A stretch of DNA of 43,336 nucleotides from Candidatus Geothermarchaeota archaeon (GTDB lineage Archaea > Thermoproteota > Nitrososphaeria > Geothermarchaeales > JDFR-13), in assembly GCA_015523725.1 (NCBI GenBank), contig WAJV01000071.1, positions 1 to 43,336 of the forward strand. The letters are read 5' to 3'. This document shows, piece by piece, positions 1-43,336 of this stretch. The position numbers and the translations under genes are program-made. How positions within the stretch are numbered: the stretch's first letter is position 1; each line of letters starts with the position of its first letter. Below the pieces are notes generated by a model, which saw only the letters and a program-made list of their open reading frames with translations, had not been told where the DNA came from and made no database searches.

Positions 1-1
1 A

Positions 2-556
2 CCCTATATATACAAATCAAAGAGTTTTTTAGATCTATATTCCTACACTGGAGCATTTGGGATACATCAACTACTTAGCAAAACCGAGAAGGGATACTTT
101 GTTGAAGAAGACAAAGCTGCTTTCGAGAATCTATTAAGAAACATACGACTAAATAATCTTGTGGAGAAAGCCCATCCCATAAATGATAAGGTTGAAAAAG
201 TATTAAAAGAAGAACATAAAGCTGATTTGATAATAATAGATCCCCCAGCATTCGCTCCAATGAAGACAAAAATGAATCAAGGCATTAGAAAATATACAAG
301 CATATTAAGGAAAGTGATTGAAAAGACCACGGGAAAAGTCCTATTCATAAGTAGCTGCAGTTATTTCATAAATAGTAAAACGCTCTTAAATAAAATAATT
401 TTACCGAGTCTAAGACAATATGTAGATACATTCTGGATACTGGGAGGAGTAAGAAAGGCATCCCCCGATCATCCGATAAAACCATATCATCCACAATTAG
501 ATTATCTAAAAGCCTATGTACTACTAATAAACAAGAAAAGTAAAATATATCTCTAA
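2..556 (+). CDS. RlmI-type SAM-dependent methyltransferase, 3' part
   Basis: C-terminal 184 codons of a class I S-adenosylmethionine-dependent methyltransferase. The frame is open from the first bases of the window, so the gene starts upstream and the GTG at 161 is only an internal codon. Motif I is visible as LDLYSYTGAFGIH near position 30-70, then an acidic residue pair (FVEED) for SAM ribose binding. Motif IV is DPPAFAP around 240, followed by LFISSCSYFI. This order and the DPPxF/A motif resemble the COG1092 (RlmI) family of cytosine-C5 rRNA methyltransferases; the N-terminal PUA domain typical of that family would lie outside the window. The exact RNA target cannot be read from the sequence. 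Followed at 25 bases by a small basic protein gene on the same strand. Confidence 0.8.
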   Translation, partial: PYIYKSKSFLDLYSYTGAFGIHQLLSKTEKGYFVEEDKAAFENLLRNIRLNNLVEKAHPINDKVEKVLKEEHKADLIIIDPPAFAPMKTKMNQGIRKYTSILRKVIEKTTGKVLFISSCSYFINSKTLLNKIILPSLRQYVDTFWILGGVRKASPDHPIKPYHPQLDYLKAYVLLINKKSKIYL

Positions 557-580
557 GAAAATTCATTTAATATACTTGAA

Positions 581-955
581 ATGCCAAGATATGTACTAGT
601 ATACACTAAAAAGTCAAAGAGAAAGGAGGTTGGTGAAGTAGTTACATATGATAAAGATGGAGTTATCGGAATATTCCATAAAAAAGCACCACTAACAAGA
701 GAATTGAAACCAGGCATGTTAGTAGTCGCCAGAATAATAAGCACAAAATCAAAAAACAGAAACTATTATATACTCTATCCTGAACTAATACTAAAAAACC
801 ATAAAATCCCGAAGAAATATGACAAAAATATAGTGATTTGGGGAAGACCAGCCTATAAAGAATTGAGAAAGAGAAAAGTTCAAGCTAGGAAAAACAAACT
901 AAGCAAATTAATCAAAAAAGTTGACCAAGAGATCAATAAATTAAAGAGTAAATAG
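581..955 (+). CDS. Small basic protein of unknown function
   Basis: 124 residues, not recognised. The first 80 residues look like a compact beta-rich domain (EVVTYDKDGVIGIF, then PGMLVVARIIS), reminiscent of an OB- or TRAM-like barrel. The tail from about residue 95 is Lys/Arg-rich and probably helical. The high positive charge suggests nucleic-acid or ribosome binding; this is inference only. It lies 25 bases after a probable rRNA methyltransferase on the same strand, so the two may be cotranscribed, and it ends 5 bases from the convergent next gene. ATG 581 has no clear Shine-Dalgarno sequence. Confidence 0.6.
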   Translation: MPRYVLVYTKKSKRKEVGEVVTYDKDGVIGIFHKKAPLTRELKPGMLVVARIISTKSKNRNYYILYPELILKNHKIPKKYDKNIVIWGRPAYKELRKRKVQARKNKLSKLIKKVDQEINKLKSK

Positions 956-960
956 GCAAT

Positions 961-1491
961 TCATCTCTCCAATCTACTCATAATTATTGCACTCGAAAGA
1001 GAAGTATCACCGATAAACCTAGAATTCCAGTTAGAATCAACTACAAAGATCCTAGCCCTGCCAGTATCATGCCCCAATCTACTCGATATTAAACCATCTT
1101 TATCGAATAGCCACCTATATTTATTAAACAATAGTGGATAATTACTAACTAAATATTCCTTAAAAGCCTTTAAGTCATCTCCCGACAATATGATCAAAAC
1201 TCTATACCCCTTAAAGCTAAAGAATCCGCCTAAATCATTCAACATGCCAGCTAACTTATCAAACTCCCCGCCCACCACACCATTATAAACAATGAGTAGC
1301 AGTTTAGTGGACTTAAAATTATATAAATGATATTTTTCCCCCGTATCTATATCCATTACCTCAAATTCACCTAGAGACTTGGTAGATACACTAAACTGCT
1401 GAAACAATTGGGTAATTATTAGAGCTGCTACAGATACAGAGAAAAGGAGGAGAATTATTAGAGACCCTAATTTCCTCGCATCCAACTTCAT
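961..1491 (-). CDS. Membrane-anchored thioredoxin-fold protein lacking cysteines
   Basis: 176 residues. An N-terminal signal anchor (LGSLIILLLFSVSVAALII, about residues 9-27) is followed by a domain with the strand/helix rhythm of the TlpA/AhpC redoxin fold. Visible pieces are FEVMDIDTG and YHLYNFKSTKLLLIVYN, a long helix, RVLIILSGDD, WLFDKDG and RARIFVVDSN. At the site where a redoxin would carry CxxC there is YNGVVGGEFD, and there is no cysteine in the whole protein. It therefore cannot act as a classical thiol oxidoreductase and may be a structural or chaperone relative. It faces outside the membrane if the anchor is read normally. It is convergent with the preceding gene. The fold call is by pattern only. 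Confidence 0.6.
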   Translation of the reverse strand: MKLDARKLGSLIILLLFSVSVAALIITQLFQQFSVSTKSLGEFEVMDIDTGEKYHLYNFKSTKLLLIVYNGVVGGEFDKLAGMLNDLGGFFSFKGYRVLIILSGDDLKAFKEYLVSNYPLLFNKYRWLFDKDGLISSRLGHDTGRARIFVVDSNWNSRFIGDTSLSSAIIMSRLER

Positions 1492-1571
1492 AAAAAACAG
1501 ATGAATCTAGAGAATGTATAAACATTTATTTATAAAACTTACTCAATAATATAGAGTAGAATATTTTGGGG

Positions 1572-1599
1572 AGCGGGTTTCCAATTATATAAGCCCGCT
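1572..1599 (+). promoter_or_regulatory. speD promoter with inverted repeat flanking the TATA box
   Basis: TATA box TTATATA at 1585-1591, 25 bases before ATG 1616, so the transcript is probably almost leaderless. The box is enclosed by an inverted repeat: AGCGGG at 1572-1577 and CCCGCT at 1594-1599, extended inward with one mismatch. A repressor dimer bound here would block TBP/TFB. The repeat is G+C-rich in an A+T-rich region, so it is unlikely to be chance. A short RNA hairpin is the alternative, but most of the repeat lies upstream of the expected start site. Confidence 0.5.
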
Positions 1600-1615
1600 G
1601 AAAATATGAGGAAAA

Positions 1616-1996
1616 ATGAGGAGGAAAAAAGGTATTCACATAATGTTGGATTTATATGGCGTAGACCCCAAAAAATTAGATAATCCTATATTCCTCAATA
1701 GACTAATTTCTAAAGCCATTTCAGAAAGTGGATTAAAATCCTTCGGAACCTTATACCATAAATTTCAACCAATGGGCTTTACCGCCGTAACATTATTAGA
1801 GGCCAGTCATATATCTATACATACTTGGCCAGAATATAAACATGCGACAATAGATATCTACGCATGTGACGAATGGGAAAAAGCTAAAAGAGCTGCAAAA
1901 ATAATAATCACTGGCATGAAACCCAAGAGACTAAGGAAAAGCATTAGATCCAGGGGATACATATACATACCAGAGGAGGCAAAAATTGAGAAGTGA
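1616..1996 (+). CDS. speD: S-adenosylmethionine decarboxylase-family proenzyme (SpeD-like)
   Basis: 126 residues, the size of prokaryotic class 1B AdoMet decarboxylase. It is a pyruvoyl enzyme made by self-cleavage before Ser64 in EASHISIHTWPE (residues 62-73). The catalytic His69 and Cys84 (IYAC) are present. The residue before the cleaved serine is Ala, whereas many SpeD proteins have Glu. It makes decarboxylated AdoMet, the aminopropyl donor for spermidine-type polyamines. Crenarchaeal paralogs of this family can be arginine decarboxylases, so the substrate needs checking; coupling to speE favours AdoMet. ATG 1616 fits the usual N-terminus (RKKGIHIMLDLYG). It overlaps speE by 11 bases, indicating translational coupling. 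Confidence 0.88.
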   Translation: MRRKKGIHIMLDLYGVDPKKLDNPIFLNRLISKAISESGLKSFGTLYHKFQPMGFTAVTLLEASHISIHTWPEYKHATIDIYACDEWEKAKRAAKIIITGMKPKRLRKSIRSRGYIYIPEEAKIEK

Positions 1997-2786
1997 AAAA
2001 TATATAATAGAAAAATTTGTAAAAGGACCATATGGATATAGTTATGTCGCCACACCAATCATAGAAGAAATTATAAAAATTAAATCAAATTATCAAGAAA
2101 TTAAAGTGGTTAAGACACCCTTCGGAAAAACACTAGTGTTAGACGGAATAATTCAGTTAACAGAGTATGATGAACAATTATATCATGAAGCCCTAGTAAA
2201 ACCATCCTATAAAAAAACATTTAGAAATATATTGATCCTTGGAGGTGGTGACGGAGGGGCGGCTAGAGAACTAATAAAAATAAATCCAGATACTCATATA
2301 ACCATCGTTGATATAGACCCCATGGTAACTGAAATAATAGAGAAATATTTACCAGAGGTGCCTAAAGGCATATTCACAAGAAAAAACGTAAAGCTTATAA
2401 ATTCAGACGCATGGAAATATGTTGAGAATACACATGAAAAATACGACTATATTCTCGTAGACCTTACAGATATTAGGGAAGAGGATAACCAAGTCAATCG
2501 CTTCTACCAAAAAAAATTCATGAATCTATTGAGTAAGATATTAAAAAAGGATGGAAGAATAGTCTACTTCCTAGGCCTATACCCAGTTGATATAAATATA
2601 ATCGAGAAATTCTTAAAAGATGCTGAAATGGCATATAAACACTACAAAATATACGGTAGATATATTCCCTCGTTCGGTGGCATATGGACATATATAACAC
2701 TATCGAATAAACCAATAAAATTAAAGAGGGTAAATGGAGTAATCGATTTAACCCATAACATCAGTAAAGCAAAGATAAAAATCTGA
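1986..2786 (+). CDS. speE: Spermidine synthase / aminopropyltransferase
   Basis: 266 residues. Transfers the aminopropyl group of decarboxylated AdoMet to putrescine or a longer polyamine. Family marks: YDEQLYHEAL (residues 61-70, equivalent to DE-x-YHE in SpeE), the nucleotide-binding GGGDGG at 86-91, an acidic VDIDP after it, and the catalytic-loop region YILVDLTD. The start is TTG 1986 inside the last codons of speD; no in-frame ATG fits better, and MRSEKYIIEKF aligns with the usual beta-hairpin start. Thermophilic archaeal homologs can also make thermospermine or longer and branched polyamines, so product specificity is open. Confidence 0.9.
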   Translation: MRSEKYIIEKFVKGPYGYSYVATPIIEEIIKIKSNYQEIKVVKTPFGKTLVLDGIIQLTEYDEQLYHEALVKPSYKKTFRNILILGGGDGGAARELIKINPDTHITIVDIDPMVTEIIEKYLPEVPKGIFTRKNVKLINSDAWKYVENTHEKYDYILVDLTDIREEDNQVNRFYQKKFMNLLSKILKKDGRIVYFLGLYPVDINIIEKFLKDAEMAYKHYKIYGRYIPSFGGIWTYITLSNKPIKLKRVNGVIDLTHNISKAKIKI

Positions 2787-2790
2787 ATAT

Positions 2791-4776
2791 CTAAGCTTCA
2801 AATAGTATCTCTAAATATCTGTCCGGGATCTTAATGCCTGGAATAGATTTTAACAACATCTTTGCCTCATCACTAGATAAAAACTCAATCAAATCCTTCA
2901 ATGAAGAAGACAATCTTAAACTCCTCTTATTAATCAAGAAATCATAATACTCCCACCCAATCGGTATAAAATCCACCCTCCTCCCAAATACAGATGATCT
3001 AGAAGCGATACCTACATCAGCCTTACCACTCTCAACATGATATACTACCGAAGTATGTGTCTTAGCCTGAGTATGATACCCTATAATTCTCCTAGCCACA
3101 TCATTAAACTCCAAATTATTCTCAAATGAATACTTCTTAAGCCAAATATCTAGGAAAACCCTAGTCCCACTACCTTTTACTCTGTTAATAAACCTAACAC
3201 CCTTATTTACTATATCATCCAAACCCTTAATATTCTTTGGATTCCCCCTAGCAACAACGAGCCCAAACTCCCTCATGAAACCCCTAAGCAACAGCACATC
3301 CTTAACTCTTCTCTCCTTAATAATCGGCAAATTATATTCACCACTCTTATAGTCAAGTATATGTATACCAGCAAAATCATTATAACCCTCCTCAATCGCC
3401 TTCAACCCACCAAAAGAGCCAGAGTATACAACTTTAACTCCACTCAAATCATTCAGATCCAGAAAAGCATTCACTAAACGATCCAATGCAATACTATGAC
3501 TCGATATAATAACTAAATCTGCTGGTGAAAAAGTTTCCTCAAATAGATAAATCTTTCTAACCTCACCCCTATCAATGAAATTCTCCCTCTCACCAATCTC
3601 AACATAACCATCTGCTAAATAAAGTGTAGATATGGCTCCACTAGATAGATAGACAGGATAGAAATATAATTTATCCCCCAACCTCCTTAAGAAGACTGCC
3701 TCAAGCCTCCTAACACCCAACCTCCCGCGGACAACCTCACCAGAAACTGCGTCAATAGTGTTAGCAGATAATAATGGTAACCCAGAAAAACCTCTAATAA
3801 TATTAGAGAAAAGTAAGTTATAGATCATAAGGCAACTAACAGGAAACCCAGGCAATCCAATAAAAAGCTTCCCATTAACCAATGCAGCCAAAGTAGGCTT
3901 CCCAGGACTCACCTCTACACCATGGAAAATGAATTTGACTGACTCAAACGAATTAATAACATTATATAAATTATCTCTTACACCGACGCTTGTAGAGCCA
4001 CTAGTAATCACAATATCATACTCTTTAACGGCCCTACTAATCTTACCATATAAATCATTAACATCATCACCCACAATTCCCAAATAGTAAGGAATCCCCC
4101 CATCCCGCTTAACCAGAGAAGAGATTGTATATGCATTAACATCATATATTTTACCTGAAGGTAGACTCTCACCTGGCCTAACTAACTCATCACCAGTACT
4201 TAATATCGCAACCCTTGGCTTAACATATACCTTAATACGAGACCTACCTATAGCAGCCAAAATACCCACTTCTCTAGCACCAATCAAAACACCTTTCCTC
4301 AACACTGTCTCGCCCATAGAAACATCAGAACCAGCATACTGAATCCAATCTCCTGGTGAAACTTGTTTAAATACATCAATAAACCCATCACCTGTCACAG
4401 TATATTCTTCCATAACAACCGCATCAGCCCCCCCAGGGATAGGGGAACCAGTCGCTACATAAACAGCTTCTCCCTCATTAATATATACCCTCTTATCACT
4501 ACCCGCCACCAGCCTATCAACCACCGACAACCTAATAGGTGAGTCCTCCCTAGCACCTGAAACATCGATACTCCTAACGGCATAACCATCTCTAAGCGAC
4601 CTATCATACGGGGGAACATCAACATCAGCAACGACATCCTCAGCTAGCACTCTTCCAAACGAATCCTCCAAAGACACTTCCTCAGTCCCTAAGGGTCTAG
4701 GCCTAACAACCTCACGTAATATTCTAAGAGCATCCTCAATCGAAACAAGGTTCCTAAATACCCTCCCCATCCTCAA
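2791..4776 (-). CDS. moeA: MoeA fused to a periplasmic-binding-like domain
   Basis: 661 residues in two parts. Residues 1-400 are MoeA (molybdopterin molybdotransferase): PPYDRSLRDGYAVRS near residue 55, a TGSPIPGGADAVV stretch near 110, VAILSTGDEL near 190, ITSGSTSVG near 260, SPGKP and GLPGFPVS near 290-315. Residues about 415-661 form a type 2 periplasmic-binding-like domain (AEDLVIISSHS-like start, GSGTRVFLDIWL, DVGIASRSS), a fusion known from archaea and some bacteria. The second domain may sense or present molybdate or tungstate. The first 23 bases overlap the upstream moeA, so both are translated from one message. MoeA inserts Mo or W into adenylylated molybdopterin. Confidence 0.9.
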   Translation of the reverse strand: MRMGRVFRNLVSIEDALRILREVVRPRPLGTEEVSLEDSFGRVLAEDVVADVDVPPYDRSLRDGYAVRSIDVSGAREDSPIRLSVVDRLVAGSDKRVYINEGEAVYVATGSPIPGGADAVVMEEYTVTGDGFIDVFKQVSPGDWIQYAGSDVSMGETVLRKGVLIGAREVGILAAIGRSRIKVYVKPRVAILSTGDELVRPGESLPSGKIYDVNAYTISSLVKRDGGIPYYLGIVGDDVNDLYGKISRAVKEYDIVITSGSTSVGVRDNLYNVINSFESVKFIFHGVEVSPGKPTLAALVNGKLFIGLPGFPVSCLMIYNLLFSNIIRGFSGLPLLSANTIDAVSGEVVRGRLGVRRLEAVFLRRLGDKLYFYPVYLSSGAISTLYLADGYVEIGERENFIDRGEVRKIYLFEETFSPADLVIISSHSIALDRLVNAFLDLNDLSGVKVVYSGSFGGLKAIEEGYNDFAGIHILDYKSGEYNLPIIKERRVKDVLLLRGFMREFGLVVARGNPKNIKGLDDIVNKGVRFINRVKGSGTRVFLDIWLKKYSFENNLEFNDVARRIIGYHTQAKTHTSVVYHVESGKADVGIASRSSVFGRRVDFIPIGWEYYDFLINKRSLRLSSSLKDLIEFLSSDEAKMLLKSIPGIKIPDRYLEILFEA

Positions 4777-6022
4777 TCACATCCCTGTACAAGTAAACCC
4801 TAACTAGACTCCCCTCCTCATATCCCTCAACATTCTCAGGAATCAATAGAAAACCATCCCCACGAGCCAAACTACTCAGGACACCGGCACCCGACGCATA
4901 TATAGGCTCAATTAAATATGAATCACCTTTCTTTACAACTTTACACCTAACCACCTGAAGTGTCCCCAGCTTGGAAGCCACCCTTCTTCTCAACCTACCC
5001 TCAACAACTTTAGGATATAAATTACCCTTAACTCCAGCCATCTTAAGAATAACTGGAACCAAGAAAATATATGTAGATATTGCGGCAGCTACCGGATATC
5101 CGGGAAGACCAATGAAAGGCTTTCCATCTACAATCGCAAAAAGAACTGGTTTCGAGGGTTGTAAAGCAACACCATGCAATAACACACTTCCCCTCCTACT
5201 AATATAATCAGTAACCAAATCCCCCCTACCTAATGAAGTACCACCAGTAGTAACAATAATATCACTATCAAGCAATGATGATTCTACAAACTCGCTGAGA
5301 CCATTAAGATCATCACCTACAATAATGCTCCTAACAAATTCTGTGGGCCATCTAGACAACATCCCCATAACCAAGACCCTATTACTCTCATAAATACCCC
5401 CCTCCCTCCTCTCCTCAGACACATCAACCAACTCGCTCCCAACAGACGCTAAGGAAATCCTAACTCGCCTATACACCTCAATCTCAGATATACCGATAGT
5501 TCTTAATAGTGCAGCATCAACTGGATGTATAAAATGGCCTTTTCTAAACAATAATTCACCTTTTTTAATATCCTCCCCCTTAACAGATACATTGGAATAC
5601 TTAGATACACTCCTATAGACATCGATGAATCCATTATTATACTCCGTATCCTCCAGCAACACCACAGCATCAGCTCCCTTAGGTAATTGAGCACCAGTAT
5701 CTATTCTAACAGCCTCAAACTCATTGACAACTCCTATATAGGGTTGAGAAGTAGTAGCGCTACCTACAACCCTCAATCTAATCGGGTTATTGGGAGATGC
5801 ACCTGAAACATCGATACTCCTAACAGCATATCCATCCATAGCCGCCCTATCAAAGGGAGGCACATCATCACCAGCCACTATATCACTATATAGAACCCTA
5901 CCCACTGAATTATCCACCGAAACAGTCTCATTATCCACGGGAGATATATTATCCAGCATAATCCTTAAGGCATCGTCAACCAACACGAGCTCTTTAAATC
6001 CCCTCTCTCTGATCAACCCCAT
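4754..6022 (-). CDS. moeA: Molybdopterin molybdotransferase MoeA
   Basis: 422 residues, full-length stand-alone MoeA. Marks: PPFDRAAMDGYAVRS, TGAQLPKGADAVV, VTTGGTSLGRGD, LQPSKPV and FIGLPGYPVAAAIS, followed by the C-terminal beta-barrel. It catalyses metal insertion into the pterin dithiolene to finish the molybdenum or tungsten cofactor. It is upstream of, and overlaps by 23 bases, the MoeA-PBP fusion; archaea commonly carry two MoeA types, possibly one for W and one for Mo. ATG 6022 is preceded by a GGTGT ribosome-binding site. moaA lies 77 bases upstream on the same strand. Confidence 0.92.
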   Translation of the reverse strand: MGLIRERGFKELVLVDDALRIMLDNISPVDNETVSVDNSVGRVLYSDIVAGDDVPPFDRAAMDGYAVRSIDVSGASPNNPIRLRVVGSATTSQPYIGVVNEFEAVRIDTGAQLPKGADAVVLLEDTEYNNGFIDVYRSVSKYSNVSVKGEDIKKGELLFRKGHFIHPVDAALLRTIGISEIEVYRRVRISLASVGSELVDVSEERREGGIYESNRVLVMGMLSRWPTEFVRSIIVGDDLNGLSEFVESSLLDSDIIVTTGGTSLGRGDLVTDYISRRGSVLLHGVALQPSKPVLFAIVDGKPFIGLPGYPVAAAISTYIFLVPVILKMAGVKGNLYPKVVEGRLRRRVASKLGTLQVVRCKVVKKGDSYLIEPIYASGAGVLSSLARGDGFLLIPENVEGYEEGSLVRVYLYRDVIEDGEGI

Positions 6023-6098
6023 AGATCAAGACACCTAACAATATACATCTAAATAAAAAACAATTAAAAACTTACTTAGAACAAGAAGGCGAAGGGAA

Positions 6099-7079
6099 TT
6101 AGATTACACATGAATCAGTTATAGGTATCGACTCCACCGACTCTACATCCTCCTTATAGAATGGCTCTCTGTTCAATATAGCCATAAAATATGCCCTAGC
6201 AATCTCCTTATCACTTGCACCACTCCTCATTAAACCTAAGAAATCAACATAATTATCTGTCCTCATCAAACAGGGCTTAAACTTACCGTCATAAGTTATT
6301 CTTATACGGTCATTACCCATACAAAATGCATGATTATGCATGGGCTTAACAAACTCGACGGCAACACCGTTACTCAAAAAATAGACAGGCCTATTATGAA
6401 GCTTCCTATACTTTACCTTCACAGCCTTTTCACTAATAATTGACTCGACTTTCCTGAGATCATAATGATATGCCTTATAAAACTGAGTATTAACATTCAG
6501 CAACTCAATAAATTGAACAACAGTCTTAGGATACCCTCCCAAACTATAACTAAATTCAATTAAGCGATCTACTTCATCTGTATTAATACCCCTAAGCAAA
6601 ACCATATTTAGTTTAACTGGCTTCAATCCAACCTCAACCGCAGTCTCAATAGCCTTCACAGTATAATCCCTCTTATCCACACCAGTAATCAATAGATACC
6701 TAGCCCTATCCAAGCTATGAATACTTATATTAACCCTATCCAAACCATGCTCCTTAAGATCACCAGCCAACTCAACTAATCTAGTACCATTGGTCGTCAT
6801 AGATATTTCTTCAATACCCGCTCCCTTTACATTATCAAGTATATCAATTATATCACTTCTAAGTAATGGCTCACCACCAGTCAACTTAATATACCTAACA
6901 CCAAACTTATGTAGAATTCTAACCACCCGACCAATCTCCTCTGCCGTCATTAAACTCCTATCGTTACCTGATAATCCCTCCTTATGGCAGAAAACACAAC
7001 CGAAATTACAAAGATTCGAACTATTCAGACTGATTCTTGCGCCTCTAACCGGCCTACCATAACGGTCAACTAATACCAT
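6099..7079 (-). CDS. moaA: GTP 3',8-cyclase (radical SAM) MoaA
   Basis: 326 residues. First enzyme of molybdenum cofactor synthesis: opens GTP by radical SAM chemistry on the way to cyclic pyranopterin phosphate. The radical SAM cluster motif CNFGCVFC is at about residues 28-35, with the LTGGEPLLR SAM-binding stretch near 65. The C-terminal substrate cluster normally uses CxxC plus one more Cys; here the region reads FCMGNDRIR and KPCLM, so the second Cys is Asn and only two ligands remain. The tail is ITDSCVI rather than the Gly-Gly end of bacterial MoaA. Both changes may be normal in this lineage. GGTGG precedes ATG 7079, and a palindrome lies in its promoter. Confidence 0.9.
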   Translation of the reverse strand: MVLVDRYGRPVRGARISLNSSNLCNFGCVFCHKEGLSGNDRSLMTAEEIGRVVRILHKFGVRYIKLTGGEPLLRSDIIDILDNVKGAGIEEISMTTNGTRLVELAGDLKEHGLDRVNISIHSLDRARYLLITGVDKRDYTVKAIETAVEVGLKPVKLNMVLLRGINTDEVDRLIEFSYSLGGYPKTVVQFIELLNVNTQFYKAYHYDLRKVESIISEKAVKVKYRKLHNRPVYFLSNGVAVEFVKPMHNHAFCMGNDRIRITYDGKFKPCLMRTDNYVDFLGLMRSGASDKEIARAYFMAILNREPFYKEDVESVESIPITDSCVI

Positions 7080-7097
7080 AGAGCATCAGCCACCAAT

Positions 7098-7110
7098 ATA
7101 ACAATGTTAT
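7098..7110. promoter_or_regulatory. Perfect 13-bp palindrome in the moaA promoter
   Basis: ATAACAATGTTAT, a perfect 6+1+6 dyad centred on one base. It lies between a TATA-like element (about 7112-7120, read on the minus strand) and the moaA ATG at 7079, where a bound repressor would block transcription. A metal- or cofactor-responsive regulator is a guess from the target genes. Confidence 0.4.
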
Positions 7111-7176
7111 CTAATTAAATACTAATAGCAATAATTAACTAATAAATATATGATAATATAGATACATGATAAAATA

Positions 7177-7611
7177 TCACTTAAACTGGCTCAGAAACTC
7201 CTCAGCCAATCTAATTAATTTCCTAGTATTGTTGAAAGAGGCTAGTTTCAATGCAGCCTCGAAATCAACCCATTTATAAGCAACATGTTCCCTAGAAATC
7301 CTAACATCATTGGATAAAGCCTCGGCTAAGTAGAAAATAACCTTCTTATGAACCAAAATACCTCCCCTCCTTTTATAATAATATTCAATCTCTTCTCTAA
7401 ACCCATCATAAAAACGGAAATTACTGATACCAGTCTCCTCAATCAATTCACGTTTCGCCGTATATTCAGGCTCCTCCCCAGCCTCAATATTTCCCTTAGG
7501 GAGATCCCAATGCCCTCGCCTATGCTTGAGCAACAAATATTTTCTAATACCGCCATCGTTATAGAAAAGAACAGCTCCCGCCGACCTCTCCTCAACCTTA
7601 GCCCTAACCAT
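7177..7611 (-). CDS. Nudix hydrolase
   Basis: 144 residues. The Nudix box is complete at residues 40-62: G-x5-E-x7-RELxEETGI (GNIEAGEE...TAKRELIEETGI). The preceding HRRGHWDLPKG and the small size match the archaeal/eukaryotic Ap4A hydrolase-like (MutT/NUDT2) group, which cleaves diadenosine tetraphosphate or related nucleoside diphosphate compounds. A cytoplasmic housecleaning role is likely; the substrate cannot be set from the sequence. It has its own upstream gap from the divergent metal-dependent hydrolase gene. Confidence 0.85.
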   Translation of the reverse strand: MVRAKVEERSAGAVLFYNDGGIRKYLLLKHRRGHWDLPKGNIEAGEEPEYTAKRELIEETGISNFRFYDGFREEIEYYYKRRGGILVHKKVIFYLAEALSNDVRISREHVAYKWVDFEAALKLASFNNTRKLIRLAEEFLSQFK

Positions 7612-7737
7612 AACACCTACTCACCAAGCAGAACAAATATTAACATAACGCATTGGAATATTAGTTTAAGCAATCACCAATAATAAATATTAAATTATAA
7701 TCCATAAATCTAAGAATTTTATTAAGGGTGGATGTTT

Positions 7738-8454
7738 ATGAGTCACCTAAAGGTTACATGGATTATACACTCTGGATTTATCCTAGAATACATTGATGGA
7801 ACAAATAGCGTAAAGATTGTAGTAGATCCATTCCTACAACCACTTGGAGACACCAAAGAAAAGTGGTTGGAAAAGATGAGTGACACAGACCTCCTACTAT
7901 TAACTCATGGACACTTCGATCACATGGGCGACGCATGTGAAGTGCTGAGCAGAGCCCCTAAAGCGACGTATATAGGGATATATGAAATATTTAATCAAAT
8001 AAGTAAGGAGTGTGGTGGAAAAAACGAGGGTGTTGGAATGAACATAGGTGGAACATGGACATATAAAAAGAATAATTTAAGTATTCCCATAACAATGGTA
8101 CAAGCGACCCATAGTTCTGACTATGGCTCACCAACAGGCTTCATTATTAAATTCCCAAACTTCCCAGTTTATCATCCAGGAGATACTGGGGTATTTAGTG
8201 ATATGAGACTATTCGGAGAATTATATAATATTCGATTAGCCCTCCTACCAATAGGGAGCCACTTCACAATGGGTATTCCCGAAGCAGTAAAAGCAGTTGA
8301 ACTAATAAGACCAAAGTATGTAATACCGATGCATTACAACACATTCCCACTAATAGAAGCGGATCCATATGAATTCAAAAAGAAGGTTGAGGAAAAAACC
8401 GATACTGAAGTGATAGTGCTAAAGCCGGGAGAAAGCTATACTTTCGAAGTCTAA
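7738..8454 (+). CDS. UPF0173-like metallo-beta-lactamase-fold hydrolase
   Basis: 238 residues. The metal-binding HxHxDH signature is THGHFDHMGDA, close to residue 60, with further ligands in PGDTGVF and MHYNTFP. Length and motif spacing match the UPF0173 family of metal-dependent hydrolases related to UlaG; its natural substrate is not settled. Two in-frame ATGs exist (7732 and 7738). GGGTGG lies directly against 7732 but at good spacing from 7738, so 7738 is chosen. It is divergent from the Nudix gene, and the A+T-rich gap between them has no other visible feature. Confidence 0.82.
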   Translation: MSHLKVTWIIHSGFILEYIDGTNSVKIVVDPFLQPLGDTKEKWLEKMSDTDLLLLTHGHFDHMGDACEVLSRAPKATYIGIYEIFNQISKECGGKNEGVGMNIGGTWTYKKNNLSIPITMVQATHSSDYGSPTGFIIKFPNFPVYHPGDTGVFSDMRLFGELYNIRLALLPIGSHFTMGIPEAVKAVELIRPKYVIPMHYNTFPLIEADPYEFKKKVEEKTDTEVIVLKPGESYTFEV

Positions 8455-8516
8455 TCACCACCAATTATTTATAAATTTTTTAGTATACTCCACTAAACCA
8501 TTCATCAAACGATGAC

Positions 8517-9761
8517 TTAATGAGCCAAGACATTATAAACAGCATCTACATACACCAATAAAGATGACTTAAGATCCTCGACACTTATGTTTTCATTATA
8601 GCTATGTATATTGGAGGGATCTCCAGGTCCATATATAATCGCTTCCGACCCAACCTTCCTAAAATGTCTAGCATCAGTAGCCCCAGCCACTAAATGATGT
8701 TTAATATCTATACCAGCAACTTCCTTCCCAGATGATATTATAGAATGCACCAATTTACTCGATGGAGTGGTATATGACGGGTCGATTCCTTTCTCAGAAG
8801 TAATTTCCACACCTGCATATTTGGATAATATATCTGACAATAGCGACTTAAGTTGTGATAAAGTCATCCCTGGCGGAATCCTCATATCCATCTCGGCCTC
8901 AGCCCACGGTGCTACAACATTTACTTTATCACCACCCTTTATAACACCCACATTACAAGACAACGTCTTATATAGATTCCTAAGAGACTCTCTACCGAAT
9001 TTATTAGCTACAGCCTCACCACTTAAATCAACTATCTCAGCTAAATCACTTGGTGGCTCAACTACAATATCAGTCAATTTATATATCTCATCAATAACTT
9101 TAAACAACTTCATAATAGCATTTTCACCCACATGAGGAGAGAGACTAGCATGAGCTGGATAACCTTCCGCCCTCAAATTATAATGATAAATACCCTTCTC
9201 CCCAATCTCAACACGATATATTGTTGATGGCTCGGGAATCAATACATATTTTGGATGCACACCTAACTCATTAATCAAATACTTGGTACCCAAATCACTA
9301 CCAGTCTCCTCATCAGGAACCACAGATACACCTACTCTATATGGGATATTCTCCCAATATCGTGCCAATATCTCTATAACCTTAAGGATAACAGCGACTC
9401 CACCCTTCATATCACTGGCTCCCCTACCATACAGAAAACCATCCCGAACAACACCAGAGAAAGGGCCGTACCTCCATTTACCGGGATCACCAGGAGGAAC
9501 GACATCCACATGACCATTCATATGGAGGAAATCAACAGCACCATCTCCAATAAAAGCATATACAGTAATTACACCTTTCTTAGGCTCAATCACCTCATAA
9601 TTTATACCTATGGAATTGAAGAAATCCATTACATAACCAGCAACGTCACTCATATCACCAGGTGGATTAACACTAGGAATCTTCACTAAATCACTCGCCA
9701 ACTTGACTAATTCATCAAACTCATCCCTAGCCTTTCTAACTAAAAACCCCCTATCAACCAC
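8517..9761 (-). CDS. M20 family peptidase / ArgE-DapE-type deacylase
   Basis: About 414 residues. Metal-dependent amidohydrolase of the ArgE/DapE/ACY1 family. Visible: MNGHVDVVPPGD (first His/Asp ligands), GRGASDMKGG (bridging Asp), PDEETGSDLG (catalytic Glu pair), a dimerisation-domain region, and a C-terminal YGPGDPSNIHSYNE with the last His ligand. The substrate could be an N-acyl amino acid or a peptide. The frame is open upstream to an ATG at 9821, but those 20 codons fall inside a structured RNA and do not look like family sequence. GTG 9761 sits 26 bases after a TATA-like TTTTTAAG, giving a leaderless start, and is preferred. The gene is convergent with the UPF0173-like hydrolase. Confidence 0.85.
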   Translation of the reverse strand: MVDRGFLVRKARDEFDELVKLASDLVKIPSVNPPGDMSDVAGYVMDFFNSIGINYEVIEPKKGVITVYAFIGDGAVDFLHMNGHVDVVPPGDPGKWRYGPFSGVVRDGFLYGRGASDMKGGVAVILKVIEILARYWENIPYRVGVSVVPDEETGSDLGTKYLINELGVHPKYVLIPEPSTIYRVEIGEKGIYHYNLRAEGYPAHASLSPHVGENAIMKLFKVIDEIYKLTDIVVEPPSDLAEIVDLSGEAVANKFGRESLRNLYKTLSCNVGVIKGGDKVNVVAPWAEAEMDMRIPPGMTLSQLKSLLSDILSKYAGVEITSEKGIDPSYTTPSSKLVHSIISSGKEVAGIDIKHHLVAGATDARHFRKVGSEAIIYGPGDPSNIHSYNENISVEDLKSSLLVYVDAVYNVLAH

Positions 9762-9789
9762 TCTAAGAACCCCCAAAAACGACTTAAAA

Positions 9790-9866
9790 ATTTGTGCCCC
9801 GCATGACCGAGACCCTCTCATTAAAGGGAATATCCCCCAAGTCGAGGGCCCGTGAGTAGCGGGGCC
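9790..9866 (-). ncRNA. Candidate box H/ACA guide RNA (23S rRNA pseudouridylation)
   Basis: A G+C-rich island (about 63%) in an A+T-rich gap. On the minus strand it folds as an archaeal H/ACA RNA. The lower stem is GCCCCGC/GCGGGGC (9859-9865 with 9796-9802). The pocket has arms UACUCAC (9858-9852) and CGGUCAU (9809-9803). The upper stem is 8 bp, GGGCCCUC/GAGGGUCU (9851-9844 with 9817-9810). Tandem GA/UGA above it forms a kink-turn candidate under an apical GGGA-UAU-UCCC loop. ACA follows the lower stem directly (9795-9793), 14 bases from the pocket top, as the family requires. The arms complement GACCG-UN-GUGAG, and the archaeal 23S rRNA segment GACCGUCGUGAG fits with 5+5 pairs. A TATA-like TATTTAAG lies 26-30 bases upstream and U-rich sequence follows. 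Confidence 0.75.
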
Positions 9867-9891
9867 AATAAATTATATGATAAAAACAAAG

Positions 9892-9899
9892 CTTAAATA
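9892..9899 (-). promoter_or_regulatory. TATA box for the H/ACA RNA
   Basis: Reads TATTTAAG on the minus strand. Its centre is about 25-29 bases before the first paired base of the RNA at 9866, the normal archaeal TATA-to-start distance. Confidence 0.45.
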
Positions 9900-9922
9900 A
9901 TTTTAATCACGATACCACAAAA

Positions 9923-9930
9923 TTTATATA
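9923..9930 (+). promoter_or_regulatory. TATA box for the ECF S component
   Basis: TTTATATA, centred 32 bases before ATG 9959. With GGTG at 9947-9950 as ribosome-binding site, the leader would be only a few bases, so the upstream H/ACA element is not part of this transcript. Confidence 0.5.
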
Positions 9931-9958
9931 GAAACATGGATGACATGGTGAATTACCC

Positions 9959-10702
9959 ATGATGAGTCTAAAAGAAAGAATAAAAAAGAATCCAAATCTA
10001 TTCTTATCATACACCGCAATAATGACAGCACTAGTATTCGTATTTACAGTAATATTTAGTCTATATATACCGGAGACAGAGGGATATTTCAATATCGGTG
10101 AAACAGGAGTCTATATAGCCGCATTAACAGGCGGGCCATATGTAGGACTCATAGCCGGAGGAGTTGGATCAGCCTTAAGCGATGTGGCCCTAGGTTACAC
10201 ACATTATGCCCCCATAACATTAGTCGTTAAGGGAGCTGAAGGACTAATAGTGGGATACCTATATATATTAATAGCAAGATTCCTAAGTGATAGTAAAGCA
10301 GCTGGCATAGCAATAGGAGCACTACTATCATCTATCCTATATATATTAGGAAACATGTTCTACATGGGTAAAGCTGAAATAACAATAGGAATCATAACAC
10401 CATTAAATCTAGATGTCACGCTTAACCAAACAATATGGATAATAGGAGCCATATTAACATTCCTACTAATTATAGGAGTCTCATACTTCCAACCTAAATA
10501 CACTGCTTATGCAATATCAACAGTGGCTGGGGGACTAGAAATGGTCTTAGGATATTTCTTATATGAACAATTTATATATGGCCCTGGAGCAGTGGCAGAA
10601 GTTCCATTCAATATAATGCAAGTCATAATTGGAACCATATTAAGCCTAGCGATAATCAGCGCTCTAGAGAAAGTATGGAAACCAAGTATCACAACGTCTT
10701 AA
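9959..10702 (+). CDS. ECF transporter S component (vitamin uptake)
   Basis: 247 residues with about six membrane segments. The pattern FNIGETGVYIAALTGGPYVG, then GVGSALSDVALGY and VVKGAEGLIVGY, is characteristic of substrate-binding S components of energy-coupling-factor importers (the ECF_trnsprt/DUF1393-like group). Such proteins bind a vitamin or its precursor and dock on a shared ATPase/T module; no A or T component gene is present here, so they must be encoded elsewhere. The substrate is unassigned. Start ATG 9959 or 9962 follows GGTG at 9947. The stop overlaps the convergent Lrp-family gene by 14 bases. Confidence 0.78.
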   Translation: MMSLKERIKKNPNLFLSYTAIMTALVFVFTVIFSLYIPETEGYFNIGETGVYIAALTGGPYVGLIAGGVGSALSDVALGYTHYAPITLVVKGAEGLIVGYLYILIARFLSDSKAAGIAIGALLSSILYILGNMFYMGKAEITIGIITPLNLDVTLNQTIWIIGAILTFLLIIGVSYFQPKYTAYAISTVAGGLEMVLGYFLYEQFIYGPGAVAEVPFNIMQVIIGTILSLAIISALEKVWKPSITTS

Positions 10703-11114
10703 TTATATATACCGGTGAAGCTCTCTCAACCTCCTCCATCCTTCTAACCTTATTAAGAACGTCATAAGCTTCACTCTTAGATAGACACCTAGTAAGAACC
10801 AGTAAATCATACTCACTAGCTATGACATTAACCATCGAAACACCATCCATCCCCCTAATCTTCTCCCCCACCGTGATAGGGTCATACCCGGACTTGACCC
10901 TCACCATAATATAATAAGCACATGAATAACCTAAATTCGATGGATCAACTATAATAGAGAATTTTTTTATGACACCTAAATCGACCAACTTCTTAATTCT
11001 TTTATATACTGCCATATGACTAAGGCCCACCCGACTGGCTATCTCCCTAATAGAATATCTAGAATTCTCCTCCAGTAATCTAATTATCTCCCTATCCTTA
11101 TCATCCAGCATCAT
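10689..11114 (-). CDS. Lrp/AsnC family transcription regulator
   Basis: 141 residues. N-terminal winged helix (DREIIRLLEENSRYSIREIASRVGLSHMAVYKRIKKL, given in outline) and a C-terminal RAM ligand-binding domain (YDPITVGEKIRGMDGV, EYDLLVLTRC). It forms dimers or octamers that bind palindromic DNA and respond to amino acids or other small molecules. It is convergent with the ECF S component, so it is not clearly linked to it by operon. A TACAnTGTA dyad lies 11-20 bases before its start, a good place for autoregulation. ATG 11114 is immediately adjacent to a second ATG. Confidence 0.88.
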   Translation of the reverse strand: MMLDDKDREIIRLLEENSRYSIREIASRVGLSHMAVYKRIKKLVDLGVIKKFSIIVDPSNLGYSCAYYIMVRVKSGYDPITVGEKIRGMDGVSMVNVIASEYDLLVLTRCLSKSEAYDVLNKVRRMEEVERASPVYIIKTL

Positions 11115-11124
11115 ACTATATAGA

Positions 11125-11134
11125 TTACATTGTA
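11125..11134 (-). promoter_or_regulatory. TACAnTGTA operator candidate before the Lrp gene
   Basis: TACAATGTAA on the minus strand, a dyad TACA-A-TGTA. It lies between the likely TATA element and the Lrp-family start codon. The same ten bases occur in the thioredoxin and EF-2 upstream regions. Confidence 0.35.
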
Positions 11135-11188
11135 TACGATTAAAATAAATATAGAATTAATACAATATTTAACCTATATATATGTAAA

Positions 11189-12391
11189 CTATTCATATCT
11201 CAAAGCCTCCACGGGCATTATTTTAGATGCCCGGTATGCCGGTATGAATCCTCCGGCCACACCAACCAAAATCGCCATACCGATGGAGAAACCAATCAGC
11301 CATGGACTAATATCTGGAGAAGCATAAAGAACAACATTCCCAAGTCTAAAAGAACGGGAAGCCAATATATATGCCCCTACAGTACCTATGCCTATCCCAA
11401 TTAAACCTCCCAAAACACTCATCACTACAGATTCAGCCAGAATTAGAATCAAGATATGCTTACTGGAATAACCAATAGCCTTCAACACACCAATCTCCCT
11501 AGTCCTCTCTATAACTGATGTAAACATAGTAGCCATAATACCCGTGATAGCCACAATAAAAGCACTAATCGATAAAGTAAATAATAGAAAGTTAAGAGTG
11601 TTTATAACAGACCCAACTGAATGAGCAATACGTTCAAAGGCAACGACTTGAAGCAGCTCACGATATCTATTATTGATTTCATCTGTAACCTCAGCAATAT
11701 ATTCAGAGGACTTAACCGTTATTAAAACACCAGAATATTGATTTAAACCCAAGACAGTTCTACCAGCCTGTAGAGGAAGATAGATAGTTGCATCAGGATT
11801 CATAACTAAAGCATTACCGTATTCCTCCAATACACCAGAGACCCTAAAATTCAATATCTTTGTTTTAATCTTATCATCCTCGAGAACAACTGTTCTAACA
11901 TTAACCACACCGCCTACATCAACAAATTTCTTACCGTCATCATAAGCTATCTTATAACCCACTAGACATGTAGTATAAGCAGTCCTAGGCGGAATCTCAC
12001 CCTCCTTAATAGCCAAACTAGAAATAACTTTAAATAATTCCTCTATATCTACAGCATATATAGTCACATCCAACTCCTTACCATCACTACGTTTAAAAAC
12101 TCCTTTTACATTATAAAAAGGCGCTACCGAAGACACTCCCTTCAATCCTTTAAAATAACTAATATCAGATTCTTTTATCGAGTAAGATGTAGAGGGGAAA
12201 ACAACTATAGTATTCTCACCTAGTGAAGATAATTGCCCAATAATAACATTTGAATAGCCTTGGACGGTCCCTATGATAGCGACCATAGCAGCAGGGCCGA
12301 TGGCAATACCGATTATAGTTAAAATAGCCCTAACACGCCTTTCCCTCAAAATACTGACTGCAAACCTCAGCACATCTACAGGGGATATCAA
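11189..12391 (-). CDS. MacB/FtsX-type ABC transporter permease
   Basis: 400 residues. The four-helix MacB/LolC topology is clear: a first membrane segment near residues 15-45 (LTIIGIAIGPAAMVAIIGTV), a large external domain of about 210 residues, then three C-terminal segments. The FtsX core has TREIGVLKAIGYSSKHIL and ends with FIPAYRASKIMPVEALRYE. MacB-type transporters do not pass substrates through the bilayer; they drive extracytoplasmic mechanical work. It is the last gene of a three-gene operon, with a 4-base ATGA overlap with the giant surface protein. The ATPase is the first gene. Confidence 0.9.
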   Translation of the reverse strand: MISPVDVLRFAVSILRERRVRAILTIIGIAIGPAAMVAIIGTVQGYSNVIIGQLSSLGENTIVVFPSTSYSIKESDISYFKGLKGVSSVAPFYNVKGVFKRSDGKELDVTIYAVDIEELFKVISSLAIKEGEIPPRTAYTTCLVGYKIAYDDGKKFVDVGGVVNVRTVVLEDDKIKTKILNFRVSGVLEEYGNALVMNPDATIYLPLQAGRTVLGLNQYSGVLITVKSSEYIAEVTDEINNRYRELLQVVAFERIAHSVGSVINTLNFLLFTLSISAFIVAITGIMATMFTSVIERTREIGVLKAIGYSSKHILILILAESVVMSVLGGLIGIGIGTVGAYILASRSFRLGNVVLYASPDISPWLIGFSIGMAILVGVAGGFIPAYRASKIMPVEALRYE

Positions 12392-15300
12392 GGAACTCCA
12401 CCGGAAACCCTTTTACTAACGACATAGACACGATAAATTAAGTACAAAGAAATTATTATAAATATGGCAGTGACTGCTATTGCATATACCCTCCATATAT
12501 CCTCAAAAAGATAAGCTAATAATCCACCTCCTCCACCGCCCTCAACAGGTCTCTCAATAACAGATACCCTAAACGGATATTCAAGATCAATTTCCTCATT
12601 AAACACATTGAAATACCGCACCCTTAATATACCACTAACTTCACCTACCTTACTACCCACACCAAAATAAACGGTGAAAGGTATCTGGGATCCCTCCTCA
12701 ATATCTCCCAAAAAAGTATGACTATCACTACCGAGGACTAATCCATTACCAACAACTTCAACCTCCACATTCTTAGCAGTAGCATCACCAACATCAACTA
12801 AAGTAGCAGAAATAGATACAGTATCATTCACATATGCCGGCGATGGAGAGATACTAATGTCTATCAACTTAAGCTTAGGCATACCCTCAATATATAATAT
12901 CACTGTCTGATTTATGCTAGCTCTATTACCAATCGGGTCTGTATACAAAATATACACTATAGCAGGTATTCCCCCGGCTATTGATGACTCAGGACTTATA
13001 CTAGCACGCCAAGTTAGAGTCGCCTTACCACCAGGAGGAAGATAATCTAGATGCTTCACGGAAGATGAGAAAGCAACAAGCTGATTTACACTATAAATAG
13101 AAACATATATATCATATAACTCACCTGAGCCGGGATTCTCGATAGTTATACTTACATTCGACACTCTTTCACCAAGAATAATTCTAGACATTGATTCATT
13201 GACCACAATATAACCCGTCTTACCAAATATAGAGAAATTAACCAGGTCTCTAATCACCCTCTCCACTCCCCATACATCAATGAAATGGAGAGAAATATTT
13301 AGAATATATTCCCCTACTTTTGTCGAATTCAATATTCGAACAGGAGCAGAGAATATAATATAATCACCTTTTGAAACCTCATTACCTTGGCCTACTGGTA
13401 AATTAGATAACAACGCTGGATTACTGAGCAGTTGATTAATATCTGAGACTGATGTTAGTATATATGGAGTAATATTTAATGTACTTGAGTTACTATACAG
13501 AGACATAAATCCAGGAGGAAATCGAAGAGTAGCGTAGACCCCATCCATACTATCATATATGTTATTCAGATAAACTATGTTTAGGGTGGCTGATCCACCT
13601 GGTCCAGGAGACTCCCCCTGCCAAAAATACCCTAAATAATCTATGCCACTTAAGTCATCTATGTATACATTTAGGCTAAAATACTCCGTGACTTTAACAC
13701 CGTCCCCACCACTCATTAGAAGATATGTAACTCCAATTGTAATATTATGATAGCCCGGATGAGCCGATGAAGAAATATTAATAGGCATATTAACGGAAAA
13801 AGAACCATAGGAGGGTACCGGGCCCTCTACATATACAGAATTAACTCCATCCACAAACTTTACATCCCTATCTCCAACCAACCTAAATGTCAATGAATTA
13901 ACGGGATAAGGAGCATAACTAGCAAATGTCAATACTAGAACCGCATTATCCGTATCGGGATACACAGGATAACCATTCAACCACTCATATTGAGTTAATT
14001 CCAAATAGGATGAGGAAAGCGGTGGAGGTGACACATACAGATTTATATCAATATCTCTACTAAAGTTTAACTCAGCACCATATATCGATACACTAAATCT
14101 AATAATTAGACTAGCGATATAATTACCTGGATCCACATTGCCAATATCTATATAAAATACACCAGTTTGAAAAGCCCCAACAGGTATATTAGGCGATATA
14201 CTTGTATTAAGAGACTTACTAGACATTCCCATTGGTAGAGCAATAGAAGCATAAACACCATTAATATCGTAAGGCCCCTCATTAAAAATAGTTATTGATA
14301 ATACATTATTTTCAGAAAGCGGATATACATTAACTGGTTCACCCGATCCCCAATGAGACTCTATCAACTCCACATTACTAGCAAACAAAGTCGGATCGAG
14401 GACATATACAACAAATCGTGTACTGAATGATTTTACAGAATTGATATTATTTGGTGAGACTACATATCTTAAGCTAAGATTCATTATATAATTACCAGGA
14501 CTAATATTTCGAGAAATGTCAAATGTGAATGTAATTCTGAACCTAGTGCCAGGTGCAATGTTTTCTTGATCAATATTAACACCTTTAAGTATAAAACCAT
14601 CCGAAGAATTTATTGATGGAGACAAGCCAAATATATCCTCCTCCCCTTTATACAAAAAATCTACCGCCAAAACAATATTCTTAGAACCAGGTACTGGTAA
14701 AGCCGCCCCACCAGAATATAACCATTCATAATCGATTAAATCAAAATCAGACGTATATTCATTTATAATTATTGGAATAGATAAATTCTGCCTAACAATT
14801 ATGCTAGATGAACCTATATTACCTACTCCACTAACTATGACAGTAGCATTATATATACCCCCATTAATAGAATCTGATACATATAATGGCCCTAAATCAA
14901 TATCTATAAAATCACCAAAACCATATACGCCTCCAACGGTTGAATTTATAATTTTCCTACCAAACTGGGTCTTAATACAATTAGGCAAATATACTTCAAC
15001 ATGAATATTGCTTACTTGAAAACGTCCCAAATTAATAAGTGTAATTCTTGCATATACCCCTTTAGAACCTGGATATACTTTATCCACACCGACCCAACCG
15101 AAGTCATAGAACTGTATTGAGGGATAATATGGATCATAAATCTGAATACTCACAGACAATATCTTCGAATACTCTTTCTTAGCTCCACCATACCCCGTAA
15201 ATGTAAAATTCATCTTCAAAGTCTCATAATAATTCATGCTAGGATAATCAGCATCAATATCTACACCTGAATATACTAATTCAAACACCTCCCCAGGAGC

Positions 15301-15996
15301 AATATTCTCTACATTATAACTTAACCTATTTGGATAGAAGGGAGGATTCAATAATAGATAACCAGTTAATCCATCAATAGACTCATCACCTAAATTCTTA
15401 ACCTTTATATGGAGCGTTAAATCCCGAGAGGGGGAGGTGGGATTCACTAATTCATCACCAGCCGTCCAAAACAAATCAACAATGTTAAAATTGAAACTTG
15501 GAAAATCAGAAATAACAATCTTCACATCATTAAGAATATAAGACTGAGTCACTAAAACACTTGAGTTGATATAAGTATAAGTCAAATTAATAGAGGCATA
15601 ATATACACCGGGAGAAACGTTATCCAAAATATTTAAAACATATCTTAACCTAAAGACCTCACCACTCTTAACATAATTTCTAGTATAAGATCCATTCGAT
15701 ACATATCCAGTAGAGACAGCGTAATTATCTCCGTAAATATTAGTAATCCCAGTCGGAAGCGATATATTACCATAAATTGATTCAATTCGATACGGATTAT
15801 TATTAAGCACCTCAATAATCAAAACAACATTTCTACTTCCAGGATAAACCCTTTGGGGATTATCAACCGACCCCCAAAAACTATCAACATATGTAAAGCT
15901 AGAGCCAAATACCTTATATGAATTAGTTCCATAAAAAGGAACAACTAAATACAAAAACAAACAAAACAAAACAAATATTAATAACCTTCTCCCCAT
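12388..15996 (-). CDS. Giant surface protein with about nine Ig-like repeats
   Basis: 1,202 residues from ATG 15996, which has AGGTGG at good spacing; a GTG at 16005 is the longer alternative. Signal segment (RRLLIFVLFCLFLYLVVPF), then about nine repeats of roughly 110-130 residues, each opening with an aromatic-W motif and a Pro-Gly turn (DSFWGS...VYPGS, DLFWTA, YDFGWVG...VYPGS, YEWLYSG, ESHWGSG, YEWLNGYPVYPD, GYFWQG). The last is CARDB-like (ISISPSPAYVND). A C-terminal membrane anchor lies near residues 1165-1190 (VYAIAVTAIFIIISLYLIY). It resembles the COG1361/NEW3 group. Many NxS/T sequons suggest N-glycosylation. It is encoded between the ATPase and permease genes, so it is probably the extracytoplasmic partner of the complex. 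Confidence 0.82.
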   Translation of the reverse strand: MGRRLLIFVLFCLFLYLVVPFYGTNSYKVFGSSFTYVDSFWGSVDNPQRVYPGSRNVVLIIEVLNNNPYRIESIYGNISLPTGITNIYGDNYAVSTGYVSNGSYTRNYVKSGEVFRLRYVLNILDNVSPGVYYASINLTYTYINSSVLVTQSYILNDVKIVISDFPSFNFNIVDLFWTAGDELVNPTSPSRDLTLHIKVKNLGDESIDGLTGYLLLNPPFYPNRLSYNVENIAPGEVFELVYSGVDIDADYPSMNYYETLKMNFTFTGYGGAKKEYSKILSVSIQIYDPYYPSIQFYDFGWVGVDKVYPGSKGVYARITLINLGRFQVSNIHVEVYLPNCIKTQFGRKIINSTVGGVYGFGDFIDIDLGPLYVSDSINGGIYNATVIVSGVGNIGSSSIIVRQNLSIPIIINEYTSDFDLIDYEWLYSGGAALPVPGSKNIVLAVDFLYKGEEDIFGLSPSINSSDGFILKGVNIDQENIAPGTRFRITFTFDISRNISPGNYIMNLSLRYVVSPNNINSVKSFSTRFVVYVLDPTLFASNVELIESHWGSGEPVNVYPLSENNVLSITIFNEGPYDINGVYASIALPMGMSSKSLNTSISPNIPVGAFQTGVFYIDIGNVDPGNYIASLIIRFSVSIYGAELNFSRDIDINLYVSPPPLSSSYLELTQYEWLNGYPVYPDTDNAVLVLTFASYAPYPVNSLTFRLVGDRDVKFVDGVNSVYVEGPVPSYGSFSVNMPINISSSAHPGYHNITIGVTYLLMSGGDGVKVTEYFSLNVYIDDLSGIDYLGYFWQGESPGPGGSATLNIVYLNNIYDSMDGVYATLRFPPGFMSLYSNSSTLNITPYILTSVSDINQLLSNPALLSNLPVGQGNEVSKGDYIIFSAPVRILNSTKVGEYILNISLHFIDVWGVERVIRDLVNFSIFGKTGYIVVNESMSRIILGERVSNVSITIENPGSGELYDIYVSIYSVNQLVAFSSSVKHLDYLPPGGKATLTWRASISPESSIAGGIPAIVYILYTDPIGNRASINQTVILYIEGMPKLKLIDISISPSPAYVNDTVSISATLVDVGDATAKNVEVEVVGNGLVLGSDSHTFLGDIEEGSQIPFTVYFGVGSKVGEVSGILRVRYFNVFNEEIDLEYPFRVSVIERPVEGGGGGGLLAYLFEDIWRVYAIAVTAIFIIISLYLIYRVYVVSKRVSGGVP

Positions 15997-16009
15997 CGAA
16001 ATCACCCAC

Positions 16010-16747
16010 CTAAATTAAATTAAAAATAGATTTAGACCTATCCGGCCTAACCTCACCCCTAATAACACCATCCCTAATCAATAATATCCTCTTTGCACAA
16101 TTGGCAATATCATGAGCATGTGTAACCATTACAATCGTCTTACCCATCTTATTCAATCGCTCAAAAGTCTCCATTATAATTTTCGAGGAAGCAGTATCAA
16201 GATTCCCAGTAGGCTCATCGGCCAATATTATATCAGGGTCCCCAACTATAGCCCTAGCTATAGCAACCCTCTGCTGCTGCCCACCCGATAACTGCGTAGG
16301 CCTTTTATATAACCACTCTCTATCTCCACCTATCTTCTCCAATGCCTCAATAACCATTTTCACCCTCCTACTCCTAGGTATACCTCTAATAACTAAAGGC
16401 AATTCTATATTTTCCAACACACTCATACGATTAACCAAATTATACTGTTGGAACACAAACCCTAGCTTCTTATTCCTAAGCCTAGACAATTCCTCATCAC
16501 TTAAAAGAGAAGTGTCAATTCCCTCAATATACACCTTCCCCATAGTAGGCCTATCCAATAAACCAATCATGTTCAACAAGGTGGTTTTCCCGTGGCCGGA
16601 GGGGCCCATAATCGCAACATAATCCCCCCTATCAATATCAAGGGATATTCCATTCAAAGCCCTAAATTCTAAACCGTCGCCCATCCTATAAATCTTATAC
16701 ACATTCTCTAGCCTAATAGCCGGAATAGCCTCCTCCATCCCCATCAT
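16010..16747 (-). CDS. LolD/MacB-type ABC transporter ATPase
   Basis: About 245 residues. Walker A is GPSGHGKTT (His where Ser is usual), Q-loop FQQYN, signature LSGGQQQRVAIARAI, Walker B IILADEPTGNLD and H-loop VTHAHD. This matches the MacB/LolD ATPase group that pairs with FtsX-like permeases. It is the first gene of the operon; the surface-protein gene follows within a few bases. A TATA box TATATATA at 16781-16788 predicts a start site near 16759, so ATG 16747 (or 16744) fits better than the upstream ATG at 16771. Confidence 0.9.
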   Translation of the reverse strand: MMGMEEAIPAIRLENVYKIYRMGDGLEFRALNGISLDIDRGDYVAIMGPSGHGKTTLLNMIGLLDRPTMGKVYIEGIDTSLLSDEELSRLRNKKLGFVFQQYNLVNRMSVLENIELPLVIRGIPRSRRVKMVIEALEKIGGDREWLYKRPTQLSGGQQQRVAIARAIVGDPDIILADEPTGNLDTASSKIIMETFERLNKMGKTIVMVTHAHDIANCAKRILLIRDGVIRGEVRPDRSKSIFNLI

Positions 16748-16780
16748 CTTAAAACCTTGAAGCATGAACATACTAGAATC

Positions 16781-16788
16781 TATATATA
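16781..16788 (-). promoter_or_regulatory. TATA box of the ABC operon
   Basis: Alternating TA run (TATATATA) about 37-40 bases before the preferred ATPase start. It gives a predicted transcript start near 16759 and a leader of about 12 bases. Confidence 0.4.
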
Positions 16789-16851
16789 GTTAATCATATA
16801 ATTAATTTAGATAAGTAATTAACATTATCGATATGTTCTTTATATACTGTG

Positions 16852-16875
16852 TACAATGTAAACAAAATATATAAA
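16852..16875 (+). promoter_or_regulatory. Thioredoxin promoter with TACAnTGTA dyad
   Basis: TACAATGTAA at 16852-16861 directly upstream of a TATA box TATATAAA at 16868-16875. The predicted transcript start is near 16897, giving an almost leaderless message from GTG 16901 or a 13-base leader for ATG 16910. A site just upstream of the BRE/TATA position is typical for an archaeal activator. Confidence 0.45.
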
Positions 16876-16900
16876 TAAGTTAGATATAAAGAAAGAAATA

Positions 16901-17329
16901 GTGATTAAAATGGAGGACGAGGAAATTAAGAAGCTATTAGGCAAGAAATACCGTGAACTACTCAATAGTTTAATGGAGTCAAGTCACAGTGAAGAAATTG
17001 AAGAGATAGTATACAATGTCACCGATAGAGACTTCCAGGAAAAAGTGATTAATAAATCTCATAAAAAACCAGTCGTAGTTGATTTCTGGGCGCCATGGTG
17101 CGGTCCATGTCGAATACTTAGCCCAGCTATTGAGAGAGCGGTAAGGAAATTCGACGGACAAGTCTATTTAGCCAAGATGAATGTTGATGAGAACCCAGTA
17201 ACAGCATCTCAATTCGGCATAATGAGTATACCGACAGTGATTATGTTTAGAGGAGGTAGACCAGTTGACCATTTTATAGGAGCAGTCCCTGAGCCATTCA
17301 TTATAGAATGGATAAAAAGAAATCTATAA
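16901..17329 (+). CDS. trxA: Thioredoxin
   Basis: 142 residues. The active site WCGPC is at residues 66-70 and the cis-Pro loop at SIPTVIMF. It reduces disulfides in the cytoplasm; no signal peptide is present. The family core is about 105 residues, so the first 35 residues are an extra acidic, helical extension (EEIKKLLGKKYRELLNSLM) as found in some archaeal thioredoxins. GTG 16901 is the longest start and matches the TATA distance; ATG 16910 is possible. It is convergent with the SPFH gene, 4 bases away. Confidence 0.93.
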   Translation: MIKMEDEEIKKLLGKKYRELLNSLMESSHSEEIEEIVYNVTDRDFQEKVINKSHKKPVVVDFWAPWCGPCRILSPAIERAVRKFDGQVYLAKMNVDENPVTASQFGIMSIPTVIMFRGGRPVDHFIGAVPEPFIIEWIKRNL

Positions 17330-17333
17330 GTAA

Positions 17334-18311
17334 TTATTTTAACTTATTCCCACAATTAGGGCAAAACTTAGCGTCTACAGGCACCTTTGCACCACATTTA
17401 CTGCACGTCACTACACTAGACCCAGTAGAAGCAAGATATTGCTTAATATTGAAGCCACATACTGGACAGAAGTTCACATTACTCGGTATCTGAGACTTAC
17501 ATTGGGGACATATAATCATCGCTGATGGCTGAGGACTCACAGTAGACGGCTGCATCAACCCCGACATGAGAACAAAACCAGCTCCGAAACCAGCACCAGA
17601 TGATTTACCCAGAGACTTAGAAGCTTCTTTAATAGTCTCCATCTTAAGCATCTCAGCACCTGAAACACCGCCTGCCCTTAGATAAAAGATTCTATCCCTC
17701 CATTCAGGATCAGTATCTACACTATCAAACTTAATATCTACAAGCTCAATACCTAGTGCTTTAAACGCTTCATATAAAGCATTTCTAGTCATAAAGCTAA
17801 CTTCCCTCAGCCTAGTAAAAACGTTAATCAAAGAATATTTACTTAACTCACTGATAATCTTCTCATTAAAATATCCACGTAAATAATCATTAACTTGACT
17901 GGTTAGATAGGCATTCCCTCCACCTACAACCTTATTAACAAAAAGGCCTGGGTCAGATATCTTGAACCAATATTCCCCCCTAACATACAATGGAGCTAAT
18001 TCAGTCGTCTGCGTCTTAGCACCAAACTTACCAACAAACTGCTTCAAAGATACAAATATAACAGTTGCTTTAAATGGAACCTCATCAAAACCAGCGATTT
18101 TTGACAGAACCCTCGTTAAAAGGGGTAGATTTAAAGTAGTTATTGTATGTCTACCAGCACCAAAAACATCATATGCTTTGCCATCCCTGAAAAATACAGC
18201 AGCTTCATACTCATGGACTATTAATTGACTCCCCCATGTAATTTCTTCAATAGGATAACGATAAACAATTTCATTCTCCCCCGGATCCTTCCACTCAATA
18301 ACCATCGGCAT
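17334..18311 (-). CDS. SPFH-domain protein with two C-terminal zinc ribbons (YdjI-like)
   Basis: 325 residues. The N-terminal segment IEWKDPGENEIVYRYP and EEITWGSQLIVHEYEAAVF open an SPFH/Band-7 domain of the COG4260 type. A Gly-rich linker (GKSSGAGFGAGF) follows, then two zinc ribbons, CPQC...CPVC and CSKC...CPNC, in the last 70 residues. In Bacillus subtilis the related YdjI works with YdjG and YdjH at the membrane in the phage-shock/PspA pathway. Here a helical-protein gene lies 16 bases upstream, and two zinc-ribbon membrane-protein genes diverge beyond it. It has no membrane segment of its own, so recruitment by the neighbours is likely. GGGGTGG precedes ATG 18311. Confidence 0.88.
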   Translation of the reverse strand: MPMVIEWKDPGENEIVYRYPIEEITWGSQLIVHEYEAAVFFRDGKAYDVFGAGRHTITTLNLPLLTRVLSKIAGFDEVPFKATVIFVSLKQFVGKFGAKTQTTELAPLYVRGEYWFKISDPGLFVNKVVGGGNAYLTSQVNDYLRGYFNEKIISELSKYSLINVFTRLREVSFMTRNALYEAFKALGIELVDIKFDSVDTDPEWRDRIFYLRAGGVSGAEMLKMETIKEASKSLGKSSGAGFGAGFVLMSGLMQPSTVSPQPSAMIICPQCKSQIPSNVNFCPVCGFNIKQYLASTGSSVVTCSKCGAKVPVDAKFCPNCGNKLK

Positions 18312-18327
18312 AGCAATACACCACCCC

Positions 18328-18861
18328 TTACTTCACAAACTTATCATAACCCTTCAATATATCACGCCTAACACTTAAAGCCTCCCTTATAACTTTAAGA
18401 GCCTCAATAATCATCATCAATCTATTCCTTGCATCTGGTACATTAAATCCCTTCGAAGACAATTCTTGCACATCCTTAAACACCTTCTCCGACACCCTCA
18501 ATAACTTCAGATCATTCTTCAAAACCTTTTCCAAATCATCCTCCCTAACTTTCTCTACATCGAAGAAACCAGAATAACCAGACTCTCCAAATTTTACAGA
18601 ATCCTTTAGCTCTTGTAACCTATAGATTATAATGTCCACCAAAGTCATAATATCTTCCGAGATTGGCCTAGGAAGATAGGTAAGGGCTTCCCTAAAAGAC
18701 CTCTCAGCACCATCCAAGTTACTGAATATCTTCTCCCTAATAAGCCGGTCGGACTCTCTCCTCAGTTCCTTCTCCTTATATCCCTTGAAACCAGGTATAA
18801 ATAGAGTTATCCTCTCAAACGTTGATAGTTCTTCACTACCACTCATAACTACTGACACCAT
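18328..18861 (-). CDS. Helical protein of the SPFH module
   Basis: 177 residues, almost entirely helical and charged. The N-terminal pattern FERITLFIPGFKGYKEKELRR (quoted in part: GFKGYKEKELRRESDRLIRE) recalls proteins found beside COG4260 SPFH genes in bacteria and archaea, usually annotated hypothetical. Two amphipathic helical regions follow (residues 48-85 and 105-165). It could be an adaptor, or occupy the role that PspA has in the Bacillus operon; this is inference. It is cotranscribed with the SPFH gene. Start ATG 18861 or, with GGTG at good spacing, ATG 18846. Confidence 0.65.
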   Translation of the reverse strand: MVSVVMSGSEELSTFERITLFIPGFKGYKEKELRRESDRLIREKIFSNLDGAERSFREALTYLPRPISEDIMTLVDIIIYRLQELKDSVKFGESGYSGFFDVEKVREDDLEKVLKNDLKLLRVSEKVFKDVQELSSKGFNVPDARNRLMMIIEALKVIREALSVRRDILKGYDKFVK

Positions 18862-18928
18862 ACATCCTAATAATCATTAAATAGTAATCATAATTATATT
18901 AACTATAAAACAGATATGGGAGTCTATA

Positions 18929-19876
18929 ATGATCATCAAATTAAAATGTAATAATTGCGGCGCCGAAGATGATTATTCAAGCGATATCATAGCAACAAAA
19001 TGTAAGTATTGTGGCTCACCTATACTCAATATCCCAAAAAAATATCTGAATATGATAAGATGCCCTCAAGCGATTACAAAAGACGAATCATTCTCCAAAA
19101 TAAGGAAATTCCTCTTAGATAAAGTAGGTGAAGAGGCCAGTATCCAAAACTTAATTCCATTCACTCTCCCAATATGGAGGGGAAACGTAAAAGGAACCTT
19201 CCATTACGAAGGATATAGAAAACATACTGTTACAAAAACAGTAAAGTCTGGGAAAGAGACACATGTAGTTACAGAGACATACTACATTCCAGTTGATAAA
19301 ACCCTGGACATAGATGAAAAGGTGTCAACACCAGGTAGATTAAATGAGGATATATTAGCATTGGATGAGATCCTAGATAATTCCCTAATAATAAATAAAT
19401 ACTCGGAAATTAGTGAACTAGTTGAAAAGGGGTGGGAATTAACATTGCCAGAGATATCCAGTGAAGAGGCCAAAAACCGATTAGATGATAAACTCGAGGA
19501 AATACTATATGAAAAAGCGAAAGAAGAAGTTGATGAATTACTTAATTATGAAGCTTCACTAAGGACATATAAAATAGACCTAATATATTATCCAGTGATA
19601 GAATTTACATATTTATATAAAAATAAAAGATTTAGAGGCGTGTTAGACCCAGTCCAGGGAAAAGTAATCCGCTGTGAAATACCTCTAACAAAGAGTAAAA
19701 GGCTAATATATACGATATTGTCATATGGAGTACTAGCAATAGTGTCGATATTAACCCCCAACTATATTCATGCAACAAATATTGGACCAATTCCAATAAT
19801 AATAGGTTTGGCGGCGGGAGGCATCGGATCTTATACCCTGATAAGAGCGACTGCAAGCCAAGAGGTGTACGATTAA
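18929..19876 (+). CDS. Zinc-ribbon membrane protein, YdjG-like (first paralog)
   Basis: 315 residues. N-terminal zinc ribbon CNNC...CKYC (residues 8-29), a soluble middle with LPIWRGNVKGTF, and an acidic helical segment (residues 175-205). A second beta unit, YYPVIEFTYLYKNKRFRGVLD, follows with PVQGKVIRCEIPLTKSKR. It ends in two membrane helices (about 260-278 and 287-305). This layout is that of the TFIIB-type-ribbon proteins, often misnamed PriA-like, that partner SPFH proteins. It starts divergently from the helical/SPFH pair and overlaps the next paralog by one base. Likely a membrane anchor for the SPFH protein. Confidence 0.7.
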   Translation: MIIKLKCNNCGAEDDYSSDIIATKCKYCGSPILNIPKKYLNMIRCPQAITKDESFSKIRKFLLDKVGEEASIQNLIPFTLPIWRGNVKGTFHYEGYRKHTVTKTVKSGKETHVVTETYYIPVDKTLDIDEKVSTPGRLNEDILALDEILDNSLIINKYSEISELVEKGWELTLPEISSEEAKNRLDDKLEEILYEKAKEEVDELLNYEASLRTYKIDLIYYPVIEFTYLYKNKRFRGVLDPVQGKVIRCEIPLTKSKRLIYTILSYGVLAIVSILTPNYIHATNIGPIPIIIGLAAGGIGSYTLIRATASQEVYD

Positions 19877-20895
19877 TGGAGGAGACAAACACTCTACCAA
19901 AATGTAGATACTGTGGCGGACCGATGAATAGAATTAACAAATATATGATTAGATGTAGCGAATGTACCGTCACAGAATTTTTCTCCGATAATTATAGGAA
20001 AGAAATTTATATATCCCCAATAAAATTGAGCAAAAGTCTTGCCCTAGACTCGCTATTATTATGGTTAGAAAAAAATCTAGGTTCACCACCAAGCATGTTT
20101 TTTGACGCTACGATAACATGGAGTAGACTATTACTTTTACCATATTATAACTCTGTAATTAGAATAAAAGGAATATCAGATTGCACTATAAAAAAGGCTT
20201 ACTTCACAGGTAGAGTACTGAGTCTATCAGGAATTTTAGTTGGAGAAGAAGCATATAAAAATGTATATTTTGACGAGAAGGAAATAAGTAAGGAATTCGA
20301 TAGAATAACATATATATCTATTCCTTTATTCAACGAGTATCAGCTGCAAGATAAAAAAATTAAACAATTATTTACATACATAGATGAAGACATAAAGCTC
20401 ATAAAAATTCCTTTTGAGAATAAAGCTATATACAAATGGATAGATGTATCAGATTTTAACCCATATGAAATACCCATAAACCTAAAAAAAGAAAAAATAT
20501 ATTCACTAATAGAATCCAATGCATTGAGAAAAATAAGAAACTACATATCAAAAAACTGTATAGAAATTATGAACATTAGCTATAATAAAGAGATAACCGA
20601 GAATTATCCCATATATCTACCAATATGGCTCTTTAAATATAAATTAAGAAACCAGAAAAAAGAATATATTGGGATTGTTGAAGCATCTACAGGAAGAGTC
20701 CTATATGCATCATACCCAGTAAAGAAAACAATTAAATATGGAATATATGGTTTGGGAATCCTTCACCTACTTGGAGCAATAATTACATATATAACCATAG
20801 GACCATTAGGAATATCTATATCAATTCCCTTGGCATTATATGGCGCAACATATACATACAGGGGATACATGATGGGAAGGGCTAGGGAAGTATAA
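19876..20895 (+). CDS. Zinc-ribbon membrane protein, YdjG/YdjH-like (second paralog)
   Basis: 339 residues. Zinc ribbon CRYC...CSEC at residues 10-30, then a soluble domain. It has the same late block as its upstream neighbour: YPIYLPIWLFKYKLRNQKKE, then YIGIVEASTGRVLYASYPVKK, followed by two membrane helices (about 285-325). The shared order shows the two genes are diverged paralogs and probably form a hetero-oligomer. The ATG overlaps the last base of the first paralog's stop, so translation is coupled. No catalytic motif is visible. Confidence 0.68.
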   Translation: MEETNTLPKCRYCGGPMNRINKYMIRCSECTVTEFFSDNYRKEIYISPIKLSKSLALDSLLLWLEKNLGSPPSMFFDATITWSRLLLLPYYNSVIRIKGISDCTIKKAYFTGRVLSLSGILVGEEAYKNVYFDEKEISKEFDRITYISIPLFNEYQLQDKKIKQLFTYIDEDIKLIKIPFENKAIYKWIDVSDFNPYEIPINLKKEKIYSLIESNALRKIRNYISKNCIEIMNISYNKEITENYPIYLPIWLFKYKLRNQKKEYIGIVEASTGRVLYASYPVKKTIKYGIYGLGILHLLGAIITYITIGPLGISISIPLALYGATYTYRGYMMGRAREV

Positions 20896-20942
20896 TTACC
20901 AACTTTATATATTTATGCAATTAATCTGAAATTTGATATAAA

Positions 20943-21194
20943 ATGCCCATCGAATTAATAGAGGTTAAGGATGCAGTATCATTTTACCGAATAGCTAAGA
21001 ATGCGAATATAATTTTGAGAGCAGATCCCATATTAATAATTCCATTCTATCGCTTAACATTTTATATCGATACAAGAAAACTAGGAGAAGAGGAGTTGAA
21101 AAGATTGTTTCAAAACCTTTCCAATAAAATGGTATATATTGAGGGCATAAAGATCGTCGATACACTAAAAAAATTCATTGAAGACAGATATTGA
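20943..21194 (+). CDS. Small protein of unknown function
   Basis: 83 residues, not recognised. Mixed alpha/beta with a central hydrophobic stretch ADPILIIPFYRLTFYI and a charged C-terminal helix. It is too short for confident membrane topology. It follows the zinc-ribbon paralog by 47 bases on the same strand and could belong to the same transcript. Codon use and amino-acid composition look like those of its neighbours. Confidence 0.5.
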   Translation: MPIELIEVKDAVSFYRIAKNANIILRADPILIIPFYRLTFYIDTRKLGEEELKRLFQNLSNKMVYIEGIKIVDTLKKFIEDRY

Positions 21195-21254
21195 AGTACT
21201 AAATAATGCTTTATAAATAACTTACCTTAACATAAGATTAAGAAGGGGCCGAAC

Positions 21255-22106
21255 ATGAAAAAAGAGAAGTTATTGGTGTACGTACTCATATTTATGATGC
21301 TAATAATAGTTTTTAGAGGAGTTTATGCCCAAGAAGAGTTTCACGTGAAAGACTATAAAGGAGAATGGGATATCACTGAAAAAGATCATATAAAATCTAA
21401 ATCCTCAAACGGATACAATTATATAGAACTTGAGGAAGATGGAGTAGTACTAGGTTCATGGCTGACGACAATAGACCTTGACTTATCAGGTGAACAAGGA
21501 GACACAATTACTGGCAAATATATAATCTCTATACCCGAATTAAACTTTACACTGAAATATATTGAGGAATATAGGCCTGGTTGGTATCTAGATATAGGTG
21601 CAGAAAGAGTAAATAATCTAATAGTCAGCATAAATGATTCCAAATTGTATTCACTAACAGATAATGCTAAATGGCCGTTCGACACAAGATTGAATACAAG
21701 ATTATATTTCGGAATATGGAGAATCGATAAAGATCATCTGGAGATAAAACTCACGGATTACTATGGAAAAATTAATGAAAATAAGAGTATTTATTGGAAC
21801 TATAAAATAAAATATAATGGTGAGACACTCACATTACTAATTAGAATTGAAAAAGATTCGAGTAAAAAATCTGTACTAGAGGCATATCTATACTACAATA
21901 ATCTAGAGAGAGATAAAATAATAGGTCAAGAGATAGAAATTAGGCTACTTAGCATAGACTCAGCAGCTCTTTTCTATCTAAGCCTAGGATTCCTGATAAT
22001 TGCCATAGTCGCAAACTTTACCAGTAGATCATGGAAATACTATGAGGAAAAAGCATTACCCAGTAAAGACACTAAGAAGGGTAAACCCGCTTCCCGAGGA
22101 AGATAG
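21255..22106 (+). CDS. Exported, C-terminally anchored protein of unknown function
   Basis: 283 residues. An N-terminal signal peptide (LLVYVLIFMMLIIVFRGVYA, then QEEF) precedes a beta-rich external domain of about 205 residues. A C-terminal membrane helix follows near residues 235-255 (AALFYLSLGFLIIAIVANF), then a short basic tail. It has a type I topology with the domain outside. I see no known motif. TATA TTTATAAAT near 21211 and AAGGGG before ATG 21255 support its own promoter. The 3' end overlaps tatC by 35 bases on the opposite strand. Confidence 0.6.
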   Translation: MKKEKLLVYVLIFMMLIIVFRGVYAQEEFHVKDYKGEWDITEKDHIKSKSSNGYNYIELEEDGVVLGSWLTTIDLDLSGEQGDTITGKYIISIPELNFTLKYIEEYRPGWYLDIGAERVNNLIVSINDSKLYSLTDNAKWPFDTRLNTRLYFGIWRIDKDHLEIKLTDYYGKINENKSIYWNYKIKYNGETLTLLIRIEKDSSKKSVLEAYLYYNNLERDKIIGQEIEIRLLSIDSAALFYLSLGFLIIAIVANFTSRSWKYYEEKALPSKDTKKGKPASRGR

Positions 22107-22932
22107 ATAATTCATATAACAATATAAAAGGGAATGAGAGAAGAATCATACTCACTGGCGTGGGGTCTGGCGTAATTACTGCAGTAATGACTAAAACAGC
22201 TATATAAATGAACCTTTTATTATTAATTAACATCTCCGGTGAAATAACCCCAAACTTCATCGCCAATACAAGAAATACAGGCATCGTAAAAAACAAACCA
22301 GTTAACCCAATACCAAGAAAAACCATGTGATAAAAATCAACAATATCAAACCATTTCACAGACCCAAGTATAGTTGGAAAATATAGAAGAATTTTAAAAG
22401 TAATAGGCATAATTATATAGTACCCATATAGAACACCAAGAATAAATAAAACAGTAAATGAAAAAACAAATGTCTTAATAAATTTCCTCTCATGTGGATA
22501 AAGGCCAGGTGCCAAGAACATATATAATTCATAGGCAACGTAAGGGGATGTAATAGCTAACGCCAAAATAATACTGCCCTCCACAAAAATAGTCAAAGCA
22601 CTAGCAAAATTACCAGAGTAAATGAGAGTCATATTCAATAAATTATTTATATTACTTGAGTTAGAGAGATTTGATCCCCGGATAACCGATTCAGGTAGTA
22701 TATCTGCCCTAATTCTATTCAGGAGACCGGCTATTAAAGGCCTATACTTCATCCAATCCCCTGTAAAAAGCACATATATATTACTGAAATCCAAATCAGC
22801 CGGCAATATCATCAAAGCAAATGTGGCCGATATAACAACTATGAATATCCTCCTTAATCTAAGGCTGAGTTCAGCCAAATGATCCCAAAAACTCATCTCT
22901 CTGTCGTCGGGAGAATTATTAACCTTACTCAT
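22072..22932 (-). CDS. tatC: Twin-arginine translocase subunit TatC
   Basis: About 286 residues with six membrane segments. Marks: MSFWDHLAELSLRLRRIF at the N-terminus (the conserved ELR-type cytoplasmic region), FLAPGLYPHERKF in the first cytoplasmic loop, and a final segment VITPDPTPVSM. TatC is the receptor for twin-arginine signal peptides. The frame is open to 22992, but ATG 22932 overlaps the tatA stop by 8 bases and gives the expected N-terminus, so it is chosen. The extra loop between the first two segments (about 60 residues) is longer than in bacterial TatC. Confidence 0.9.
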   Translation of the reverse strand: MSKVNNSPDDREMSFWDHLAELSLRLRRIFIVVISATFALMILPADLDFSNIYVLFTGDWMKYRPLIAGLLNRIRADILPESVIRGSNLSNSSNINNLLNMTLIYSGNFASALTIFVEGSIILALAITSPYVAYELYMFLAPGLYPHERKFIKTFVFSFTVLFILGVLYGYYIIMPITFKILLYFPTILGSVKWFDIVDFYHMVFLGIGLTGLFFTMPVFLVLAMKFGVISPEMLINNKRFIYIAVLVITAVITPDPTPVSMILLSFPFILLYELSIFLGKRVYPS

Positions 22933-23290
22933 TAGATTTAACACCATCCCTCTCAGCCAATTTCTCCCTAATCTCCCTAGCCAAATCAACACTACTTTTA
23001 CCCTTCGGATCTATACCCAACTCTCTCGCTGTCTCCAACAATTCTTGATATAGCTCATCCTTCTCAACGGGCCTAAACTTAAGTTTATCCGAATCCTCCT
23101 TAAATGTCACCATCTTCTCCGCTTCTAGATAACCTTTCTTAATTTCCTCATCAAGAAACCTTCTATATTCATTAAGCTTCCTATAATAATAACCCAATTT
23201 CCTGGCGAACTCAGGTAATTTTTCAGGACCAAAGAAAATTAATATAAATATAAATATCATTAAAAGCTCTCCAGTTCCCAATCCATCCAT
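22925..23290 (-). CDS. tatA: Twin-arginine translocase subunit TatA
   Basis: 121 residues. A short N-terminal membrane helix (ELLMIFIFILIFFGP) is followed by the hinge FGPEKLPEFARKLG and an amphipathic helix, the TatA/TatB hallmark. The rest is charged and helical. TatA multimers form the protein-conducting element with TatC. No separate tatB is present, as usual in archaea. First gene of the tatA-tatC pair with an 8-base overlap; the 108-base upstream gap holds its promoter. Confidence 0.88.
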   Translation of the reverse strand: MDGLGTGELLMIFIFILIFFGPEKLPEFARKLGYYYRKLNEYRRFLDEEIKKGYLEAEKMVTFKEDSDKLKFRPVEKDELYQELLETARELGIDPKGKSSVDLAREIREKLAERDGVKSNE

Positions 23291-23398
23291 AGAACCACCA
23301 AATTACCTAACTATTATAATAAACCACTATATACCCAATTACTATTAATTGATGCATATAAAAAATTAAAGATTATAGCGACCCTATACATGTGAAAA

Positions 23399-24319
23399 CT
23401 AAAGGAAAATATATTCATTAAAACTAACCTTAGGAGACTCCATGCCTTCACCGAAGTAAGCTACACCCATCGCCTTTGTATTATGCATTGTAGCCACATT
23501 ACCCCATCTATCGACGCTAATAACACCTCCACTCCCGACGCCCCTCAGCCTTGTTAAATAATTCAATGCCTTTCTCACCGAGGCAGATAGACTATAAACC
23601 CTCCTAAATTGAACCAAGTTATAACACAACATAGAATCAATAATATATTCACCAATACCAGTTGCAACAGCCGCGGCTAAACCATTAACCATTATACCAG
23701 CACCAAATATACCGCTATCACCAACCCTCCCATCTAATTTAAAGAGAATACCGCCTGTTGATACGGCCGCCGCCAAACCACCATCTCTATCTACAGCCAC
23801 AGCCCCCACCGTATCACCATACATCTTTTTTATATTCTGTAATCTTGATAGATATTCAGACGGAGGTCTCCTAGACTTAATTATATTTAATGCCCTCTCT
23901 ACGCCTTGCAACTCATCAAAAGACATCTCCCTAAAACCCAGTCTTAGAGCAAAATATTTGGCCTCTATCCCTACAAGTAATCTATGAGGAGTCCGTCTCA
24001 ATACCTCATAAGCAACCCTAACCGGATTAACTATATTTGGAACAGCACCCACAGCCCCAAATCTTCCCTTAGAATCCATAACAGCAGCATCTAATTCTAC
24101 ATATCCACTACTAGACACAATACTACCCCTACCAGCATTAAATACCCCCGAATCCTCCATATAAGCAACTGCCTCAACAACAGCCTCCAATGCAGAACCA
24201 TCTCTCACTAATACATCAAAACCCACTCTCGCTGAAGCCTCCAAATGTTCTCTTCTAACATCCATATATCTACGACGTATATTACCTGCTCCACCATGAA
24301 CCACAATAACAGGTCTCAT
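23399..24319 (-). CDS. Isoaspartyl peptidase / L-asparaginase (Ntn hydrolase)
   Basis: 306 residues, the usual length for the plant-type asparaginase family. VVHGGAG starts the alpha subunit, FNAGRGS is the stabilising loop, and the autoproteolysis site is before Thr170 in YGDTVGAVAVD. AAAVSTGG lies further on in the beta subunit. Self-cleavage exposes the nucleophilic Thr. It hydrolyses L-asparagine or beta-aspartyl dipeptides from damaged proteins; cytoplasmic. Divergent from the HIT gene, and probably a single-gene transcript. Confidence 0.92.
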   Translation of the reverse strand: MRPVIVVHGGAGNIRRRYMDVRREHLEASARVGFDVLVRDGSALEAVVEAVAYMEDSGVFNAGRGSIVSSSGYVELDAAVMDSKGRFGAVGAVPNIVNPVRVAYEVLRRTPHRLLVGIEAKYFALRLGFREMSFDELQGVERALNIIKSRRPPSEYLSRLQNIKKMYGDTVGAVAVDRDGGLAAAVSTGGILFKLDGRVGDSGIFGAGIMVNGLAAAVATGIGEYIIDSMLCYNLVQFRRVYSLSASVRKALNYLTRLRGVGSGGVISVDRWGNVATMHNTKAMGVAYFGEGMESPKVSFNEYIFL

Positions 24320-24396
24320 CGCAACAACCTAAATATTATAAGGCATTGATCAATAAAAATTAAATTTAAGCAGCAAAAAAATTGGAGGGATAAAAT

Positions 24397-24888
24397 TTGG
24401 ATAGGTTATGGGCCCCTTGGCGAATAGAATATATCAAACAACCAAAATCAGATAAATGCATCCTATGTGAAATACCAAGACAATCCAGAGAAAATGATAG
24501 AAAGAACCTGCTTCTATATAGAGGAGAGAAAGCATTCATCATTTTGAATCGATACCCATACAATAATGGCCATTTAATGATAGCTCCATATAGACATGTA
24601 CCAAGCGTAATAAATCTAACAGATGACGAAGCGATCGAGATACATAAACTATTAAAGTTATCTATAAAAATTCTTGATAAAACCATGAAACCAGAAGGAT
24701 ATAACATTGGTGCTAACATAGGTAAAGCGGCTGGAGCAGGAATTGATATGCATTACCACCTACATATAGTCCCCAGATGGGTAGGCGACACTAATTACAT
24801 GCCTGTACTATCGGATACAAAAATAATAGTTGAATACCTACAACAGACATATGACAACTTAAAAAAAGCTCTAAAAGAAATAATTTGA
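24397..24888 (+). CDS. HIT family nucleotide hydrolase/phosphorylase
   Basis: 163 residues. Starts LWAPWRIEYI with CILCE (a probable CxxC metal site) and has the HIT triad HYHLHIVPRW at 119-128. This start and the ILNRYPYNNGHLMIAP block match the archaeal and bacterial AP4A-phosphorylase-like/HIT branch, which acts on dinucleoside polyphosphates or AMP conjugates. The start is TTG 24397 with an ideal GGAGGGA six bases upstream; no ATG fits. It is convergent with the EamA transporter, 3 bases away. Confidence 0.9.
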   Translation: MDRLWAPWRIEYIKQPKSDKCILCEIPRQSRENDRKNLLLYRGEKAFIILNRYPYNNGHLMIAPYRHVPSVINLTDDEAIEIHKLLKLSIKILDKTMKPEGYNIGANIGKAAGAGIDMHYHLHIVPRWVGDTNYMPVLSDTKIIVEYLQQTYDNLKKALKEII

Positions 24889-24891
24889 AGA

Positions 24892-25776
24892 CTATTTCTT
24901 TGAAATAATGTATATTGAAATAGCTATGATTACACCTCCAACAATAGAGGTTGAGGGAGGCAACTCACCGAATAAAAAAACGGAATATATAGATGCAGAT
25001 ACAGGCTCCAATAGACCGAGAAGGGAAGTCTCATGCGGCGCCAATCCTTTTAACGAAGAAATAAATAAAGTATGACCTATAGCAGTAGGTATCACCCCAA
25101 GCGCCAATAAGAAAAGAAACGGCGTCGGCTCATTCAAAGGAACCCAAATAACTTCCTTCAAAACCAATGAAAAAAGAAAAATAATCGGGACCGAAAAAAG
25201 ATAAACAACACTCATAACAGAAATTATATCCTTAACACCGATAAATTTACCAGATATAATATAAATTGAATACAATACAGCAGCAGCAAAGGCCTCCAAA
25301 TCCCCAATAAAGGTCCCTCCACCCAAACCATTCGCCACCATTATAAAAGCCCCTATAAAACCTAATGCAACACCAAAGACATCCCTAATAGAGACTGATG
25401 ATAACCCCAATAAAACAGTAAATATCAACGTAATAATAGGGGTAGTATTAACAATCAAAGTAGCATTAAGTATATATGTATCGATAACTGATTGAATATA
25501 AAATATAAAATGGAGCGATAATGCTATAGCCATGACTAAAATTACCTTAAACTCACCATACAATGACCTATCAAATACCTTAACGTCAACCCTGCCACCA
25601 GCCAAAAAATAAATGAATAGCATAAGGACAAATGAACCAATGATTAAACGAAAAAAAGCAATAGAAAAACTATTAATACCATAGAAAGACAAATACCTAA
25701 TAAATATGGAAGCAGATCCAAAAGCCATACCAGCTACTAAAGCCTCGGTTAGACTACGCCTCCTATAGACATCCAT
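24892..25776 (-). CDS. EamA/DMT-superfamily transporter
   Basis: About 294 residues with ten membrane segments in two EamA repeats (first half from ALVAGMAFGSASIFI, second from DLEAFAAAVLYSIY). The family exports or exchanges small metabolites, often amino acids; the substrate is unknown. The frame continues upstream to 25857 and would overlap the divergent pyruvate kinase start, but the extra 27 residues do not fit the family. ATG 25776 (MDVYRRRSLTEAL) is the better start. Confidence 0.85.
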   Translation of the reverse strand: MDVYRRRSLTEALVAGMAFGSASIFIRYLSFYGINSFSIAFFRLIIGSFVLMLFIYFLAGGRVDVKVFDRSLYGEFKVILVMAIALSLHFIFYIQSVIDTYILNATLIVNTTPIITLIFTVLLGLSSVSIRDVFGVALGFIGAFIMVANGLGGGTFIGDLEAFAAAVLYSIYIISGKFIGVKDIISVMSVVYLFSVPIIFLFSLVLKEVIWVPLNEPTPFLFLLALGVIPTAIGHTLFISSLKGLAPHETSLLGLLEPVSASIYSVFLFGELPPSTSIVGGVIIAISIYIISKK

Positions 25777-25843
25777 AACAAAAATATTTACAACCAACGG
25801 ACTCAAATAAAATAATATATCCAAATGAATAAAGTGATCATAT

Positions 25844-27217
25844 ATGAGGAGAACCAAATTAATAGCTACAATAGGACCATCGTCCCAAAAGATAGTAACG
25901 ATAAATCAAATGATACGTAAGGGAGCAGACGCATTTAGATTAAATTTTAGCCATGGAACACAGAAGGAGAAAGTAAGAATAATTAGAGCAGTAAGGAAAA
26001 TCAGTAAAAAAATGGATATAAACACACCGTTACTAGCAGATCTCCAAGGCAACGTAATGAGAATCAGATGCAATAAACCTGTCGATATTAAAGAAGGGAG
26101 AAGATATAGGATAGACTATAAAAAAGGGCCCATTTACATAGAGGAAAAAACGTTATTCAAAATAGTCGATAAAGGAGACATATTATTGGTAGATGATGGA
26201 AAAATTATATTCAAGGTAATAGATAAGTCAAATGAACACATATATGTAAAATCATTAATAAACGGAAAACTATTAGACAGGAAAAAAATAATTATAAAGG
26301 AGAAGGAAATAACTCCCGATAATTTAACACCTAAGGATATTAATGATTTAGAGTTCTCAATGAAAAATAATATAGAGTACATAGCTTTATCAATGGTAAG
26401 AACACCGAATGACATAAAGATATTAAGGGAATATATAGAAAAATATGGGGGAGAACCTTGGGTAATCGCTAAAATCGAGACACCACAAGGAGTAAAAAAT
26501 ATCAACGATATATGCAAAATATCTGACGGGGTAATGGTTGCAAGGGGAGACTTAGGACAATACTACCCCTTAGAGAAGATACCATATATACAGCACAAAA
26601 TAGTAAAGCATGCAAATAGATACGGTAAAATAAGCATAATAGCTACGCAGATACTGGAAAGCATGATCACAAATGAACAACCAACTAGAGCAGAAGTAAC
26701 CGATATATATCAAGCAGTTCAACAACACGTAGATGCAATATTATTAACCGCAGAAACAGCGGTGGGTAAATATCCAGTTGATGCAGTTAAATGGGCATCA
26801 AAAATATTAGAAGAGGCTGATAAACAACACAAAGACGAACCACTATTCTATGAAAAGAATTTCGAGGAAAATATATTTGATAAATTTGCTAGGGGATCCA
26901 TATATATGGCTAACTTACTCAATGCCATAATAATATCATATACAAAAAAAGGAAACACAGCAAAACGTCTCTCAAGATACAGGCCAAAAAGGAACATATA
27001 TGTATCAACTCATGACCCATATATAGCAAATAAAATAAGTTTGTTGTATGGGATAACATCTATGTTAATTCCAGATACAGGAGATTACATGAAAAACTTG
27101 AGGATAGCGAAGGAAAAATTACTCGAGAAAGGTGAATTAAAGAAGGGAACAATCATAATATATACAGTTGGAATAAGACCAGAAGCCACAGATATGTTAA
27201 CAGTTGAAATAATATAA
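25844..27217 (+). CDS. pyk: Pyruvate kinase
   Basis: 457 residues. Converts phosphoenolpyruvate and ADP to pyruvate and ATP. TKLIATIGPSS and RLNFSHG at the N-terminus, the inserted B domain (about 70-160), the catalytic Lys/Glu region WVIAKIETPQG, GVMVARGDLGQYYPLEKIP, the TQILESM helix, and AETAVGKYPVDAV. The C-terminal domain is complete. The length matches archaeal enzymes, which often lack allostery by sugar phosphates. Divergent from the EamA gene. Confidence 0.93.
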   Translation: MRRTKLIATIGPSSQKIVTINQMIRKGADAFRLNFSHGTQKEKVRIIRAVRKISKKMDINTPLLADLQGNVMRIRCNKPVDIKEGRRYRIDYKKGPIYIEEKTLFKIVDKGDILLVDDGKIIFKVIDKSNEHIYVKSLINGKLLDRKKIIIKEKEITPDNLTPKDINDLEFSMKNNIEYIALSMVRTPNDIKILREYIEKYGGEPWVIAKIETPQGVKNINDICKISDGVMVARGDLGQYYPLEKIPYIQHKIVKHANRYGKISIIATQILESMITNEQPTRAEVTDIYQAVQQHVDAILLTAETAVGKYPVDAVKWASKILEEADKQHKDEPLFYEKNFEENIFDKFARGSIYMANLLNAIIISYTKKGNTAKRLSRYRPKRNIYVSTHDPYIANKISLLYGITSMLIPDTGDYMKNLRIAKEKLLEKGELKKGTIIIYTVGIRPEATDMLTVEII

Positions 27218-27228
27218 CCAACAAAAAC

Positions 27229-28323
27229 CTATTCATCTAAACCTAGAGAAGAGAGTATCTTAGAGACAAAGAGAGAAGCCTTATCATTAGAGGCTTCTCC
27301 AATTCTCCTTAAATAATCCACAATATTCTTAAAACTCTCTTTAAGACCCAAGTCATAAAGCTTAAATGCAGCGGCTAAAATATTCTCCAACTCATAATCA
27401 GATATATCTTTTATCTTATTTTCATCATAAAACCTTTCAGTCATCTTAAGATATGACTCATCCTCACTATATAACATCCTAGCTAACGCAGACATAATTA
27501 ATGACATAACCTCAACTCTATCAGGATACAACTCATTAAACCTATTATAGAACCATCTAAAAGCAATAAACTCCTTAATCACAAACGATTTATCCCCGGA
27601 CGTCTGCATAAATTGAAGTAGATCTCGAATATAGCCCTCTAAATTACGCCCACCTCCAACTATCATTTTAGCAACGAACGTATCCTTAAAATATTCATCC
27701 CCTCTATCCTCAATCCCCCCACTAAACACCTCATCAGATGAATATAACTCGATCAACAACACCAGAGATACATACGCAACCAATGAAAAAGCCATCTCCC
27801 TAGGAGAACTTAAAATATTTAATAGTGTAGAAAAATATTGAATAGACATGAAACCCCCCTCAACATCTCTCTCAAAAAAAGAAGATAATCCATATAATAA
27901 TATTCCAGAGGACACGATAGCAGCCTCCTCAACAGACTTATTATTCAAAACCATCAAAGTCTGATTAATCATATAACCCAAGGGATCCTCTACATCAGAT
28001 ATTACTCTCCCAACCCTATCAATCACACGCCCAGCCATTCCACTAACATATATATAACAAGCCTCAATAGGGATCATAGGAGGAACAAAAACCAATTCAT
28101 CCGAAGTCTCTTCGATAGCATCCACTAAATCAGTACCTATGAGCATGAGATAATCTGCTCCAACCTCGCCACTCAACACAAAGAAAACAATGTACTTAAC
28201 AAGTTCATCATAAAAACTAAATATATCTCTTAGTGTTATAGATTCCTTGTCCTTCCTATATCTCTCAATAAATTTCCTTATTAATCGGGAAACCCTTCTA
28301 TACTTAATACCCAACCAGACCAT
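27229..28323 (-). CDS. Helical protein of unknown function
   Basis: 364 residues, not recognised. Predominantly alpha-helical and acidic with no clear membrane segment, although IVFFVLSGEVGADYLMLIG near residues 45-65 and FSLVAYVSLVLLIELY near 195-210 are hydrophobic. The N-terminus is basic (IKYRRVSRLIRKFIERYRKDK). No repeat or metal motif is visible. It is convergent with pyruvate kinase, 11 bases away, and divergent from the PadR operon across a 160-base A+T-rich gap. Its length and ordinary codon use argue that it is a real gene. Confidence 0.55.
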   Translation of the reverse strand: MVWLGIKYRRVSRLIRKFIERYRKDKESITLRDIFSFYDELVKYIVFFVLSGEVGADYLMLIGTDLVDAIEETSDELVFVPPMIPIEACYIYVSGMAGRVIDRVGRVISDVEDPLGYMINQTLMVLNNKSVEEAAIVSSGILLYGLSSFFERDVEGGFMSIQYFSTLLNILSSPREMAFSLVAYVSLVLLIELYSSDEVFSGGIEDRGDEYFKDTFVAKMIVGGGRNLEGYIRDLLQFMQTSGDKSFVIKEFIAFRWFYNRFNELYPDRVEVMSLIMSALARMLYSEDESYLKMTERFYDENKIKDISDYELENILAAAFKLYDLGLKESFKNIVDYLRRIGEASNDKASLFVSKILSSLGLDE

Positions 28324-28459
28324 ACCAAATATAAGTTAGTAATAATATATAGTTAAAGAATATGTTTAAACCAATATCTAACCAAGGAAGACACACAACC
28401 TAACAAACAAAATCTATATTTTGCAACAATATACATATACTAAATTATATATAGATAAA

Positions 28460-28475
28460 TCTAGATATATCTAGA
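28460..28475. promoter_or_regulatory. 16-bp perfect palindrome at the PadR promoter
   Basis: TCTAGATATATCTAGA, a perfect dyad. It lies directly downstream of a TATA box (TATATATAG, 28446-28454) and ends 8 bases before the PadR ATG at 28484, covering the predicted transcript start. This is the classical site for autorepression by a PadR dimer that releases the downstream exporter genes when ligand binds. Confidence 0.6.
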
Positions 28476-28483
28476 GATAAAAA

Positions 28484-28906
28484 ATGAAAAGAGGATTGAT
28501 CAAGAAAATGATATTACATATACTAAATATGAGGGGGCCTCTCCACGTATACGGAATAATAAAATCTATTGAGGAAGAGACTTTATCGATATATAGGCCA
28601 AGCACAGGCGTCATATACCCAGCTCTAGATGGATTAATCCACGATGGATTGGTTTCGGTCAAGACTATAGAAGGAAGAAAAATATATTCCATAACAGAGA
28701 AAGGTAAGATAGCTATTAGTCTAGATGAACCGTTAAATGAACATATAAAGAAATATGTATCCAAAGACGCTCCATATAAAGAATTATATGAAATATTTAG
28801 AACCATAATTTCAAATTGGAAGAATCTAACACCCTCTGAAAAAAAGGAGGTTAGAAACATAATTAGAGAATTTAGCAACAAGATAATGGGGGTGATTAGA
28901 GATTAA
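28484..28906 (+). CDS. PadR-family transcription regulator
   Basis: 140 residues. PadR winged helix: HVYGIIKSIEEETLSIYRPS, then TGVIYPALDGLIHDGLVS and EGRKIYSITEKGK, followed by a C-terminal helical dimerisation part. PadR proteins commonly repress neighbouring multidrug exporter genes and are released by binding the drug. It is followed 13 bases later by an ABC-2 exporter, and a perfect palindrome overlaps its promoter. The first gene of a three-gene operon. Confidence 0.9.
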   Translation: MKRGLIKKMILHILNMRGPLHVYGIIKSIEEETLSIYRPSTGVIYPALDGLIHDGLVSVKTIEGRKIYSITEKGKIAISLDEPLNEHIKKYVSKDAPYKELYEIFRTIISNWKNLTPSEKKEVRNIIREFSNKIMGVIRD

Positions 28907-28919
28907 ACCGATTATAAAG

Positions 28920-29903
28920 GTGGAGGGGCTAACGAAGATATATAATGGTGAAGTCCTCGCTGTAGACAACATATCTTTTGAAGTATATGAAGGAGAAATA
29001 TTTGGATTCCTAGGTCCAAATGGAGCAGGTAAAACTACTACTATAAATATGTTGAATACGTTGATAAAACCGACTAAGGGATATGCCGAACTATATGGAT
29101 ACGTCTTGGGTAAGGAGGACGATAAAATTAGAAGGATAATAGGCCTCGTTCCACAGGAATTAACGGCCGATGATGAATTAACAGGATACGAAAATATAAT
29201 GCTACAAGCTAGCCTCTATGGAGTTGATAAAACTACTGCAAAGAAAAGAGCCGAGGACCTATTAAATATGGTTGACCTATACGACGCAGCCAATAGACTT
29301 GTAAAAACATATAGCGGTGGAATGAGAAGACGGCTTGAACTAGTAATGGGGTTAATCCACTATCCAAAAATCCTATTCCTAGACGAGCCAACCCTAGGAC
29401 TGGATGTTCAAACTAGAGCCAAGATTTGGGAGTATATTCGGAACTTAAGGAAAGAATATGGCATAACCATATTCATGACTACTCACTACATGGAGGAAGC
29501 CGATCAATTATGCGATAGAATTGGAATTATAGATAAGGGTAAAATAATTGCCTTAGGAACACCTAGAGAGTTGAAAAATATGTTGAAAGGAGATATCATA
29601 CTCGCCGAGGTAAATAACCTCAATAACTTCGACACAAAAGAATTACCTAAAATAATTTCAGAAATAAAAGATGTGAAGGTCGTAGACGGAAAACTAGCCA
29701 TAACAACTGAGAGAGGCGAAAACACACTGCCAAAAATAATAAATATTTTAACGGAAAAGGGGGTTAACGTAACAAGTGTCGAGTTATTGAAGCCAAGTTT
29801 AGAACAAGTCTTCCTATACCTAACAGGTAGAAAAATAAGGGAGGAGGAGGCCCTCGATAGTATTAAGATGAGGGCTATTATGAGGAGAAGGAGGAGGATG
29901 TAG
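28920..29903 (+). CDS. ABC-2 exporter ATPase (DrrA-like)
   Basis: 327 residues. Walker A GPNGAGKTT, signature YSGGMRRRLE, Walker B ILFLDEPTLGLD, H-loop TTHYMEEAD, and a C-terminal DrrA-type extension (TSVELLKPSLEQVFLYLTG). GTG 28920 begins at MEGLTKIYNG, a few residues inside the usual first strand. The only good ribosome-binding sequence (GGGGGTGA, 28888-28895) would suit an ATT codon at 28902, which would add IKPIIK and complete the strand. The true start is therefore uncertain. The partner permease follows one base after the stop. Confidence 0.92.
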   Translation: MEGLTKIYNGEVLAVDNISFEVYEGEIFGFLGPNGAGKTTTINMLNTLIKPTKGYAELYGYVLGKEDDKIRRIIGLVPQELTADDELTGYENIMLQASLYGVDKTTAKKRAEDLLNMVDLYDAANRLVKTYSGGMRRRLELVMGLIHYPKILFLDEPTLGLDVQTRAKIWEYIRNLRKEYGITIFMTTHYMEEADQLCDRIGIIDKGKIIALGTPRELKNMLKGDIILAEVNNLNNFDTKELPKIISEIKDVKVVDGKLAITTERGENTLPKIINILTEKGVNVTSVELLKPSLEQVFLYLTGRKIREEEALDSIKMRAIMRRRRRM

Positions 29904-29904
29904 A

Positions 29905-30741
29905 ATGAGCGCACTAGCATCCTTAACAATGAGAGAATTAAAAAAATGGTATAGAAGAAGAATAGCAATAATATTCACATTCATTACTCCCTTATTCTGG
30001 CTGGCATTATTCGGTAAATCAATGAACCTTTACAGCTTACTTAAAATACCCTCAAATGTCCCACCCCAATTTGTACAGTTTGTTCAACAGGCAATTGATC
30101 AAATAATTATAGCAGCATTCGGTACAAAAGATTACTTCACCTTTTTAGCAACAGGTATGTTTAGTGTATTCATTCTATTCAGTAGTATGTTCAGCGGAAT
30201 GTCACTAATATTTGATAGGAGATTAGGCTACCTAAGCCGACTACTAGTAGCACCAATAAGGAGGGAAACAATATTTTTATCTAGAGTCATATCAAGCATA
30301 ATTAGAAGCCTTCTACAGTTCACAGCACTACTAATAATAGCTATAGCACTTGGGCTACAACTAGGGGATGGATTTAACATAATACATCTAGCATCACTAT
30401 ATGCTACATTAGCACTACTAGCCTTAGCCTTCAGCACCTTATTCATAGCATTAAGCCTAAAAATCGAGGAACACGATACTGCAATAGCAATTACAAACCT
30501 ATTAAACTTACCTCTAATGTTTGCAAGCAATAGCATATTCCCAAAAAATCAAATGCCTCAGTGGCTACAAATAATCGCCGATATAAACCCACTAACGCAC
30601 TCAAACATCATAATAAGAAAGCTAGTTATTGAAGCATCTCTAGATATACCAATAAAAAGCCTAGCTTACCTACTAGGTATAGCCATACTCACTACAATCC
30701 TAGGATTATACTTAAGCAGAAAACTATTAAAACATCTATAA
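29905..30741 (+). CDS. ABC-2 type exporter permease (DrrB-like)
   Basis: 278 residues with six membrane segments. LASLTMRELKKWYRRRIAI is the cytoplasmic start, LATGMFSVFILFSSMFSGM a core helix pair, and RRLGYLSRLLVAPIRRETI the coupling-helix region, all typical of the ABC2_membrane family. The late SNSIFPKNQMPQWLQIIADINP stretch is shown in part: FPKNQMPQWLQ. It forms an exporter with the adjacent ATPase, probably for drugs or lipids. GGAGGA lies upstream of ATG 29905. Confidence 0.9.
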   Translation: MSALASLTMRELKKWYRRRIAIIFTFITPLFWLALFGKSMNLYSLLKIPSNVPPQFVQFVQQAIDQIIIAAFGTKDYFTFLATGMFSVFILFSSMFSGMSLIFDRRLGYLSRLLVAPIRRETIFLSRVISSIIRSLLQFTALLIIAIALGLQLGDGFNIIHLASLYATLALLALAFSTLFIALSLKIEEHDTAIAITNLLNLPLMFASNSIFPKNQMPQWLQIIADINPLTHSNIIIRKLVIEASLDIPIKSLAYLLGIAILTTILGLYLSRKLLKHL

Positions 30742-30755
30742 ATTAACAATTGATA

Positions 30756-30826
30756 AAAAGTCGTCAGCGTCGCTTCATATCTTCATTGCCAAAGCTCCGT
30801 CAGCCACCGCATCATCACACGACAAA
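30756..30826 (-). ncRNA. Candidate box C/D guide RNA
   Basis: On the minus strand all four boxes occur in order. C is GUGAUGA (30818-30812), D' is CUGA (30803-30800), C' is AUGAAGA, one base from consensus (30786-30780), and D is CUGA (30767-30764). The C-to-D length is 55 bases, usual for archaea. Terminal stem GUCG/CGAC (30823-30820 with 30763-30760) closes it. The guide before D is 12 bases, UAUGAAGCGACG; the one before D' is 8, UGCGGUGG. By the D+5 rule these would direct 2'-O-methylation of a G and a C; I could not place the targets. A TATA-like ATTAAATA (30850-30843) lies about 25 bases before the start. The region is GC-rich against its surroundings. Confidence 0.72.
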
Positions 30827-30906
30827 TAAGAAATATCTTTGGTATTTAATATTTTTTCCTTGTATATATCAATTTTTAAATATAGGTGTTTCTTTAGGAT
30901 TAGGGG

Positions 30907-30915
30907 TATATAAAT
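30907..30915 (+). promoter_or_regulatory. TATA box candidate for tfb
   Basis: TATATAAAT, 20-28 bases before ATG 30935. A GGAGG at 30922-30926 serves as ribosome-binding site, so the start must be above it; a second TATA-like element near 30875-30884 (TTTAAATATA) would give a leader that includes this site. Confidence 0.4.
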
Positions 30916-30934
30916 ATTTATGGAGGGATAATAA

Positions 30935-31900
30935 ATGACCCTATTTGGAGTTGAAAGATGTGAAATATGTGGAGGAACAGACTTCATATTTAAAAAAGAG
31001 ACGGGAGAGGTTATATGTAAAACTTGTGGATATGTGGCTAAACATATTAATATTGATATGGGGCCTGAATGGAGAACTTTTGAAGGTGATGAAGTAGATA
31101 GAGCTAGAACAGGTCCTCCCCAGACCTCCCTAATTACAGATAGAGGTATGACAACGGTGTTTGGAAATATTCAGGAGGGGTTTGGGAGAGGAGGCAGAGT
31201 ATCAGAAGAAAGGAGAAGGGAGATACAGAGAATAAAAAGCTGGTTATATAGAACATCTGGTGCAACAAGCCAAGAGAGAAACCTTCAAAATGCGTTAAAT
31301 ATATTACAAAAACTTGGAGAAAGACTCGACTTACCTAAGAATGTGTTGGAGAGAGCGGCTCAAATATATCGGATGGCTCTTGACAAAGATCTCGTCAGAG
31401 GAAGAGCAATAAATAGTATAGTAGCTGCAGCATTATATCTAGCTCTAAGAGAATTCCAGATGCCTAGAACCTTTAAGAAGATGGCGAAACAAGTGAATAT
31501 AGATAGGAAGGAATTGGGTAGATGTTATAGGCTGTTGGTTAAGGAGCTAAATATAAAAACCCCTGTTATTAATCCATCTCTATATATAAAACCAATAGTA
31601 TCGAGAACTGGATTACCGGATAGTGTAGCCGTCCTCGCTGAAAAAATAATTACCCTAGCAAAGAGAAGAAAAGTAACTGCTGGGAAAGACCCCGTTGGCT
31701 TGGCGTCGGCTGCAGTATATTATGCAGCTAGACTAAGTGGATATGATATAACTCAGAGAGACATAGCCAATGCCGCTGAAATAACTGAAGTAACAGTGAG
31801 AAATAGATGCAGATACCTAATGGAAGATCTAGGTTTCAGAACGATAGAGGAGCTAAGAGAGATGCTTAATGAAATGGATAAATTAAGATATGGGGAATAA
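30935..31900 (+). CDS. tfb: Transcription initiation factor B (TFB)
   Basis: 321 residues. N-terminal zinc ribbon CEICGG...CKTCGY (residues 9-32), the B-reader/linker segment with EWRTFEGDEVDRARTGPP, then two cyclin-like repeats (about 125-215 and 220-310) ending in an HTH (TQRDIANAAEITEVTVRNR) that reads the BRE beside the TATA box. It recruits RNA polymerase to TBP-bound promoters. GGAGG precedes ATG 30935. Convergent with EF-2, 7 bases away. Confidence 0.95.
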   Translation: MTLFGVERCEICGGTDFIFKKETGEVICKTCGYVAKHINIDMGPEWRTFEGDEVDRARTGPPQTSLITDRGMTTVFGNIQEGFGRGGRVSEERRREIQRIKSWLYRTSGATSQERNLQNALNILQKLGERLDLPKNVLERAAQIYRMALDKDLVRGRAINSIVAAALYLALREFQMPRTFKKMAKQVNIDRKELGRCYRLLVKELNIKTPVINPSLYIKPIVSRTGLPDSVAVLAEKIITLAKRRKVTAGKDPVGLASAAVYYAARLSGYDITQRDIANAAEITEVTVRNRCRYLMEDLGFRTIEELREMLNEMDKLRYGE

Positions 31901-31907
31901 AATCCCC

Positions 31908-34900
31908 TTAATATTCGACCTGCTCACCCGGTGGAATAAACTCTGTATAAGATGGAGGTTCTGGAGGCAGTCCCTTCCTCCGCCTAATCTCACTCACAAC
32001 AGTGTTGAGTAAACTCTTGGGTAAAACCTGCCAGTGGCTAAACTGAGTCTGCCAGAATGCTCTGCCACCCGTGGCGCTCCTAAGCACCGGTGCCAAATCG
32101 AAGGTCTCAGCCACTGGTATATAACCATTAACAACTGAATAGTACTCCCTCTGATCAATACTAGTTACCTGCCCACGTTTACTAGCAATAACACTGGTCA
32201 CAGCACCTATTAACTCACTTGGAACCTGAACCTGAATCTTCATTATCGGCTCATATAAAGTCGGTTCTGAGGCTAATTCAGCGCCTAAAAGCGCCCTATG
32301 CAGCATAGGAACGACTTGAGCTAAAGTCCTATGAGCCGGGTCCTCATGGAATAATGCATCCAATAGAACTACTTTAACTCCTCTCAGAGGCTCTCTTGCC
32401 AAAGCACCCTCCTTAACGAAATCGAAAAACGCCCCTATCAACATCTGCTTAGACTCCTGCAGATATTGAACGCCTCTAGTTAAATCAACCATAATATTAC
32501 CGTATTCATTATCAATCGCCCAAACACTCCTGGCCTCATCAGCACTCCAACCCTTCTCCATAAGAATCTTCTGGATCTCCCGTCTACCTAGTCTCTCGTT
32601 TAACTTACCCGAGGTAATTAATTCAATTACCTCATCATCTAACTTCTCAAGCCTAACCTTAACCTTATTATGCTTATTTGGAGACTTACCTGGGAATATC
32701 GGACTCTGCTTAGTGATAGTCTCCCTATATACAACAATAGGATTGGAAACCGTAACCTCAATACCCATATCCCTCAAGAAATGTAGACTAACTTCTAGAT
32801 GTAGTGTACCCATACCAGATAAGAGATACTCACCAGTCTCCTCATTAATACTCACATGCAGATTTGGGTCTTCAATAGCCATCTTCCTCAATGCATTAAC
32901 AAGCTTGGGAAGATCCCTGGTATTCTTTGGCTCAATAGAGACTGTAACCACCGGCTCACTAATATATCTAATAGCTTCAAATGGAACCATATCCTCTAAC
33001 GTGGAAACAGTCTCACCGGCGGTAACATCACTCAGCCCAAGCACAGCAGGAATATTACCTGCAATCATTTTACTCACTACTTCGCGGTAAGGACCCATAT
33101 ACATACCTACCTGAAGTATCCTCCCCTTTCTAGCCTTATTGATTAAGTACACCTCCATACCTGGTTCTAGAGACCCAGACAATAAACGGCCCGTCGCAAC
33201 TAGGCCAGCCTTTTCATCGACAATAACATTAGTGACCATAAAAGCTACAGGTCCATCGGGATCACAATTTAACATCGCCTGGCCAACCTCACTATTTAAA
33301 TCGCCCCTCCAAATCTTCGGAATACGATATTTCTGAGCTTCCAATGGAGAAGGAATATGTTCAATAACCATATCAAGAACTGCCTCATGTACAGGAAAAA
33401 TCTTACGCAACTCATCTATTCTGTTATCGGCATACATCTGGATAACATCATTAAATGTCATGCCTTTAGATTGAGCCTGCTTCAAAGTAAAGCCCCACCT
33501 ATCCTTCGCAGACCCAAAGGCTACGTTATTCAAATCCGGCCTAACCTTCCACTTATCTTTATATTCATTCTCCGCAAAAACATCGATAAGCTTATTAAAT
33601 CTAGTAATAATTCGAATCAACTTCTTTTGAATATCCTTTGGTTCCATACGTAGCTCAGTTATTAACCTATCAACCTTATTAATAAAGAGAATAGGCTTAA
33701 CCCTCTCCTCTAAAGCCTGCCTCGTCACGGTCTCAGTCTGAACCATAACCTCCTCCACAGCATCCACTACAACCACAGCCCCATCAATAGCTCTAAGCGC
33801 CCTAGTGACCTTGCCGGTAAAATCTACATGACCAGGCGTATCTATTAGATTAATAACATAACTTTCACCATTATAATCATGGAGTAAACTAATATTGGCT
33901 GTCTTAATAGTTATCCCCCTCTTCTGCTCCTCCTCCAGATAATCTAAAGCCCTAGCCTCACCAGCAACAGTTGGACTCAATAATCCAGATGCAGCTAACA
34001 AAGAATCTGTCAAAGTAGTATTATGAACTATAATGCCATTAGCCACAAATGTATGGGTGCCAGGGACAGTCAAGTCATATACATCAAAATCTCCTTCAAT
34101 AACATCAATATCCACAACCTCTACGATCCGGATATCGCCGAATGCTAGGCTCCTCCACTGGTTCAATACAATTTTTATCGACTCATCTACACTATCAGAA
34201 CCATCGATAACTCTTTTCCATACATCCTTAATAGCATTACCAAAATTAGTCAGTAGATATTTATCATTCACAGCCTTCAATACTCCATCCCTAATTAGAG
34301 ATCTAACGACACCTCTATCACGATTATTAAACTCATCCACTTCACCGGCTAGAGCCTTATTTAAGACATCATACTTATACTTGAGTCTTTTAATATTGAA
34401 GCCCTCACTAAGTCTTTCAACAATCTTCCTGAAGGTACTCAATGTGAGCTTTTTACGCCCATCCTCATAATAACTATAATATGGTATCGATAACTCAGAC
34501 GCCGAGAGCCCAATAGCAAGCCTCAAGGTCTTAAGCTCATTACCCTCGATAGGAACATACTGCCCACCCCTCGAACTACCAGCCTTACTTAATAATGCCT
34601 CAAGCCCAGCTCTCTTAACAGAACTCCCGAACCCAATATACTCCGCGAACTTACTGACATCTTTTCCAGAAATATATAGAATCCCATATGCCCCACTCCT
34701 CCGAACAATAGGCAAAATCCCAAACCTCTGCAGGAGATATGCAACCTCCACTAAAAATTCATTTAATGCCGAGGTTAAACTAACTGCAGAATGTGACCAC
34801 TCAACTGTACCACTAATGTCAAATAGCCCTTTTAAGAAAAACCTTACATAATCATTATCTAGTGAAGATATTACCTCAGGCAATACAAGGGATTTAGCCT

Positions 34901-35927
34901 TCGACCTCATTGGATAATTAAAGACACCATACATGAACCTTTCGTAGGCCTTACCTCCACGATGTAATACCCTTTTAGTCGTACGTCCAACCAATACAGT
35001 TATTCCTATCTTGAAAGCATTCCATAAATTATATTCATATAAATCAATCAACTCATCATCCGAAGAATTAAGTGAACAATTAGACGAGCCATCCCCAAAC
35101 AATAGACCAACAACATATAGTGCAGACTTAAGCTCTTCAACAGTCTTAGGCAATGAAAATTTACTAACCCTACCTCCATACCTTCCATTATTGCCCTTAT
35201 ACCCAACAAATTTAATCGAATCGTATAGCTCAAGTAGGTCCAGACCAAATGAATCGACCAACCGCCGAATATCAACACACCTGTAGCGTCCATGCTTAAC
35301 CGACTCAAGCAGCATTTTATAGGATGTCCCCACACCACTCTCATAAACCCTCTTAACCATCCGAGACCTAATCATCCTCTCGATAACAGATTTGAGCGGC
35401 TCATCAAGATATATATACATATCATCCTGTTTAAGAAGCCAATCCATAACATATCTCTTAAACCAATCTAAGCCACGGCCCCGGATGCGAACAATACTGG
35501 GAACCACTATATGATGACCTGGCCTGAGCTCATCGGCTCTAATAGGCTTTAATATACCAGAACCATCTACTGTATAGAATGGATGCTCTGGAGTGACCTT
35601 AACCTCATATCCGTTCCTAAGCCTCACACGAATAATCCTATCCTTCTTTAGACGCCAAATATGTGAAGCTCTAACCAAATTTATGCTCTTAGACTTAGGG
35701 TCGAAGCTGGGAAGCTCAACATCAAAGGCAAACGCACCATAACCCTCGCCAACTGAATACCTAAACAAATCCTTGATACGGATTAGCCTACCATCACCTA
35801 AGAAAACCACAGTATCCCCAGCAACGCACTTCCCGTGGTCGACATGTGCGATAATGCCTATATTTCTGACTCTACTCCTATCACTAATCAATTTCAATAT
35901 CTCATTTGTTTGTTTATACCTAACCAT
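31908..35927 (-). CDS. fusA: Elongation factor 2 with in-frame intein
   Basis: 1,339-residue precursor: 33-residue N-extein, 603-residue intein, 703-residue C-extein; the spliced protein is 736 residues, normal for archaeal EF-2. This GTPase moves tRNA and mRNA through the ribosome. G1 is AHVDHGK-TT, split by the intein between Lys33 and Thr; then DTPGHVDF (G3) and NKVD (G4). Domain IV carries the diphthamide His (codon 32331-32333, mature residue about 596) in EDPAHRTLAQ, where archaeal EF-2 usually has HRGPAQ. GGTGAG precedes ATG 35927. The gene is convergent with tfb. Confidence 0.95.
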   Translation of the reverse strand: MVRYKQTNEILKLISDRSRVRNIGIIAHVDHGKCVAGDTVVFLGDGRLIRIKDLFRYSVGEGYGAFAFDVELPSFDPKSKSINLVRASHIWRLKKDRIIRVRLRNGYEVKVTPEHPFYTVDGSGILKPIRADELRPGHHIVVPSIVRIRGRGLDWFKRYVMDWLLKQDDMYIYLDEPLKSVIERMIRSRMVKRVYESGVGTSYKMLLESVKHGRYRCVDIRRLVDSFGLDLLELYDSIKFVGYKGNNGRYGGRVSKFSLPKTVEELKSALYVVGLLFGDGSSNCSLNSSDDELIDLYEYNLWNAFKIGITVLVGRTTKRVLHRGGKAYERFMYGVFNYPMRSKAKSLVLPEVISSLDNDYVRFFLKGLFDISGTVEWSHSAVSLTSALNEFLVEVAYLLQRFGILPIVRRSGAYGILYISGKDVSKFAEYIGFGSSVKRAGLEALLSKAGSSRGGQYVPIEGNELKTLRLAIGLSASELSIPYYSYYEDGRKKLTLSTFRKIVERLSEGFNIKRLKYKYDVLNKALAGEVDEFNNRDRGVVRSLIRDGVLKAVNDKYLLTNFGNAIKDVWKRVIDGSDSVDESIKIVLNQWRSLAFGDIRIVEVVDIDVIEGDFDVYDLTVPGTHTFVANGIIVHNTTLTDSLLAASGLLSPTVAGEARALDYLEEEQKRGITIKTANISLLHDYNGESYVINLIDTPGHVDFTGKVTRALRAIDGAVVVVDAVEEVMVQTETVTRQALEERVKPILFINKVDRLITELRMEPKDIQKKLIRIITRFNKLIDVFAENEYKDKWKVRPDLNNVAFGSAKDRWGFTLKQAQSKGMTFNDVIQMYADNRIDELRKIFPVHEAVLDMVIEHIPSPLEAQKYRIPKIWRGDLNSEVGQAMLNCDPDGPVAFMVTNVIVDEKAGLVATGRLLSGSLEPGMEVYLINKARKGRILQVGMYMGPYREVVSKMIAGNIPAVLGLSDVTAGETVSTLEDMVPFEAIRYISEPVVTVSIEPKNTRDLPKLVNALRKMAIEDPNLHVSINEETGEYLLSGMGTLHLEVSLHFLRDMGIEVTVSNPIVVYRETITKQSPIFPGKSPNKHNKVKVRLEKLDDEVIELITSGKLNERLGRREIQKILMEKGWSADEARSVWAIDNEYGNIMVDLTRGVQYLQESKQMLIGAFFDFVKEGALAREPLRGVKVVLLDALFHEDPAHRTLAQVVPMLHRALLGAELASEPTLYEPIMKIQVQVPSELIGAVTSVIASKRGQVTSIDQREYYSVVNGYIPVAETFDLAPVLRSATGGRAFWQTQFSHWQVLPKSLLNTVVSEIRRRKGLPPEPPSYTEFIPPGEQVEY
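34020..35828 (-). mobile_element. Intein in the EF-2 P-loop with LAGLIDADG endonuclease
   Basis: 603 codons, from Cys34 of the precursor to Asn636. Splicing blocks: CVAGDTVVFLGDG (A), VTPEHPFYT with block-B His115, FDVYDLTVPGTHTFVANG (F), and IIVHN before Thr (G). Two dodecapeptide motifs, VGLLFGDG (about 272-281) and LKGLFDISG (365-374), keep both catalytic Asp, so the homing endonuclease may be active. Between the second motif and block F lies an added region with an XRE-like HTH (LAIGLSASELSIP) and a possible winged helix. Unspliced protein would have a broken GTP site. Confidence 0.93.
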
Positions 35928-35971
35928 TACTATCTCACCACAGAATAATCTATGTCATTAGATATCCAATC

Positions 35972-35995
35972 TATATAAATATTAATACAATGTAA
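35972..35995 (-). promoter_or_regulatory. EF-2 promoter with TACAnTGTA dyad
   Basis: TATA box (ATTTATATA read on the minus strand, about 35972-35980) predicts transcription from near 35950, a 23-base leader with GGTGAG. TACAATGTAA at 35986-35995 sits just upstream of the TATA box. Confidence 0.4.
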
Positions 35996-36094
35996 TAGAT
36001 ACACTCCTCATGCCTCTAATCATACTGGATACATGAAACTATTAAATTTTTATTTAGTCAAATATAGACGAATTGAGGATTTAATACCTTTCAA

Positions 36095-37336
36095 TCAACC
36101 TAATGAGAACTCAATTATACGATATATTAATAGCCCGTCAATAAGTAAAACCGCTGGCATCAATGGAGTCATATAATATATGAACTGCATACTACGGCCA
36201 ATGAAATACAGTACAATATAAAACATATATCCTAACCAAAACCAGAGATATAAAATGCTGAGATCCAATTTACAATATACGCTTGATAGTCTACACTCCA
36301 ATAAAAACCATATACTTGATACAATAAGTAATATAGAAAGACCGACATTAATACCCGCCGACATATCAGTAGTTAATGCAAATGCTTTATAATTAAATAG
36401 CCAATTGAGGAACGGAGGTTCATATGATATTGGGGGAGAGGAATATGGATGAGATGATTTAAACTGTGTATGAACGGAGAAAGACCATAACTGCACATTT
36501 ATCCAATATTCCACACCAAAATGAATGATATAAGGTATATTTAAAACCAAATAAACCAATATCACTATAATGCATGAGTAAAGGATATGCATTAGTTTTT
36601 TCCTAAAAATATCTAAGTATTGCTCATTTTCATTCAAGTCGCTTCTATATCCGGAAAAAATAGTATATATAATTATGATTCCTAATGAAATAATCCCATT
36701 ATATTTGGTAGATACGGCTAAACCAGATGCCATTGAAGATAAAAATAAGTTACGCTTAACCAATAAAAAGTAGACGGATAATGTAATGAAGAACGTTAAA
36801 GTAATATCCAACATCGCTACTCTAGACATTGAATTTAACATAGGCTCAGTCAAAAATAATAGAGTCGCAACTGTAGACAATATATAGCCACCTAGAGACT
36901 TACCAATCAGATACACCAAAAAGATTATAAATAACCCGAAAACAATAGATGGCAACCTCCAACTGACAGGGTCGTCCCCCAATAACAATAAACAGAGAAT
37001 TATAAAATACTTACCTAAAGGAGGATGCTCCAAATTCAGATAATTCTCCTCCACATATCTCTCAAAAGGAGGATATCTCCAACTCCAATTTATATTGGGT
37101 AAAAAATTCTTAAGTATTAATTTGGAAGCTGAAACATAGTGAACCTCATCGACAACATAATATTTATACTTAGTTACTATCTCAAAAGACTGAAAAAGAT
37201 ATATCAATATTACTGTCAAAAGGATCAAATAACTAATCAATTTGTATAATCTATCAACCCTAATAAAATCTTTAAATGAAAGATTATTTAGCAATTCCCA
37301 TATTTTATTATTCAAATAAACACCCCACAAACCCAC
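36095..37336 (-). CDS. GT39-like (PMT/ArnT-type) membrane glycosyltransferase
   Basis: 413 residues with about ten membrane segments. The first external loop carries the DE-type acidic motif YYVVDEVHYVSAS, and the next NLEHPPLGKYFI, both typical of dolichol-phosphate-mannose protein mannosyltransferases (GT-C fold, GT39/GT83). It probably uses a polyprenyl-phosphate sugar to glycosylate protein or lipid on the outer face. Size is smaller than eukaryotic PMTs because MIR domains are absent. Start codon GTG 37336 or TTG 37330; neither has a strong ribosome-binding site. It is A+T-richer than its neighbours by eye. Confidence 0.8.
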   Translation of the reverse strand: MGLWGVYLNNKIWELLNNLSFKDFIRVDRLYKLISYLILLTVILIYLFQSFEIVTKYKYYVVDEVHYVSASKLILKNFLPNINWSWRYPPFERYVEENYLNLEHPPLGKYFIILCLLLLGDDPVSWRLPSIVFGLFIIFLVYLIGKSLGGYILSTVATLLFLTEPMLNSMSRVAMLDITLTFFITLSVYFLLVKRNLFLSSMASGLAVSTKYNGIISLGIIIIYTIFSGYRSDLNENEQYLDIFRKKLMHILYSCIIVILVYLVLNIPYIIHFGVEYWINVQLWSFSVHTQFKSSHPYSSPPISYEPPFLNWLFNYKAFALTTDMSAGINVGLSILLIVSSIWFLLECRLSSVYCKLDLSILYLWFWLGYMFYIVLYFIGRSMQFIYYMTPLMPAVLLIDGLLIYRIIEFSLG

Positions 37337-37360
37337 TATACTTGAATTAAGCGGGAAGCC

Positions 37361-37714
37361 TCAATAATTATTCCTACGAATAAATTTAATATACTCTTCA
37401 ACGAATTTTAATGCAAATTTATCGGCATTTGCCTCAGTTCCCCTATGCCTACCACCATAATACCTCAGATGATGATAAAATTCATGAAGAATGACCAGTG
37501 GATTATTATATTGGGAACCATCTTGAATAAATATAGTCTTGTTTCTAGCTGAGTAGACCGCCGGATTTCTAGATTTACCCTTGACCCGCCCCAACTTAAG
37601 CCTTGGTACAGGGACTCCATAAAAAATCGCTAATTTCTCCAAAGCCTCCTCAACAGAACCATCAATTATCAACTTTACTATATTGTAATAAAATTCGCCC
37701 GAAGGCTCATTCAT
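37361..37714 (-). CDS. Small zinc metallopeptidase-like protein
   Basis: About 117 residues. The HExxH zinc motif is LHEFYHHLRYYG, and GTEANADKFALKF downstream provides a third acidic ligand, the arrangement of ImmA/IrrE-like and related small metallopeptidases. Such proteins can cleave regulators, but no partner regulator is adjacent. A TATA box at 37732-37739 makes ATG 37714 an almost leaderless start; a GTG at 37726 is the longer choice. The gene lies 24 bases upstream of the glycosyltransferase on the same strand. Confidence 0.7.
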   Translation of the reverse strand: MNEPSGEFYYNIVKLIIDGSVEEALEKLAIFYGVPVPRLKLGRVKGKSRNPAVYSARNKTIFIQDGSQYNNPLVILHEFYHHLRYYGGRHRGTEANADKFALKFVEEYIKFIRRNNY

Positions 37715-37731
37715 ATCTATAACCACTAAAT

Positions 37732-37739
37732 TTATATAC
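37732..37739. promoter_or_regulatory. Shared TATA box between divergent genes
   Basis: TTTATATA is near-symmetrical. It lies 18-25 bases from ATG 37714 (minus) and 31-38 bases from ATG 37770 (plus), so one element could serve both directions in this 55-base gap. No other TATA-like sequence suits both genes. Confidence 0.35.
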
Positions 37740-37769
37740 CTCCTTCCTATTCATATAGATATTTCAATA

Positions 37770-38390
37770 ATGATTGATGCCATTATATCAGTGATAGTAA
37801 TATCATTAAGTGGAGCATTAAGCCCAGGGCCACTAACTACTACAGCAATTTTAATGGGATTATGGGGAGGCCGTAAAAATGGTCTAAAAATGGCTATAGG
37901 ACACACTATTATAGAATTTCCATATGTTTTAGGACTCATAATATTATTGGATACAATTAGAGATCTATTAATGAACACACTAATAAAAACTATAATGATA
38001 GCCACATCAAGCATATTTATATTTTATTTCGCATACCTATCAATCAGAGATGGATATAGAGGAGGAAACATATCAATCAATAAAGAAAAACCCCGCTTCT
38101 CACCATTAATAGCTGGAATGGCCTTAACTGGGCTAAATCCATATTTCCTCCTATGGTGGGTAACTGTTGGACTACCCATATTAACTATAAGCTTATCATA
38201 TGGATTGACGGGACTAATAACCATATATGTCGCACATGTATGGCTTGATTACCTATGGCTAACATTCTCAGCTGGACTGGGCGAAGCCGGGTCCAAATTA
38301 CTTAAAGATTGGAAATATAGGGCCCTACTTATATTTATAGGCCTAATCCTAATAGTGTTCGGAATAACACTACTAGTGACATTATTCTAA
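37770..38390 (+). CDS. LysE/RhtB-family exporter
   Basis: 206 residues with six membrane segments. SGALSPGPLTTTAILMGLWGG (in part SPGPLTT) matches the family's SPGP motif, GHTIIEFPY the second helix, and LTGLNPYFLLWWVTVG the fourth. LysE/RhtB proteins export amino acids or other small solutes; the archaeal substrate is not known. Divergent from the small metallopeptidase. The convergent HTH gene ends 17 bases after its stop. Confidence 0.85.
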   Translation: MIDAIISVIVISLSGALSPGPLTTTAILMGLWGGRKNGLKMAIGHTIIEFPYVLGLIILLDTIRDLLMNTLIKTIMIATSSIFIFYFAYLSIRDGYRGGNISINKEKPRFSPLIAGMALTGLNPYFLLWWVTVGLPILTISLSYGLTGLITIYVAHVWLDYLWLTFSAGLGEAGSKLLKDWKYRALLIFIGLILIVFGITLLVTLF

Positions 38391-38407
38391 ACGAAATTTA
38401 TAAAAAA

Positions 38408-39043
38408 TCAAACTCCTTTTGCTGGGTGTATCCCTTTACTCCTAAGATATTGTGCAATAGCTTTCAATAATTTTGCAGGTGATTCTATTGGATAATCTAG
38501 GCTATCCAAGATCTCTCCCACTGGAATACCATATATTGATAATCCACCTAGTCTCTCAAGTAAGCCAGCTCGATCCACCGGGAAATCCATCCCACGGATT
38601 TTCTTCAAGACTATCACAGCCCATTCAACACCAAGCGTCTCCATAGCACTGGATAGACTACTTAATTCTTCTTCAGTCTTACGGCTCAACACATTTTTAT
38701 ATGCAAGCTTAGCCAATCCACCGGCGATATGGTCATCTATCTTTTCCTCGGGCAACTCTCCCCTAACCTTCCGCAATACGTCTTCCGGATCGGCTCTCAA
38801 CATCCTATCTACCGTGGCCTTAGTAACCCCTAGTTCCCTAGCGATCTCTTCATGGGTCCTACCAGCATTCGATAATAGAATTGCGTAATTAGCCTTGATG
38901 ATACTAGGTATCCATGTTAAATTCCTGAATTGAATTATTTTCTTGGGGCCGCCGAGAACATTCAATGCTTCCAGGAGCATCTCCAACACCATCTCATCCC
39001 TCTTCTTATCCAAATCTTTTGGAGGCTTTATCTCTATCACCAT
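38408..39043 (-). CDS. HTH protein coupled to a KaiC-like ATPase
   Basis: About 211 residues. HTH in the first half: RTHEEIARELGVTKATVDRML (in part EEIARELGVTKATVDRM), preceded by a helix-rich region. The second half (about 105-210) is a conserved helical domain with LGVEWAVIVLKK and YPIESPAKLLKA. Thermoprotei carry homologs annotated as regulatory proteins; the target is not known to me. AGGAGGTG fits ATG 39043 rather than the GTG at 39052. It follows directly after the ATPase stop, so the two are translated together. Confidence 0.65.
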   Translation of the reverse strand: MVIEIKPPKDLDKKRDEMVLEMLLEALNVLGGPKKIIQFRNLTWIPSIIKANYAILLSNAGRTHEEIARELGVTKATVDRMLRADPEDVLRKVRGELPEEKIDDHIAGGLAKLAYKNVLSRKTEEELSSLSSAMETLGVEWAVIVLKKIRGMDFPVDRAGLLERLGGLSIYGIPVGEILDSLDYPIESPAKLLKAIAQYLRSKGIHPAKGV

Positions 39044-39048
39044 ATCCA

Positions 39049-39906
39049 TCACCTCCTAATATAATCCTCTAAAGGAGAAACTATCCTTACAAGACCTGTA
39101 TCAGTTATTTCAAAAACATAAGTCCTCCCATCATGACCCGTCATCCTACACCCATCTATCCTAAATAATCTAACTACACTACCTATCGGAACCTTATATA
39201 GATTAGACTCAAACTTACTCATTATTAATTTTTTATACAAAACTATAGTTCCATCAACTATATGTGCAACACCATAACCACCAGCTGCCTCGGCACTCAT
39301 CTCCTCACTACTGCTACGCTTCTGTGATACAAGTAGAGCAGTCTGGTACCACTTCTTAAGGAAGTTATACACCTTCCTCACAATTGATCTAGCCATAACC
39401 TCTTTAGCCTCAAACAATCCAGTTACACTATCAATCACTGTATTCTTAATATTATAGGTCTTAATGCCATAGGCCATGGTATCCAATAATTTATCCAAGT
39501 CTTCCCTAAGTCTATGATCAGAAGCCGCATCAATTATAAATAAATTATCACTAATAGAATTAAAGTCAATACCCATAGCCTTAGCCCTTGACATGAGAGA
39601 CTGTGCAACAAATTCTTTAGGCGTCTCAACAGTAACAAACATCGTTCTATATCCCAAACTAGCTTGCTTAACGGCAAACTGTTCAACCATTAAACTCTTC
39701 CCCGTATCAGCTACACCAGTAATATTAATAACACCTAGGTAGGGATATCCACCCAAAGGAGACTTTTCAACCTTTCCATTAATATAATCCACCTTATAAA
39801 ATAAATCATCTAGGCCTTCAACCCCAGAAGGAACACCAAACAACTTGGGAACCTGTGTTTTCAACCTAGATAATGAATATAGATTCTCGCCAGTCACAGT
39901 AACCAC
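39049..39906 (-). CDS. KaiC-like RecA-fold ATPase
   Basis: 285 residues, single KaiC/RadA-type domain. GVPSGVEGLDDLFYKVD at the start, Walker A GVADTGKS, a paired-Glu analogue after MFVTVETPKEFV, Walker B-like NTVIDSVTGLF, and ALLVSQKRSS. It belongs to COG0467, where archaeal members act in signalling, motility or DNA repair; this one lacks the second KaiC domain. The first 45 residues and the VRLFRIDGCRMTGHDG end are typical. GAGGTGG overlaps the GTG at 39906 and suits a GTG at 39897. First gene of a two-gene operon with the HTH protein. Confidence 0.82.
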   Translation of the reverse strand: MVTVTGENLYSLSRLKTQVPKLFGVPSGVEGLDDLFYKVDYINGKVEKSPLGGYPYLGVINITGVADTGKSLMVEQFAVKQASLGYRTMFVTVETPKEFVAQSLMSRAKAMGIDFNSISDNLFIIDAASDHRLREDLDKLLDTMAYGIKTYNIKNTVIDSVTGLFEAKEVMARSIVRKVYNFLKKWYQTALLVSQKRSSSEEMSAEAAGGYGVAHIVDGTIVLYKKLIMSKFESNLYKVPIGSVVRLFRIDGCRMTGHDGRTYVFEITDTGLVRIVSPLEDYIRR

Positions 39907-40066
39907 CTCAAGTAAACCCTTACCACAAATTAACTAAACTCAATAATTTAATATAAGGAATATTAACTGGCTTATACCAAGGAAATATTGAAATATATGG
40001 GTTTGTTTATTAATTTATATATATAAAATATATAAAAAGAAAATAGTCAATAAGTAGTGCGGATTT

Positions 40067-40246
40067 TTATTCCTCTTCCCACTCCTCTTCCTCGTCCTCT
40101 TCTTCCTCCTCCCAATCTTCCTCCCAGTCCTCCTCCCAATCTTCTTCAATATCCCAATCTTCGTCTAGATCCTCCAAATCCTCATCCCAATCCTCCTCAT
40201 CCTCCCATTCTTCCTCTTCTTCCTCTTCCCACTCCTCCTCGAACAT
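40067..40246 (-). CDS. Extremely acidic Trp-repeat miniprotein
   Basis: 59 residues, of which 46 are Asp or Glu and 8 are Trp. Only Met, Phe, two Leu and one Ile remain, and there is no basic residue. The core is a four-residue beat, EEDW-EEDW-EEDW (residues 34-45), with wider Trp spacing outside it. It is a real gene by signals: AGGTG at 40254-40258 is 7 bases before the ATG, TATA TTTATAAA is at 40294-40301, and TAA is followed by T-rich sequence. Net charge is about -46. It is not recognised; a DNA mimic, metal or polyamine binder, or chaperone tail are possible. A plus-strand Pro-rich frame across it is a shadow. Confidence 0.75.
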   Translation of the reverse strand: MFEEEWEEEEEEEWEDEEDWDEDLEDLDEDWDIEEDWEEDWEEDWEEEEEDEEEEWEEE

Positions 40247-40253
40247 CCCTGTA

Positions 40254-40301
40254 CACCTAAAAATATGTTTCCAATTATATCATGAATAATCAATTTATAA
40301 A
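40254..40301 (-). promoter_or_regulatory. Promoter and ribosome-binding site of the acidic miniprotein
   Basis: TTTATAAA at 40294-40301 and a second TATA-like element at 40275-40280 (minus strand GATATAATTGG region), then AGGTG at 40258-40254. The first would give a leader of about 25 bases that includes the ribosome-binding site. Confidence 0.5.
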
Positions 40302-40367
40302 TGTTTTCCTAAGGTATAGATACTAAAAATTCAAAATACAAAACATATGCAGAAAAGACCCAATACA

Positions 40368-40928
40368 TCATAGCTTTATCAAAACATCCATGATTTTAAA
40401 TAGCCGCTCAATCCTAATTCTCTCCAACTCATCCAGTTCATGAGAGAAACTTCTACTTATTCTCGAACCATAATATGCATTTACCAGTAGAGTAGAAGGC
40501 AATTCAAACAAACTATCCAAATAATCAGTATCACCATAATGTAGAAAAATTCCCAAGTCATTCACAACCAATATATCAGTGGGAACCTCCTCAAATCTTT
40601 TAAATAACTTCATGGCCTTAACATAGTTATCATATATATATTTATTCAATTCCAATTTATTCCTTGACATAAGCCTAGGGGCCTTAAATCCTGCATCGGA
40701 ATAATACCTCAAATGACCTACATCAATATATTCATCAATGCCACGGCCAACCGACCCATATCTAGGAGCCAAATCAATAATCGTTATATCTAGTCCTGAT
40801 CTACTCTTAACCCACTCACCAATTATATATGCTGTTAATAAGGTCTTCCCGGAAGAGACGTCGCCAATAATAAGTGTCTTTTTATTTAATAACTCCGACG
40901 GCCTAATAACCAATAAATTATTCATCAT
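40368..40928 (-). CDS. Small P-loop ATPase at the end of the thiamine operon
   Basis: 186 residues. Walker A GDVSSGKT near residue 25 and Walker B ILVVNDLGIF near 120. The Asp-rich segment DITIIDLAPRYG follows the first helix. It has no ABC signature, so it is not the ATPase of an ECF importer. It starts inside the last codons of thiW (4-base overlap), making it part of the thiamine salvage operon by transcription. A role in transport, regulation or DNA handling cannot be chosen from the sequence. Family not recognised. Confidence 0.65.
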   Translation of the reverse strand: MMNNLLVIRPSELLNKKTLIIGDVSSGKTLLTAYIIGEWVKSRSGLDITIIDLAPRYGSVGRGIDEYIDVGHLRYYSDAGFKAPRLMSRNKLELNKYIYDNYVKAMKLFKRFEEVPTDILVVNDLGIFLHYGDTDYLDSLFELPSTLLVNAYYGSRISRSFSHELDELERIRIERLFKIMDVLIKL

Positions 40929-41461
40929 CTACGCAACAAGTTAATTAAACCACTCCTCTCTAACGCAGTCAAAACAAAAAATGCTATCAATACCCCCGAG
41001 AAACTACTTATGAACCAGCCGATATAAATAGGTAATAACCCCAGACTTGATAACCTATTAATCAAACCAACATCATTTATCCATGGAGCCACAACATACA
41101 CTGATAAAGTCGCACCAATTAATACGGTCCCAATAGGTTCGGTAAAAACAGATATCCTACTACTTAGCACCTCACCATATTTCCTCTTCAGGATATTATA
41201 GAATATACCGACCACAACACCACCTGGAATTCCACCTGGAAAAGCATAGATAGTTCCCAAACCTAAGTTTATTCTAATAATCCCGATAATTATAGCGATA
41301 ATCGCTGCATCTATAGGCCCCAATAAAACTCCAGCCAATGAATTAATTAAATGCTGGGCTGGGAACGCCTTGGATGTAAATACTGGGAACCAAAAGGGAC
41401 TAAGTATAACGCCTAATGTTGAGAGAAGAGCAATCAAACTAATCCTTATCGATAACCTCAT
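40925..41461 (-). CDS. thiW: ECF S component ThiW (thiamine precursor uptake)
   Basis: 178 residues with about five to six membrane segments. TSKAFPAQHLINSLAGVLLGP and IYAFPGGIPGGVVVG (in part) are the family marks of ThiW, which captures the thiazole precursor or a related thiamine intermediate for an ECF importer. It overlaps the thiD-thiN stop by 4 bases and the ATPase start by 4. No energising A or T component is encoded nearby. Confidence 0.85.
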   Translation of the reverse strand: MRLSIRISLIALLSTLGVILSPFWFPVFTSKAFPAQHLINSLAGVLLGPIDAAIIAIIIGIIRINLGLGTIYAFPGGIPGGVVVGIFYNILKRKYGEVLSSRISVFTEPIGTVLIGATLSVYVVAPWINDVGLINRLSSLGLLPIYIGWFISSFSGVLIAFFVLTALERSGLINLLRR

Positions 41462-42828
41462 CTAACCACCTCCAGAATATCGAGAATCATATTCCTAACA
41501 TCATCTAAACTCCTACCAAATAAGACTATCATAGGCTCTTTACCGACGTCCCCTAAATGATATATTAAATGTGGATACTTCGCAAGATCCTTGATAGCAA
41601 CCCGAACACCCCAGCTAATCGTCCCTCCCTCTTTAGATTTAATATCTTTAGGCTCTCTAGACCTATCATAACTCGCTATTCTATACCCCTTCCTCTTCAT
41701 AACTTCAATTACATTAGGAACATACCTGATGTTGATAGCCACCCTGATATCAGGGAACCTCTCTTGAATAGTCAATAAATATCTCGCCAAATGATCACTA
41801 CCCCCAAATTCTGGTGTGGCTACTGCGATGCCATTAGTTGGAAGACGCCTAATTCTACCAGGTATCGCAACAAAGTCATTCCTATCCCTCGCATAAAGAG
41901 AGGCATATGCTATATTCATTCCCACCTCAGGAACTAACTTATCCACACCCTCTAATTTCTTTAACCATTTAATAAACTTCATCAACTCATCCCGAACGCC
42001 TATTTTTGACGCTTCCCTATAAATAGGAGCCATGGGATTAACAGGCCCGTGTCCTCTACCAATATATAAGCCGAATCTAATTGCATCACTAATCAAGTCT
42101 TTAGCTTTAGAAACCGCCTCCACAATAGATAAGCCACGTGCAAGGCCAGCGGCAATAGCAGCGGATAATGCACATCCAGTTCCATGCGTTGTCTTAACCG
42201 AATACCTCGGCGACTCAAAACGATAAACTTTACCATTATAATATAAGATATCGATAGAGGACTCTGTATCAAGATGACCCCCCTTAACCAATACGGCCTC
42301 CACACCCAGCTTAGAAATTTTCTTCGCCGCCTCCTCAAGCTTCGATACTCCATAAATAGACTCACCAATTATCTTCTCAGCTTCAAAACGATTTGGAGTT
42401 ACAACAGTAGCTATAGGAATAAGTCTATTAATTAATGCATCCACTGCATCATCCCTTAACAAGGGTGCACCGCTCTTCGCAATCATCACTGGATCGACCA
42501 CCAATGGAAAAGATAATTGTCTAACTATATCAGCAACAGCACTAATTATCTCACTAGAAAATAGCATACCAGTCTTACCAGCATCTATACCCATGTCTCT
42601 GTATACAGTTTCAATCTGCTTGACAACAAACTCGGGTGGTAACGCATAGACACCTGTCACTTCATAGGTATTTTGGGCAGTAACAGCAGTTATAGCAACA
42701 GTGCCGTGTACACCCATAGCAGCAAAAGACTTTAAATCAGCTTGAATACCTGCTCCGCCACCAGAATCACTACCAGCAATAGTGATAGCCACAGGAATCT
42801 TACGAATACTTTCAGGCAACATTTTCAC
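41458..42828 (-). CDS. thiDN: Bifunctional HMP(-P) kinase / thiamine-phosphate synthase (ThiD-ThiN)
   Basis: 456 residues. The first 270 are ThiD: ITIAGSDSGGGAGIQADLK, GVHGTVAITAVTAQNT, VVDPVMIAKSG and the THGTGCALSAAIAAG anion hole. Residues about 285-456 are the archaeal ThiN domain (EVGMNIAYASLYAR, VATPEFGGSDHLARYLL). The first part phosphorylates 4-amino-5-hydroxymethyl-2-methylpyrimidine (HMP) twice; ThiN joins it to thiazole phosphate, replacing ThiE. It follows a probable HMP transporter gene and is followed by thiW, all with 4-base overlaps. Confidence 0.93.
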   Translation of the reverse strand: MKMLPESIRKIPVAITIAGSDSGGGAGIQADLKSFAAMGVHGTVAITAVTAQNTYEVTGVYALPPEFVVKQIETVYRDMGIDAGKTGMLFSSEIISAVADIVRQLSFPLVVDPVMIAKSGAPLLRDDAVDALINRLIPIATVVTPNRFEAEKIIGESIYGVSKLEEAAKKISKLGVEAVLVKGGHLDTESSIDILYYNGKVYRFESPRYSVKTTHGTGCALSAAIAAGLARGLSIVEAVSKAKDLISDAIRFGLYIGRGHGPVNPMAPIYREASKIGVRDELMKFIKWLKKLEGVDKLVPEVGMNIAYASLYARDRNDFVAIPGRIRRLPTNGIAVATPEFGGSDHLARYLLTIQERFPDIRVAINIRYVPNVIEVMKRKGYRIASYDRSREPKDIKSKEGGTISWGVRVAIKDLAKYPHLIYHLGDVGKEPMIVLFGRSLDDVRNMILDILEVVR

Positions 42829-43336
42829 CCACCAACCAATTTACTAAACAATATATAGAGAATAAATGTTATGAGAAGGGTGGGCAAGGTTGCACCAAAA
42901 TATGGATTAATATAGGCGAAGTAATAGTAGGTAATAAAACCAATTATCCAAATCACCAATGATAATTTCTTAACTCCGGAATACGAATATAAATCAACAT
43001 CACTATAATTCTTCCCCTTAACTATAAAATAGTCAGCAATTAGTATAGCAACAACTGGTACGAAGCTTGCCCCAATAAGTAAAAGAAAATTCTCATACTG
43101 GACTATCGGGATTGTTAGAGCCAAAATAATGCTGACCAAACCAACCACTAAAACGTATACATCTCTCGAAATAATATCATTTATATTTTGTAGAGAAACC
43201 GAGGCAGAATATATGTCGGCAAAAGCATTATCAGTCTCATCAACAAGGATTAGTAGGAGAGCCAACTGTCCAAAGAATAATGTAGCGATACTCTTAACAA
43301 TATCTAGAGTGGGATATAGGAAATATAGAGCAGAAC
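42825..43336 (-). CDS. cytX: NCS1-type transporter, probable CytX (HMP uptake), 3' part
   Basis: C-terminal 170 codons of a nucleobase:cation symporter-1 protein; the frame is open to the window edge, so the TTG at 43265 is internal. DETDNAFADIYSASVSLQN is the CytX-like signature helix, followed by four membrane segments. CytX proteins are encoded in thiamine operons and thought to import HMP. It overlaps thiD-thiN by 4 bases (ATGA-type junction). Any thiamine riboswitch or promoter would lie outside the window. Confidence 0.85.
   Translation of the reverse strand, partial: SALYFLYPTLDIVKSIATLFFGQLALLLILVDETDNAFADIYSASVSLQNINDIISRDVYVLVVGLVSIILALTIPIVQYENFLLLIGASFVPVVAILIADYFIVKGKNYSDVDLYSYSGVKKLSLVIWIIGFITYYYFAYINPYFGATLPTLLITFILYILFSKLVGG

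Follow-up and report, generated by a model that had tools for sequence, protein, structure and literature searches.

A candidate family of tiny acidic-aromatic archaeal proteins whose genes usually adjoin protein-synthesis genes in Thermoproteota

The DNA analysed here (the window) is a stretch of 43,336 nucleotides from a Candidatus Geothermarchaeota archaeon. It holds a single acidic-aromatic open reading frame (ORF), which lies on the minus strand (Table 1) and translates as MFEEEWEEEEEEEWEDEEDWDEDLEDLDEDWDIEEDWEEDWEEDWEEEEEDEEEEWEEE. Residue counts bear out the extreme composition reported in the original prediction: 46 of the 59 residues are Asp or Glu (78%), eight are Trp, and Lys, Arg and His are all absent. 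The chain ends in WEEE and thus has no terminal aromatic residue. The expression signals claimed for the gene were also located, namely a putative TATA box, TTTATAAA, ∼47 nt upstream of the ATG, and an AGGTG that matches the anti-Shine-Dalgarno sequence 7 nt upstream of it; promoter, leader and peptide gene are arranged in the same way in a sister species (L052). A Pro-rich frame had been described as overlapping the gene in antisense. Such a frame does exist (40057-40260, plus strand), and it is a mere complement of the purine-rich peptide gene.

Table 1. Features of the peptide locus and its surroundings in the window
Feature	Position	Strand	Evidence or remark
Acidic-aromatic micro-protein gene, 59 aa	40067..40246	-	Conserved ORF; only position-3 substitutions relative to sister species
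TATA-box-like TTTATAAA of the peptide gene	40294..40301	-	Kept in L052; putative
AGGTG ribosome-binding site	40254..40258	-	GGGTG at the same place in L052
T-rich stretch 3′ of the stop, possible terminator	40025..40047	-	Direct sequence reading
KaiC-like ATPase, NCBIfam TIGR03878 (thermo_KaiC_2), neighbour	39049..39906	-	418.9 bits against a cut-off of 232.2
HTH protein, TIGR03879 (near_KaiC_dom), neighbour	38408..39052	-	93.4 bits against a cut-off of 65.1
P-loop protein without family, neighbour in the window's genus	40368..40928	-	Sequence searches
EF-2 gene with intein	31908..35954	-	2.5 kb past the HTH gene

Comparative evidence throughout shows that this frame is a real protein-coding gene, as had been proposed, and an easily missed one. 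Conservation in close relatives, whose absence had been named as grounds for rejecting the gene, was found. Over 56 aligned codons, the window and L052 differ at 0, 0 and 20 first, second and third codon positions, respectively; such a pattern between two species of one genus shows that the peptide is under selection. Across 28 pairs of related peptides the corresponding differences were 53, 37 and 314, and of the codon changes 258 were synonymous and 90 non-synonymous; protein alignment is biased toward matches at positions 1 and 2, and gap-poor pairs give the same picture. A chance open frame in purine-rich, low-complexity DNA would be helped by the rarity of stops in this frame of GAR-rich sequence. 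Yet divergence is biased to position 3, start, stop, promoter and synteny are all conserved, and the same kind of peptide recurs throughout the phylum. Under the same acidic-aromatic criterion, 591 kb of bacterial and DPANN KaiC loci yielded one match, and 168 kb of Thermoproteota flanks yielded no unlinked ORF of this kind. The codon-position and control-ORF counts refute the chance-frame reading, to which we attach virtually no credence.

The gene was said to sit beside a KaiC-like ATPase/HTH pair, and it does: the TIGR03878 KaiC is the next gene downstream, followed by the TIGR03879 protein. An acidic-aromatic ORF of about 43-59 aa adjoins the orthologous KaiC in all genomes of the same archaeal family with an intact locus (members by name include Candidatus Geothermarchaeum rappei and Candidatus Scotarchaeum otlingeri). 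The two genes are divergent in most family members and co-directional in the window's genus. This constancy would suit a peptide that belongs to a KaiC-HTH signalling module confined to the one archaeal family, as would a 28-residue copy near the KaiC of one Nanoarchaeote (L084). However, the KaiC-HTH pair also occurs widely among thermophilic bacteria and DPANN, and in none of 72 such loci (591 kb) does the peptide lie beside it; conversely, 46 other families have the peptide without KaiC-HTH. KaiC as a general partner was largely refuted by the phylum-wide pattern matches and the 47-family collection described below. The adjacency is local to this archaeal family only, KaiC/HTH does not hold up as the main association, and membership of such a module is very improbable.

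The surroundings of the pair have features of their own. In family f60 (L302/L075) the TIGR03878-TIGR03879 pair lies directly downstream of ABCE1 and in f1 it adjoins EF-2, so the KaiC pair itself may be linked to translation. The EF-2/HTH/KaiC/peptide linkage of the window, where all lie on the same contig, is also found in L053 and L057, with EF-2 within 2 kb. The EF-2 intein in the window is of the LAGLIDADG type and starts inside the P-loop (VDHGK); L057 has an intein at the same site and L053 has none. YrdC lies just past KaiC in three genomes of the window's family (L058, L061 and L063) and adjoins the peptide gene in L159; the window peptide gene is not adjacent to ABCE1, YrdC or KEOPS genes. 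On the other side of the peptide gene, the 186-aa P-loop protein is conserved in 15 relatives over about 130+ residues and matched nothing in Pfam or NCBIfam.

A protein search with the window peptide as query returned the sister species only, because of low complexity. Asp and Glu are encoded exactly by GAN, so DNA patterns can detect the peptide without low-complexity filters; an IUPAC pattern (GAN for D/E, TKB for W/F/L/C) and GAN/TGG/TTY codon patterns were used. The strict pattern matched 19 of 250 genomes of the class, with one control match. A looser pattern matched 74 of 300 genomes of the phylum against two for the reversed-pattern control. Among 43 genomes of the bacterial/DPANN KaiC set, the looser pattern found the Nanoarchaeote that is the source of L084 and one Cys-containing match, and 7 of 156 genomes in the Nanoarchaeote's phylum were positive. 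The matches are short stand-alone ORFs. The region 5′ of ABCE1 in 48 genomes, nearly all of them pattern-negative, held 20 more same-strand peptides (19 within 0.4 kb), and a search beside YrdC in the class added others, including reduced Phe-type members in f4.

Together the pattern, ABCE1 and YrdC searches collected 108 peptides of about 17-59 aa from 47 families, in a sample of which many genomes are drafts. The family is thus larger than the original prediction supposed and has other neighbours (ABCE1, YrdC/KEOPS, NOG1 and EF-2). Judged from sequence, this is an unrecognised family of tiny archaeal proteins, conserved across most of Thermoproteota; we infer that f4 corresponds to Nitrosopumilaceae, f21 to Desulfurococcaceae and f37 to Sulfolobaceae. 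Family peptides had no match in Pfam, eight tested had none in NCBIfam and one tested had none in the PDB at E ≤ 10, all in tests that bias filters limit. The open-access literature yielded no relevant account of small acidic proteins, whether in connection with ABCE1 or from Crenarchaeota, and a prior name is possible.

The 108 peptides share simple sequence rules. Their core is 62% Glu, 10% Asp, 9% Trp and 7% Phe, with less than 1% basic residues. Hydrophobic residues recur at a spacing of four 266 times, against 81 expected by shuffling, and 81 of the peptides end in Trp, Phe or Tyr against 20 expected. The 31 peptides that were located by their position, independently of the spacing pattern, follow suit, with 45 spacings of four (17.7 expected) and 23 aromatic ends (5.2 expected). 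The window peptide has the family traits of a short ORF, a core of >70% Asp/Glu, aromatic residues ∼4 apart and no basic residue. Since its end is WEEE, a C-terminal aromatic residue is not strictly defining; most of the window's archaeal family has one, though the window's genus does not, and ten families, the f4 group among them, lack it. Acidic-Trp tails of a similar kind also occur on larger proteins (L222 3947-4324, L223 3680-4033, L235 3095-3901 and L244 3912-4673), which include two f28 paralogues with an unknown domain of ∼75 aa, a family-less protein of 268 aa and a zinc-ribbon-like protein.

By genomic position, the usual neighbours of the peptide gene are protein-synthesis genes, in particular that of the ribosome-recycling ATPase ABCE1 (identified as NCBIfam RLI at 868.8 bits). 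In about 24 families ABCE1 lies downstream on the same strand, 1-510 nt away, often with a T-rich stretch between the two, and in f37 the peptide ORF ends only a few bases before the ABCE1 frame. Peptides found without reference to ABCE1 have it within 2.5 kb in 10 of 26 families. Automatic ABCE1 labels on proteins of <500 aa were discarded; the f1 protein is a polyamine-type ABC ATPase and that of L243 a SufC-looking ABC protein. A recurrent gene order is eS17, PRTase, Cgi121 >, THUMP <, YrdC <, PEPTIDE >, ABCE1 >, FBPase-like >, TIM >, which also brings YrdC and Cgi121 (t6A/KEOPS) and eS17 among the neighbours; the Cgi121 identity of one neighbour in L225 (Desulfurococcaceae-like) was unconfirmed by family searches. 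Elsewhere the peptide has Kae1-Bud32 directly upstream (L252) or lies next to EF-2 (L262) or NOG1 (L084 and L364). In L365 and L366 (DPANN) a peptide ending DEDW has a radical-SAM MTTase on one side and a MIP18-like FeS_assembly_P protein on the other. Rearrangements that arose independently yield translation-related neighbours once more, and the linkage to ABCE1 and t6A/ribosome genes is non-random. It is strong, not universal: f32 (molybdopterin and universal stress genes), f45 and f47 have other neighbours, and in f32 and f45 these have no obvious translation link. In f1, f3, f4, f9, f14, f27, f32, f45 and f47 the peptide is conserved even when divergent from or unlinked to ABCE1.

We infer from this distribution that the peptide works in translation, and in trans; what favours trans action is that the gene survives, and keeps a promoter of its own, where ABCE1 does not follow it. 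A disordered polyanion that carries aromatic anchors at regular intervals would fit the composition, and we propose that the peptide is intrinsically disordered or marginally helical. In our leading, still tentative reading, the peptide belongs to the archaeal translation apparatus as a trans-acting acidic-aromatic micro-protein and docks on a ribosome-recycling component, in a basic/hydrophobic groove. Conceivably, the polyanionic chain would be steered to a basic surface, where the spaced Trp/Phe residues, the terminal one above all, would insert into the hydrophobic groove. The likeliest docking site would be ABCE1 or the 30S-ABCE1 post-splitting complex, and docking would modulate the binding, release or recruitment of ABCE1. 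Several observations weigh against this reading. Archaea tend to keep their translation genes clustered, so the linkage may reflect ancestral gene order and not function. Some families have neighbours without an obvious translation link, the peptide of the window's genus is neither near ABCE1 nor provided with a terminal aromatic residue, and the predicted helix is of low confidence only.

Known systems offer partial likenesses. The ends of eIF3j/Hcr1 are acidic and bear Trp/Phe, but the protein has a folded core, and a composition like that of the peptide is no basis for judging homology. eIF3j/Hcr1 serves as an accessory factor of recycling in eukaryotes (PMC7196836). The archaeal stalk protein aP1 carries a flexible C-terminal tail that binds aEF1A, aEF2, aIF5B and aABCE1 through its terminal hydrophobic/aromatic residues (PMC6791870). 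The docking proposal was drawn, by analogy, from this aromatic-ended tail, and the peptide may resemble it in having terminal hydrophobic/aromatic residues on a flexible chain. Yet aP1, a ribosomal protein, has a single hydrophobic tail, whereas the peptide is free, has 3-10 Trp/Phe spaced by four and shares no sequence with it. A folded domain of the aP1 or eIF3j type is absent from the window peptide, which in its 59 aa of acidic repeat has no room for one.

How else might such a peptide act? A general polyanion, be it a nucleic-acid mimic, a chaperone for basic proteins (chromatin or free ribosomal proteins) or a binder of polyamines or metals, would account for a chain that is almost four-fifths acidic and has no basic residue. 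It would also fit the likeness of aromatic residues spaced in acidic runs to the aromatic-anchored acidic motifs of histone chaperones. The acidic-exposure model of activation domains (PMC10550315) offers a similar likeness. By sequence reading, polyamine-type ABC permease genes adjoin the peptide in some members of the window's family (L057, L058, L060, L061, L063 and L159). However, from a polyanion role one would expect neither a conserved aromatic C-terminus nor gene linkage to ABCE1, KEOPS, NOG1 and EF-2. A DNA mimic would be a folded protein with a DNA-like charge pattern; AlphaFold, given a single sequence, returned three low-confidence helices (mean pLDDT 68). The genomic context points to translation, and a general polyanion, with the DNA mimicry and the polyamine, chromatin or metal binding envisaged in the original prediction, is possible though rather unlikely.

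A role in cis, as an acidic leader peptide whose Glu/Asp/Trp ORF pauses or destabilises ribosomes, senses ribosome state and tunes the downstream gene (typically ABCE1), would explain why the short ORF so often precedes ABCE1 on its strand, commonly with a T-rich stretch between. In bacteria, acidic stretches in the first ∼30 aa pause or destabilise ribosomes, the ABC protein EttA relieves this, and ribosome factors modulate leaders of the MgtL type, which act by intrinsic ribosome destabilisation and are likewise short acidic ORFs 5′ of a gene (PMC11282234). Unlike these leaders, the peptide gene is conserved when unlinked from the downstream gene, as in the nine families named above, and its product is almost wholly acidic and aromatic; destabilisation by acidic residues needs neither an aromatic beat nor a terminal aromatic residue. 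A leader function is unlikely. A tail for Fe-S maturation is less likely still. Here the acidic-Trp/Phe C-terminus would recruit a cluster-delivery factor to ABCE1, which carries two [4Fe-4S] clusters (Fer4_RLI and Fer4), and the L365 and L366 loci would fit. The C-terminal targeting tripeptide of the CIA pathway reportedly reads [LIM]-[DES]-[WF]; it is absent from the window peptide, which ends EEE, and most family members end E-E-W/F without L/I/M at -3. The CIA signal and the Lto1 tail are otherwise similar to the peptide, being C-terminal acidic-Trp/Phe segments with an ABCE1 link, and the terminal [DE]-W/F of most families equals the minimal eukaryotic signal (PMC10623007). Yet both are eukaryotic, and the signal is absent from the archaeal homologues checked in that study. 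Ten families and the window's genus also lack the terminal aromatic residue, and most partners (YrdC, EF-2 and NOG1) are not Fe-S proteins.

Returning to the docking micro-protein, its broadest form would be an overlooked, near-universal Thermoproteota translation factor of 20-60 residues that acts with ABCE1 on post-splitting ribosomes. This extension is somewhat unlikely; such a factor would have been missed because its size is under gene-calling limits and low-complexity filters mask it. Length and low-complexity filters hide deeply conserved genes, of which the peptide is an example. Genetically tractable members are available for direct tests, if f37 is Sulfolobaceae as proposed. Kept phylum-wide beside ABCE1 and the tRNA t6A genes, a gene so small and so odd in composition would fill a gap in the archaeal translation machinery.
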